The notes under the pieces: generated by a model
Databases searched by the model: none
The model's input: the letters and a program-made list of their open reading frames with translations, nothing else
Told to the model about the DNA's origin: nothing
Assembly (NCBI GenBank): GCA_905221615.1
Contig: CAJNDT010003435.1
Coordinates: forward strand, 395,437-459,436
Length of the DNA stretch: 64,000 nucleotides
Direction: 5' to 3'
Source: Symbiodinium sp. CCMP2592
Taxonomy: Eukaryota; Sar; Dinophyceae; Suessiales; Symbiodiniaceae
Translations under genes and position numbers: made by a program
Shown here: piece after piece, positions 1 to 64,000 of the stretch
How the letters are laid out: each line of letters opens with the position of its first letter
Numbering within the stretch: position 1 is the first letter of the stretch

Positions 1-173
1 CCCGGAAGTAGCACCGCCCTTTAAACCCTAATTTGAATTAGGGGGAATGTTTAGGGTCTATAGATTGAGGGTTTAGGGGGAAGAATTATAATTGCATGAG
101 TCAGCAACTGCTCAATTGAGCCGCATGAAAAGCTTTATTAGCCAAGCCTTTATTGAAGCCTATTTTTTTAATG

Positions 174-760
174 CGTATTTTACGGATTTAGTGTGTATTT
201 GCACGGATTTGTGTGTTTGCACGGATTTAGTGTGTATTTGCACGGATTCAGTGTGTATTTGCACGGATTTAGTATGTATTTGCACGGATTCACGGATTTA
301 GATGTATTTGCACGGATTCCGTGTGTATTTGCACGGATTTGGTGTGTATTTGCACCCACGTCCTGTGTAGTTGCACGAATTTAGTGTGTATTTGCATGTA
401 TTTATACGCATTTAGCGTGTGTTTGCACGGATCGTGAGTATTTGCACGCAGTATTTGGTGTCTAATTACAGGGATTTAGTGTGTGTATTTGCACAGATTC
501 CGTGTGTATTTGCACGCATTTACTGTGTACCTGGTGTGTAGTTAGAGGGATTTAGTGTGTGTCTTTACACGGATTTACTGTGTGTTTGCATGGATTCGGC
601 GTGTATTTGCACGGATTTAGTGTGTATTTGCATGGATTTGGTGTGTATTTGCACGCATTTCGTGTGTATTAGCACGAATTTCGTATGTCTTTGCACGGAT
701 TTAGTGTGCATTTGCACGGATTCCGTGTGTATTTGCACGGATTTGGTGTGATTTGCAGCC
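174..760. repeat. 21-bp minisatellite
   Basis: A degenerate 21-bp unit (consensus close to TTTAGTGTGTATTTGCACGGA) is repeated about 25 times; shorter stretches of the same unit lie at about 1940-2130 and 3305-3475. Because 21 is a multiple of three, all frames tend to stay open and give a heptapeptide of the VCICTDL type. I treat this as non-coding. Confidence 0.85.
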
Positions 761-812
761 CTTATAATAGCGTTTCTTAAGTCTCCAGAGAGCCCAGAGC
801 TTCAGGTCACCC

Positions 813-1036
813 CAAAATCTCGATTCCGGGTGGGGAAAGGGCCCAAATGACACCCCCGGGGATTGAGCCCACGACCTTCCCGAGGAGGGCTTTGGAGGCA
901 GACGTTTACCCATTAGGCCATGGCCAGATAGTTCTGTGGGCGGGCGGCTGCCTCCCTAGGGGGTTTGGCCACGGTCGCAGGCCCAATTCTGGCGGTGTCC
1001 CCGTGGGCCCTTTCCCCATCCAGAATCGAAATTTGA
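813..1036 (-). mobile_element. Inverted-repeat element with tRNA-like core, copy 1
   Basis: The ends form an imperfect inverted repeat of about 40 bp (AATCTCGATTCCGGGTGGGG near 817; its complement near 1013-1034). On the minus strand the middle (about 855-925) contains a tRNA-like segment: an A-box-like TGGCCTAATGG and a B-box-like GGGCTCAATCC, with a seven-base loop CTCCAAA between them. This is the anatomy of a tRNA-derived SINE or tRNA relic sitting inside an inverted repeat. The anticodon stem does not pair well, so it is not a working tRNA gene. Confidence 0.55.
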
Positions 1037-1159
1037 ATTGACCAAAAACCGCCAAGAGCACAACCAAACCCGCCGAAAACCGCGCAAACCCACCAGAACC
1101 CACCCATTCCCACTTTCCCATGCCCCTTTGCCCAAATGCTATTGGTCTTGATGCTGTGG

Positions 1160-1268
1160 ATGTTCTACTCCTGTTAGTGACAATACCACTACTACTCCTG
1201 CTCCTGCCGCCGCTGCGATTGCTGCTACTGCTGCGACTGCTACCACTACTACTACTGCTATTTCTCCG

Positions 1269-1329
<61 letters not shown>

Positions 1330-1745
1330 CTGCTGCTGCTGCTGCTGCTGCTACTAGTACTACTACTGATCCTGCTGCTACTGCTACTACTTGTACTATT
1401 CCTTGTACTACCATGACGACGACTACTTCTACCACCACCACCACCACCACCACCACCACCACCACCACCAATTACCACTGCCACTAATTACCACTGCTGC
1501 TCCTGCTGCTGCTGCTGCTATTCTTGTTATCACTACAACAACAACCACTCCTCCTATTACGACGACAACTGCTAACTGCTACCACTACCGCAACAATGAG
1601 CGAGCGTGCATTGACCGGATCGAAGATGAGATGGCTGCAATGGCTACTCCAAACCTTCGACATCGACATCATCATCATCATTATAAGCATCCTCATCCTC
1701 ATCCTCATCCTCCTCATCATCCTCCTCATCATCATCACATTAAGC
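1160..1745. repeat. Triplet microsatellites (CTA/ACT, CCA, CAT)
   Basis: Runs of ACT/CTA with CTG interruptions (1190-1400), then CCA (1429-1470), then CAT/CCT (1660-1740). The poly-Leu, poly-Ser and poly-His ORFs on both strands are by-products. Related blocks occur at 2500-3075 and 3880-4200 in the next two units. Confidence 0.9.
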
Positions 1746-2187
1746 AAAGTACTGCCGTCAGATTGTCGGAACCACAGTTCATGATGAAACTCAGATACGA
1801 ATCTTACTAGCATGGAAAAGAACGTTTCCTAATCATAACCGTCACATCACCAGCACGTGGATGGGTACGATGCTTCCAAAGGATTACAATTGCATGACTC
1901 AGCAAGTGGTCAATTGAGCCGCATTCAAAGCTTTATTAGCTGCATGGATTCGGCGTGTATTTGCACGGATTCCGTGTGTATTTGCACGGATTTGGTGTGT
2001 ATTTGCACGCATTTCGTGTGTATTTGCACGCATTTCGTGTGTATTAGCACGAATTTCGTATGTCTTTGCACGGATTTAATGTGCATTTGCACGGTTTTAG
2101 TGTGCATTTGCACGGATTTGGTGTGATTTGCAGCCCTTATAATAGCGTTTCTTAAGTCTCCAGAGAGCCCAGAGCTTCAGGTCACCC

Positions 2188-2411
2188 CAAAATCTCGATT
2201 CCGGGTGGGGAAAGGGCCCAAATGACACCCCCGGGATTGAGCCCACGACCTTCCCGAGGAGGGCTTTGGAGGCAGACGTTTGCCCATTAGGCCATGGCCA
2301 GATAGTTCTGGGGGCGGGCGGCTGCCTCCTTAGGGGATTTGGGCACGGTCGCAGGCCCAATTCTGGCGGTGTCCCCGTGGGCCCTTTCCCCATCCAGAAT
2401 CGAAGTTTGAA
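2188..2411 (-). mobile_element. Inverted-repeat element with tRNA-like core, copy 2
   Basis: Second copy of the element at 813-1036, nearly identical, in the same place within the second large repeat unit. The tRNA-like part lies at about 2228-2298 on the minus strand. Confidence 0.55.
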
Positions 2412-2499
2412 ATGACCCGCGCAAACCCACCAAAACCCACCCATTCCCACTTTCCCATGCCCCTTTGCCCAAATGCTATTGGTGCTGATGCTGCGGATG

Positions 2500-2580
2500 T
2501 TCTACTCCTGCTATTGACAATACCACTACTACTCCAGCTCCTGCTGCCGCTGCGATTGCTGCTAATTACTGCTGCGACTG

Positions 2581-2615
<35 letters not shown>

Positions 2616-3075
2616 GCTACTACTACTGCATTGCAGCCATGTCTCATCTTCCATCCGGTCAATGCACGCTCGCTCATTGTTGTGGGAGTGGTAGCAGTTC
2701 GTAGTTGTCGTCGTAATAGGAGGAGTAGATTTAATGAGAAGTAACAGTAATTAGTCGTAGTAGTAGTAGTAGTGGTTGTTGTTGTAGTGACAACAAGAAC
2801 AGCAGCAGCAGCAGTGGTAATTAGTGGCAGTGGTAATTGGTGGTAGTGGTGGTGGTAGAAGTAGTCGTTGTCATCGTAGTACAAGGAATAGTACAAGTAG
2901 TAGTAGTAGTAGCAGCAGGATCAGTAGTAGTAGTACTAGTAGCAGCAGCAGCAGCAGCAGTAGTAGTAGTCCTCCAAACCTTCGACATCGACATCATCAT
3001 TATCATTATAAGCATCCTCATCCTCATTCTCCTCCTCATCATCCTCCTCATCATCCTCCTCATCATCATCATATT
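2500..3075. repeat. Triplet microsatellites
   Basis: ACT runs (2510-2640), TAG/GTA/CAG runs (2750-2970) and CAT/CCT runs (2985-3075) of the second large repeat unit. Part of the block is inverted compared with unit one: TAG here against CTA there. Confidence 0.85.
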
Positions 3076-3533
3076 AAGCAAAGTACTGCCGTCAGACTGT
3101 CGGAACAACAATTCATGATGAAACTCAGATACGAATCTTACTAGCATGGAAAAGAACGTTTCCCAATCATAGCCGTCACATCACCAGCACGTGGATGGGT
3201 ACGATGCTTCCAAAGGATTACAACTGCATGACTCAGCAACTGCTCAATTAAGCCGCATTCAAAGCTTTATTAGCTAAGCCTTTGTTGAAGCCTTCTTTTT
3301 TAATGCGTGTTTACAGATTTAGTGTGTATTTGCACGGATTCCGTGTGTATTTGCACGGATTTGGTGTGTATTTGCACGCATTTCGTGTGTATTAGCACGA
3401 ATTTCGTATGTTTTTGCACGGATTTAGTGTGCATTTGCACGGTTTTAGTGTGCATTTGCACGGATTTGGTGCAATTTGCAGCCCTTATAATAGCGTTTCT
3501 TAAGTCTCCAGAGAGCCCAGAGCTTCAGGTCAC

Positions 3534-3761
3534 CCCAAAATCTCGATTCCGGGTGGGGAAAGGGCCCAAATGACACCTCCGGGGATTGAGCCCACGACCT
3601 TCCCGAGGAGGGCTTTGGAGGCAGACGTTTACCCATTAGGCCATGGCCAGATGGTTCTGGGGGCGGGCGGCTGCCTCCGTAGGGGATTTGGGCACGGTCG
3701 CAGGCCCAATTCTGGCGGTGTCCCCGTGGGCCCTTTCCCCATCCAGAATCGAAATTTGAAA
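3534..3761 (-). mobile_element. Inverted-repeat element with tRNA-like core, copy 3
   Basis: Third copy of the element, in the third large unit. The tRNA-like segment is at about 3573-3645 on the minus strand and keeps the A-box-like TGGCCTAATGG. Confidence 0.55.
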
Positions 3762-3879
3762 TGACTAAAAACCGCCAAGAGCACAACCAAACCCGCCGAA
3801 AACCCGCGCAAACCCACCAAAACCCACCCATTCCCACTTTCCCATGCCCCTTTGCCCAAACGCCATTGCCGCCGATGCT

Positions 3880-3967
3880 GCGGATGTTCTACTCCTGCTA
3901 TTGACAATACCACTACTACTCCTGCTCCTGCTGCCGCTGCGATTGCTGCTAATTACTGCTGCGACTG

Positions 3968-4023
<56 letters not shown>

Positions 4024-4200
4024 GCTATTTCTCCGACTACTACTACTGCTGCTACTATCAACAACAACATCATCATCTTCTTTTCCTGGACCATGATCAT
4101 CGTCATCATTACCATCACCACCACTACCGCCATCTTCATCATAACAAGCATCACCGTAATCGTCATCATCATTTTCATCGTCATCATTTTCATCATTTAA
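3880..4200. repeat. Triplet microsatellites
   Basis: CTG/CTA runs (3890-4035), then ATC/CAT-rich sequence to 4200, closing the third large unit. No gene is supported here. Confidence 0.85.
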
Positions 4201-4340
4201 TTACTTGTAGAACCTGTGTTTCTGGCTGTTGAGAAAACAACGGGACCCTAATTATAAAAACATTCTCGAGTTTTTATTTAGGGCGAAGGGGGGGGGGGGC
4301 CCGACCATTTAATATTAGGGGGAAGGGATTATATGGGTAC

Positions 4341-4500
4341 GTGGAGCCTTTGGGAGAAAGGGGCGTCTTGGACGCATCATCCAGTTTTTTGGGGGTAGCG
4401 AAGCGCGGAAGGAAGAGCTCGACATGTTGGCCGCCAAGTTTGCCCTGGACTGCAGCATCTCCAAGCTCTGCGCCTCCTCGGCAAACCAGGAAAGCTTCCA
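4341..4500 (+). CDS. Exon of an unrecognised gene
   Basis: An open stretch without repeats reads GRLGRIIQFFGG and then an acidic/hydrophobic segment (EELDMLAAKFALDCS) to FHW. It ends at a good donor, CACTG|GTAAGG at 4500/4501, leaving phase 2. The reading is clearly more protein-like than the other frames, but I recognise no family. The upstream boundary is not certain: an AG at 4392-4393 would give a shorter exon, while the frame is open back to about 4341. The next exon was not found; the following gene appears to start at 5186, so this belongs to a preceding transcription unit. Confidence 0.4.
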
Positions 4501-4517
4501 CTGGTAAGGAATTCGTG

Positions 4518-4602
4518 CTTGTATATATATATATATATATATATATATACAAACGGTGGGATCCATGGGGGGGGGGCACCATATATATATATATATACAC
4601 AC

Positions 4603-4633
<31 letters not shown>
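4518..4633. repeat. TA dinucleotide tracts
   Basis: Two (TA)n runs at about 4518-4550 and 4581-4633, separated by a G-rich stretch, directly after the donor at 4501. They look like intron filler. Confidence 0.9.
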
Positions 4634-5160
4634 ATGTGCACAGAAGCAGCAGCCTTCCAGTTTGGAGGGATGCATGCTAGTCCTTCTGGACCGCGTGTTG
4701 GCAGTAGTATCCTGTCATCATTTCTATTCTAGCCAGGCTGAAAATGCTACACCCCAAGCTTGTGAAGTTTTCGGGATTGAGTTTTCTTACCTCCTTTATC
4801 TGCTGTTCCGCAATTTGCGACCTCATTTTTAGTGTGTTTTGTATCTGTGAGTCCACACATAGTGAGCCTTGAGTGCCAACAGCGTTCGTGTCTCCTGCCC
4901 CTCTGACCTGCTGGAATGAAAGCTTGGCGCGAGGAAGAGCCATGCAAGCGGCAAGCTCCAAACCTCAACCGTTGTCTGTCCTACTTGTTGGTATATTTTC
5001 TTTTGCATTTTTAACACGTATTACACGCATACATACATATGTGTATGATATATGTGCAGATTGTTCATATGTATACAACTTAGTTTCCGTTTCATGGTCC
5101 AACTGATTCTCCATTCCCTAAAAACCCTAAACCCTAAACCTAAACCCTAAACCCTAAACC

Positions 5161-5185
5161 GTGGCTCCAGGGACACTGAACCAAA
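5161..5185 (+). promoter_or_regulatory. Candidate trans-splice acceptor and short 5' UTR
   Basis: GTGGCTCCAG at 5161-5170 gives an AG followed by 15 bases and the ATG at 5186. The frame of that ATG has a TGA three codons upstream (5177-5179), so the AG is not an internal exon boundary in that frame. In dinoflagellates such an AG just before the start is where the spliced leader is added. The assignment is inference. Confidence 0.35.
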
Positions 5186-6219
5186 ATGTCAGGCCTCCAC
5201 CTCACGGGGCCATCCGTGGCCATGGAGCCAGCCAAGCTTGAGATTCGTCAGCTGCTGGACTTCCACAAGACTAGGGGTAATTTCGGGTAATTAGGGGTTT
5301 AGGGTTTAGGGTTTATAGGGGTTTAGGGGTTTCGGGTTTAGGGTTTAGGGTTTTAGGGTTAGTGTAGGAGATTTAGGGTTTAGAGTTTCGGGGGTCAGCG
5401 GTTACGGGTCTAGGGTTTGGAATTCTGGCTTATGGGGTTTGTGTGTTGGGGTGTGTAAGTTTGAAAGCGTATCATGCTCACACCCCTTCCAGGTTGCTAG
5501 ACATTTACAAGAATCGCCAGTCGGCGGAGCAGCAGCGGCAGAGAAAGGTGGGCGTTTTTCAGTACCTACATGACAGAATCATCCCCTCGTGTGTCCATAG
5601 CCTACATGACCCCAAGAATCCACCTTCGTTTTGATTGGTTGAGATGTCTTCAGGTCGACCAAGAAGCCATACAAAAGGTGATTCGTGGGGACCTCAGTCG
5701 AACTAGGTTCCGGAAGGGCTGTTGTTTTGCATGTACTACTGTACGGTACGTAGAAAGACATGTACATGAGTCTGTATGTAGGTGCATACGTGTAATCTTT
5801 CCCTCGCATCACTGACATGTAACCCCACCTTCAAGATTGAGCTTCATGGGGTTACAGTTTCATTCGAGTGGAGTACAGACACATAATCGTGCAGGTCTGT
5901 ACGGGGAATCGATTCGCACCATGACACGTCATGATGATGGTTTGAAAGGTCAGCATCAGGAAAGACTTCGGCGAGAAGCGGAAGAGTCGGCTGCCCGGCA
6001 GGCGTACGTCCAGCAGATGCAGGACACGAGCCTGTGCAGTTGTCCAGTAGCATTTTTATTTCCTTACAGGAGGACTGCAGCCCCCCTTTATGAAATGCCA
6101 AAGGCCAATGTTTAAAAAACAAGTATATACCACAATACTTAAGGTACACAGCTTATGCCATCGCGGCTCAGCAAGCCATGCAGCAGCAGTTGATGCAGCA
6201 GCAGGCCATGGCGCCATGG
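5186..6219 (+). CDS. Multi-exon gene for a Gln-rich coiled-coil protein, partial
   Basis: Proposed exons are 5186-5268, 5493-5547, 5654-5677, 5949-6027 and 6144-6219. Exon 1 begins with an ATG and reads to QLLDFHK; exon 2 continues LLDIYKNRQSAEQQRQRK; then VDQEAIQK; then QHQERLRREAEESAARQAYV; then a run of AQQAMQQQLMQQQAM. The protein is strongly charged and Gln-rich with heptad-like spacing, so a coiled coil is likely. Introns one and four would be GA-AG (5269-5492 and 6028-6143), the second GT-AG; these phases agree with the chosen frames. Junction 5677 to 5949 does not fit in phase (one base short), so a small exon is missing between them. Downstream exons after the GT at 6220 were not resolved. 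No family recognised. Confidence 0.5.
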
Positions 6220-6864
6220 GTGCTCGTTCATTGTTGCGGCCCATGGCTGCTCCCAGATGTACAGCCTCGATCCTTTGCGCACTTTCGAACGTTGTGAAAT
6301 ATGCAAGGGTGCTCTTGCGAGTTTTCCGTTGCGCACTTTCAAGCGTATGACCAGCGCATTGCTTAAAGCTCGATGCTGACCCATCGAAAACAGGACTGCA
6401 GCGCTGTCCTTGTTTTTGGCTAGAGCTGAAGGTGTCGGAAGACCCCTTGACTCAAGAATCTGCCGATGCTTGTTGCTCCAAGCCAGCGGATGGTTCTAAG
6501 CCCTAAACCCAAAACCCCGGAACGCTATACCCTAAACCAAATACCCTAAGCCACCCGCGGAACCAGCTGGGAAAGTATCCTTGCTCGTGAAGCTGCAGGT
6601 GATAGAGGCTTCAGAATGGAGTCACGGCTGAGAGGGCGTCTTCAAATCACGTCGCAACCTGGACCCCAGCAGTATGTAGAAGAATGGCATTTTGTGCCAT
6701 TATGTTAGTTAGGCAGTACTACTTTGATACGACAGCCGCTGCCCACAAGACCCATGATAGTGGCAACTGCCACCACAAGGAAATCACTCATGGCGTCGTC
6801 GATCGTCGAGAAGGAACCCTGAGCCCGACATCTTAACAGTCCGAATATTCCGAATATTCCCTTA

Positions 6865-6934
6865 CCTGGAGAATGTAGAATAATAGCCTTTGATAGGTAT
6901 TGGGCCAGTATTTTACCTACTTTGGGGGGCTTAG
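6865..6934. mobile_element. Short inverted-repeat element, family J copy 1
   Basis: A 70-bp element with ends CCTGGAGAATGTAG / C(T/C)ACTTTGGGGGGCTTAGG, flanked by TA on both sides (6863-6864 and 6935-6936). The interior TAGGTATTGGGCCA matches the copy at 43627-43706. Confidence 0.6.
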
Positions 6935-7039
6935 GTACATCCGACAACCACCCAGAAACCCCCGCATTCCTACGGGCGATGAAGGCCAAATCCGAGCAAC
7001 TCCCAAGCAGCTCAACCCTGAACTCGCTATACTCTGAAC

Positions 7040-7242
7040 TTGAAAGCCATGTCCTTCCAAGCTGCACGGGATGTCTCATCGCTGCTGGTCGGCCAGCAGA
7101 GCTCGGAGGTATGCCGTTTACGGTTTCGGGTTGAGGGTGTGTGTGTGTGTGTTTGTTTTTTGTCTATGTCTATGTTTATGTGTGTGTGTGTGTTTATGTG
7201 TATGTATATGTATATGTTTATACATTACATACACATAAACCA

Positions 7243-7279
<37 letters not shown>

Positions 7280-7391
7280 GCATACACGCATATCTCAGGC
7301 CCTGAACCCAAGACCCTTGACTTGGATCCAGAAGGACCTTGTGGCGCGGGGCGTGGCAAATCGCGAAGCGAGGCGGATCTCAGAAGCCTCT
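7040..7391 (+). CDS. Two exons of an unrecognised gene
   Basis: Exon one runs from the ATG at 7040 to the donor GAG|GTATGC at 7108/7109 and reads MSFQAARDVSSLLVGQQSSE. Exon two starts after CTCAG at 7299 and reads ALNPRPLTWIQKDLVARG and then REARRISEAS to about 7390. The intron 7109-7298 is GT-AG, phase 0, and is filled by TG and TA microsatellites. The frame of exon one has a stop shortly upstream, which makes 7040 a possible start. The coding sequence runs straight into the inverted-repeat element at 7392. I recognise no domain. Confidence 0.4.
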
Positions 7392-7513
7392 ACTTGGAAG
7401 GGCAGGGGACTTAGTAAGTAGGTAATAAGTACAGTTACAAGTACCCTAAATGGAGTTACCCCAATTATAACCCTACTTATAACCTACTTACTAAGTCCCC
7501 TGCCCTTCCAAGT
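7392..7513. mobile_element. Short inverted-repeat element, family K copy 1
   Basis: A near-perfect inverted repeat of about 30 bp: ACTTGGAAGGGCAGGGGACT at the left (7392) and its complement at the right, ending at 7513. TA lies at both ends (7391-7392 and 7513-7514). It interrupts the end of the exon at 7299. If it were excised from TA to AG|TA the exon frame would stay open, but this is only one possible reading. Confidence 0.7.
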
Positions 7514-8559
7514 ATGCGTATGGGCTCTAACTTTCGGAATTCTACTCTGGGCTTTAGGGTTTTGGGGCTTTTCGGGTTGAGGGGGTTTTTGGCGTTTAGG
7601 GTTTAGTTAGGGTTTGGGAGTTTAGGATTGTATTTCACCGTGGCGAAACCCCTGGCCCTCAACCAAAACACACGCTAAGCCTTAAACCACAACCCTAAAC
7701 CCTAAACCCTAAACCCTAAACCCCAACCCCAGTCCCTAAAACTCATGCCAGACGTCGGACCGTGCTTCGAAACTGGATCTTGGAGCGACTCTCCAATCTG
7801 CGGCTCGTGGCGATCAGAATGCGGGGATCGTGCTTAGGGTTTATAGGGGCTAGACTTTGGGCTTAGGGTGTTTAAGGGTTAGGCTTCAGCGTTTAAGGGT
7901 GGTTCAATTCAACTCAAGCCAAGCAGTTTTTTGAATGGTCTTTACATGTTTCGATTTTGTTTAAGCATTGTGTCTTTTGTTTTGTCTGCAAAGTTTGCCC
8001 CCGGAGTTTATGAATTACATAATCTATCATACCGGGAAATACTGTGGCAGCAGCAGAATCAGGAGAAGCAGTAGTAGCACTAGCTTCATACATCAACGGA
8101 ACCGCCACTAAGGGATCCAAACTCTTGGAACCTGGATGGTCATATAATATGGATCCTACAGGCACTGTTGGGCTAGGAGTTGCCGCAGCCATCCCTGTAA
8201 AGCTCTTCCGCGTACTTTTGGTGATGAGCTGAGGATATGGTTCCTGATGCTGTCTGCGCTTTGCATGCCTTTGGTAGTTACCCTGCCCCGTGGATGCATC
8301 TTGCAAGTCTTTCAGATTGCTCGGTAAACCGAAGCCCTTTGACTAAACCCTCCAACCGTATATTCCCCGAGAGCTCAAGCCCTAAAGCCCTAAATCCGTT
8401 GAGAAAAAACAAGCTTAGACCGTCGCTTGCGCGGTGTTTTGGAAGTCTCGAAAGGTCCAGGCTTCTGGTCTTTTGAGATCGGGCTTTTAGGGTTTAGGGT
8501 TTACTGTTGAGGGTTTGGGGTTTAGGGTTTAGGGCATAGGGTATTTAAGTTGGAGTTCA

Positions 8560-8665
8560 GGAAATGGCGTGTCAACTCCTTTAACGCTTCGTCAGTATCA
8601 GTTGTGAGCATTCTTATGACACACCTTCGCTGTTGCTTTTTGACACGGCATTTTCCGAATCGCCC
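8560..8665 (-). CDS. Exon-like minus-strand segment
   Basis: On the minus strand the frame reads RFGKCRVKKQQRRCVIRML followed by TTDTDEALKELTRHFLNS. It is basic, then acidic, and much more protein-like than the other frames, but it is short, lies within telomere-like sequence and belongs to no family I recognise. Confidence 0.25.
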
Positions 8666-9235
8666 TAAACCCCAAACTCTGTGGACCAATCTGTAGACAC
8701 GCTGTCCGATCTTCAGCCAGTTTCGCAAGACCAGCCGCAACCGGCCTTAATAATTAGACTAGGGTTCCCTTTAAAGGGTGCTGTAAAGGTACTATAAGGG
8801 TTTAGGGTTCAGGGGCCTTAATAATTAGAATGGGGTTTTGGCTATAATGATAATACGGAGCTCCCCAACATAGTGTAGGCAGTTATGAAGGCCCCTATAT
8901 ACTAGCCAAGAGAGCAAACGTACGATGTATAGGGTTAACCTTCTAGAACAGGATGTATATATATATATATATATATGTATATATAATGGGGTACATGATC
9001 GTGGTTTTAGATATGATAAGGGACCCTGAGGAAGAATGTTGGTGAATTCCCAGTCTTCAATATTACTATGGATAATGCTGACCATCATCATAACATTCGT
9101 TTGGAAACATAGAAATATAGGAGTACTAACCTTGTGGCACTCAAGAACAGAAGTGTTATCCCTGAAAGTAGCCCTTATAGACCCCTTTAGCAACGGGAAC
9201 CCAAGTCTAATCATTAAGGCCCCTACGGTGGATGA

Positions 9236-9326
9236 TATAAATCCTGCATGACCTTAAGGACCCTAAACTATGGGAATTATGGTATATTCCAAATTTTGGG
9301 CCATGCAGGAAAAATATCATCAACCG
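9236..9326. mobile_element. Short inverted-repeat element, family A copy 1
   Basis: 91 bp, ends CGGTGGATGATATAAATCCT / ATCATCAACCG, flanked by TA at 9234-9235 and 9327-9328. Same family as 10460, 22441 and 28156. Confidence 0.75.
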
Positions 9327-9669
9327 TATGTTAAATCTTGTCATGTTGCTCAGGCTTCTGCCGCTCGGCCGCATCTCCAGTTTTGCAGCTGCCTGCAGAG
9401 TCTAGGGTCTGGTAATACAGGGCCCTAAATGATTATATACCTAATCCTATTTTGGGGGTTCCCTTTAAAGGAGTCCTTAAAGGGGTCTAGAAGGGATCCA
9501 GAGTAAGGTTCTTCGGCATAGGGGCCTTAATCATTGCCTTTCCGACTCTGGGGGTTTAGAATTAGAGCGTAATGGGCCCCAAAGGCTTAATCTAGGTATT
9601 CAGGCCCCCTTAATTACCTTGGATGCCTAAACCCTAAGCCTAAGCCCTGTTGAAGAGTTCTAGCCTTTA

Positions 9670-9762
9670 CCCAGAGGGGCCCCGTAGTCGTTCCTTTTCT
9701 GGGTTCATCTGCAGAATCCTATAAGGTAATCCCCAAAAAGGAACTACTATGGGGCCCATGGG
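9670..9762. mobile_element. Short inverted-repeat element, family B copy 1
   Basis: 93 bp; left arm contains CCGTAGTCGTTCCTTTTCTG, right arm AAAAGGAACTACTATGGGGC. TA flanks both ends. Confidence 0.75.
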
Positions 9763-10018
9763 TACGGATGCTTTAAGAGGCCGAGGATGAGCCATTGCTC
9801 GTAGTGCTTTGTGCACAAGCAGCCAGGGAGCACGGCACTGTTGCAACTTGCAGAATCGATCATTGGCATTACTGCTACCCAGCAATCTCCGCAGTATTAT
9901 CCTAGAATATTGGTTGTAGTACAAGACCCTCCCTCTGAAAAGAATTCCGTTCGCTGAGCATTCGGGCTCTATGGTAGGGCTTGCGAGGCGAGGCCCTCAG
10001 CCGGAAGAGCAGACGCAC

Positions 10019-10137
10019 GGTTTAGGGTTTAGGTTTTGGGGTTTAGGTTTTAGGGTTTAGGGTTTCAGGGTTTAGGGTTTTAGGGTTTAGGGTTTAGGGT
10101 TTTAGGGTTTAGGGTTTTAGGGTTTTGGGGTTTTAGG
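10019..10137. repeat. Interstitial telomere-like tract
   Basis: A run of TTTAGGG with one-base variants (TTTTAGGG, TTTTGGGG). Further clean tracts lie at about 5118-5159, 7686-7735, 22262-22295, 27797-27850, 29613-29690, 38583-38631 and 43109-43133, on either strand, in introns as well as between genes. Confidence 0.9.
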
Positions 10138-10216
10138 GAGTTCGCCTGGCACGAAGACCTGGAAGGGTGTTAAGGGGCCGACGAAGGTGCGGAAGAGCAG
10201 AAACCAAAGGGATCTA

Positions 10217-10306
10217 CCTAGAGGCTCCAAAGTAGTTCCTTTTTGGGGTTCTTATATAGAATCCTATGAGGTAAGCCCAAAAAGGAACTACTATGGAGCC
10301 TCTGGG
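10217..10306. mobile_element. Short inverted-repeat element, family B copy 2
   Basis: 90 bp; arms GAGGCTCCAAAGTAGTTCCT and its near complement, TA at both ends (10215-10216, 10307-10308). Confidence 0.8.
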
Positions 10307-10459
10307 TATCTGTCTTTCTGAAACACTTAGTGGACGAAGTATCCCTGGACCCAGGGAAGCAGTGGGCAAGGGTTCTACTGGCGGGGCTGGTTGCCGTGAG
10401 CTCGCGCTAAGTCGTACATGAAGATCGCTCAACTTCCTTCCTCCAAAGCTGTGAAACTA

Positions 10460-10566
10460 CGGTTGATGATATAAATCCTGCATTACCCATAATCAGGAAT
10501 ATACCATAATTCCCCCAGTTTTGTGGGTCATTAAGGTAATTAATGCAGGATTTCTATCATCAACCG
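10460..10566. mobile_element. Short inverted-repeat element, family A copy 2
   Basis: 107 bp; CGGTTGATGATATAAATCCT at the left, its complement at the right, TA at 10458-10459 and 10567-10568. Confidence 0.8.
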
Positions 10567-10830
10567 TATCCTGGGCCCACGACCCTAATCCCTAATGCCC
10601 CAACCTGTTTCCCCCACACTCCAAACCCTGAAGGCCCGATGACCGAACGCCCCAGCGCTGCACGCCCGAGAAGTCAAGGTTAACCACGCTCTTCGTGGCC
10701 AAGTTCTGTGACATCATCAGTGGCCCGGCCTGTTTCAGAAAGCTTCGAGGCTTCAGATGCTCCAGGACGGTTCCATTTGGGGTCCCATCTTCTGAACCCC
10801 CTACATGAACAGACAGATATCGGAAGACAG

Positions 10831-10904
10831 GTGGCCAAAATGCCGGCGGCGCTATCGCGGAATTCATCTTCGGGCACTTCGATGATGCATGTTGCTTGCT
10901 GCAG
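10831..10904 (+). CDS. Exon-like segment
   Basis: After GACAG at 10830 the frame reads GQNAGGAIAEFIFGHFDDAC and ends CLLQ at a donor CAG|GTTCTG (10904/10905). The length (74) gives phase 1 in and phase 0 out. The pattern of alternating hydrophobics resembles a nucleic-acid-binding fold such as an RRM, but one exon is too little to say. No partner exons found. Confidence 0.3.
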
Positions 10905-11995
10905 GTTCTGTAAAAGCCTAAATAGTTACCAAATTTATTCCTCAGGGCTCCTTATCTCATAACTCTACTATAAAGGAGCCCGAAACCCTATTCTAACTAT
11001 TAGGGCCGCCTCTCTTCCATCTTGGGGGCCGAGAATTGATCTCTAATGTTCTGAGCCCCCAACCCCAAATCCTACAGAAACCCTAAACCCGAAGCCCGAA
11101 ATCCGAAACCCTAAATAAACTCAAAGCTTAAATCCTAAACCCTAAATAAGCCCTAAACTCGAAATATAGCCTAAGAAACGGCCGTAATCCCAAGCCTTAA
11201 ATCCGAAACCCCAGGGTGTGTAAGGTTTCGGGTTTAAGGTTTAGGGTTGAGGGTTTTGGGGTTTTAGGGTTTAAGGTTTAAGGTTTAGGATTTAGAGTTT
11301 TAGGGTTTAAGGCTTGGTGCCCACACCTGCTCCAGCTCCAAAGTTCCGTATTGGACACCCTCTTGGTTTTTTGTCGTGGGTTTGTAGTATGAACAGATAG
11401 TAAGAGCTTCTAAAGAACAGTTAGTAAGAGCTTCTGAAGAGCAGTTAGTAAAAGCTTCTAATAAAAGGAAGATATTTAACAATCGTGAAGCAGTCGTTTT
11501 CAAGGCGTTTCTTCAAGACCTAGGGCATAGACCCCAAACAGCAATCTTAAGACCTACAGCCGCGTGAGATCCCTAAATTAAAGCTCGAGCATGGGCGCGG
11601 GGCTTAGGGTTTAGAGTTGAGGCTACGCCCCACATTCCCTTAAGCCCTCAACCCGCATTACCAGCACTATTTTGGGAGTTCCTTATTATACTTATATTCT
11701 TATAGTATAATAGGCCCCTAAACCCTAAACCCCCATGACTCCTCCATGTTTGAGGCGACCAACCCTTGGGCACCCTCGCAGAGATCTACTGGATTGTCCT
11801 GGCGGTCAAAATGCCTCCTGGTCCAGAGCTAGTAAGGGGGCCTCAATAGCCAGAACAGGGTTTTGGGGGCCCACTATACTATAATTGTAACAAGGAGCCC
11901 CAGGCAATTGTTAAGGTACCAAAGCTACAGGGCTTTGGGGCTTGGGGCTTAGGGCAGCGTCGTGGTTTATGTTTAGGTGGTTAAGACTTTGACTT

Positions 11996-12104
11996 CCCAG
12001 AGACTCCAATATCCCTTAATTAAGGAATATTCCTTAAATTATGGTAGGACCCCTTATATGATTTAAGGTATATTCCTTAATTAAGGGATATTGGAGTCTC
12101 TGGG
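11996..12104. mobile_element. Short inverted-repeat element, family C copy 1
   Basis: 109 bp with arms of about 35 bp: CCAGAGACTCCAATATCCCT at the left and the exact complement at the right. Here the flanks are TT, not TA. A fragment of the same arm lies at 22321-22345. Confidence 0.8.
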
Positions 12105-12259
12105 TTTGGGGTTTGGAGGATCGAGGCTTAAGGCTTCAGGGTGAATGGTTAGGGTTTTGAGTGTTTCAGGGCTTGGAGTTTTCATACAGTCAAGGGTCAA
12201 GAAAGCCGCTCGGAGGGATGAGAACTGTTTGAAGCATCCCTTCCTGAATCATGCTTTCA

Positions 12260-12264
<5 letters not shown>

Positions 12265-12322
<58 letters not shown>
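12265..12322. repeat. TA dinucleotide tract
   Basis: (TA)n with one TG interruption, preceded by nine A. Confidence 0.9.
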
Positions 12323-12323
<1 letters not shown>

Positions 12324-12400
12324 GTAGGTATTGTCTAGCCGCTGATTGGCTAAGTCGGTTGGATGGGGTAAACCCAGAGCACAAAGCGCACACCCGCATG

Positions 12401-12594
12401 CCAGAAACTCCCACATCCCTTAATTAGGGAATGCCTTAACCCGGAAGAACCTACATTTTGAAGGACTTATATAAGGAAACCATAACAAGGAACCCTAAAA
12501 AAGTAGGTTTTTCAGGGTTCAGGTGTACCTTAAATCGTATTAGAGATCCTACCAGAAAAGGTGTATTCCTTTGCAAGGATATTGGAGTCTCTGG
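12401..12594. mobile_element. Family C element carrying a nested family D element
   Basis: The outer ends CCAGAAACTCCCACATCCCT and GGATATTGGAGTCTCTGG are family C. Between about 12434 and 12524 lies a complete family D element (ends CTTAACCCGGAA / TTCAGGGTTCAGG). One short element has therefore inserted into another. Confidence 0.7.
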
Positions 12595-13247
12595 CATAAT
12601 TATTGCCTGAGCTTGGTCAATCGCACGTTGAGACTCAGCCTGGCATTGCTGAAAGACCTCGGGCGGGGTGTACGATCCAGCACAAGCTCGCAATCTGTTG
12701 CATCTGAGGACCTTAATATACATCTGGGGCAAGGCGCAGGAAATAGACTGCGAATGCAATTGCTTGCTGCTCGTCATGCATTTATTTGCATCTTTCTCTG
12801 ATTAACTATAATCTCCTTAAGAATTATATCAATTGTTGTTCGTATGGCAGCGTTATAACTAATGCTTTTATTATGGTTCAAAGGGGTGTACTTAGTTCTA
12901 ACCGTAACGGGCTTTCCCGAAAAGGGAATGGATCCGTCAGCATGTTTGGATTGGGCACACAATCAAAAGGCCCACTCACTGTCGTGGATCCTATTCGCTA
13001 TTGAGGATCGGGTTCGTGGGCTTCTGAGACATCGACAACCCTAAGTCTTAAACTCCAACATCCAAACCCGCTGAACCTCTAATCCCGAGATCCTAAACCT
13101 ACAAACCTTCAATCCCAGACGCTGAATCCCGAACTCCAACCTAGGCCCGCCAATACGCACTATTAAAGGCCATAAGGCCTCCATCACAGCGCCCCTGGGA
13201 CGTCTTTGAAAGACCGTAAACCCTGAATCGCAAACCCAGGCCCCCGG

Positions 13248-13336
13248 GAGTATCCAAAAAGTAGATCCCTTAACGGGGGTTAGTCTAAGGTACCCTTAAT
13301 AATATAGAGCAAATTAGGGGATCTACTTTCTAGACC
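13248..13336. mobile_element. Short inverted-repeat element, family H copy 1
   Basis: Left arm AAAAAGTAGATCCCTTAACG, right arm GGGGATCTACTTTC. Fragments of the same family lie at 13370-13392 and 13453-13485; a second full copy is at 40597-40692. Confidence 0.55.
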
Positions 13337-14073
13337 CTACACCCTAAACCCTTAATAGTAGAGGGCCCCAAATTAGGGGATCTACTTTCCCTTATAGATC
13401 CCTAAACGCTAAACCCTAAACCCTAAAGGAGCCCTTTAAGGAACCCTACTAGGGCCCCAAATTAGGGGATCTACTTTCTAGATCCTCCCGGAGTTCTGCG
13501 AACTTCAAGATGCCAGTCATTTGGAGCCCTTTGAGCCCTTTGAGCTTTTTTCCCTTAAGCCAGTAGATCCCTTTAAAGGAGCCCTTCAAGCCTATAGATT
13601 TCCTTTAAAGGAACCCCTAAACCCTATAGATCCCTTAAAAGGAAGCCTTCAGATTCCACAGACCTTTGGAGCCCCTTTTTTTGCTTTTTTTCGCAGAGGA
13701 GCTCGGTGTTCTTTGCGCTGATACTGCCCCCAGCAGTGGCCTTCGAGTTGGTGTGGCCAGGAGCTGAGAGCGTGTGCTGGAAGTAGGGTTCCGTTAGGTC
13801 GGTCGCTTTTTGTTATAAGAGTCTTTGTTATAGGCGCTTTTAAGTTCAGAGTCTCAACAATTTAGTGCTTTTCGTAAGGGTCTGAGTCGGTCTGAGGTTT
13901 AGGGCGGCAAAACGAGCTGAGCAGCGGAAGCCCCGAAGCTGACGACCTTCTGCACCCATGCCCTAAACCCTAAACGTCTTCAGGGTTTAGGGTTTAATTG
14001 GGTTTAGGTTTAGGGCTTAAGCTCACGAGCGGTTCAAGCTTCACAGGTCCCTCCCTCTTCTTTCCTCGAAGCC

Positions 14074-15861
14074 ATGACGAGCCAGGGAGACCAGCTGGAC
14101 AAAATGTCTGCTTTGCTGGCAGAAGTAGCTGCTCAGCTAGAACAAGTGAAGCTGCAAGGAGCACGGCGTGAAGAGCAGCACCAGGATCTCACAGAACGCA
14201 TGACGCAGTTGGAAGCACGCATGGATGCCCCACAGTCTTCGGCTGCAGTGCTCATTCCGACCCAACTGCAGCCACAGTCCTTCACAGTGCCGCTAGCACA
14301 GGGGGTAGACCTCAACGCCCCGGCCACAGTTGGACAGTGCATGGAATTGGTGCAGATGGCGATGCAGCAAAAGGTTGCCCCTGCTCTGGGAGCCGTCTAC
14401 TCCTCCCTGTCTACTTCACAGGTGAGGACAAACGAGCGAGTGAGCAACCTTGAGCAGCAGGTCCGGGCCCTTCGCATCCGCACAGCCTGGGCCGAGAAGG
14501 ATATGCTCTTTGCTCAGATCGAGCAGGCCAAGCGCACCATCGTATGCCGCAATTTCCCCTCGTGGCAGACGGAGGCCGACCGTCGCCTCACAGTGGAAAA
14601 GGCCCTTGCGAAAGCTGGGCTGTGGAACATTGATGGCATGTGGGATCTGACCACGACTCGCCTGGACACCGGCACACCGGGCAAGCTGGAGCTCTCTGCC
14701 ACGTCCATCCTCACAGTCCCTTCCCTCACAGTCCGGAAGCGGATCCTGGAGGTAGCGGACAGGGTGTACCCTTGGTACTTCCACCAGGAGAAGACGGAGA
14801 CAACGGAGGAACCCAAGGAGCCCGACGAGGCGAAGGACAGCTCCGAAGGAACAGCGGAGAAGGCCGCGGCAGAATCCTCACAGGCAGCTGGGTCCAAGGA
14901 GGAAGCCAAGACCTATGAGTACAAGGGCGGCGGTCCTGTAAAGCTCTCTCCTGGAGTCACACAGTTTGAACGCCGGCTTGCCTCGCCGCTCCAGGGACTC
15001 ATGAACGCGTACAGGGCGGCTTTCAGCAAGTTCACCAAAGAGCCATTGGTGCCGAGGTGGAAGACCCTGGCACTGGTGGATTTCAAAGAGGCTTGGCTGG
15101 GCCGCATTGTGTACCGCCGCGGGGTTCCCTCACAGACGACCTCCACAGGGACCCTCACAGACTGGGAGTGCGAGATCCACATCCCGGAGGAACATGCCAA
15201 CAAGCTCTTGGAGACATGGCGAAGCATCTGGTACGACCAATTGCGACAGCAGGTCAACCAGACAACTGTCGAGCAGGAAGCTTTTGACAGTGCTGCCCGC
15301 CTCACAGCGCACAACTACGCAGAGGCCAAGAGACTTAGCAGGTTCCTGACCAAGGCCATCCCAGAGTACAACGAGGGCGAGGACGAAGGCCTGGATCACT
15401 GGATCGCCAGGTTCCGGTATGAGTTCCCATGGCCGGTGAAGTTTGTCCAAGTTCCACCGGACGCCGAAGAGAGGACACACTTCACAGGACTTAGGTCCAC
15501 AGAGGAGCTCATGGAACAGATGGCAGCCCAGGAACAGGAGGCGGCCTTCACAGTGGACTCTCAGAGCGGAGGTGTGGGGGCGATGATCGACGTGGCTTCT
15601 CAAGTGAAGCGCACTCACAGTGATGCAGCCTCCGCTGTCAGTGGAATCAGCACGGCCAGCATCCCGAGCTCCGCGCTCCCTCCTCCACAGCCAACCAAGG
15701 CCAGGCCGAGTCACTACCCGTTCAGCTCACAGGCAGAGCTAGAGGCAGCGGTTGAGGAGGCCAAGATCGCCCACATCAACAACGGCGGGGTCCCAACCGA
15801 CTACCCACAGGAGGCCTGGGAGGCATGGTGCATCAAGCGCCGTTCGGCAGGCTCACAGTGA
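14074..15861 (+). CDS. LINE ORF1 protein
   Basis: 595 codons from ATG 14074 to TGA 15859-15861, intact. Residues 1-50 form a heptad-like charged segment (LDKMSALLAEVAAQLEQVK), and residues about 115-155 a second one (RVSNLEQQVRALRIRTAW), so the protein probably self-associates through coiled coils. Residues about 240-285 are Glu/Ala/Ser-rich, and the C-terminus is basic. ORF1 proteins of LINEs bind the element RNA and act as chaperones; that role is inferred from position and coiled coils, as I could not place an RRM with confidence. ORF2 follows about 460-630 bases downstream in the same frame, with several stops between. Confidence 0.75.
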   Translation: MTSQGDQLDKMSALLAEVAAQLEQVKLQGARREEQHQDLTERMTQLEARMDAPQSSAAVLIPTQLQPQSFTVPLAQGVDLNAPATVGQCMELVQMAMQQKVAPALGAVYSSLSTSQVRTNERVSNLEQQVRALRIRTAWAEKDMLFAQIEQAKRTIVCRNFPSWQTEADRRLTVEKALAKAGLWNIDGMWDLTTTRLDTGTPGKLELSATSILTVPSLTVRKRILEVADRVYPWYFHQEKTETTEEPKEPDEAKDSSEGTAEKAAAESSQAAGSKEEAKTYEYKGGGPVKLSPGVTQFERRLASPLQGLMNAYRAAFSKFTKEPLVPRWKTLALVDFKEAWLGRIVYRRGVPSQTTSTGTLTDWECEIHIPEEHANKLLETWRSIWYDQLRQQVNQTTVEQEAFDSAARLTAHNYAEAKRLSRFLTKAIPEYNEGEDEGLDHWIARFRYEFPWPVKFVQVPPDAEERTHFTGLRSTEELMEQMAAQEQEAAFTVDSQSGGVGAMIDVASQVKRTHSDAASAVSGISTASIPSSALPPPQPTKARPSHYPFSSQAELEAAVEEAKIAHINNGGVPTDYPQEAWEAWCIKRRSAGSQ

Positions 15862-16317
15862 TGGTTCGGCAAGCGTCTCTTCCTTGCAATCTTCCGTAGC
15901 AGCTGCGCGACCGCATTTTTCACAGGCTGCTGCCTCTTGTACCATAGCAGACCCAGACCGTACCACACAGCTGGGCAAAAACGAGTTGAACCGTTCTGGC
16001 ACGCCACCTAAAGGCGAGCTGGGTGCGCCGAGCCACTATTGTAACTCTAGTCCATCTACACTTCACAGTTTTACTTTTCCAGGTTGCTCTGAGAGTTGTT
16101 CTAGTATGCCTTTCGGCGACGAAGTGCCCCACAGACCCCACACCACCTCCCAGACACCCCCCTCCTCACAGACCCGAGCACAATACCACCGCCACCTCGG
16201 TCACAAACAGCACGGCAGCGGCGAGCACGCCGACGCATCACCACCAGATCTCGCAGCAGGCGGGAATACAGAGCTTGGAGGCATGCTCTATCCACCTCTC
16301 CAACCCCTAGTTGTGGT

Positions 16318-19300
16318 TTGGGCTCCAGACCTAGGATCAACAACCAAAAGCCTTTATACGGCCCCACGCCGACTGCCCCAACCCCGGGCGGCTTACAGCC
16401 TGTTTCCACCAGGGCTTCCCTTAAGGGACGAGGCCCGCAGTTTCGCTCTTGCAGACGTTTCCACCGCCTTTTGGCCAAAGCCCCAGACATGAGAGTGAAG
16501 AGACACCCACCACAGAATCGATCCACCCCCAACCATTTGAGGCTTCGAATATCGGAGCCTGCCACCCCACCAATTGGCCATTTTGGCCCGCCGGCCTCTC
16601 CAACGGAAGGCTTCTCCACCACGGCCCCCCTCACAGCGGACACTCTTCCCCCCTCTCTTCCTTCTCCGCCCAACCCCACCCCCCCTTCACAGCCTCAGTC
16701 GAACAGTGGCCGCGATTCTTGGGCTGATGCCCACGACACTCAAAACAAGCAGCACACTCGAGCACACTGGTTCAAGACCCACTGCCGTAGCCCTCAAGAG
16801 CACGGCAGACAGAGGCACTCCACACAGTTGCGCTCCAAAGTGCGCCTGAAAGGGGGATTCTGGAACACCACGGGCCTCCTTGAAGCTGGCAAGCTTCACA
16901 CCCTGATCAAGATAATGCAGACGCATGGTCTTGACTGGTTGGCCCTCACAGAGACCCACGTGAAGCAACAGGATCGCTTTATGATCGATGGGTACACCGT
17001 CATACACAGTGCAGATGACAAACTGGATGCCAAGGGCAACCCGGTCCAAACCTTTACGGGAGTGTCCTTGATTACCTCCCCGCGGCTCACACCCTGCATT
17101 CTGGACATCGTTGCCACTGACGGTCGTTTCCTCTCTTTCAAGATCGACACAGCAGAGGCCCCTCTCACAGTTCAGGTGGTGTATGCTCCTCACAATCAAC
17201 GTGAGCAGTCGGTCCGCGATGCATTTTGGCAGTCACTGGGGGACGTCCTTCACAGACACCCTGCCAGTGAACCCCTCTTATTGGTGGGCGACTTCAACGC
17301 GCAACTGCTCGATGAGCTCTCAGCCAACCGCGGAAGTGTCGGACCCCACGCCCACTTTGGAGCGAACGTGGCCGATGAGACCTTAGCTTCACAGGCTGGC
17401 GAGGATGACTCCCTGTCCAACCACGCACAGCTGTTCGAGATGTCGGTCAGTCACGACTTGTGCTTCCCACAGACGTGGATGGCCAAAGACGAGAGACATC
17501 GGATGACACACCAGCGCCCGAATGGTGATCTGGTCCAGCTGGACCATGCCATCACCAAGTTCGCCTGGAAGAATATGGTCACTGATGTGCACACCCTCCC
17601 GAACGCTGCCCTCAACAGCAATCACTTTCTCACCAGAGTCACACTCTCCTTACGCACAGCCTGCCACAAGCGAGCCGCGCCTACCCCCAAGCTGACCAGA
17701 CGCCCTGACGCACAGTCCATTCTCTCCTTCAACACACACTTCACGGAAACCCTTCAGCATCAGCCAGCCTTCGAGGAGCCTGCCCCACACGAGACAGACG
17801 CGGAGGACGTCTCCCCCCAGCCTTCACAGTCGAGCACAGACCAGCAGAGGCTGGACCGGCAATGGAAATCGATCAAGGATTCCATCCTGCAGTCCATGGA
17901 GATGCACATCCCCACACTGGACAGCAAGCCCAAGCATCCTTGGATTAGCCAGCAGACGTGGGAGCTCATAGAGCAGCGCACCGCTGCTCGTCAGAGCCAG
18001 AACCTGGAAACGGAGCGCCACTTGCACAAGACCATCCGCTCACAGGCCCGCAGGGACAAGCAACAATGGCTCAAGGATCGTCTTCAGGAGAGCGAAGAGA
18101 CAATGGATGCTCGGGACAAGTGGCGCTGGATCAAGCGCATTCGCTCGGACTACAGGCCTCGCACGGTCACTCTGAATGACTCCAACGGCAAGCCCACCAG
18201 CTACAGCAAGCAGGCCGACACCTTCGCCAAACACTTGTCGGAAGTTCAGTGGGCCCCCCCACCGACTGACTACACAGGACCCACCCACAAACTGACTGAC
18301 GAAAGTCCAGTCAACATGGAACCCATCACGATGGACGAGCTCAACCACACCCTCAAAGGCATGGCCTCACATAAGGCACCAGGCCCGGACCAAATTCCGG
18401 CGGAGGCCCTACAATGGCTCACACCAGCCAATCGGCAACCGCTCTTGGACCTCTACAACGAAGCTTTACTCACAGGCCTGGTACCGGAAGAATGGTCAAC
18501 GGCAGTGGTTGCAGAGATTCACAAGCGTGGCACCATGGCGGACCCCAACAACTACCGCCCCATCGCCCTCCTCAGCACCTCTTACAAGCTCTTTGCCAGG
18601 CTCCTTCAGAAACGCCTGGAGCAGGCGATAGACCACAAGCTGCGACCCACACAGTATGGGTTCCGAGCCACCAGATCGACCTCACAGGCGATACACGTGG
18701 CAAGGAGGTTGCTGGAGCGAGCTGAACGTTGCGGTTCAACTTTGTACGTGCAGCTTCTTGACTGGAGCCAAGCATTTGACAAGGTCCACCCGCAAGCAGT
18801 TACGGTGGCACTAGAACGACATGGGGTGACGCCGGCGTTTGTCAATCTGAATGGCTCGATATACAACAACCCTTCCTTCACAGTCAAGGCGGCGGGGCAA
18901 CTGAGCCAACAGTCTCTCGCAAGCTCGGGCATTCGCCAAGGCTGCCCGCTTTCTCCTTACCTCTTCCTTGTGGTCCACAGTACATGGCCGATGTCGATGT
19001 GGAGCTGCAGCAGCATGGTCAAATGCTTCCGTGGCTTTTTAGCCAGAACCAACCATTCTACGACCTTGCCTACGCAGACGATATGGCCATTTTCACGGGT
19101 ACTGCGGAAAGGGGCCAGCAAATTCTGCACAAGATTCAGGAAGTTGCTGCTCACAGCAACCTCTCGCTGAATCTTAAAAAGTGCGAATTGCTTCGCCCAC
19201 AGCTGGCCGTCAACCACATACACTTCCTCACAGGAGAGCTAATGAAAGAGGTCACACAGGCCAAGTACCTCGGCGTTGTCAGCACTTCAACACCTTGCAC

Positions 19301-19924
19301 GCCTTTTGGCGACACACAGGCCTGAGCGTGGCTTGGAAGCTGCGCATCTACAACGCGGTCTTCATCCCCATGATTGCCTATGGCATGGAATCCGCTGCGC
19401 TCACCACAGTAGACCTCCACAGGCTCGAGGCCTTCCACTCACAGTCACTCCGCAAGATCCAGCGGATCAAAGCCACCTACTACACCAAGATCCTCACAGA
19501 CAACCCCCACGCACAGACCATCCGAAACGAAGGAGTCCGAGCCCTGGCCGACCAACCCCCACTCACTCACCACATTCACAGGGCACAGCTCAAGTTGTTT
19601 GGTCATGTTTTGAGAGCAACTCCGAGCAACCTGGAGCGAAACTGTGTTTTTACGAAGGCGTTTGTATATAGAGGGGGAACAGTACAGGCAGGCATTCGGC
19701 CGGGACGTCGTAGACTGCACTGGGCCGAGCAGTGTGCAGAGCTAGCATGGCACTGGCTCTCGTACACTCCACATGCCATGACTTCTCTTACCCCTAGTTT
19801 TCCTTTTGCCTTCCTTTTGCTTCACAGGCTGGCTGTTAACCGTCCGGCTTGGCTTCAGTTAGTGGGGCTGCCAACGTGCAAGAAGCTCCTCAGGTCTAGC
19901 GCGTTCTTTTCCTACTCACAGTGA
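16318..19924 (+). pseudogene. LINE ORF2: endonuclease and reverse transcriptase, frame-broken
   Basis: Frame 1 is open from about 16108 to 19170; the first ATG is 16489. The endonuclease starts near 16855 (GFWNTTGLLEAGKL, LALTETHV), with LLVGDFNAQL near 17280 and NGDLVQLDHA near 17520. The reverse transcriptase starts near 18375 (KAPGPDQIPAEAL), then NNYRPIALLS, QYGFRATRST, LLDWSQAFDKVHP and GIRQGCPLSPYLF. At about 18975 the frame shifts, and the catalytic box AYADD is read in frame 3 (TAC GCA GAC GAT at 19071-19082). Near 19270 it shifts again to frame 2, which carries the C-terminal thumb-like part (WKLRIYNAVFIPMIAYGMES) and ends at 19922-19924. Two frameshifts in conserved regions mean this copy cannot make a full ORF2 protein unless sequencing errors are involved. 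The clade (RTE-, Jockey- or L2-like) is not decided. Confidence 0.85.
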
Positions 19925-20288
19925 GTACGCTGACTTGTGTCTGCTTTGCATAGGGCCGCCCAAAAAAGGTTTAGGGCTTCGAAGGGTTTTTAGGGGCTTA
20001 AACCATCAAGCCCTCCCCGAAACCGCCAAGCTCCTCGAGTTCTAAAGCGGGAGTCGTAACAATCATTCGTGCATGCGGCATTCAGTTCCAGAAACCCTCC
20101 CCAAACCCTCAAGCCCCCAGACCCTCAACTAAAGCCGCCTAGACCTTATGCCCTCAACCCGTACAGGACTTCTTCAAGCAACCCTTAAGCGAAACCTTCA
20201 TTGATGCTTTCCAAGGCCCATCTTTAACTCCCATAGCCAAGCCCCCTACGCGCTAGAAGCCCCAAACCCGAAACCCGAAACCGCTCTC

Positions 20289-20394
20289 CCTATAGTCTCC
20301 ATTGTAGTTCCTTTTTTTTGGTTAACCAAAATCTCTATTATAGGGTCCTAACCATAAAATTGGATAACAAAAAAAACTACAATGGAGACTACAG
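20289..20394. mobile_element. Short inverted-repeat element, family E copy 1
   Basis: 106 bp; arms TATAGTCTCCATTGTAGTTC and the near complement ACTACAATGGAGACTACAGG, TA on the right side. Confidence 0.8.
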
Positions 20395-22440
20395 GTAGAA
20401 GCCCCTCAATCCCAGAAGCCCTGAGCTCAAGGCTTCCCAAGGCCCATCTTGACTGTACGTACACGACCCTTTTAGAAATTTAGAAAGACTAACCCCTAGA
20501 GAAACCCAAACCTAAAGCCCTGTAAGCCCCAAAAGAAGGCCTAAACCCTCAAATACATCCTTAACTAACGCCGAACCTTAGAATGCTTTTCAAGGCCCAT
20601 CCTGACTTTCGTGTATCTCTGCGTCTCTTCGGCGACAGGGCCCTGCTCAAAGGAGCTGAAGCAGGGCTGCTCCTGGGCAGAGATTTGGGGGGGGTGCCGG
20701 GGGGGGGGGCTTTCTTTGAGGGTTTAGGGTTTCTAGGATTTAGTGATGGTGGGGTGGGGGGGGGGGGCTTGTTTTGGGGGCTTAGGGTTTTCTAGGATTT
20801 AATGAGGGTTTCCAGAGTTCTTAGAGGTTTAGAGTTTCTTAGTGGTTTTAGGGTGCTTTCGTCGTGGTTCGAAGTTAAGGGTATCGGGCTCTGGAGGTTT
20901 CGGGTTCGTTTTTCATGCTTAGAATAGGGCCTTGTAAGGTTTGTACCTGGTTCTATAGGGTTCATCCCACTAGAAGGGCTGCTATGATAATCTATCTGCG
21001 TCACTTTCATTGAAAGCTTCCTGCAGGGGCGAGGGTTCGGGTGTTCTTTGGTGCTGTTACATAGTGCCTCCTTATAGTCCCTAGTAGGGAATGGGGGAAT
21101 GGATCCCTACAGTAGTCTCTATATGATTCCCAATAATAGTCTCCAGAATCCGTTCCCTACTAAGAACCAGACAGAATATCATATCATGAAACTATCCTTT
21201 TGAAAGAAGGCTGGATGCTTCTGGCGCCCTACTTCCTGCAAGCTCTTTGGCAAGAGACTCCTTAGTCTGGCGTTTAGGGTTTAGGGTTTATTATGGTTCA
21301 GGGTTTAGGGGCATTAGGGTTCAGGGTTTAGGGGTATTAGGGTTTAGGGTTTGCTAGAGTTCAGGGTTTAGGGGGGATCAGGTTTTAGGGTTCAAGGTGG
21401 TGATCTTGCGCATTGGCGGTCACCACCGGAGCACGTTCTCGTCCTTACGCTTCAGGGTGTAGGATTTGCTGGCGTTACGGATTCAGGGTTTAGCGTGTTG
21501 CTGCCAATCATCGCCATGATCAGTTACTTACTGCTGTCGCAACTGCCGCTTGTCAACCTGGTGATGGAGTAAACCCCTTGAACCCTAAGCCCTAAGGCTC
21601 TAAAGCAGTATCGAAGACGTGTAGAACCTGTATACAAGCCCGAAGAGCACATTCAGCAAAGGCTTCATAATGTCATGTGCCCGGAAAGAAGCCTGAAGGA
21701 TCACGTAATTTCGCAACTGAGATTCAGAGTAGCGGAACAATGCATGCATCCCTCCATCCGTCCATCCCTCCATCCATATGCATACATACTTTGCACATAC
21801 ATACATGTGTGGTTACACCTGTGGCCGTAATTTCAGCTACCGATAACCATCTAGACGCTAGCCTATGATTTCCCGACGTCCCCGGATCCCTTAAACCCCA
21901 AATCCTGAACCCTAAACCCCTAAATCGCAGATCTTTGGCATCTTCCTGAGCATCATCTGGCCATGTTTGAAGCCGGTGCTATATCGAACAGGACCAATAT
22001 TAGGGTTAAGGGTTTAGAGTTTAGGGTTTTTGTGGTTTAGGGTTTTTAGGCCACTGTATAACTCAGGTGTTGAGGGTTCAGGGTTACAGCGAAGATGTTC
22101 GGGTTTGAGGTTTCAGGTTTAGGGTTTAGGCTAGGGTACCAGCGAATTGCGCACCTGGGCGGATGGAGCGATGCGTGGGTGTTCAGCATGCTACGCAGAG
22201 CGGCCAGTTCGTCTACCTGTGAACAGGCTTTGAGTTTACGATGCTGCAAATTGACTAGTGACGGTTTAGGGTTTAGGGGTTTAGGGTTTAGGGTTCAGTG
22301 AATCTGAAAAAGCCCAAAAGCCCTTAATTAAGGAATATTGGAGCTCAAAGAAACAGGCAGCCACAAGAACGGGCTCTGTCAACTCCCAGCCTTCCGGTTT
22401 GCTGCTACTGCCACTGCTCCTGCGACTGCGGCTGTCACTA

Positions 22441-22541
22441 CGGTTGATGATATAAATCCTGCACTACCCATAATAAGGAATATACCATCATTCCCAGAGT
22501 TTAGGGTCCTTAAGGTAATGCAGGATTTATATCACCAACCG
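22441..22541. mobile_element. Short inverted-repeat element, family A copy 3
   Basis: 101 bp, arms CGGTTGATGATATAAATCCT / complement, flanked by CTA on both sides (22438-22440 and 22542-22544). Confidence 0.8.
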
Positions 22542-22542
22542 C

Positions 22543-22622
22543 TACCACTGCCACCGCCACTGCCGCCGCTGCCGCTGCTGCTGCTACTCCTAGTGCTGCT
22601 ACTACTACTACTGCTATTACTG

Positions 22623-22671
<49 letters not shown>

Positions 22672-22690
22672 GACTACTACTAGTCTTAGT
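22543..22690. repeat. Triplet tract (CTA/CTG)
   Basis: CTG/CCG then CTA repeats; it starts directly after a family A element. Poly-Leu, poly-Val and poly-Ser ORFs here are artefacts. Confidence 0.85.
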
Positions 22691-22857
22691 ACTAGCACTA
22701 CTATGACCACGACGACGACGACCACGACGACACCTACAGTGACACTGCGACAAAAAGGATGCCCATACCAGAGGTTGTCATGACAGGGCTTACTTCACTG
22801 GATGGGCCATCTGATAGCGTATCATTTAGCATGGCTGGCCGGACAAGCTCGTACGGC

Positions 22858-22926
22858 GCGGTTATAAGTAGGGTAACTATACTTATAACCCATATTAGGG
22901 GACTTCTAACCCTACTTATACCTACC
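22858..22926. mobile_element. Short inverted-repeat element, family K copy 2
   Basis: Arms GGTTATAAGTAGGGTAACTA / CCCTACTTATACC. Related copies: 7392, 23804 and about 30609-30690. Confidence 0.5.
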
Positions 22927-23803
22927 CCTGAACCTCCAAGTAAGCCCTACATGGGCCATGAAGTTTCCTAAACGCTGGACTCTGAGCTTCTCCACAACCC
23001 CGGAAAAATCCGAAAGTCACAAAGGCCGAAGCTTCCAAAAAGAAGGCATTAACTGGGTTGTCCTTTGGGATCTTTTTTAATTTGAAACGCTGCGCGTTGT
23101 CCGCCTCGGCCCGGCTGTACGCGCATGCGGCGAGTGGCTACTATCTGCAGCAAGCTCTTGTAGGAAAAAAGTAACAGTTGGAATCGCACTTATAGTAAAA
23201 GTAATGTTCATAGCAACACGAAGCAGGATGATTGTGAGTAGTATTAGTAGTGGTAGTATCAGTACGAATTTTGGTGTCGTCATTCCGAAACACTGGATAC
23301 CAAGACTCTCGCAAGCGGCGGGATGCCTTAAGTATGGGCCGTTGAGGCTGTGAATTTCGTGGGCGTCTTGGATTAGGGAAGCATCACAGCCTTTTCAACC
23401 ACGTTACTCCGCCTATCCCAACGAAAGGGCGTCTAAAACAAGCCTGAGACGCACATAAACATGCTACATTGCAGTCCCGTGTCGTCGAAAACTCCAGAAA
23501 GCTCGCACCTGTCAGCGAGCGGAGGAGGGGTGGGAGGGAAGGGGGAAGAAAAGGAAAACTGGGTGGGACTGCCTACAGACTGCCAAAATCCGTTGGAGGG
23601 GGCGAGGGGGCTAGTCGACACGTTTCCATTTTAAAGGGGGCGGGGGGGGGGGGTCAGCAAACCCGTTTTTGGGGGTGGTGGGGAATAGGAGAATCCGAAT
23701 AGGAACCTCTGACCGCTTCGGCCGGGGCCGAGGCGAATTTCCCGTACTATTTTGTAGAGAACCATAATAGTAAATACTTGTCTAAGGGCTTAAAGGACTC
23801 AGT

Positions 23804-23912
23804 TAAGCTTCCACTTATAAGTACCCTAAAAGGGACCCTAATTGGGGTTTTGGTACTTATAAGTCCCTCAAATAACCAGTTACTAAGTCCCCCGACCCTC
23901 CAAGTAAGCTTC
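23804..23912. mobile_element. Short inverted-repeat element, family K copy 3
   Basis: Ends TAAGCTTCCACTTATAAGTA and CCTCCAAGTAAGCTT, interior GGTACTTATAAGT. The right part resembles the right arm of the copy at 7392. Confidence 0.5.
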
Positions 23913-24012
23913 CCAACTGGAAAACCCCCTAGCCCTTGAGCCTCAAGCCCCACACCGCCAGGAGTCTGATTCAACCCTTGGTCTTTGTGGCAACCCTCCA
24001 CTCCAAGGGTAA

Positions 24013-24116
24013 AGGGAGGGACCCTCAATCAGGACCCCTAGGTATGTACCCTTAACATAGCTATTATATACCCATTATATAGCCCATTATAGGGTTAAGG
24101 GTCCCTCCTTTTCCCC
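24013..24116. mobile_element. Short inverted-repeat element, family P
   Basis: Left arm AGGGAGGGACCCTCAATC, right arm GGGTTAAGGGTCCCTCCTTT, with TATA-rich interior. Only copy seen. Confidence 0.5.
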
Positions 24117-24161
24117 TTTGATTAACGAAACCCTCAAAGCAACCCTTCGAGCAACCAGCAG

Positions 24162-24232
24162 GAGTGATCCCAGATCCTGGCAACCGCACCAGGGAGTTCC
24201 AGCACATTAACTTTCGGCCGGAGGCAGCTTCG
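24162..24232 (+). CDS. Exon-like segment upstream of the RING-H2 exons
   Basis: After CAGCAG at 24161 the frame reads VIPDPGNRTREFQHINFRPE and then AAS, ending at a donor TCG|GTGTCT. Length 71 (phase 1 in, phase 0 out). It may be an earlier exon of the RING-H2 gene on the same strand, but the exons between are not resolved. Confidence 0.35.
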
Positions 24233-24889
24233 GTGTCTGGGTTTGGTTTCTTTTGGATTCAGGGTTTCGATTTTATGAGGGTTTGGGATTTAGGCTTTTT
24301 AGGTTTCTGCAGGGCTTTATGCAGGGTGTTAGGAAGACGATTGAGGCGAAATGAGTCAACTTTTCAGATTGTGTGAAGGCGATTATTGAGGCTTTCTAGT
24401 TGTGTAATCATAGGTTCCTAAATCGAGGCCTGAAGCATAACTACGGATAACGGGAATGCAGTGGAGCACTACAGGGGCCCAAAAAATCCAATACTGTTTT
24501 GTTGCTCCTTATTATGAATATAGTAAAAGGGGCCCTAAGAACATACCCAAATTATTCAGGCCCTACATCACATGAAGTCTCACAGTTGTGCCTTGGGGCC
24601 AGTCAAGTAGTTCAAAGGAAGGAGAGGGTGGGGGTGAACCACCCGGCGGCCCTGCATACCACCCCATTATCGTCTAACTAAAATCATCTACATATCCTGA
24701 CTGTCAAGGCCCTTAAATTTAGCTATTGAGCGCTAAGCCCCGAACTCTAAGCCCACCGTATCCTTTTCCGAACAGTGAAGCTTAGATAGGCCCCAAACCC
24801 GTGGTATCAGCTTTAAAAGAAAAGCGAAAGAGGCCCCTATTTCCTGAACCCCAAACCCTAAACCCAGAACCCTGAACCCTAAACCCCCC

Positions 24890-27053
24890 ATGAGTCCCAG
24901 ACTTGACTCGGAGGACTTCGTAGAAGATGAGGGCGGCTACCCTGCGAGCTGCTCCATCTGCTTGGCTGATTTCTCTGCCGACGATACGGACCCTGGGAAC
25001 TTTGCTGGGTTTTGTCTCTCAGAAGGGTCCTATAAAGTTTTTTTGTTTTGCGGGCCCTTCTTTAAAGAAGGGCTCCAGGGTTTCAAAATGAGTTTAGGGG
25101 TTCAAAATTTAGGGCTTCGGGAAGTTTTTTGCGTGTCGGGTTATCGGCTCAAGGCCTACAGAGTGGGGGTGCCTCTTCATTCATTTTGTGGAGCTTCGGG
25201 CCCTTAATATAGGGGCCTTAACAAATACCTATATTATTTTGGGGGTTCATTTACAAGGTTCCTTAAAGGGCCTATAAGGGATCTATAGTAGGGTTTTTGC
25301 AAGGTGTTTAATGTAAGCTACCAAAGATGCCATAAATCACACCCCTTGACAAGAACCCAGTAAACCTTCCTTATTAATTATAGTATAACTGGCCCCCAAA
25401 CCCTATTCTAATTATTGAGGCCCTTAATATATAGAAACCTACTATAGATCCCTTATAGTAGCCCTTATAGACCCCTTTGAAAGGAACCCTATTCTAGTTA
25501 TCAAGGCCCCTCAACTAAAACTCCGAAGCCGTGACTCCGGAACCCGGAGCCAGTAGCCCTCTCTGAAGCCTCTTTGCCTAAACACTGAACCCTAAACGGA
25601 CAGGCACTTCCTGCTTTGTGGCCCGAAACCCCAACAGTACCCCAGAAAACTCTACCCCCTTTTGTTGAAGCTTTTTTTTTATACTTACACGGAGCTTGAA
25701 GGTAAACCCTAGGGTGCAGGGATTTTGCCCAGGACATCGTGGTGACCCCATGCAGCGGGCAAAAGCACGTTTTTCACAGGCGCGGAGGCAATGTAGAAGC
25801 ATATAGAAGCCTCGAGGGCCTCATACAAGTCCCCAGGGTTCGTTATATAATAAGTGTACTACAATATACCCCCGCTCACAAACCCCTATTCTATTTAGGC
25901 CATGATATTTTGACAGAGACACAGGGTACAAGTACAACTCGTCTGAGTCCAGTCCATCCCTCGCTCAGTAGCTCGCAACTACCTGCTGATGAACTTGGGA
26001 GTACACTGCACTTGGACCGGGGGTTTGGGCTTCTTGTGGATCTCTGGAACGGAGGTGAGGTATGACATCGGAATCAGGCTTGAGCAGATATGCAAGACAT
26101 CTTGGCGCTAGAACTCTCGACCCTAAGCCGTATTTCTGCAGTTGGGGGTCTAGGCAGAAGTCCGGCTGTGTTAGTTTGCAATACTCGTGATTCATCTTTG
26201 CGAAACACTCAGCTGGAGAAGCAACATAGTTATGTACCGAGACTCCTGATACTACTATGAACAAATTAACATAGAGCTGATGCTAGCTCTATCGGACAGT
26301 ACCGTGGTCGGAATAGTTGGTAATTTCATCCCCCTTGTTGTCCATGTATAGTCATTACTATATGTATCGTACTAGCGTGTAACATATCCCGAACCGGGCC
26401 CCTGTGCTCCCTTAAAACGAGCCCTTCGCTAATTATGAACTCCCCGTACATTACGCTGGAGCCGGAAACTGGTAGGTCTTGTCTGGCAAGCTGGTTCCGC
26501 GTCTCACAAACTTGTGTCTTGGCATGCTGTGGCAGTCCTTTTAAGGGGTAATGTTTTTGGGCTTTGTTTTGATTTGGTTTAGCGGGGATTAGGGATTAGG
26601 GCTTTGAATTTGGTGTTGTCTGCAACCAAACATCCGGAAATTAATCGTCAAAGTAGCAGCAACACAAGCCTTGATTAGTTTGCTTTTGGGACTACCAAGT
26701 GGAACAGCATTCCAGAATTGTTGTTATTGCTATTGCCATTCCTATCAGTATTACGACTACGGCAATGAAAACTACGATTGCGGGATATTTAGGACTTAGG
26801 GTTTAATACAGCTTATGATAACTTGCGAAAAAATTGGGGCAGCTGCCGCCACTGTACTTAGTCAGCCACCTGTCTTCCACGCTGTGCAGTGTGCCTGCAA
26901 CAAAGAGCCCAGTAAAAGCCTTGTCAGAGCCCTATAGAAGCCCTTTAACAACCCTATATGACACCTCCTGCCGAGGCCCTCTTTGCCGCACAGTCCTTGC
27001 CGGCGGGCAGGCACGGCAGGCGCCATTGACGCAGCCAAGCGGCAATGTGGAAG
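24890..27053 (+). CDS. RING-H2 zinc-finger protein (probable E3 ubiquitin ligase), partial
   Basis: Four exons join in frame: 24890-24982, 25733-25779, 26476-26513 and 26976 to about 27053. Exon 1 ends with CSICLADFSADD (first Cys pair, after an acidic stretch), exon 2 gives IVVTPC and KHVFH (third Cys and the two His), exon 3 gives SCLASWF (sixth ligand), exon 4 starts CPLCRT (last pair). Spacing is C-x2-C-x14-C-x4-H-x2-H-x2-C-x10-C-x2-C, a RING-H2 pattern with a slightly long C-H gap. RING-H2 domains bind E2 enzymes and promote ubiquitin transfer; substrate unknown. Introns are GA-AG, GC-AG and GT-AG, with phases 0, 2 and 1, all consistent. The ATG at 24890 is the first in frame, but the exon may instead begin at an AG just after it. 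The 3' end is open: a GT follows at 27054. Confidence 0.7.
25210..25508. mobile_element. M-family inverted repeats in a RING-gene intron
   Basis: Left arm AGGGGCCTTAACAAATACCT at 25211, right arm CCCTATTCTAATTATTGAGG at 25401-25420, then a second partial copy to AGTTATCAAGGCCCC at 25508. It lies wholly inside the GA-AG intron 24983-25732. Other M-family pieces: 11835-11925, 24470-24545, 34103-34175, 46508-46604, 48103-48195. Confidence 0.5.
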
Positions 27054-27112
27054 GTAGTTTGATATGTATTATCATCGTCACTGTCAGGCAGCTCTCACTT
27101 TCTCTCGGTCGA

Positions 27113-27216
27113 TATTGTATGTATGTATGTAAGTATGCATGTAAGTATGTATGTGTGTGTATGTATGTATGTATGTATGTATGTATGTATGTGTGTGTAT
27201 GTATGTGTGTATGTAA
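27113..27216. repeat. TATG/TG microsatellite
   Basis: (GTAT)n with GTGT interruptions, about 100 bp, in the region following RING exon 4. Confidence 0.9.
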
Positions 27217-27294
27217 TGTATATCTGTGCTGTGGATGTGTGTGTAGAAGTGTGGATGTCAGGAACCATCTTAACGGTCTTAACGGTGACACCTC

Positions 27295-27404
27295 CATGGC
27301 TAGTTGTCAAAATTGTGGTCCCTTTTCGGGTACCCCAAATAATCGGTGCCGTATTATATTAAGGACCTCAAAGGGGACCCTGATTTTGATAACCACCCAC
27401 ATGG
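27295..27404. mobile_element. Short inverted-repeat element, family G copy 1
   Basis: 110 bp; arms CATGGCTAGTTGTCAAAATT and TTTTGATAACCACCCACATG. Second copy at 45280-45387. Confidence 0.7.
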
Positions 27405-28155
27405 TTAACTGTTCATAAACCTGGGGCGGGTTTCCGCCAAGCCTGGCCGGAGCTGCTTGGAAGCCACAAAGAGACCGCACACGCGACTCATAAAGCCTAG
27501 GTAGCCTCCAGAGAGCCTTCTTGCCTTGCCGCAGAGCCCGTGTTATGCCTGAGTACGATACATACCTTGAAGGAAACTTCGAAACCCTCAGCCTTAAGCA
27601 AACACCTTCCACACAACCCCACCTCCAAGCAAAAGATGCAAACAACGAATCCCCTAAACAATAAGCCCACCAAACCTCTACTGGCGCACAAGGCAGAGTG
27701 CCCGTGAACCGGCAGGGAACGAGGCTGCTCAGCCGTGAGCGCTGCCTTTGCTATGCATCGACGAAGCTCAAAGCTTCAGTCCTTGCATCTCGCAAGTTTA
27801 GGGTTTGGGGTTTAGGGTTTAGGGGTTTAGGGTTTAGGTTGTTTTAGGGTTTGGGGTAATTGTAGGGTAGGGTGAGGGCGTTTGTTGGACTCAGGGGTTA
27901 GGTTCAAGGTCTTTAGTTTTGTTTAGGTTGGTTTGGTTGCTTACAGTTTAAAGTTTAGCGTCGCAGGGTTTACGGTTTAGCGCCCTCAGGCTATCGGGTA
28001 CAAACAGAGCCATGTTGGGGTCAAGCTGTTCAAGTAGCCTACAGCGCAGGTCCTGTGACCTACAGGGTTCACACTGAGAGATCCGCTTGGTTCTCTCGAT
28101 ACGAACGCCGTCATGGGACGGTCAATCTGGTAGAGCGAGTCAAAGATGTCTGATA

Positions 28156-28256
28156 CGGTTGATGATATAAATCCTGCATTACCTTAAGGACCCTAAACTA
28201 TGGGAATAACGGTATATTCCTTATTATGGGTAATGCAGGATTTAAATCATCAACAG
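28156..28256. mobile_element. Short inverted-repeat element, family A copy 4
   Basis: 101 bp; interior is in the reverse order of copies 2 and 3 (CCTTAAGGACCCTAAACTAT near the left end), so it is inserted in the opposite orientation. TA at both ends (28154-28155, 28257-28258). Confidence 0.8.
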
Positions 28257-28840
28257 TAGTGTGTCCAGACCTTTCGGAAAGGTTCGCCACCTCGCTCAGC
28301 TTTTTATGGGCTTTCCGGCCGAGATTCGAGCTTTCTCGTTCTTCTGGTTTCAGGACATTTTGGTACATGAAAGCATTCGAAGCCAGAGTTCGGCTCAGAT
28401 TCCTAAACCCAGAAACACCCCCCAAAACCCCAAAATTCCTAAACCCTAAACCAATTAAAGCCCGAAGCCCTAAGGTGAATGTGTAAGCCGGGTGAGGAGG
28501 GCGGAGCTTTATGGGGTCCTTGCTCCCTTTTATGAGCCACTTGGGCTCGAAGGGCCCAGGCATTGGGCACTCCAGCAATCTTCTGCGTCGTTTGCTTGGC
28601 CGTCGGAAGTGCCCGAAGCTTCATCACGGCCACGCTGCTCGTGGAAATCCTGCACAGCGTATCCTGAAACCCTGCGTGAACTTGGGAAGCTTAAACCTCA
28701 CTGTTTAGGGTTTCGAACTTAGGCTAACCCTTGACCCCAGCAATAACATGAATGGAATTTCAATCACAACCCTCGAAGCCCTGCAAGAGACTCAGACGGG
28801 AGTGCCCACGAAACCTGGGTTTGTCACAGTCTCTGAGATG

Positions 28841-28940
28841 GGGGTTTCCGAAAATAGGGGACCCTAATATGGTACCCTAAATAATAGGATCCTTACTATA
28901 AGGACCCCAGAATAAGGTACCCCTATTTTCGGACACCCCC
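28841..28940. mobile_element. Short inverted-repeat element, family F copy 1
   Basis: 100 bp; ends GGGGTTTCCGAAAATAGGGG / CCCCTATTTTCGGACACCCC, with a five-base direct repeat AGATG at 28836-28840 and 28941-28945. Confidence 0.8.
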
Positions 28941-29337
28941 AGATGGAGCTCAAATTTCCGAGAGGCGAGGCGAGGCGTGAGGCCTTCTTGGTGCTTTGGG
29001 GTTTAAGGTTTAGGGTTTAGGGTTTAGGGTTTTGTGTAAGGGTCTTATAGAGGGTGCTCCTAGAAGTGCTCTACAAAGTTTCCGGGGGAGGTGGCGGGCT
29101 GTAGGGTTTAGGGCTTTTAGGGTGTAAAGGCTTAAGGTGTTGAGTGTGAGGGCTTGGACGATATAGATGTTAGCTAAGGGGACGTGGAAAGAAGTTTCAC
29201 CCTAAACCCTAAACCCCTAAACCCTGGACCCTAAACCGTAACGTGTGGAGCTGCTGACCCCCAAACCCCGAAATCCATACATAACGTAGGGGTCGGAGTA
29301 CCCAGTGCAAATTTTCCGTTGCAGTACAATCCCCAAA

Positions 29338-29428
29338 TTTTCCGAAAATAAGGGACCCCAATATAGCACGCTAGATAGTAGGATCCGTAGTATAAGGACC
29401 CCAAAACACCCCAATATTCGGAAACTCC
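29338..29428. mobile_element. Short inverted-repeat element, family F copy 2
   Basis: About 91 bp; TTTCCGAAAATAAGGGACCC to AATATTCGGAAACTCCC. Flanks CCAAA and CCAAAA may be the target duplication. Confidence 0.65.
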
Positions 29429-30362
29429 CAAAATCAGTACAGCCAAAGCAAAGTCCGATTGTTAAGGCACCTCCATTATACATCCACAGACACCTCAATG
29501 CAGCTTTCAAGCCCTAAACTTACCAGAACTGTGCAAAACAAACCCTAAAGAAACCTATCATTTCTATCCGCGATATCCACTGGCTTTTTTTTGGGTGAGG
29601 TCGCGTTCACAGGGCTCTAAACCCTAAACCCTAAAACCTAAACCCTAAACCCTAAAACCCTAAACCCTAAACTCTAAGCCCTAAGCCCTGTGGGCTTTTA
29701 TGGTTTCGATTCTGATTGGGGCTCCCTTCCGGGGGTTCCTGAAAAGGTTCCTAGGAGGTCCAGGCGAAGTTCGCAGAGGCCCCAACTTCCGCCCGCGATC
29801 CCCTAGGGCTTATATAGGGGTTTTAGGGTTTAGGGGTTTTGGGGTTTAGGGTTTTAGGGTTTTACGGTTTAAAGTTTAGGGATGTTTAGGGTTTCGCGGC
29901 TTCTTAGGGGTTAGGGCTTAGGGTTAAGCTGGGTGACATCTCCAACAACATGCACTGCCCGTGAATCCCCTCGCCCAAATATCCATGCGCATTCTTTGAG
30001 GGTACTGATTGTCTTTTTAAATAGTTGCAACAGTAGAGTAAGTTTGTGAAAAACTGTTGCAATGTCACGCCTGCTAGAACAAGCAGGCACCGACACTGTA
30101 CGGCTGTCCAGTTTAAGATTCAAATCAGTTCTCCGCCTCCGCCGGGGCCGCCTAGCCAGTGACTCAGATGCTCCCGAACCCCTCAATTGAGTTTCGGGAA
30201 TATACTACTTGAGTCAGAGAGCATGCGATACGGTACACTCCTTAATCAGCTGCACAAGCCTATGAGGCCCAGAGGAAGCTCTGCAGAACCTTTTTCGAAC
30301 CCTGTTAAACCCACAAACTCCTACAACCGCCTAAAGACCCCTTCCTAAACCCTAAACCTTAG

Positions 30363-30466
30363 AAGGGGCCCCCACCCTGTAATAGTGACTATAAGGATTA
30401 TATTAGGGCCCTATTATATCAAGTTATATCCCTATTATACCACTATTACAGGGTGGGGGCCCCTCC
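30363..30466. mobile_element. Short inverted-repeat element, family I
   Basis: About 104 bp; arms AAGGGGCCCCCACCCTGTAA / ACTATTACAGGGTGGGGGCC. Only copy seen. Confidence 0.7.
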
Positions 30467-30608
30467 CTAAACCCTAAACCCTACAGAGCTCAACTGAGGG
30501 GGCTTTGAGTCTGGGCCTTTTTAGGTCCGAGCTCGTTGGAGAAAGGGAGGCCGGGGCGAAGGAGAAGAGCCGGCTTGCAGGAGGGGTTTGGGTTTGGACC
30601 TGGACTTA

Positions 30609-30690
30609 GTTGGGGTTATAATTAAGATAACTACAGTTATAGTTACACATAACCCCACTTAAGGTACTTCTAACCTTACTTACTATGGGG
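30609..30690. mobile_element. Short inverted-repeat element, family K-like
   Basis: AGTTGGGGTTATAATTAAGA on the left; CATAACCCCACTTAAGG and TAACCTTACTTACTATGGGG on the right. A degenerate relative of family K. Confidence 0.35.
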
Positions 30691-31006
30691 TTTGGGCTTG
30701 GGTGTAGGGTTTAGGTTCGTCGGGTTTGGAATGTGGGAAGTAGGGTTTAGGGTCTTTGGTTGGGGGCTTGGCTCGCTACGTCAGGATTCAGGGTTTTAGC
30801 GATCCTGGTGCTTGTAACGCAGGGGCTGCTAAACCCGTAGACAAGGGTTTGGGGTGCCCTCTAAGAGAAAATGGAGATAGGGACTATAAGAGGATACCTG
30901 GTTTCCTCTATTCTCCATAGTTGTTCCGGTTTTGGATTTATCAGGATTATTTCTAGGGCCCTTTTCAGCCAACCCAACAAAGGCAAAACGGGGACTACAG
31001 ACACGA

Positions 31007-31085
31007 CCCAGAGGCCCCGTAGTAGTTCCTTTTTGGGATGATCTCATAGGATTCAAAATATGAGCCCCACTATGGGGCCTCTTGG
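31007..31085. mobile_element. Short inverted-repeat element, family B copy 3
   Basis: About 79 bp; CCAGAGGCCCCGTAGTAGTT on the left, CCCACTATGGGGCCTCTTGG on the right. The right arm lacks part of the family sequence (internal deletion). Confidence 0.65.
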
Positions 31086-31234
31086 TACTACGAAATATAC
31101 CGAGCCAGAGCTCCCGACCTGAGTCAGCCCAGTCCTGGTTCGGGTTTAGGGTTTAGGCGGTTTAGGGTTTTAGGGTTTAGGGTTTACGGTCGCCGTGCCA
31201 GTGACCTGTGTTGCCATGATTTGACCTCGGCGGC

Positions 31235-31245
31235 TTTGGCTCAAG
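31235..31245 (+). promoter_or_regulatory. Possible spliced-leader relic
   Basis: TTTGGCTCAAG matches the last 11 bases of the known 22-base dinoflagellate spliced leader (which ends ATTTTGGCTCAAG). It lies about 210 bases upstream of the start codon of the cold-shock/WW gene. A relic here would suggest that a trans-spliced message was once copied back into the genome. The first half of the leader is not recognisable, so chance is possible. Confidence 0.25.
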
Positions 31246-31453
31246 TTTCACCACCCAAGGTCCGTGACGCCCAGCATTTGCAGTCGACTCGTCTGCAGAG
31301 CCTCCGATCCCGAAGACCCCAGTAGGTGGATTCGAAGCCCGAATCCTCAGCCGCAATGAGAGGTAGGACTCGTAAGCTCTCTTCCTCAAAGGAGGGATAC
31401 TGGGCTCCTTGTGTAAGTGACTTTCGCTATCTCAGGTCTATCTCAAATTCCTC

Positions 31454-33188
31454 ATGCCGACTGGCAAATTGAAGAAATTCGTCTCCGACAAGGTGCCCGG
31501 AATGTGGGTAAACTCCGTCAAGCTCGGTGGTACTGCTGATGGACCAAACCCGCAATGTCTAAAATGCAGAGTCTGCCAACACTTCCGCAGTTTAGCGCAG
31601 GACTTTGCCCATGAACTTTAGCACTAACTCACACCTGGAAGGGAAGCTCTAGCTGACTCTAGCTTGCACAGGGCTTCGGCTTCATCACACCAGACGAGGG
31701 TGGCGACGACGTCTTTGCGTACCGCGGGACGCAAAGAGCTCGTGGAATTTGGCAACGGAGAGGGTGCAGGGCTATACAAGGCTGAGGGAAGAGATTGTAG
31801 ACTTTCAGTGCCCGCACAGTGTCGCCCTTGTCGCTCCAGCCCTGTTCCAAAGGGCCTGGCAACCAGGTCAGTGCAAGCCGACATTCCATCAATGAAGAGT
31901 TACTAGTGCCATCGTCCAGGGGCGACAACAACCAGAGACGTCGATCGTCGGGCAAGGCATAAGCGAAACCTAAAGCCAGACTCCATTCCCTTAGCAATAC
32001 ACCCTGGACTCTGAATAACCCTACAACCGCAAACCCTTCATACCAAGACTCACAAATTTAGAGGGCTCCCCTTAGTTTTGAATCTCAGGCCCCTAGGTTC
32101 TACAAGCCGCCAGACGCTTCCGGCTGTTGCCAGGCATACTTTGCAGTTCAGTGGTGACGGTGATTCTCTCAGGGGCGGAGAGCGAGTCACTTACGAGGCT
32201 CCTTTGCAATGTTGAAGCTCCTCAGCGTGTCACACTGGAAAGGTGATGGGAGTCAGCAAGGAGGCTGTTGCGCTCTCCGGTTGAGATACGTATAACTAGA
32301 CATGGCTGTATAGTTCAGTTACCTAGAGCTCTAATGCTCTGAAGTAGCTCACCGTTGGATGGATGCTACAGCCATGGTCATGACTTGATCGACGCCGCAA
32401 ATCACTTGCAGACGTGATTCACGTCATTCTTGATCTACACGAATTCGACATGCTTGTACTGCTGGAATATAATCTGACGCGCGAGCTCAGATCAGCATTC
32501 TCTTGGCCTACCCATCCTGAGCCCCGAAAGTTCTGAACCCGAGGGCCCATACCTAAATCCTGCACCCATTCTCGTCAGGCCGAATGGGATGACCGCAAGA
32601 GCAAGTGCCTGGGTTGAATTCTGTGGGTTCAACTTTTGCCTCTTGATGCTTTCTCCGAGTATCTCCTTGCATTGTAAGACCCTGAATCCCAAAGCTCGAA
32701 ACCCTGAACCCGAAGTCGTCTCGTGCGCGGCCTTCGACCAAACACTATCCAAGACCATATAGGACTACAGCATAACAAGCTCGGCACGAGTCACACGCAT
32801 CCTAGTCGTCCTCGCCTGGCACTTGGGAAGATCAGCTCGTTTGCCGGGTTGAAATGAAGTTACCAGCATTCGGAGATGTAGGAAGTAACATCCCTCCCTT
32901 ACAATATATGTAGCAAGGGAACGTAAGCTTCCTTGCAAAACCCTGAGCTCTAAACCCAATCATCAAGCAGACATAAAAAAGGAGGGTACAATTATAACTA
33001 CTATTACTATCATACTACTACCATGTAACTATCATATTACTACCATTATAACTACTATTACTACCATTCTTCCATTCCCTACTAACCGGAAAGCATCGTT
33101 AGGTACAGGGCCTCTTCCTGGGCAATCGACATGAGCGGTGGCAATGCCGTGGCTCAGCTGCCTGGAGCTGCGCTTCCAACCTCCCTTA

Positions 33189-33259
<71 letters not shown>

Positions 33260-36200
33260 GTATTCCCCCAAACCCTTCAACCCTGAAAATAAACCCCCAA
33301 ACCCTAGAAATAAACCCCCTAACCCCGAGAAATAAACCCCCTAACCCTAGAAATAAACCCCCCCAAACCCCTAGAAATAAACCCCCTAACCCTAGAAATA
33401 AACCCCCCCAAACCCCTAGGCCCCCAAACTCTGATCTCCCCAACCCTGAAACCCCTAGCGATCTCAATCCTGAGCCTCGAAAGCCCCTCAACTTACCGTT
33501 GGTTAGTAGGGAATGGAAGAATGGTAGTAATACAGTAGAAGCCAGAAAGTTGGAATATCATTATCGTAACCCCTTTGAAGTAAATTATAGGGGATCCTAC
33601 CATTAATCCATATTCCAACTTTCTGGAGTTCCCTGTAGTAGTTATAATTGTACCCCATTCCTCCATTCCCTACTAACCAAAGGTAAAGATCCCTTTAAAG
33701 GAACCCTAAACCCCTATAGATCCCTTTAAAGGAACCCTATAGATCCCTTTAAAGGAGCCCTAGTCCCTGCTAACCAACGGTAAGTCAACTGCTCTTTGCT
33801 AGTCAGCAGACAATCGGTTAAGGGGTCTATCTGTAGTCTCCATTGTAGTTCCTTTTATTGATTATCCAATTTTATGGTTAGGACCCTATAATAGAGATTT
33901 TGGTTAACCAACAAAAGGAACTACAATGGAGACTATAGGTAGGGTCTAGCGATTTAGGGATTCAGGGTCTACGGTTTAGGGTTTAGCAGCCTCTCCCGTC
34001 TCGCCGAGGTGATGCACAGTGGAATGCTCAAGAAATACTTCCCCGATAAAGGCCAGTGGTGAGGTTTCTGGGGTCCAGGATGCACCAACACCCCGTAATC
34101 TGGGGGCCTTGATAATTACCTATACGATGTCGGGGGTTCCTCGTGATAATTAGAGTATAGTGGGCCCAAAAACCCCTTTATGTAATCCTTTGAATGGATG
34201 ATGGAAACCTTCAAGAACTTGCACAGCCCTTGCAAAAAAGCAAAACCATCCTGAACTGAAGCTGGTATCTTGTATATACTGGGATCCCTAAACCCCTTCG
34301 CCTACCCCCTAAAAACAAAAACCCTCAATGCTAAACCCTAAACCCACAAATCCCTCAACCCTTACCCTAAAACCCTAACGCCCTAACCTTCCAATGCCTT
34401 GGGATCTTCGGACTCTCAGTCGGGGCTTCGGGCGTGTGCTTGGTGTTCGCCTCTGGCGACGCACTGTCTGGGAACAGTAGTAGGGGAATATGTGGGGGGA
34501 TTTTGGATGATTCCGATAGTGTACCTCAACCTATCAAATCCTACTTTTTTGTCGGTTTTCGTTATAAACCCTAGTATGGGCATTTATAGGGACCCTACGA
34601 AAGAGTAGGTTCTGGTAGGTTAAGGTGTAGAGTGTTACATCTAAAGGGTTTATCACGGTGGCTTTCATCGGGTTTGCTGGGGTTGTCGGGTTCCCTAAAC
34701 TCAGAATCGCAACAGCGCCGGGACAGGATCCCACAAGTTGGAGCCTACACTACGTCTCTCGCTGCTGAAACTTCCAAGGCTTCATAGCTCTCTAGTAGCT
34801 TCTAGTAGATAGTTCATCATGTATACCATCGTATGTAGTTTTAGCTTTTATGGCATCTAGTAGATCATTGTAAGTATCATATTCCAAACCTGGTTGGCCT
34901 GGATACTTGAACCCGGGCTCATGTGTTTTGACTGCTATTGTACATTTCATAGCGCCCCCATAGACCCCTGCACCCCTATTCAGAACCCTTTAGCACTCCG
35001 GGTAGAGCCCGTATAGATCCCGATGGCAACATGATATGTGTGGCGCCGGGCATGCCGGCACCCCAAAATAGTATCCAAATCATTTAATTAGGGACCCCAA
35101 AAGGACATCAGCATAATCATTTTACAGGGGTATCGCTACCTTGGTGGGCTTCACTCTAACCGAGCTTGCATTGCATGGATATCGCTGTCCGAATTGCGGC
35201 CCTAATCATGGCCGTGGCGATCAGTACTACGATAGCCTAAACCCTAAACCCTAAACCCTAAACCCCTAAACCCTAAACCCCTAAACCCTAAACCCTAAAC
35301 CCTAAACGAACCCCGGTAACCCTAAACCCTCAGCTGCCAGGATTCGGGTTCATTGAGCCCCAAGATGGCAGTGAAGACCTTTTCGCGTGCCATGGCACAG
35401 GGTTTTAGGGATTAGGGAGCCCTAAACCCTAAACCCTAATCCCTAAACCCTAAACCCTGTAAAGGGTTCCTTTAAGGAGTCTATAGGGCTCTTTAGGGGT
35501 TTAGGGATTTAGGAGATCAGGGTTTGGGGTTGAGTGTCAGTGGTCCCCAAACCCTGAGCCCTGTATCCTAAAGAGCCCTAAACCTAGACCCTAACTCCTA
35601 AAACCGAAACCCAAAGTCTAAGTCCTGCGACCTGAGCCTATGACCCCTAGCTCCACCATGAAAGCCTCAATGTTTCTCGACTGAGCTACGTCAGCGCAGG
35701 CACACTGTGATGCATCAAGGGCTGCAGGGGTTCTTGCTTTGGGGGCTTAGCATCCTTCCGAGGCAGAAATTGTTGACAGCTGAGGCATTCGAGACAGTTC
35801 ACAGGAGGCGATCCTACAAACCTGACTGATGGCATCAAGGTGAAGTGCCTGGGACCTGTGCTTGGAAGTCCAGGTTTCTGCAGGGAGGCCTTTGCGATGC
35901 TCTTGTTCTGGAAGAAAGGATGCAAGGGTCCTGGGGAGGCTCGAGATGCGAGTCGCGTATGCAATGTGGATATACACAGATACACAAATCCACGAGACAT
36001 GTGTATGCATGCGTGTATTCGCGCATGTGTGTGTGTGTGTGTGTGTGTGCATGCATATATTTGTATGCATATATATATATATATATATAGACCGTCGTGC
36101 GGAAGGGGAAGGGTGGTGTCCGTCCCCAGGCAGGATCTGTCAACGGATAGAATTCCGAAATGTTCTTTTATATGGTTGGCAATTCTTGGAAATTTCTACA

Positions 36201-39200
36201 CATGCATGCAACGCTCCTAGACCTAATCTTAATCCCAGTTCAGCTCTTAGTACCACTATTACTTTTTGTAGAAGTCTTACTTCTAGTATCAGTGTTCAAT
36301 ATTCAATATGCCAATGGACTCATGCACGAACGTACGCATTTATCAATATACAAAGAGCATACAGACATACAGGTATACAAATATAGTATTGTTCGAATAC
36401 ATTAATGTAATGGTATATTAAGCTGTTAATATACGAATCTATCAGTATACGAACACATCAACACTAATTCTAGTATTGATACGACGAATACTAGCACTTC
36501 TGCGAATAGTATACTGACATTAAAGCCAGCATTAAGACTGCGTAAAACTAACATCGGCATTAGCACTGGCATTAACACTAGGTATCACTAAATATGCTAG
36601 TTTTCTAATATACGAATACTGTAAAATGCAAGTATACTGACATGTGTGTATATATATACAGATAGATAGATAAATATCTACACATGCATATGCATATACA
36701 TATACGCATGTATGTATGTATGTATGTATGTATGTATTTACATACATATCATACATCCATTGTGTATCTGTGTATGTAGTATCAGGACTGTTGTATTTGT
36801 GTGACGTGGTCCCCAATTGGCTGACCTCTCCCGCCCGAGCTCATCTCAGGTACGAGGTGGAATGGGACGCGAAGAAGGGCAAGAACAAAGCAGGCTGCTG
36901 GGTGGACACGTTGTCAGGGAACCTTAAACTCTAAACCCTAAACTCCAAACCCCTAACCCTAGAAGCCCAGATGCCTTGTAAGATCTTTTCGCCACAACAC
37001 CGACACAGGGTAGCTGGGCCTGCATGCGAAGTCTCTAAAGTGTCTCTAATGAAGCCTGGAAGCTCTACCTATAGTCTCCATTGTAGTTCCGCTAGCCAAT
37101 GATGTATTTAGGACCCTATAGTTTCTAACATAACCCCAAGAAAATAAGTACAATCAATGGAGACTATAGGGAACACGGATCCCCCAAAAAGCTTGTCACA
37201 CCCTGCAAAGGGCCCTAGATTGCAGCCCTGTAGTCGGAACGTCCTGAGGATCATGGTGCCTCGACAACGGCGAGGCCGGCTTCGGCGGTTTCGGAGGCTG
37301 TGGTGGCTGCGGCGGCTGCTGCGGCGGCTGTGGAGGGTGTGGAGGGTGCGGGGGCTGTGGAGGCTGTGGTGGCTGCGGTGGTTGCGGCTGCGGTGGCTGC
37401 GGCTGCGGAGGTGGAGGCTTTGGCATGCAGCAAGGCTTTGGAGGAGGCATGGGCTGTGCCGAGGCTGCATGTGGATTCAACGGAAGGGGAGATGAGGGGC
37501 CAATCCAGTTGGACTCATCCAATGTCAGCTTTGATTATATCGATACGAATCATAATTACTGCTCATATATTTGCTGATACTGACAACAGTGGTAATCACG
37601 CAATGACAATGCCGGCAATAGTAAGTAATTAGGCAACAGTCGCGCGATAATTAAGTATCAACAGATGACTACCTAACGATATTGAGAACACTATATAGCA
37701 GTACTGACGTCGGCTTTATACAGATCCTCCAAGCCATGACGGTGTGTGATGTGGCCAGCAAGTCTAAGCCCTATTGCCCCCCTATTGCCTAAACCCAATT
37801 TGCAGACGCATCTGGGAGTTTCCGAAAATAGGGGACCCTAATATAGTACCCTAAATAGTAAGCTCCTTATTATAAGGACCCCAAAATAAGGTACCCCTAA
37901 TTTTCGGAATCTCCCATCTGCATCATGCTACAGGTCCCCAGTACGGTGGTGGTCAGGGCTTCGGAGGACCCGGCAATGGATACGGCCCAGCCGCTTGCTT
38001 GATGTTTGATGCCCCCTCTCTCCCATCGTATCATAGACTAGGTAGGCCTTTGGGACATTATATATATATTCCCTTTTTGGGCTTAGTAGGACCCTATTTA
38101 CGAATATTTTTCAGAGGCTTTAAGGGGCCAAACTAGTAGAACTTCACCCTAAATCCCAATTAGCTCCAAATCCCACACCGCAATCCCCATGCCGTGACCC
38201 CTGATCCATTCTTTCGTTGAGCCTTAGCCTTAACCTACCCATAGGCTCCATGGTAGTTCCGTTTTTGGATTACCTTACAGGATTCTAAATGCTGACCCCC
38301 AATAAGGAACTACTATGGAGCCCACGGGAAGCGAATCATAATCATGTCCGAAAAGGTTCCCCAGTAGTGCAGCCACTTGGGCTAGAGGGGCCCTAAACCA
38401 AGAATCCCGAAGCTTGTAATTCAGGTGCCTTAATAGTTAGACTAGGGTTTAGGGGGTATGCTATACTATACCCATAGGCCCCAAAGTAGTTCCTTTTTGG
38501 GAATATATTATAGGATTTTATATACGAACCCCAAAAAGGAACTACTTTGGGGCCTTAGGGTAGCTATAATACGGAACAGTAACTAAACCCTAAACCCTAA
38601 ACCCTAAACCCTGAACCCTAAACCCTAAACAGTATGCAGAACGCATAAGCCCAAACCTTCTAACACCCAAGAGAGTCGAAACTGTAATCCCCGGAGGCAA
38701 AACCTGAAATCCATTAGGGTTTAGGGTTTACCTTAACCCTGAAACACCTACCTTTTTAGGGTTCCTTATTATGACTTCCTTTTCTAAGTCCTTAAAAATG
38801 TAGGTTATTCCGGGTTCAGGTAGGGCCTAAGCCCTAAACCAAGCTCTCAAGACCCACTTACCTAAAGCCACGCCGCAGGCCAGCACGCCTCAGAATGATC
38901 CGCGCTTCTCCCCGTATGGCGGAGCCCCACAGCAGGGTGGCTTCGGAGGCCTGGGCTATGCTAGGCTTTGGGTTTTGTCATAAGTATTAATTATTAGTTC
39001 AGGTGTAGGGTTTAGAGGTTCAGGGTTTAGGGGTTTACGGTTTAGGGTTCTTCAGTATACTCAGAGTACATGCAAACCCAAAGGACTAGTCCAATCATGA
39101 GGTCCTAGAAAGGTTCTGGAGTTAGGGTTCTACATTCCGGGGTGTTTGGATTTGAGGCTTAGGGTTTGGGTCTAGTTTTGAGATTAGGTTGTAGGGTTTA

Positions 39201-42200
39201 CCTGAACCCGGAATAACCTACATTTTTAATGACTTATATACGGAAATCATAATAAGGAATCTAAAAAGGTAGGTTTTTCAGGGTTAAGGTAGGGTTTGGT
39301 GTTTCGGGTCAGGGTAGAGGGTGCTGTGATGATCCGGGGCTCAAGTCCTCCTACTGCTGCTGGCTACTTTTGGGCTCTTGGGGTGGGTTCCTTGGCCTCT
39401 TGTATAGTGTGTAGTTGCCTACCGGTTGCTTTGCCATGGTTGCGCAGATGCGCCTCGCAAGTGCAACTTTTTGCTAGTCACTGGTGGAGGGCTCCGAATT
39501 CAGGCTGTTCGGAGTGCGGTGGCGGATGAGCCCCCGACCTGCCTTTCTGGATGTGGTATGGATGTGCAAGCTCATTGCTTTACGGTTTTCTCCTGGCAGC
39601 CAATTTTTCTTGAATTCCTAGTGTACAGGCGATGCGCCCGCTGCCTTCATTTCTCGGGCTGCGGCTAGTGATGTGTGGCCGGGTACCTGCGTGCTAAATC
39701 CATCATGAGTGGACACGTGGTAGTGCTTTGCCCTGGGCGTCCCGGACTTGCTGCAGCGCGGTCGGCGCAGCTAGGCTGGTTCCCATGGCATGGCAGACAG
39801 ATCTCACGAGGTCGCATTCGGCGCGGATCATGACATGAGCTCTGTGTTTAATTCGGCGGCTGGTGCTGCAACAGCTGCCGCCAGTGCTGGAATGGTGGGC
39901 ATCTTCTTGCTTGACAGCTTGCAGGCGTTTTGTTTCAACGGATTTCTGCTTCAGTCGAAGTGGACTTTCTTGGCTGGCGTCTGCGGTTCAGTGGCATGGA
40001 TCTCTACCTTTCGACGCATTGCATTGCAGTGAAAAACGTATGGCTGGTGCCAGTGTAAACAGCCTGCGGGAACGGCAGAGGAGTATGAGATAGTCCGTTG
40101 CCAAGAATAAGGGTTTACGCGTTAGGCTATGCCGATCCCAAGCTAATATGCTGAACCCGAAACCCCAAACAAACCTAAAGCACCAGCCCGAAAATTTTTT
40201 ATAGCCCTTTTGACCCCTGGGTTGCTGGGGAGCTCAGTATGAAACCCTTGTGCAGCCGCATAGAACCCCCACGAAAGGGCTGTAAAGCCCTCCAATCGGC
40301 CCCCGGAACCTGAATGACCGAAACAATCAAACTCTAAATCCCTGAACCCCTAAACCCTAAACCCTAAAACCCCTATTGATCCCTTAAAGGAACCCTTATA
40401 GATCCCTTTAAAGGACCCCCTATAAACCCCCTCTTTTTCCCTTGAAAAGACCCCTAAACCCCTCAACCCCCAACCCTAAAACCCAACACCCTTAAAAACC
40501 TTCTAGACCCCTTAAAGGGGCCCTCTACATGAACTTCCCAACCCCTAAACCCCTAAGCCCCTTTGAAAAAGCCCACCTCTTCCCCAGACCCCCCAGAAGG
40601 ATCTAGAAAGTAGATCCCCTGATTTGGGGCTCTATACTATCTAAGGGTACGTTATAGGAACCCCCATGAAGGGATCTACTTTTTGGATCCTCCCCTAAGC
40701 CCTTAGCCCGCCTAAACCCTAAAACCATATAGATCCCTTAAAGGGACCCTCAAAGGAACCTCCTATCAGGGTTTAGGGTTTAGGGTTTAGGGACTTTATA
40801 AGGAGCTCCCATTAAGGGATCTACTTTTTGGATCCTCCCCCAATGTTCTGGGTCGAGCAGGTCAGGCGCCAATGGGCCAGGGAGGTCCTGCCTCTCTGCC
40901 GCCAGGCCATGGGAAAAGGAGCCCTTATAGAACCCTTAAAAGAGCGCTTACAGGAACCCTTGCAGGGAACCCTTAAAAGAGCGCTTAAAGGGACCCTTAA
41001 AGGGAAAAAACCTAAAAGGGGATTGTTTTTTTGTTTGGTTTAGGGTTCCTTAAATTAAGAGGGCATTTCATAGGGTTTAGGGTACCTTAAATGAAGAGGG
41101 CATTTCATAGGGTTTAGGGTACCTTATATTGAAAGGGCATTTCATAGGGTTTAGGGTTTAGGGCAAATCCCAGGGGTTGAGGGTGTAGCGGTTTAGAGGT
41201 TTAGGGGTTTACGGTTTGAGGGTTTGGGGTTTAGAGGTAAGGAGACATAAATAAGGATCAGCCTGTTCAACATCAGGGTCTCAAATATTCGACAGGGTGG
41301 AAAGGGTATAGTAAAGAACCTGTAACGAACAATCTGCTGTATAATCATTGCTTTTCTACACGAAAGTTTCTTCGTGGGTTACGCATGGTGTTTTGATAAG
41401 GGCTTCTCCGGGCTTATCAGGGGGGTCTCATTGGATTGCATAGGGGTTATGTTGGGAACTTGCACGGCTCTTGGGCAGCAGACGCATTGCCCCGATCTTC
41501 CAGCTGGAACAGGGCTGGTATATTCATTTTATTGGGATTCTTATTGCGATTGCTATAGTGTTAGTGTTGCTGTTGCTGTCATGATCATTATGATTAGTAC
41601 TATTGTTATTGTATTTGTTGTAGGGTGTTTATCATGGTTGTTGTTGTTGCGGCTATCATTATTGTTATTAATATCACTACTAGTGTTATTGGTATTGCTG
41701 TTAAGATAAACAGCGTCATCTCAAGATTATTACTAGTATTGTTTTTGTGATTCTGAGTACCGCTTGTTATGACTACTATTAGTGGTATTAGTAATCGTGC
41801 TGGTGTTCGTGGTATTACAAGTGCTAGAATTATTGATATCATCATCGTCATAAGTACTTCCCCCCCCCCCCCGTCTCTCTCCCTCTCCCTCCCTCCCTCC
41901 CTCTCCCCTCTCCCTCCCTCTCCCTCCCTCCTCCCCCTCTTCTCCCTCTCCCCCTCTTCCCTCGCTCCCTCGCTGACCCCGTGGCTTCACAAAAACAGTG
42001 CGACCATAGCCTGAGTGTGTCGCAAAGCAGAATGAACCACCACCAACAGCAAGAAGTGACAATGAATCCGTACAGCTTGTGGTGTCTGCAAAGTAGAGCA
42101 CGACGTTTCTATCACTGTGTCTGGGAGTTTCCGAAAATAAGGGACCCTAATATAGTACCCTAAATAATAGAACCCTTATTACAAGGACCTCAAAATAGGC

Positions 42201-43350
42201 ACCCCTAATTTCGGAAACTTCCATATAGTCGTGTTATTGCATTCCCAGTCCCCAGGCCCGGAACACTGAAAAAGCAACGGCCCTCAAACGCCCCAACTCC
42301 TGACGCCCTGAATTCCATAAACGCCCAAAGCCCCAAAGCCCTTGCGAAACCTTTAAGGAACTCTGATAGAACCCTCACAGAACCCCTGACACAACATCTG
42401 AACTTAAACTCCCTAAGCCCGAAACCCTAAACCCTGAAAGCTCGAAGCTCCCTATCTCCTTAACCCTGAAAAAGCTCCGATGTCTTTGCCAGGCTGGGAA
42501 CAGACCCAAGATCCCAGCAGCCCCGACCCAAGATCTTCAATGGCATCAGGGTTTCAGGGCTTTCGGTTTAGGGGTTTAGGCTTTAGGAGTTTAGGGTTTT
42601 GGGCCTTAGGTTTAGGAGTTTGAGTTGGGTGTGTTTAGGGCTTTGGGGGTTTTCTGAGGATTTCATCATCATCATCATCATGGGAGGTCGCCTTAGCCAC
42701 CTGTAGTTCTGTCTGTCTGTATGTTTATCCAATAAATCTATCTGTTTATCTGTCTATCTATCCGTCTATCTGACCACCTCCAGCGATTCTGGTGTTGTCT
42801 TTATCATGGCATAGGGGTATCCCATATGGTTTTTACGGAGTATATGTGGATGCGATTCCCAATGATTCCAACATATCCCAACCCATATGTCAGAGCATTC
42901 TATCATTTGACCCTACCTGTTTCTGTTCTTCTGAGGAGATTTGCATTTGTCGGCTCTTTATCGGCTTTGAGGTGGCAAGGCCACCAACTGCAACCCCTGC
43001 CCCCGTGGGAAATTTTAGCATAGTATAGTGTAGTGTAGTATAGTATGGTCGAGTATAGTGTTTTAGACGTAAACCTCTTCGAGGTGGCAAGACCTACTAT
43101 TTCAACCCCCTAAACCCTAAACCCTAAACCCTAACTCTTCGAGGTGGCAAGACCTACTATTTCAACCGCAGCACCAACGAGACTAGCTGGACTCCGCCCG
43201 CGGCGGCCCCCGCGCCCGCGCCGGCCGTCGAGGCCGAATTTAGGGTCCCAAAAGGTCCAAAGTGCCTAGATAGGGTGTTTTTAAAGGGGCCTATAAGGGT
43301 TACTATAAGGGATGTATAAGGGTACTATATTATATTACCTTAGTATAGCA

Positions 43351-43397
<47 letters not shown>

Positions 43398-44170
43398 CTT
43401 TGTATATTAGGAATTGCTAGTAGGATTTGGGGAAGTACAAACCCTAAACCCCTAAACCCCTAAACCTTAAACCCTAAACCCTATCCCCCATAAGAGTACC
43501 TAGGACCCTTTGGGGGCTTTAGCGTGGAGCAGGGCACTAGGAGCTCGGGGCACCGTTTGAAGATGCTGCTCTGGCTTGCCGGTTTGAGGCCTTCGGGGGT
43601 CTCAGGTTTAGGGGTTTAGGGCTTTACCTGGACCCCCAAAGTATGTAGAGTAATGGCCTTTTATAGGTATTGGGCCATTATTTTACCTACTTTGGGGGGT
43701 TTGGGGCTTTAGGGTTTTAGAGGTCGAGGGTCTGGGGTTGATTTTTTGCTCCCTGCCTGGTCCATTAATTCACCGCTACAGCTCTGCACAGGCTGGCGGC
43801 TCCTTGCCACCGGGCTGGGAGCAGGCAACCGATCCAAACAGCGGCAAGCCGCACAGCTGACACGTTTGTGTAAGACGAGTAGTCTGCTGCAATCTCCTTC
43901 TCGCGCTAGAACTGGCTCTCTGATATTCATGGTTCTGGATACCTGAGTGCTTTTTTTTTGCGGTCAGTCGTGTCGGAAGATCCGGAGTACAGGACTACTT
44001 CAGCTTTCTTTGTCAGATCATGCTCTTAGCCTGATTAGCCAAAAACCCTTAGTAACCCTTAATGCTAAATCGTTGACCCTCTAAACCGTACCAAAAACCG
44101 CAATGACTATGCCAGGTACTACTTCAACAGGTCGACCAACGAGACCAGATGGGAAGCGCCGACCATGTGA
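31454..44170 (+). CDS. Tandem cold-shock domain, Gly/Cys-rich, tandem WW protein; 17 exons
   Basis: Exons: 31454-31492, 31672-31730, 32134-32197, 32579-32604, 33109-33166, 34009-34051, 35341-35394, 35808-35844, 36850-36889, 37275-37452, 37934-37989, 38879-38948, 40861-40905, 42493-42519, 43144-43232, 43792-43850, 44116-44170. They sum to 999 nt: 332 residues and a TGA. Residues 1-60: cold-shock domain 1 (LKKFVSDKGFGFITPDEGG, then GERVTYEAEWDDRKSK). About 80-140: domain 2 (LKKYFPDKGFGFIEPQDGS, YEVEWDAKKGKNK). About 140-240: Gly/Cys-rich, then Gly/Gln/Pro. About 250-280 and 300-332: WW domains (PPGWEQTQDPSSGKTYYFN and PPGWEQATDPNSGKPYYFN). Cold-shock domains bind single-stranded RNA/DNA; WW domains bind proline motifs, so an RNA-binding scaffold is the likely role. 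Thirteen introns are GC-AG, three GT-AG. Exon 2 could end at 31727 (GA-AG) instead. No signal peptide. Confidence 0.85.
33190..33259. repeat. CA dinucleotide tract
   Basis: About 35 CA repeats within intron 5 of the cold-shock/WW gene, followed by a 20-24 bp repeat of AAATAAACCCCC(T/A)AACCC type to 33415. Confidence 0.9.
33492..33781. mobile_element. Nested inverted-repeat elements in intron 5
   Basis: The outermost arms are CTTACCGTTGGTTAGTAGGG at 33492 and its complement ending CTAACCAACGGTAAG at 33781, each containing TA. A second right arm (CCCTACTAACCAAAGGTA) ends at about 33685, so the outer element is itself duplicated at one end. Inside, at 33542-33626, sits a complete 85-bp element with arms CCAGAAAGTTGGAATAT. 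A relative of the outer arm lies at 33063-33085, and another near 21070-21175. Confidence 0.7.
33830..33939. mobile_element. Short inverted-repeat element, family E copy 2
   Basis: 110 bp; interior is in reverse order to copy 1 (33857-33915 is the complement of 20310-20370), so orientation differs. TA at both ends. It lies in intron 5 of the cold-shock/WW gene. Confidence 0.8.
34524..34625. mobile_element. Short inverted-repeat element, family D copy
   Basis: Ends CCTCAACCTATCAAATCCTA / GTAGGTTCTGGTAGGTTAAGG, TA on the left, TG on the right. In intron 6 of the cold-shock/WW gene. Confidence 0.5.
35229..35307. repeat. Interstitial telomere-like tract in intron 6
   Basis: Eleven CCCTAAA-type units, 33 bases before exon 7 of the cold-shock/WW gene, showing that such tracts sit close to splice acceptors. 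Confidence 0.9.
36024..36090. repeat. GT and TA microsatellites in intron 8
   Basis: (GT)n at 36024-36048 and (TA)n at 36067-36089; a further TATG run lies at 36709-36737. Confidence 0.85.
37068..37170. mobile_element. Short inverted-repeat element, family E copy 3
   Basis: 103 bp; arms CCTATAGTCTCCATTGTAGT / CAATGGAGACTATAGGG. It makes up about a quarter of intron 9 (36890-37274). Confidence 0.75.
37815..37915. mobile_element. Short inverted-repeat element, family F copy 3
   Basis: 101 bp; GGGAGTTTCCGAAAATAGGG / TTTTCGGAATCTCCC with a direct repeat ATCTG at 37810-37814 and 37916-37920. It ends 18 bases before the acceptor of exon 11 (37934). Confidence 0.85.
38238..38328. mobile_element. 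Short inverted-repeat element, family B copy 4
   Basis: 91 bp; CCATAGGCTCCATGGTAGTT / GGAACTACTATGGAGCCCAC. TA on the left side. Intron 11. Confidence 0.7.
38471..38560. mobile_element. Short inverted-repeat element, family B copy 5
   Basis: 90 bp; CCCATAGGCCCCAAAGTAGT / GGAACTACTTTGGGGCCTTA, TA at both ends. Intron 11, 140 bases after copy 4. Confidence 0.75.
38731..38820. mobile_element. Short inverted-repeat element, family D copy
   Basis: 90 bp; CCTTAACCCTGAAACACCTA / TAGGTTATTCCGGGTTCAGG, TA at both ends. Intron 11. Confidence 0.75.
39201..39289. mobile_element. Short inverted-repeat element, family D copy
   Basis: 89 bp; CCTGAACCCGGAATAACCTA / TAGGTTTTTCAGGGTTAAGG, TA at both ends; opposite orientation to the copy at 38731. 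Intron 12. The rest of intron 12 (39300-40190) is ordinary-looking sequence with short ORFs (39296-39529, 39790-40032) that I do not recognise. Confidence 0.75.
40597..40692. mobile_element. Short inverted-repeat element, family H copy 2
   Basis: AGGATCTAGAAAGTAGATCC on the left, GGGATCTACTTTTTGGATCC on the right. In intron 12. A separate right arm recurs at 40816-40837, just before exon 13. Confidence 0.65.
41038..41160. repeat. 42-bp tandem repeat, three copies
   Basis: GAGGGCATTTCATAGGGTTT recurs at about 41060, 41095 and 41132, each with a telomere-like TTTAGGGTACCTTA leader. Intron 13. Confidence 0.8.
41863..41972. repeat. Polypyrimidine tract (C/T only)
   Basis: About 110 bases of almost pure CT, starting with ten C. 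Intron 13. The arginine/glycine-rich minus-strand ORF across it is an artefact. Confidence 0.9.
42124..42222. mobile_element. Short inverted-repeat element, family F copy 4
   Basis: 99 bp; GGGAGTTTCCGAAAATAAGG / AATTTCGGAAACTTCC. Intron 13. Confidence 0.75.
43074..43166 (+). repeat. Duplicated WW exon start
   Basis: The 33 bases CTCTTCGAGGTGGCAAGACC... to TTTCAACC occur at 43074-43106 and again at 43134-43166, with a CCCTAAA tract between. Only the second copy continues into the full exon 15; the first is a dead acceptor plus seven codons. Confidence 0.8.
43350..43395. repeat. TA dinucleotide tract
   Basis: (TA)n in intron 15 of the cold-shock/WW gene. Confidence 0.9.
43627..43706. mobile_element. 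Short inverted-repeat element, family J copy 2
   Basis: 80 bp; CCTGGACCCCCAAAGTATGT / CTACTTTGGGGGGTTTGGGG. TA on the left. Intron 15. Confidence 0.65.
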
Positions 44171-45279
44171 GAGTGGTACTTTGGACTTGTCCGGGCCCTT
44201 TCCAGTTATAATCGGGCTCGCAGAAGAGTTGTGCCAAGCCATGTCAGCTAGTCGCAACACGGCCGCCAAAGCTGCAGCTCCGCTCATAACTGGGGCCTCC
44301 AGCTAAATGCGCATCAACAGGGGCCGCTATGCCGGCCCGGCTTCTATGAACCTCCAAAAGGAACGCCTAGGGGCCCGCTAAGACCCGAAACTCCCGGCAA
44401 GGGCTTGAATATCGATCCTATTCCTTAGGATGTACTATATCACATACGCCCAAAACTTATTCTAATCCTGCCCCTAAAGTATGTCGGGTCCGGGTCTTGT
44501 TCCCTTATACGAGGCCACAGCAGCAACAGGATACTTCACCCTCAGTGGGGTTCATATTATGTACTGCACTTAGACATCGAGAGGTTGCCGTGCATTTTGG
44601 AATCTGCGTGCCCCGACACCAAAACGACGGCTCATGCTCTGCTGATGCCTGCAGCTTGCAAGATTCTTTAGGCGATGGACCGTCACACCACACGCATGTT
44701 TTGGGTAGACACGTGTTTTGAGGTGGCTAGATTGTTCATGCTAAACTAACAACCAGGAGTTTGATCAATGCAGGCTCGTCAGAACTTCTTTTCACTGCTC
44801 CGCTTCTCATCAGGGCGTTGGACACCGATGTTTTCTTGAACCATGGACCCATTGCAGCGGTGCGCTCTACATGCTTTGTCCGGCTCAAGCTGGGCAATGT
44901 CCTTTGCGTCTTTCAGCAGACCTGGAATCCGCAAAGGCACAGAATTTAGGGTTTAGGGCTTTCGGCAGATCTGGAATCCGCGAAGGCAATTGCTGCAGAG
45001 CATTTCGCAACATTCGACAGCGGGCACTTTCGTAAGTGTCTCTTCAGTGTTGAGACTGCCGTTTAATAAAAGGGGACCCTATAAGTAGGGTTTACAAGGG
45101 CCCCTTTAAAGGGATCTATAGGGATTCTATAGGGGTATAGGGTTTATAGGGTCTACTTACATGCTTGCAGAAGAACCCTTGAGAGCTTGTAGAACGCTGT
45201 GGGTTTCTGTCTGGCTTTCTTGGGAACCAGCACGTCGTGCCGATCGCTGCCGGCTGGTTGGGAATCCGGTCGCCAATAC

Positions 45280-45387
45280 ATGGGTGGTTGTCAAAATTAT
45301 GGCCCCTTTTTTGCAGCCCTAATATAGTACGGCACCTAAAGTTTAGGGTGCCCCAAAAGGGACCATACTTTTGACAACTACCCACAT
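45280..45387. mobile_element. Short inverted-repeat element, family G copy 2
   Basis: 108 bp; ATGGGTGGTTGTCAAAATTA / ACTTTTGACAACTACCCACA. Confidence 0.7.
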
Positions 45388-46507
45388 ACATGAAGAGGTT
45401 CCCCGGTCTGGTTCGCATGTTTCTGAATGGCTCCAATCGGATCTTCGGTTGTACTGGAAAGGCCATGGTATGCTATTTATGACGCACAGCTCAGTACAAT
45501 GCATACAGAGACCAAGGCTGACGATCTCACACGATGATGCCTGCCACCTGCGACAGCGCATCACCCTATGCTCGAGTGCAGCGATCTGCATGAGAATGAA
45601 CCTAGACTATGTCTTTAACCTTGTTGGTAGTGCGGACCCCTAACCCTCTCTGCTGCCCGTTCTGCCCATCTTCTAGAAATCTAGCCGCCGTCAGGCTAAG
45701 GACAGGATGAGCTGATTCTTCAAAGCTCCGCCAGGCCCATCAGCTTGTTGGCAGATGCATGTCCTTTATCTCGGAAGATAACGTACGTGAAGGCGAAGCT
45801 GACGATGCTCATGCTAATCCTTGTGATGATGGTCACGAAGCGCATCACCCATGAGTGCGATGACAGTTGCGACGATGATGTTAATAATTCCGACGACCAT
45901 GTCGAGGAGGACGACGGCGACCAATACGCTGACGATGAAAATGATGGTGTTGGCGGTGTTGGTGTGGTGGTGGAGACTGTCATAGAGTGCGAATTGTCCT
46001 GAACCTTCGTAGTCGTCCAGCTTTTGTGGGGCAATCGGACACCACGGCCAAAAGCCAAGCCCTAGATCCTAAATAAATCCCATGCTTCTGAAGCCTATAG
46101 AGCCTAAACCCTGAACCCTAATCCCTAAACCCTGAACCCGAAAGGCGCCTACTGACCTTGTGTCTGCATTTTCTCGTTTAACTAGTCTGGACCCGTCGTT
46201 GTGAAGCCTTGCCTGCGAGTGTGCTTGCTGGCTGGGGCTCGCCTCCAGGCATGCGCTTTAGAGTTAGGGTTTAGAGTTCTGGATTCATCGAGCTTTAGCA
46301 CTTACGGCTTTTAGGAGCTACGGCCAGGGCGCAGGGCTTTAGGGTAGAGGTGTAATGCTTGGGTTTGTGAGAGTTTGAGGGTGCAGGGCTTTCTTAGCAT
46401 CAAGGAGTCCCAGCCGCAAGAGGTGTAGCATTTCGCATGTTCGGCTCGCAGTCTCGGGCTACGATTCTGTTTCAGATAGCCAGACCTCAAAAGCTGTGCT
46501 CCTAATA

Positions 46508-46604
46508 TGGGGGCCTAAACAATTACCAATATTATTTTGGGGGTCCCTTATTATAAATGTAGTATAATATACCCCCAAACCCTATTCTAATTATTAAGGC
46601 CCCT
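46508..46604. mobile_element. Short inverted-repeat element, family M
   Basis: About 97 bp; GGGGGCCTAAACAATTACCA / ATTCTAATTATTAAGGCCCC. The most complete M copy. Another lies at 48103-48195. Confidence 0.65.
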
Positions 46605-48939
46605 ATATTACTTTCTACCTCTCACCCCGTCCTGCATGGGAGGTTCGGTTGACGCCTTCGACTCGAGCGCCCGGACCTAAGACGGTCCCTTCTGCTTAGA
46701 GACCTGCCTGTGTTTCGGCCCGATTTGAAACTCCCCTGAATCCCTGTTTCGGCGGTGTAGCCACTCTGAGTCACGGCTGTTCGCAAGCAAGTTGTCGTAC
46801 TGTGAGTTGCTCTTTGTGCAGTGGCTGTCATGGATCCATCGCTGTTGGGGCAAGGGCAACGTTGTGGAAGCAAGGCCCCAGACAGCACTCGTGATGTTTG
46901 GGCATTTGAGTTTCGGGAAGCTGATGCTAACTCTCTCGGCCTGCCAGGGACGCCTCACTAGCGGACGATGACTTGAGTGTCCTGGGGCAGTGGAAAAACT
47001 CTCCAATTACGAACACAGCTCAAGCACACTGGTACTGGTGTCAGCTAACCGAACAAAAAGCCCGCCAGTGCCCCAAACCTGAAACTCCTAAACTTCCTCA
47101 ACGCTGTGGCGAGATGTGTGTTTAGCCTTGTATGTCAGTTGAGACCGTCGTGCACAGGGAGCCCAAACAAAGCAGCCGACTGGAGGATGAGAGGGGGGGG
47201 GGGTTTCGGGTGAATGGTTGCCGGGACGTTCGAAGGGTATGTCGGCTGTAGTAGTGCTTGCTTTCATTACACAATTACCTCAAACCCAGAAAGCTAGCAA
47301 GGAATGGTCCAAACCAGCACCAGATTTTGGCAGACGCCATGATCAAGATGCTGGAAAGCAAGCCAAGATGCAAGAGCGAAACGAAAACAGGTCAAAGTTG
47401 GTGACGTCCCTGCAAGAGGCAGTCAGTACACGGCAACGGGTTTGTCAGCTTACTTCCTCGATTGTCCATCGTACTGTGTTGCAGTGCAGTTGGCCGCTCA
47501 TGCGCGATGCTGCGGTTTACTGCACAGATTGCCGCCGAAACTCGTTTTTGCGCCGAGCAGTTGTGTTTCCGTCTCGTTGCCTTTTGCAACTTGCCGCGTA
47601 CTGCAACGGCATAATTGTTGTTGTGCTAAAGCAGTCGTACATTCGTACGATATGCGACGTTTGTGCTTGCTTTTGCCGCTTGTTTGCTATCGGAGTGAAT
47701 TTGGGTGATGCCCTGGGCCTAAGGCATCGCTGTGTTCGCTTGAAAACAGGTGTGGCAGCGGAGCGCACCAGGAGCATTGACTGAGAGGTGTTTGTTGTCG
47801 CCTTTGTTCTCTTTTCCGTACACTGGGGTTATCCTTGATGATTTGATTCGATGCCGGTTTAATTTCCGAAAAAGCACTGCAAAGGAGCGACAACACTGGG
47901 AAGTGAAGCTGCGGTGCCCATCTGTTTTCTGTTGCGAAAGGCTTCTTCAAGTAGTTTGGGGGCTGTCAGCTTATGGCTGCAGCTGAGGTGCTAATGCGTC
48001 AGGCCATGTCGGCCTGCCCTCGTCAGAAGCCCGAAGCTGCGCCATGCGCGCCATAGACTGGACAGACCATAAATGTGCATGGTTTGGATTTGGGGACCTG
48101 GGAATATAGGGGGCCTTAACAATATCAGAAGACGGTTTTGGGGCCCAATATACTATAGATATAATGAGAAACCCCAAGCCTCTATAATAGGGGGCACTGA
48201 CAACATGCTCACCAGCTTGGAGTTGACAAATGAGGGTCCGTATTTGAGACTGACGTCTCCGTGCACTGCAGCATTGCAGTTCATGGCGAGATCACGAAGC
48301 AACCATGCACTGACCGAATGGTGCCCAGCTCCCTGCAAGGTTCATTATGATTACCATTGTTTGTGTTGTGATGATTATATGAGTAATTATGATTGTGGTG
48401 ACCATGCCTGTTATTTTCATAGTTGCTATCGTTGCAACACCAAACAGCACTCAACGTTCGCGTTTCAAGCAAAGTATTCAGTGTCGTCGCCTCGACATTT
48501 GCAAAAACACAATCACAACACAAGAACAGCTCAAACCATTCTGAATCTAATTTTTGCACTGCTGCCGCCTGTGTTATCGCTTCTAGTATTATTTGCGCTA
48601 TTGGTGGCGAATGAATGCTCGATGCTCGTTTTCTCATTGTGTGTTCTTCTGTTATTGTTTGGCAATGATGCTTAAGTGACTCTCTTCACGACCATAAATG
48701 TCTCTTTTCTCGTGGTTCCACGTGGCTTCGCATTGCATCATGTGCGCTGTGCAGCATTTGGGAATCAAAGATCCGCTGGCCCGGTGGGCGCATACCTGTG
48801 AAAAGCCTGTGCCTCGACTTGCCAGTTGGCGTGCTTTAGCAGGAGTCTTTTCTCCGGGATCCGGCGTAAATACGCCATAAGTATCATGCAAAAACCCAGA
48901 GCCACAACGCCTTGTGTGCCCCGTTCTCAACAGGACGTC

Positions 48940-51900
48940 ATGGCTGTGGTGCCTTCGCTGGTGTTCGCCTTGATCAGCATTGCCTGGATGGCGTGCCTGG
49001 GAGAGGCTGCGGAACTAGATGTTTGGCGTAGTAAAGGGCTGGCACTAGAAGCAAGAACATCACGTTTTGCTTGGCTCTAAAGTGGGATGTTCTTCTTGAG
49101 CGTTGTGGGAGCTCGTGTCCTGAATCTTGCGTTCTGGCAAGTGTGTTTTGCATATTATTATTATTATTATTATTATTATTGTTATTGTTATTGTTATTAT
49201 TGTTATTATGATTATTATTATTAGAAACTCTGGCAGGTCACCTGGGAGATGTCTCGTTGCGGCTTCGAGATCGATACGTGTCTTTGGCTGAACACTGGCA
49301 ATGCCAGTTGGCAGCGTGCCAGTGGCCAGGCAACCGATGCTAGGATGCCCAGTACTACCCTTATTCCCTTTTTGTAGTCCTAGGTGCCTTATAAAGTTAC
49401 CCAATACCAAAAAGAGAGGCCTTTTTATTCTTAGGTTACTGGGTATCCTAGGATGGGTGGTTGGAGGCTGAAGGCAATACGTCCGACGGCCAACTCTTCA
49501 TCATCGAGAGCCCTATGTTGACTGCCGCCACCGAAGAGAAGGGTTTGGTCTTTTCCTACATGATGATTGGATCGAGATCAGTGTCCCTGGAGGTGGAACA
49601 CAAGACAGAGTTGTCTGGCTGGTCAACCTTGTTTGCGGAGAGTGGAGACACCGGCACGGCCTGGAAGGGTGCCTCCATCCGAGTGCCCGAAGGCACTGTC
49701 GGCCTCCGTCTCCTAGCCGGTGCTGGTGTTGGGTCTGTGGTCAAAGTGGATTGGATTTTGGCTGTGGAGACAGCGAATTGGACAGACCTTGGTTGCACCT
49801 TCGAGGTTGACTTCTGTGGGTGGTCCTCTGGTTTTGAGAATCGGTGGCGCATTCGGCGGGGACACACCGGAACAGCAGCCACTGGGCCGGGGGCCGCTTT
49901 CGATGGGTCCTGGTACGTTTACACGGAAGCTAATTGGGCTCGAAACGAGGCAGGGCATTGTTCGGTTTAATACACGGGAGCCAGGACAGCTTGGATCCTT
50001 TGGCCCAAGACTGTTCCAAACATGTTAACAAAAAGCACTGCGCCCCATCCGACTGCAGGCCTTTATCCTGACATCTCCGATGTTTGAGCGCAGCAATGTG
50101 ACGAGGCAGTTTGGCTTTGCCTATAACATGTACGGCAAAAACATGGGAAGCTTGCAGTTGGAGTCTTTGGGCCGCAGCCACTGGACAACGCTTTGGCTAC
50201 AAGCAGGTCCTCGAGACCCTCGCTGGGAAACGTACTACGTTGCCATTCCCCAGGATGCAGAGATGTTGCGGTTCGTGGGCATTACGGGCGATGGCATTGC
50301 AAGCGACATGGCTCTGGATGGCCTCGCTGTTGGTGTCGGCGCCCTGCCTCCGGGCCTGGACTTAGAGCACCTCGCCTGCGATTTTGCCTGGGACACCTGC
50401 AGATGGCTGAACACTGGCAATGCCAGTTGGCAGCGTGCCAGCGGCCAGGCCACCGATGCTAGGATGCCCAGAGTACCCTTATTCCCTTTTTGTAGTCCTA
50501 GGTGCCTTATAAAGTTACCCAATACCAAAAAGAGAGGCCTTTTTATTCTTAGGTTACTGGGTATCCTAGGATGGGTGGTTGGAGGCTGAAGGCAATACGT
50601 CCGACGGCCAACTCTTCATCATCGAGAGCCCTATGTTGACTGCCGCCACCGCAGAGAAGGGTTTGGTCTTTTCCTACATGATGATTGGATCGAGCTCAGT
50701 GTCCCTGGAGGTGGAACACAAGACAGAGCTGTCTGGCTGGTCAACCTTGTTTGCGGAGAGTGGAGACACCGGCACGGCCTGGAAGGGTGCCTCCATCCGA
50801 GTGCCCGAAGGCACTGTCGGCCTCCGTCTCCTAGCCGGTGCTGGTGTTGGGTCTGTGGTCAAAGTGGATTGGATTTTGGCTGTGGAGACAGCGAATTGGA
50901 CAGACCTTGGTTGCACCTTCGAGGTTGACTTCTGTGGGTGGTCCTCTGGTTTTGAGAATCAGAAGGGACACTGGAGCCTCAGGCGGGGCCAAACCGGCAC
51001 AAGTTACACTGGGCCAGAACGTGCTTTCGAGGGGGACCGGTACATTTTCACGGAAGCTTCTGCAGCTTTCAACGAGGCAGGGCTTTGCCGGGCTTGGCTC
51101 GCTTTCGACTTTAGTGATATGTGCGCCTGCACACAAGCTACACAAGCATGGCGGGGCCTAAAGCGGAGGGGTATATAAAGTGTTGATAGGTTGTCTTGCT
51201 CTGCGACGACGGTAGGGGAATGCGAAGTCCACGGGACCCACTGGACGCCGCACCCTTTCGGAGTCCAGAAATGTGGGAAAACCGTAAGGTAGAATCCCAC
51301 TTTCATTGGCCTCTGCTGCACCACCTGGCATAGCGACGGCCGGTCTGCCCATGCGCAGGACTGTCATTCCTTTTGGAACGCACGCGGTGCTATTCCGTTT
51401 CTCCGGGTTGAGGGAGGTGTTTCGCGAGCATTCTCACCTACACCTTCGCTGTATACAGCTATATTACCCCAGTTTTCACCAGGCAGGTTCACACACATTC
51501 CCTCCACACCCGCACACTGAAACACACAGACACGCACTGACACACACACACACAGACACAGACACACAGACATACAGACACACAGACACACAGACACACA
51601 GACACACAGACACACAGACACACAGACACACAGACACACAGACACACAGACACACAGACACACAGACACACAGACACACAGACACACAGACACACAGACA
51701 CACAGACACACAGACACACAGACACACAGACACACAGACACACAGACACACAGACACACAGACACACAGACACACAGACACACAGACACACAGACACACA
51801 GACACACAGACACACAGACACACAGACACACAGACACACAGACACACAGACACACAGACACACAGACACACAGACACACAGACACACAGACACACAGACA

Positions 51901-53596
51901 CACAGACACACAGACACACAGACACACAGACACAGACACACAGACACACACACAGACGCACAGACGCACAGACGCACAGACGCACAGACGCACAGATGCA
52001 CAGACGCACAGACGCACAGACGCACAGACAGACACAGACAGACACAGACAGACACAGACAGACACAGACACACAGACACACAGACACACAGACACACAGA
52101 CACACAGACACACAGACACACAGACAGATAGACAGACAGACAGACAGACAGACACAGACACACGCAGAGACACACACACACACAGACAGACACAGACACA
52201 CAGAGACACACACACACACACAGAGACACAGACACACACACACACAGAGACAGGGAGACAGAGACAGACACAGCACGCGGTAGTGTTGATCTGCATTCTG
52301 AAAACCTCAAGACCAGTCGAGAGCCAGGACAGCTTGGAACCTGGTTCCGAATTTGTTCAAAAGCAACCTTGCGCCGAACCGACTGCAGGCCTTTATCCTG
52401 ACATCTCCGATGTTTGAGCGCAGCAACGTGACGAGGCAGTTTGGCTTTGCCTATAACATGTACGGCGAAAACATGGGAAGCTTGCGGTTGGAGTCTTTGG
52501 GCCGCAGCCACTGGACAACGCTTTGGCTACAAGCAGGTCCTCAAGCACCGCGCTGGAAGACCTACTACGTTGCCATTCCCCAGGATGCAGAGATGCTGCG
52601 GTTCGTGGGCATCACGGGCACTGAGTTCAGAAGCGACATGGCTTTGGACGGCCTCGATGTTGGTGTTGGCATACCTGTTCTGGGCCTTGAACACCTCGCC
52701 TGCGATTTTGCTTGGGACACCTGCAGATGGTTGAACACTGGCAATGCCAGTTGGCAGCGTGCCAGTGGCCGGGCCACCGATGGGTGGTTGGAGGCTGAAG
52801 GCAATACGTCCGACGGCCAACTCTTCATCATCGAGAGCCCTATGTTGACTGCCGCCACCGCAGAGAAGGGTTTGGTCTTTTCCTACATGATAACTGGATC
52901 GAGCTCAGTGTCCTTCGAGGTGGAACACAAGACAGAGTTGTCTGGCTGGTCAACCTTGTTTGCGGAGAGTGGAGACACCGGCACGGCTTGGAAGGGTGCC
53001 TCCATCCGGGTGCCCGAAGGCACTGTTGGCGTCCGGGTCCTGGCCAGCCTTTCTGCAGGGGAGAAAGCGACAGTTGGTGTGATCTCCGTTGCAGATGTTA
53101 GCTCAAGCTTCGCAAATCTGAGCTGCAGCTTCGAAGCCGATCATTGCGGGTGGTTCGCGGAATCTGGTGTCTGGTCGCGGTTCGCTGGGCCACAATCGTC
53201 CTTCACGGGCCCCGGCGCAGCCTTCCGAAGCGACTTTTACATTGCCACCGCGGAACACATGGATGCCATTCTGACTCCAGAGGCCGGGCCTGCAAGGCGG
53301 TGTGCAACTCGCTTTTCGTCGGTAGCTTTCTGCTGTGCCGAAGCTTCCAAAAGATGGAAAGAGCTTGCAGTAGTTGTCACGTGTTCGCCCTCGCGCCCTC
53401 GCAGGCCGTGCTGATGAGTCCACTGTTCCCTGCGGCTGCCAGCAAGTTCTTTTTGGAGTTTTCTTATCACATGACGGGCGCGTCGATAGACCGCCTGGAG
53501 CTGCAGTACCTGCGTCGAGGCCGTTGGTCACGGCGCTGGGCGCGCTGGCGTTCTCAGGGCAATGCCTGGCTGCAAGGCAATCATAGGGACCCTTAG
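48940..53596 (+). CDS. Six-MAM-domain secreted or surface protein
   Basis: Exons 48940-49020, 49237-49335, 49452-49949, 50059-50454, 50570-51076, 52389-53264 and 53405 onward; all junctions are phase 0. Residues 1-22 are a typical signal peptide (hydrophobic, ending CLGEA). MAM domains begin at Cys residues near 35, 175, 333, 473, 632 and 773 ([60 protein letters not shown]); the spacing of 140 and 158-159 shows a two-domain module of about 299 residues repeated three times. MAM domains are extracellular adhesion modules. Introns: GT-AG, GA-AG, GC-AG, GA-AG, GC-AG, GC-AG. The two GA-AG introns are mobile-element copies. The third module may be cut short: exon 7 reaches a TAG at 53594-53596 after 63 codons, well before its MAM domain is complete, so either more exons follow or it is truncated. 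No membrane anchor was found. Confidence 0.8.
49150..49225. repeat. ATT triplet tract
   Basis: (ATT)n with GTT interruptions, inside the first intron (49021-49236) of the MAM gene, close to its acceptor. Confidence 0.9.
49336..49451 (+). mobile_element. Introner copy 1 (family L), intron 2 of the MAM gene
   Basis: GATG, then CTAGGATGCCCAGTA, then about 80 bases, then TACTGGGTATCCTAG, then GATG again. The arms are a 15-bp inverted repeat (one mismatch), and GATG is a direct repeat. Removing 49336-49451 (116 nt, starts GA, ends AG) restores ACC GAT GGG TGG, the exact sequence present without any insert at 52779-52790 in the third module. The host exon is out of frame if the element stays. Confidence 0.85.
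50455..50569 (+). mobile_element. Introner copy 2 (family L), intron 4 of the MAM gene
   Basis: 115 nt, the same element at the homologous place in the second module, differing by a small change near position 15 (AGAGTACC against AGTACTACC). GATG at 50455-50458 and 50570-50573. Left in place, it leads to a stop just after the element (50587-50589). Confidence 0.85.
51535..52280. repeat. Very long CACAGA/CA hexanucleotide array
   Basis: About 740 bases of (ACACAG)n with CAGACG and CAGA variants in blocks. It lies in the 1312-nt intron 5 of the MAM gene; the homologous introns of the other two modules are 109 and 140 nt. All ORFs of 266-340 codons here are artefacts. Confidence 0.95.
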
Positions 53597-54185
53597 GGGG
53601 TAGGGGGAGGGGTGCCCCCAGATAGGTATCCCCCACTCCTGTCGGAGTATCTGGGTTCAGCTAGGCCCTTAGACCTAATGACTTGCCCTTGCACGGACAG
53701 CAGGCTGTTTTCACTGCTACGCGGAGAGAGCTATGGTGTCTTGAACCACTTGAGACAGAATGGGCAACGGAATAGATACATGTGAGTATGCCACCATGCC
53801 ATTGGTGTACGTAAGGACCTAGCGGACCTAGCATACCGCCTGAGGGCGTATAGGATTTTAGGTTTCAAACATACTCTGATTTTCGTTTACTGAAAGCATG
53901 GCCGGCACATTCACACGTATATGCTTAATGCCCTGTTATCAAGTGTGATGCGGAAGGTTTGGGCTCTGTAAAAACAACATATGTAGTCCTACTTAGTAGG
54001 ATACAGTTCCATAAGACTGCAATGCCCGTTCACTCCTTTCGTCACTTGCAGTGATCGTGTGTCCTCGAAGAGATCTTCTGCACATGATCAGGTTCTAAGG
54101 ATTACTTGGTCGAATTATGCGGCGTATGTCTTCGTTCTTGGGAGAACACACACTTCTTCACCCTGGTTCTTTTGAGAATTCTGCC
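53597..54185. other. Intergenic stretch
   Basis: Between the last MAM exon seen and the minus-strand ORFs. A GGGGTGCCCCCAGATA / TATCTGGGTT pair at 53614-53665 is weakly palindromic. A frame RLFSLLRGESYGVLNHLR at 53702-53755 is open but unrecognised. Nothing else is supported. Confidence 0.4.
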
Positions 54186-55881
54186 TTAGTCCGACTCATG
54201 AACATAGGAATTGACAAGAGTATGTGGATGTGGCCGGTCAGGGTCTGATCCGTTCTGCTCGTAGTCGGAGTAAAATATTCCGAGAGAATGACGGTGTCGG
54301 ACTACCTGGACAAGCCTTTGGTTGTGGCACAGCTTGAGAGCTGGTTGTGCTCCGTCCTGGACTGTCTTGCCGTGGTCTTCCATCTGATGATGGCCACGAT
54401 CTTTCTGACTCGTCTCCTGATGGGGAGACAGCATTGCGGTGAAGAGTGTCCCAGTATGCACCTTGAAAGGTGACAACGCTCGGACGGGTGCTGTAAAGTA
54501 GGCATCTTGGGCATCTACCTCGTTAGGTATCTCATCGGCCTCTTCACTCATAGTGTCATTACCTGAGCTTGACAGGTCTTGAAACAAACATTCGAGAGTG
54601 TTCTTCAAGCTGTCATATCGGCGTTCTAGTTCTGATCTCCGTACTGCCGCTTGGTTAAGCCTGCAACCGGAAGAGCTTAGGTGTGTCAAGAGGACATCCA
54701 CTCTTGCGAGAGTGTTTCGATGGGAATTGATCGCAGCAGCTCGTTTTTTCTCCCTCCTGAGGGAGGTACGAAGAGCCTTCACCTGATCCAGAACTGCTGT
54801 GAATCTTTCCACAGGAATGTGCACTGTCTGGTCGTCTCCAGTGTTGAAGTTTTGACCGACCAGCATCCTTTTGGCTTAAGAGATCAGAGATGCCTCGGTA
54901 ATTGACGAAGTGCCTGAAGTGTGTTTGGTGAAAGCGACAGTTTCTTTTCCCTCTCGCGGCTTTTGGTCCTGGAGGTTCTGCCCACCCCTTCTCGTGCGCT
55001 TGGGCGCAGCTGTGAACTTTGGCATCGACCCTTGAGAGGGCATTGTGCTCTTTGCTGGTGGTTGCTTAGGATGTGGTGCCTGGGCTGTCCACGAGCGGCG
55101 GCAGTAGACTTGGGAGGTACGTTTGAATAAGTGACACCAAGTGCTTCTTCTGCCATTTGTCGGTGCATTGCTGTGTCCAAGAGTTCCCTCGTGTTTGAGG
55201 TATTGCTGGCCTTTTCATATGCCTGAAAGCGACCAATCTCACGCTCTGTGTCAAGTGGTCGTGTATCACCACGGTTGGAGATGTCATTTCGTCGGGTTCG
55301 GACACTTCGACAAAATGAAAACAAGTTTTGCACAGGGTCTTTTCGTTAAGACCCCTTGCTCGTCGGAGCTGATTGCAGTTCCTGGAGAGATGACAGTGTT
55401 CGCTCCTAATCTTCCTGAGGGAAGAAAGCTCACCAGCTATGTTTTGCATGCGTCCATTTCGGAATTGTCTTTCCTGCGGTTCCGCCTCGGGTTCGAGGAA
55501 TGGAACATTGGCCTTAGCTTTGGACCTAGCCTTAGACTGAAAAGTCTGGCGGTCCATGCGCTAAGCAGCAGGTCTAGTAAGTTGTCTCTAGAGCCACTTA
55601 ACACCCATGAAGAGTAGGAGCAACTTCCATAAAATACTCATGTCGGAGAAAGCTTCTCCACTTGGGAGTGGAATTGAAAGACTCTCGTCACCCTTGTCAG
55701 GTGACTGGGCGTTTCTGTTTCGGTGGCCAAAAAAGCCTGCAAGACCTCCTGCTGTTGCAGCTGTTCTAGCAGCTTTTGTACTTGGTGCCGAAGGTGGCTG
55801 AGACTTTCGCCGTGTGCGGCGTCTGCTGGAAGAATCTTCTTCATCGTCCATCTCACCACGGTAAAATCCTCCGCCGTGCAT
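54186..55881 (-). pseudogene. Broken minus-strand coding region, unrecognised
   Basis: Overlapping minus-strand ORFs (55588-55881 with a coiled-coil alternative at 55638-55859 reading QVQKLLEQLQQQEVLQAFLA; 55066-55557; 54884-55333; 54186-54866) look like one long charged protein split by frameshifts. The middle part has a His/Cys cluster (HCHLSRNCN, CKTCFHF) that could be a degenerate zinc knuckle, and 54186-54866 is another coiled-coil-like stretch (LDQVKALRTSLRREKKRAA). A gag-like retroelement protein is possible; I cannot name it. Confidence 0.35.
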
Positions 55882-55990
55882 CTAACTAGATGTCTCTATT
55901 GTTCGATCTCTTCGATGTCGCTTTGTGTTGGAGAGGGATACCCTTGCTGTTGAGTTTCCTCTTGTTGGTGCTGTGCCACCTCATCCAACG

Positions 55991-57383
55991 TCATGCCCAA
56001 CTTCTCGACCACGTTTGGTCTTGTTGCGGATGATCCGGTTCCTCGAGATCGTGATCTCCGAGGAGGATGGCTGTTGGACTGTCCTCGGCCTCTACCCTTT
56101 GGAGGGTATTTAGGCTCAGCGGGACGCTCAGGTTGAGGTCTATCATACCAGTAGTTACCTGAGACTCTTGTCCCTTGGGATGACTGGCTGCTGGTCTGCT
56201 ACGAAAAGGATCAATATCCTTTTGAGGATCCTTTTCCATTGGAGTGTTGGCGTTGTCCCTCTTCTCTGGCAATACGGTCGAAGTAGGATCTGTTGGATTG
56301 GGGCCATTGGGCGTGTGCCAAATCTGCGCCTGAATCTTAACTCCCAGAGGGGAGTGCCAGTCCTTCTCTAGAGGACCTAGCCACAAAGAGATATTATCCA
56401 ACCTGGCGTAGTATTCGTTTTTACGAGTATCGAGGCGCATGTCAATGTGGTCCTGACCATCCTTGGTTTGCCAAGTGTCGGAAACTCTCTGCCAGACGGT
56501 TTTTGATTGAACTCCATTGACAACTCCACTATTCGGGGTCGCCGTTTGCGGCGTTTTTCCCCCAATCCAGGATGTACATGTTGAGGCAGTCCAGATCGGC
56601 CACACAATCCTTGATTTCACTGGGAAGTCTGTCGGCATGAGCGAGTCTTTCAGCATCAGTATTGTCGATGCAGCTGTATCGCACTTCTGAGTGCCTGTCT
56701 GTACAACGAGTATATGCAGCGAGCATTTCCTCTAGATAGAGGGTAAATAGCCCGTTTCGAGGATGAACATCACCACATTTGTATTTGGCTCGAGATGCCA
56801 AAGTCTTGAAGTCTCCGGCAATACTGTCTGGTTTAAAAGGCAAGACTTCCTGTAGGAAGCTTTTTGCATAAAGAAACTTCGGTGCGTCCATATGTGTAAG
56901 GTAGGAATTGAAGTGCACGAGAGCGACCGTAACGACCTTGAAAGGTCCTTTGTGGCAGAACAGCTCGTCAAATGCGACGGGTGCCGTCTGATAGTAATTT
57001 TCTGCGTGCGCTTCGAGGTCGGCCTCAGTGCACTCTTGGTCTTCCACCTGACCGTCCCAGTGCAGAAGCGTCGCTGGAGGGTTTTCATCAGAGGCACTCA
57101 TCCAGGGGTCTGGAGTTAGGTACGTGATTTCATCTGGCCCATCCTGGTCAGGATCTCGGCCGTCGAGCGGATCGGTATCGAGAAGCTCGATGTATTTTTC
57201 TCTTTTGAGACGTTCCCGGGTGACGGGGTAAGTCCATTTTTTGGCTTCTCCACTGTTGGAGTGCATGCCGAAACTGATACGGCAGACAGGGCCATGGCAT
57301 GCCCATGTCTGGTACCTATCGCCTCTGTTAGTTGCGACCTCGAACTTCTCGGCTTCGAAGGAAGCGGTACACGAGTGCGACAT
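55991..57383 (-). pseudogene. Minus-strand ORF pair joined by one frameshift, unrecognised
   Basis: The first ORF starts MSHSCTASFEAEKF at 57383 and runs 284 codons to 56529; the second, in another frame, overlaps it and continues to 55991 with VWQRVSDTWQTKDGQDHIDM and YYARLDNISLWLGPL. The frames meet at a GGGGGAAAAAC run near 56549-56559 (minus strand). A single base gained in that run, or a programmed +1 shift, would join them into about 450 residues. The protein has several Trp and Cys but no motif I know. It may belong with the ORFs at 54186-55881 in one degenerate element. Confidence 0.4.
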
Positions 57384-57453
57384 AAGTCGTACTGCCTCCC
57401 TTTACCCCCCATGTATAGGGAAGGAGCTGCAGGGACATGAGGAGGAGTAGCAA

Positions 57454-58218
57454 TCAGGATGCCTGTGGAAATCCTCCGAATTTGGAGAGCAGACTCCGTC
57501 TCCAGTCATTTGCCTCGAGTACGAGGATACTGCGCGCAGAACTGTTGAAACAAAGGTCCACCAGTGGGTGGTAATTACAGCCTTTTTCTGGTTTCAACTC
57601 TTCCTTGGTGTTTCCCCATGGCCTGCACGGTCGCGGTAGGTTACCAGTTGCAAAGAATAATTCCGAGAGCATTGCTAGCAGGATTCGAGCTCTCAACCTC
57701 ATGTTCCGTCTGGCCCATGCCGCCTAGACGGTGTGGGACAAGCTCATAATGACCGTCCGGACCTCCTTGGACACATTGCCTGTAAGATTGAGACAAGAGG
57801 ATGGATGCCATGTTTAGCTTCCTCTGATCTGAATGAACTTGCCATTAACTTCCTTGTGTTGTTCCACGGTTGGAATCTCACAGCTTGACCGACAGACATT
57901 AGCTGGCAAGAATCGACGGTCGTAGAAGGCGGAAGGATGCCAGTCGGGATTTTCTTCCAGAAACACTTCCCTTGCCCTTTCATTATAATGCCAGACTGTC
58001 TCCATATATTTGTCCACGACATCTGGAGGAAGATGTGTTTCCATTAGAACCTTGCGCTCCAGAGAGCTCATCCCCGCGGAATTGCTGGGTTGCTCCATAA
58101 GGTCTGGAGGAAGGATGCAGGAGCAGATTGCCTTGGATCCCTCAGGTGTTAGGCGGCAATCAGCGCGTATCGAATTTTCGCACGTGTAACAGAAATATGC
58201 AGTCTTCAATATGCACAA
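57454..58218 (-). pseudogene. Minus-strand Cys-rich ORF and downstream fragment
   Basis: The ORF 57814-58218 starts with FCYTCENSIRADC and CSCILPPDL, then an acidic helical part (PPDVVDKYMETVWHYNERA). A further open frame lies at 57454-57702 (CNYHPLVDLCFNSSARS, then FGGFPQ). Family unknown; the same orientation as the ORFs on both sides suggests one degenerate unit. Confidence 0.3.
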
Positions 58219-58710
58219 GTCGCATTAGACTCATTAGAGCTTTTCAGGTCGTGTTTTGAAATTCAGCTTTTGGTTGAGACTGATCATTGTTGCGCGAATG
58301 CCCTTGGGTTTCTCCTTGCGAGGAGGCCCGGGTGATGTGGCTTGGCCATCTGCTGTGGGAGATTCCTCATCGTCGTTCTCAGCTCATTTTTAAGGAAGGG
58401 TGTTGTCTTGACCGCTCTGTTCCAACGGCACACTTGCCAACCCGTGCCAAAAAAATAAACGTAACCGACCAAACCCTTCAACATAAAGGTAATTGTTTAT
58501 AATAAACGCAACCGTTCACCAAAAAAAGTAATTCTTCAGATCCGGTCTTGAAGGCCTTTTCTTCTTGCTCTCGCAGCAGTGTTGTGCAGTTCAGCAATGA
58601 CTGTTGAAAGTTATATCACCCTTATAGTTTAACCCGAAACTACAACTAGATTACGAAAGTCATACATTAGGATCGGAGGTACGGTAGATCGCGACTGTTG
58701 TGGCCAACCA

Positions 58711-59964
58711 TCAGTCCTTGCTAAGCCGTTTCAAAAGGGCCCGCATCTTTACTAAGTAGCGCTGGGTCGTTCGCAGCCCGGCCGTGCGAACTGAGACACG
58801 CCTGGAGACCCTTGATATCCTCCCTATGAAGTCCTCATTCGCCTCGCATAACCAAGTTGCCGACGACCAACACTAGTCAACATTGGCACGAATCTGTGTC
58901 TCGAGGTCGTATAACAAATGATGAAAGTAATGGATCTTCGGTCGAAGACGAAATCCTGACACACCGATTCGCATACAATGTTCGGCCATGAACAGATACC
59001 CACGATAGAACCGCAGACCAGATGCTAGCTGGGTTTCGGCGCATAGCCTTGGGAGCCAGATTCCGTGGCTGTGGTGAATGCCGATGAATGTCAATGCTCC
59101 CAGCAGCATGTGGTACATGGCTCGCAAGGGAGCCTTGTCACTTGGATCCTTCAGAGGGTTTGACAGCATGCTCTTGAGGTAGAACTCGAGGAACATTAGA
59201 AGCAGGGTGACGTCTGAGCCCTTACAACTAATTTCCGGGAATTTGCTTTGCTTCGATTGGTTTAAATTAGCCTTGGTAAACCCTCGGATCCCCGGGAATT
59301 TCCGCGATGCCAAGCTCCAGAGCTTAAACTTTGAATAAGCGCTGGTCAAACGGTGCTCTATGGCAAGCGAGTCACCAGGAGTGAAATCGAAGTAACTCAG
59401 CATGCATAAGCGGATGATCACGCTTGCAACGGCATCCCTGTATACTCCGAACTTAGTGATATGGAAGGGATCAAAGCAGTAGAGGCCAGCTCTAAAGGTC
59501 GAGGAGTAGGCCACGTGGTTGAGTGGGGGTAGTTCGTCCCACGGCTCCGTCGACCCAAGCGTGCTCGCCCATGGCGGCTCCGATGCAGCATCACTGAAGC
59601 CGAGGCCAGGCCTCCCTGCCTCACAATGCGGGCAAATCTCAAGGTCTTTCTTCAGACCGGTGTGATGGTAGGACCGGGCAAAATTAGCAGCCTCCCAATG
59701 CCACTCTGCGTCACCCTTGGCCCCCAGAAACACAAACCTGAAGTGCACCCCTGACACCTCCACACCGGTCCCAAACAAAGCAGTAAGATCGGCAGCAGTC
59801 TCTTTGAGAATGCTTGGCAAAGTCTGGCTGTTCTTCTTGTAGCACTTGGACGTAATTGCTGCAATAAGGAATCGTGACAAGTAGCTATGCTCAGGGATAT
59901 ACATCATTGCCTCCTTTGTTTGGGGTCTTTTCAATTGAGGCACAAAACCTACAAACCACCCCAA
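58711..59964 (-). pseudogene. Repeated dinoflagellate family protein with an in-frame stop
   Basis: 363 codons from 59964 to a TAG at 58873-58875; the same frame then continues 53 codons, including NEDFIGRISRVSRRV and LRTTQRYLVKMRALLK, to a TGA at 58711-58713. From memory, this C-terminus and the central DPFHITKFGVYRD and LRPKIHYFHH segments belong to a protein family found in very many copies in dinoflagellate genomes; its function is not known. A CPHC pair lies near residue 136. The in-frame TAG cuts off the conserved C-terminus, so this copy is probably a nonsense-mutated pseudogene. The start could lie further upstream, as a spliced exon. High copy number suggests that the family spreads with mobile DNA, but that is inference. 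Confidence 0.65.
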
Positions 59965-60465
59965 AAAACAATTAAACTCCCACTGAAAACAACTAAACTC
60001 CCACTGAAAACAACTAAACTCCTATTAAAAACAACTAAACTCCCACTAAAAACAACTAAACTCCCACTAAAAACAACTAAACTCCCACTAAAAACAACTA
60101 AACTCCCACTGAATTCCCACTGGATTCCTTCTTCGTCCCACTGAATTCCCACTAAACTCCCACCAAACTCCCACTAAACTCCCACTAAACTCCCACTAAA
60201 CTCCCACTAAACTCCCACTGAATTCCCACTGAATTCCCTCTTTTCGGCCTCGCCCACTGAATTCCCATTAAACTCCCACTGAATTCCTTCTTTTCGGCCT
60301 CGTCCCACTGAATTCCCACTAAACTCCCACCAAACTCCCACTAAACTCCCACTGAATTCCCACTGAATTCCCTCTTTTCGGCCTCGTCCCACTGAAAACC
60401 CATTAAACTCCCACCAAACTCCAACCAAACTCCCACTAAACTCCCACCAAATCCTTATGTTTCCC
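59950..60465. repeat. 12- to 19-bp minisatellite
   Basis: First AACAACTAAACTCCCACTA-type units (59970-60110), then CTCCCACTAAA and CTCCCACTGAATTC units with TTTTCGGCCTCG interruptions. It separates the minus-strand ORFs from the reverse-transcriptase element. Confidence 0.9.
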
Positions 60466-60583
60466 TAGGTTTTCCCAGCACCCCGTTGCAAGGGAATTTA
60501 TAAGGAATTATGTGGGATTTATGCGGTGTGAGGCCTAAGTTAAAGAAGGGTCACTTGAAGAAGCACGAAGGCGCTTTTAAGAT

Positions 60584-63272
60584 ATGCCCTTTGTCCTCGT
60601 CCTTTGGGCTTTCCATCACGACGTGCCGGCGGTCATTGAAAATCCGTCACGCAGTTGGCTGTGGCCTGTGCTCGAGGCGCTCGTCCGCCTCATGTCTATA
60701 AGGAGCTCGGACCTGACCTCCGACGCGCTTGGCAGGCGGTTCGCTTCTATGACCTCGATGCGTGCCAATTTGGAGGGAAACGGAAGACTCTCCGCCTTGG
60801 CTCGGGATTGTGATGGCTCTCACCATCGCGCACCTTGGTCCATTCTGGAGGATTCCGATCGCTTGCGCTTTGCCACGGCGGAGGAGGCACAGTACCCGGA
60901 GGGCTTGTGTCGAGCCATGGCTCAGGTATTCGCCGAGCGGCTTCGGAACATGGGTCCTGCTGCTTGGAACCCACCCGCCCACCCCCCCTTCGCCGCTGGT
61001 GCGGCTTCGGATCAGCCACCTCTCATCCGGGCCGCTGCCCTCCCCGAGGGCGACCAATATAAGCTTTTGGCCTCTGGTCAAGGGGGCGAATCACAAGGCC
61101 AAAGCAGGGATAAGGCGGATCAGATCAGGTTTGGAGTTAGGTGGACCCCAGCGGAATTTCTCGAGCAGGCCAAGAACACAGAGCACCCCATGAACCCGGA
61201 GAGGTCTCTAAGTGGCCTGCTCAAGGAGACGTTGTTCCACAACCTCACGATGGACCCCTTAGTTCTGGCCAAGTCTAGAATTCAGTCAATCATCACGGTC
61301 AAGCAGATGGCGCAGGAGCTTGAGGAGAAGGAAACCAAGTTCAAGTCCACGCTTGACCCACTGGTTGCCAAGGTCCTCAAACCGAAGAGGATCTTACTGT
61401 GGAAAGCTCTTCTTCTGGCCGCAGACTACGACGACATGGACATTGTTGACCTCGTCTCCAAGGGCATACCTTTGACGGGGTCGCATGGTGCGGTCCCAGC
61501 TCTGCCCGAGAAACTGGTCCCGGCAACGGACACTCATGACTCTCTCCTGGCCTCCTCGATCCTGAGGAGGAAGGCGATCATCTCTATAGGAAGAGTGACA
61601 CACCGGAGAGTGAGCAGATCGATCTCAAACAGGCATCAGATCTAGAAGTTCAGAGAGGCGAGGTTGAGGGCCCCTTCTCTGAAAAGGAGATCACCGATCA
61701 TTTTGGGTCGGAAACCTGGCTCCTAAATCCTAGATTTGCGCTGTACCAAGGGTCCAACATGAAGCTTCGGGTGATTGATGACGCCAAGCAATCCGGCTTG
61801 AATGCGGCCTTCCAACGCACTTGCGAGGCGTCTCTGATGGATCTGGACGCTCTGACATGTGTCCTGGCAACCATTGCGAAGGCCATGAGTGAAGGCTCAT
61901 ACCAAGGATCGGAGTTGCATGCTGACGTCTTGGCGGGGGATTGGCTGGGACGCACCCTAGATCTGACCCGGGCCTACAAGCAGTTGGCCATTGGCGCGGA
62001 GAGTCGTAGGGTCTGTGTGCTAGGTTTCAAGAAGGGAGAGGACTGGATTTATTACAGGTGCCATGTCCTTCCCTTTGGAGCAAGGGCGTCGGTGTTCTCC
62101 TTCTTGAGAGTGTCTAGATCGCTCCACTTTCTGATGGCAAAGTATCTGACGGCATTGAACACGGTTTTCTTCGATGATTACCCGATGCTGTCCACCAGCA
62201 TTGGAGCCCCAATCCTGCTCAGCTCGGCATCTTGCATGTTAAGTCTGCTGGGATGGGCCCACGCGCAGGAAAGCGAGAAGGCGCCAGGGTTTGCGTCCAC
62301 CTTCGTTGCGCTCGGAGTGCAGATCTCTTTGCAAGACATAAGCCGAGGAACATTCACGGTTCAGAACAAACCGGGCAGGGTTGACAAGCTGGTCGCCATG
62401 ATCGAGGAAGCGGCAACGAACCCAAGAGTCGCTAAGGTTCTGCCAGAGTTGCAAGGACACCTGAACTTTGCATCCGGTTTCTTCTACAACAAGGGCCTTA
62501 GGTTCCTCGCGAAGGCCCTCAACAAAGCTGCGGACAACCCTGGATCGCAGATGTTTCGCGGGCTCTGCAGGGTAGCCATTTCACTGTTGAGGGCGACTCC
62601 CCCCAGGACCTTCGACATGGGCATTCAGGGCCCTCGTATTCACGGACGGGGCGTGGGAATCGGGGAAGGCTGGGGCGGGGGCGGTTGTGCACTGCTGCGC
62701 CACTGGAAAGACCCTCGCTTGTACCATTCCCGTACCTCAAACCCTGATTGATTTGTGGATCAGAGCAAATCATCTGCCAGATCGAAGTGTGGGCCTTTTT
62801 GGCCCTCAGGGTTGCAATGAGGCAGAATTTTCAGTCCACCCCGGTCATTGCTTGGATTGATAACGAAGCGGCGCGATTCGCGCTCATGAAGGGGACTGCG
62901 GATTCTGCTACGCTGAGGAGCATGGCTAGAGTTAGCCAGCACTTCAAGCTACAGAGTGCTTCTCTGATCTGGTTTGAGAGGGTTGCATCTTTTTCCAACC
63001 CATCAGATCTGCCGTCCAGAGGAGGCCTCGCCCAAGCCTGCCAGGACTTCGGGGCCGAGGCTTTTGAGCTTCCTGATGTTCCACGTCGTCGACGATGCTT
63101 CTCAGGCTCTCCAACGAGCCGTGGGCTGAGCTCTGATCGCGCTACCAAACGGGGGCAACTCACAGCGCGATTCCAGCCACCCGAGTTGAAACATTGGGCC
63201 TCTCGTTTCGGCATATCTTTGGATTGGACCGAAAATTTCAATAAATTATATCGGAGGTACGTCTCCGTATAA
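60584..63272 (+). pseudogene. Reverse transcriptase and RNase H polyprotein, frame-broken retroelement
   Basis: Frame 2 is open 60584-61645; near 61559 coding moves to frame 1 (EEEGDHLYRKSDTPESEQ), which runs to 62751 and carries the reverse transcriptase: LRVIDDAKQSGLN, LDLTRAYKQLAIG, CHVLPFGARASV and FFDDY in place of the usual Y/F-x-D-D box. Near a C-run at 62599-62604 it moves to frame 2, giving the first RNase H aspartate (LVFTDGAWE), and then to frame 0 at about 62750 (VWAFLALRVAM, WIDNEAARFALMKG, SNPSDLPSR). At least three frameshifts make this copy inactive. The order RT then RNase H, without visible long terminal repeats, would fit a DIRS-like or other degenerate element; no integrase or tyrosine recombinase is visible. 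Confidence 0.75.
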
Positions 63273-63344
63273 GAGAGCCTTATTCATTGCCCTTTTGCAC
63301 CGAACCAGAACCACAAGGTTTAGATCCACAGGGCTTTTTCGACA
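63273..63344. other. Short spacer
   Basis: Sequence between the RNase H stop and the AT-rich repeat; nothing recognised. Confidence 0.3.
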
Positions 63345-63680
63345 GAGTTGGCTTCTAAAGACGTTTACAGACTTTTAAAAATTTTCAAATGCAAGAAAAA
63401 ACATTCTAAAAACTTTTAGAAGACTTTAAAAAACTTTTAGAAACTTTTAGAAGACTTTTGCAAACTTTAAAAGACTTTTCAAAACTTTAAAAGGCTTTTA
63501 AAATATTTAAAAGACTTTTAAAAACATTAAAATACATTTAAAAGCTTTAAAAAGACTTTAAAAGACTTTTAAACGCTTTTAAAAGCTTTTACAAACTTTA
63601 AAAAGAATTTGAAAGACTTTTAAAGACTTTAAACAACTTTTAAAATTTTTTAAAAACTTTAAAACACACAAAAAAACTAC
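63345..63680. repeat. AT-rich 8-12 bp minisatellite
   Basis: Variants of AAAAGACTTT / AAAACTTTTAG repeated about 30 times. May be the degenerate tail region of the retroelement, or unrelated. Confidence 0.85.
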
Positions 63681-63735
63681 ATTTTTTAATGTTTTTTCCG
63701 AGAAGACGAGGATGAAGAAGACCTGGCACAGGGTT

Positions 63736-64000
63736 TACAGTTTCAGGGTCTTTAGGGTTTGGGGTTAGAAGGCAGAGTGCCATAGTATTAGGGGTTTGAG
63801 GGTAATGAAAGGGTTAGGGTTAGAGTTTCAGGGTCTTTATTATATTTAGGGTTTGGGGTTAGAAGGCAGAGTGCCATAGTATTAGGGGTTTGAGGGTAAT
63901 GAAAGGGTTAGGGTTAGAGTTTCAGGGTCTTTAGTATTTAGGGTTTGGGGTTAGAAGGCAGAGTGCCATAGTATTAGGGGTTTGAGGGTAATGAAAGGGT
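63736..64000. repeat. 85-94 bp tandem repeat with telomere-like core
   Basis: GGCAGAGTGCCATAGTATTA recurs at about 63771, 63866 and 63957; the unit begins TTTCAGGGTCTTTA at 63741, 63826 and 63920, with small insertions in units two and three. The array runs off the window. Confidence 0.9.

Follow-up and report, generated by a model that had tools for sequence, protein, structure and literature searches.

Probable conversion of a MITE insertion into a GA-AG intron within a MAM-module gene of Symbiodinium sp. CCMP2592

Within a 64,000-nt stretch of the Symbiodinium sp. CCMP2592 genome (hereafter the window), two MAM modules of one gene are each interrupted by a copy of the same short inverted-repeat element at a position where a third module of the run has the uninterrupted sequence. 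The reading favoured here, to which a probability of about 0.92 is assigned, is that insertion of a MITE made a spliceable intron whose donor came from the target duplication, and that the module was then duplicated with the intron inside it. The module run would in that case constitute a clean natural experiment, with the occupied and the vacant version of a single intron site side by side, and would allow the splicing of a GA-AG intron to be compared with uninterrupted neighbouring sequence. The same element occurs in a second gene with a different putative donor (GT vs GA), pointing to a route by which a very abundant MITE may seed introns on hitting exons.

The features discussed are collected in Table 1; the gene is unannotated, and the module coordinates given there are the limits of open frames, the junction being the sole exon limit that was placed. 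A sequence-only reading of the window had described two element copies of 116 and 115 nt (copies A and B), and both are correct as it placed them, with the GATG direct repeat that it had also reported present on each side of each copy (right-hand GATG at 49452-49455 for copy A and 50570-50573 for copy B). The 15-bp inverted ends that it described are likewise present in both copies, as imperfect rather than exact repeats, the two arms agreeing with each other at 14/15 positions in copy A and at 12/15 in copy B. Three of the four arms match CTAGGATRCCCAGTA exactly, and the left arm of copy B carries two mismatches. Arm matches with at most three mismatches in the window alone (4, three of them perfect) are not above chance, with a shuffle mean of 2.86 and at least 4 matches in 35 of 100 shuffles. 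When the window was scanned for further inverted repeats flanked by 4-bp duplications, 11 rows came out, several of them nested and two being copies A and B themselves; six shifted controls gave between 2 and 8 rows. When folded as RNA, copy A has its ends paired at -35.8 kcal/mol (z -3.4), and none of 200 shuffles was equally stable.

Table 1. Features of the interrupted MAM modules, in window positions, and of the second genic locus.
Feature	Position	Strand	Remarks
Predicted exon sequence upstream of copy A, start of module 1 MAM	49231..49335	+	Reads ...Q A T; open frame, join, Pfam MAM across junction
Copy A including one GATG	49336-49451	+	116 nt; putative intron
Left GATG duplication, copy A	49336..49339	+	GA = putative 5' splice site
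Copy A element proper	49340..49451	+	112 nt; arms 49340-49354 and 49437-49451; CCTAG end = putative 3' splice site
Open frame downstream of copy A	49452..49970	+	Begins with right GATG; open frame, join, Pfam
Open frame upstream of copy B: C-terminal part of previous MAM and start of interrupted MAM (module 2)	50029..50454	+	Open frame, join, Pfam
Copy B including one GATG	50455-50569	+	115 nt; putative intron
Left GATG duplication, copy B	50455..50458	+	Putative GA donor
Copy B element proper	50459..50569	+	111 nt; left arm altered
Open frame downstream of copy B	50570..51178	+	Begins with right GATG; open frame, join, Pfam
Module 3 open frame without element	52302..53411	+	Empty-site GATG at 52779-52782; sequence, join, Pfam
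L032 locus	C10:146230-146841		Element at 251-362, GTGA on both sides

The element belongs to a large family. The strain's own 1.098-Gb genome contains 13,088 exact matches to the arm (6,514 forward and 6,574 reverse), a count of arms and not of elements, and 0 matches to its backward-read control; a genome search for further arm copies, as proposed in the sequence-only reading, thus returned them in large numbers. Loci were sampled from the first 100 arm matches and, together with the window, L001, L004 and L005, yielded 43 element rows, with L002, L003 and L006-L008 left out as repeats of other loci and L046-L048 as having one recognised arm only; in one L042 row the arms are mispaired between partial copies in tandem. 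These rows are biased to young copies because they were picked by their arms. Duplications at other copies, whose absence had been named as evidence against a mobile intron, were found: a perfect 4-bp duplication flanks 24/43 rows, of which 23 are independent, the two window rows being one insertion, and the remaining 19 comprise 13 with none, 4 with 1 nt, one with 2 nt and one with 11 nt. The duplicated sequences vary among rows, and a GT, GC or GA start (as read) is seen in only 8 of the 23 independent perfect duplications.

The family consensus is 112 nt long, with inverted ends CTAGGAT...ATCCTAG, and returned 48 rows in a blastn search. The median row lies 1.8% away from it in substitutions and the farthest 12.5%, with copies A and B at 1.8% and 0.9%, respectively. 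The element is short, lacks coding capacity and is bounded by terminal inverted repeats and by target duplications of fixed length (perfect in 24 rows, not so in 19), as is characteristic of a TIR DNA transposon or MITE, and the many near-identical copies typical of introners are likewise found, as judged from the exact arms and from the 29/43 rows, selected by arm, that lie within 2.7% of the consensus. Some family members depart from the common form: L042 236-479 holds two partial copies spaced at a 66-nt period and, after them, a complete one, L028 4919-5052 is flanked by an 11-nt direct repeat in place of 4 nt, and L014 4887-4959 and L018 4872-4944 are 73-nt shortened versions which keep both arms and have no direct repeat.

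When one GATG is removed together with the element (GA...AG|G), modules 1 and 2 both read open across the junction, with ACC|GATGGG as the predicted spliced junction. The Pfam MAM domain (PF00629) then crosses the junction in module 1 (residues 10-116, E 3.4e-11) and in module 2 (best stretch 117-223; 1.1e-21 for the whole protein). The earlier claim that retention breaks the frame holds for each copy by a different path: copy A introduces in-frame stops and a broken frame, and copy B has no stop within the element in that frame but a frameshift leading to a stop shortly downstream. In the Pfam search, the frame retaining copy B shows only the stretch of the previous MAM. Five boundary placements give the same product for copy A; the GA...AG boundary was chosen because it is the only one of the five that ends in AG, which rules out the other four, and it begins with GA. 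This agrees with the suggestion that the target duplication itself would supply the GA donor.

Homologues bear on the same point. With the two joined modules as query and the best 8000 candidates by shared words scored, 12 proteins were listed (P0002-P0013), all of them predicted proteins and not cDNA. Six of the 12 (P0003, P0004, P0005, P0007, P0008 and P0009 (more divergent)) match through the site with no insertion, in a substitution-only pattern, and P0003 carries an identical 11-residue stretch over the site; P0002, P0006 and P0010-P0013 did not match the pattern and were counted neither way. One of the listed homologues, only 33% identical, is named as from S. necroappetens; the homologues, the genome size and a G+C of 0.48-0.53 all fit a Symbiodinium-like dinoflagellate. 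The proposal that excision from GA to AG restores the protein is supported by a MAM domain spanning the junction in both modules and by the six homologues.

The third module provides the empty state, as had been claimed: ACCGATGGGTGG, with a single GATG, lies at 52776-52787, three bases before the 52779-52790 originally given. Modules 1 and 2 share 98.7% identity across 558 bp that include the element, and on this basis copies A and B most plausibly go back to a single insertion, duplicated later along with the module; independent insertions in the two modules are ruled out by the same identity. Downstream of the site, module 3 shares about 95% identity with modules 1 and 2; upstream of it, modules 2 and 3 are 89% identical. 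Over 318 nt around the junction, dS and dN are 0.128 and 0.025 between modules 2 and 3 and 0.114 and 0.034 between modules 1 and 3; modules 1 and 2 differ by 3 synonymous and 2 non-synonymous changes, too few to weigh. These sequences are most simply explained if the element arrived in the common ancestor of modules 1 and 2 once that ancestor had separated from module 3. The opposite history, in which an ancestral intron was precisely lost from module 3, for example via a reverse-transcribed message, would account for the joining of module 3 exactly at the predicted splice boundary, as expected of RNA-mediated loss. It is nonetheless considered highly improbable, since the flanking GATG fits the 4-bp target duplication seen in 24/43 rows of the family, copies lie 1-2% from the consensus whereas dS between modules 2 and 3 is 0.128, and the six homologues have no insertion at the site.

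A second genic case, independent of the MAM site, is supported at L032, where sequence comparison suggests the same precise restoration. Here one GTGA and the element together make up 116 nt bounded by GT and AG; their removal gives the predicted spliced junction TTGA|GTGAGATG, and retention would lead to a TAG stop within two codons. The joined fragment has 15 homologous proteins (P0014-P0028), of which 14 align across the junction, which follows residue 66, and are ungapped there. P0014-P0021 and P0023 extend well past the junction, with gaps elsewhere in P0017, P0020 and P0023, P0024-P0028 continue only about five residues beyond it, and P0022 ends at residue 65. No Pfam match was obtained for the homologue P0016.

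The family as a whole has the look of a general MITE because open frames are not over-represented at the sampled copies. After joining of the flanks, an open frame of at least 100 nt on each side was present in 11/43 rows, compared with 28% of random points in 20 of the loci, and the corresponding counts at 80, 120, 150 and 180 nt were 17, 8, 4 and 2 of 43 rows, compared with 42%, 20%, 12% and 8% of random points; no open-frame excess at the sampled insertion points was found in this comparison of the 43 rows with random points in the 20 loci. A coding location together with protein-restoring borders, the introner hallmark, was found for two insertions, those of the MAM modules and of L032, and as far as sequence can establish it, intron status is established for these two only. 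The joined open frames of L032, L017, L023, L035, L038 and L001 had no Pfam match at E 0.1; this does not clear the latter five, because L032 was missed too and yet proved coding through its homologues.

The lack of an open-frame excess among sampled copies would also be compatible with an ordinary MITE that is retained in RNA, modules 1 and 2 then being inactivated and decaying, and splicing is beyond proof by sequence alone. Such an account is judged improbable, since exact removal restores both frame and domain in both modules and the independent gene at L032 shows the same precise restoration. What had been presented as direct within-gene evidence for a mobile intron is accordingly sustained as an introner reading by the domain, the homologues, the family and the second gene; copies A and B would amount to one event, and their splicing is deduced rather than observed.

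Under the favoured reading of a MITE turned intron, a non-autonomous DNA transposon (a 112-nt MITE making 4-bp target duplications), probably moved by a transposase supplied in trans, would have entered an exon of one MAM module. The duplicated GATG would then have provided the donor GA of the new intron and the CCTAG end of the element itself the acceptor, with the initial G of the second GATG completing the AG|G context. Predicted splicing would take out exactly one target copy and the element, leaving the protein unchanged, and the module would have duplicated later, carrying the intron along. At L032, the donor GT would come from the GTGA duplication, the first G of which would also follow the acceptor AG. 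CTAG is its own reverse complement, and the consensus therefore ends in AG in either orientation, use of the reverse being hypothetical.

Such borders have precedents. In work on URA3 mutants of an algal symbiont, a GA-AG(G) junction was reported to be used in vivo in the wild type, and it was proposed that AG is recognised together with a following G (PMC5818653). One table column of PMC7789003 gives 73.95% of introns as having GC or GA donors; the column is assigned here to S. microadriaticum via the mean intron length of 505 bp given in PMC11453091. A duplicated target starting with G would supply the donor G as well as the G that follows AG, so that insertion at any GA, GC or GT target might make this element spliceable at once; it is tentatively suggested, as a rather unlikely possibility, that target capture by MITEs, rather than relaxed splicing alone, may explain the frequent GC and GA donors in Symbiodinium introns.

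The intron-making mechanism is already known, having been published for Symbiodinium microadriaticum, whose family 1 introners were described by Gozashti et al. 2022 (PMC9860276). As described there, family 1 resembles the present element in its 4-bp target duplications, terminal inverted repeats, element-borne 3' splice site and duplication-derived 5' splice site, and its example LSRX01000224.1:86725-86839 is 115 nt long, close to the introns of 116 and 115 nt proposed here. Compared by description and not by sequence, the two are probably the same family; the exact string CTAGGATGCCCAGTA was not found in the literature text searched, the family 1 sequence being published as a figure and a record. 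The same source gives introners as enriched in genes in 161/175 genomes, a common but not universal pattern. Roy et al. 2023 (Curr Biol), as cited in the review PMC11453091, reported that introner elements have recently added introns to dinoflagellate genomes, and the likeness to the present case, to the extent that the review conveys it, lies in dinoflagellate intron gain. The introners of Amoebophrya (Farhat et al. 2021, PMC7789003) are alike in carrying 8-20 nt inverted repeats and 3-5 nt direct repeats at intron ends; their borders are described as highly variable, whereas those proposed here are GA-AG and GT-AG.

Two further repeats were observed in the window. A long CAGACA-type microsatellite, probably intronic, occupies about 51500-52280, between modules 2 and 3. 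An open frame of 1021 aa at 16105-19170 (+) has reverse transcriptase and endonuclease/exonuclease domains and resembles a LINE-type retrotransposon.
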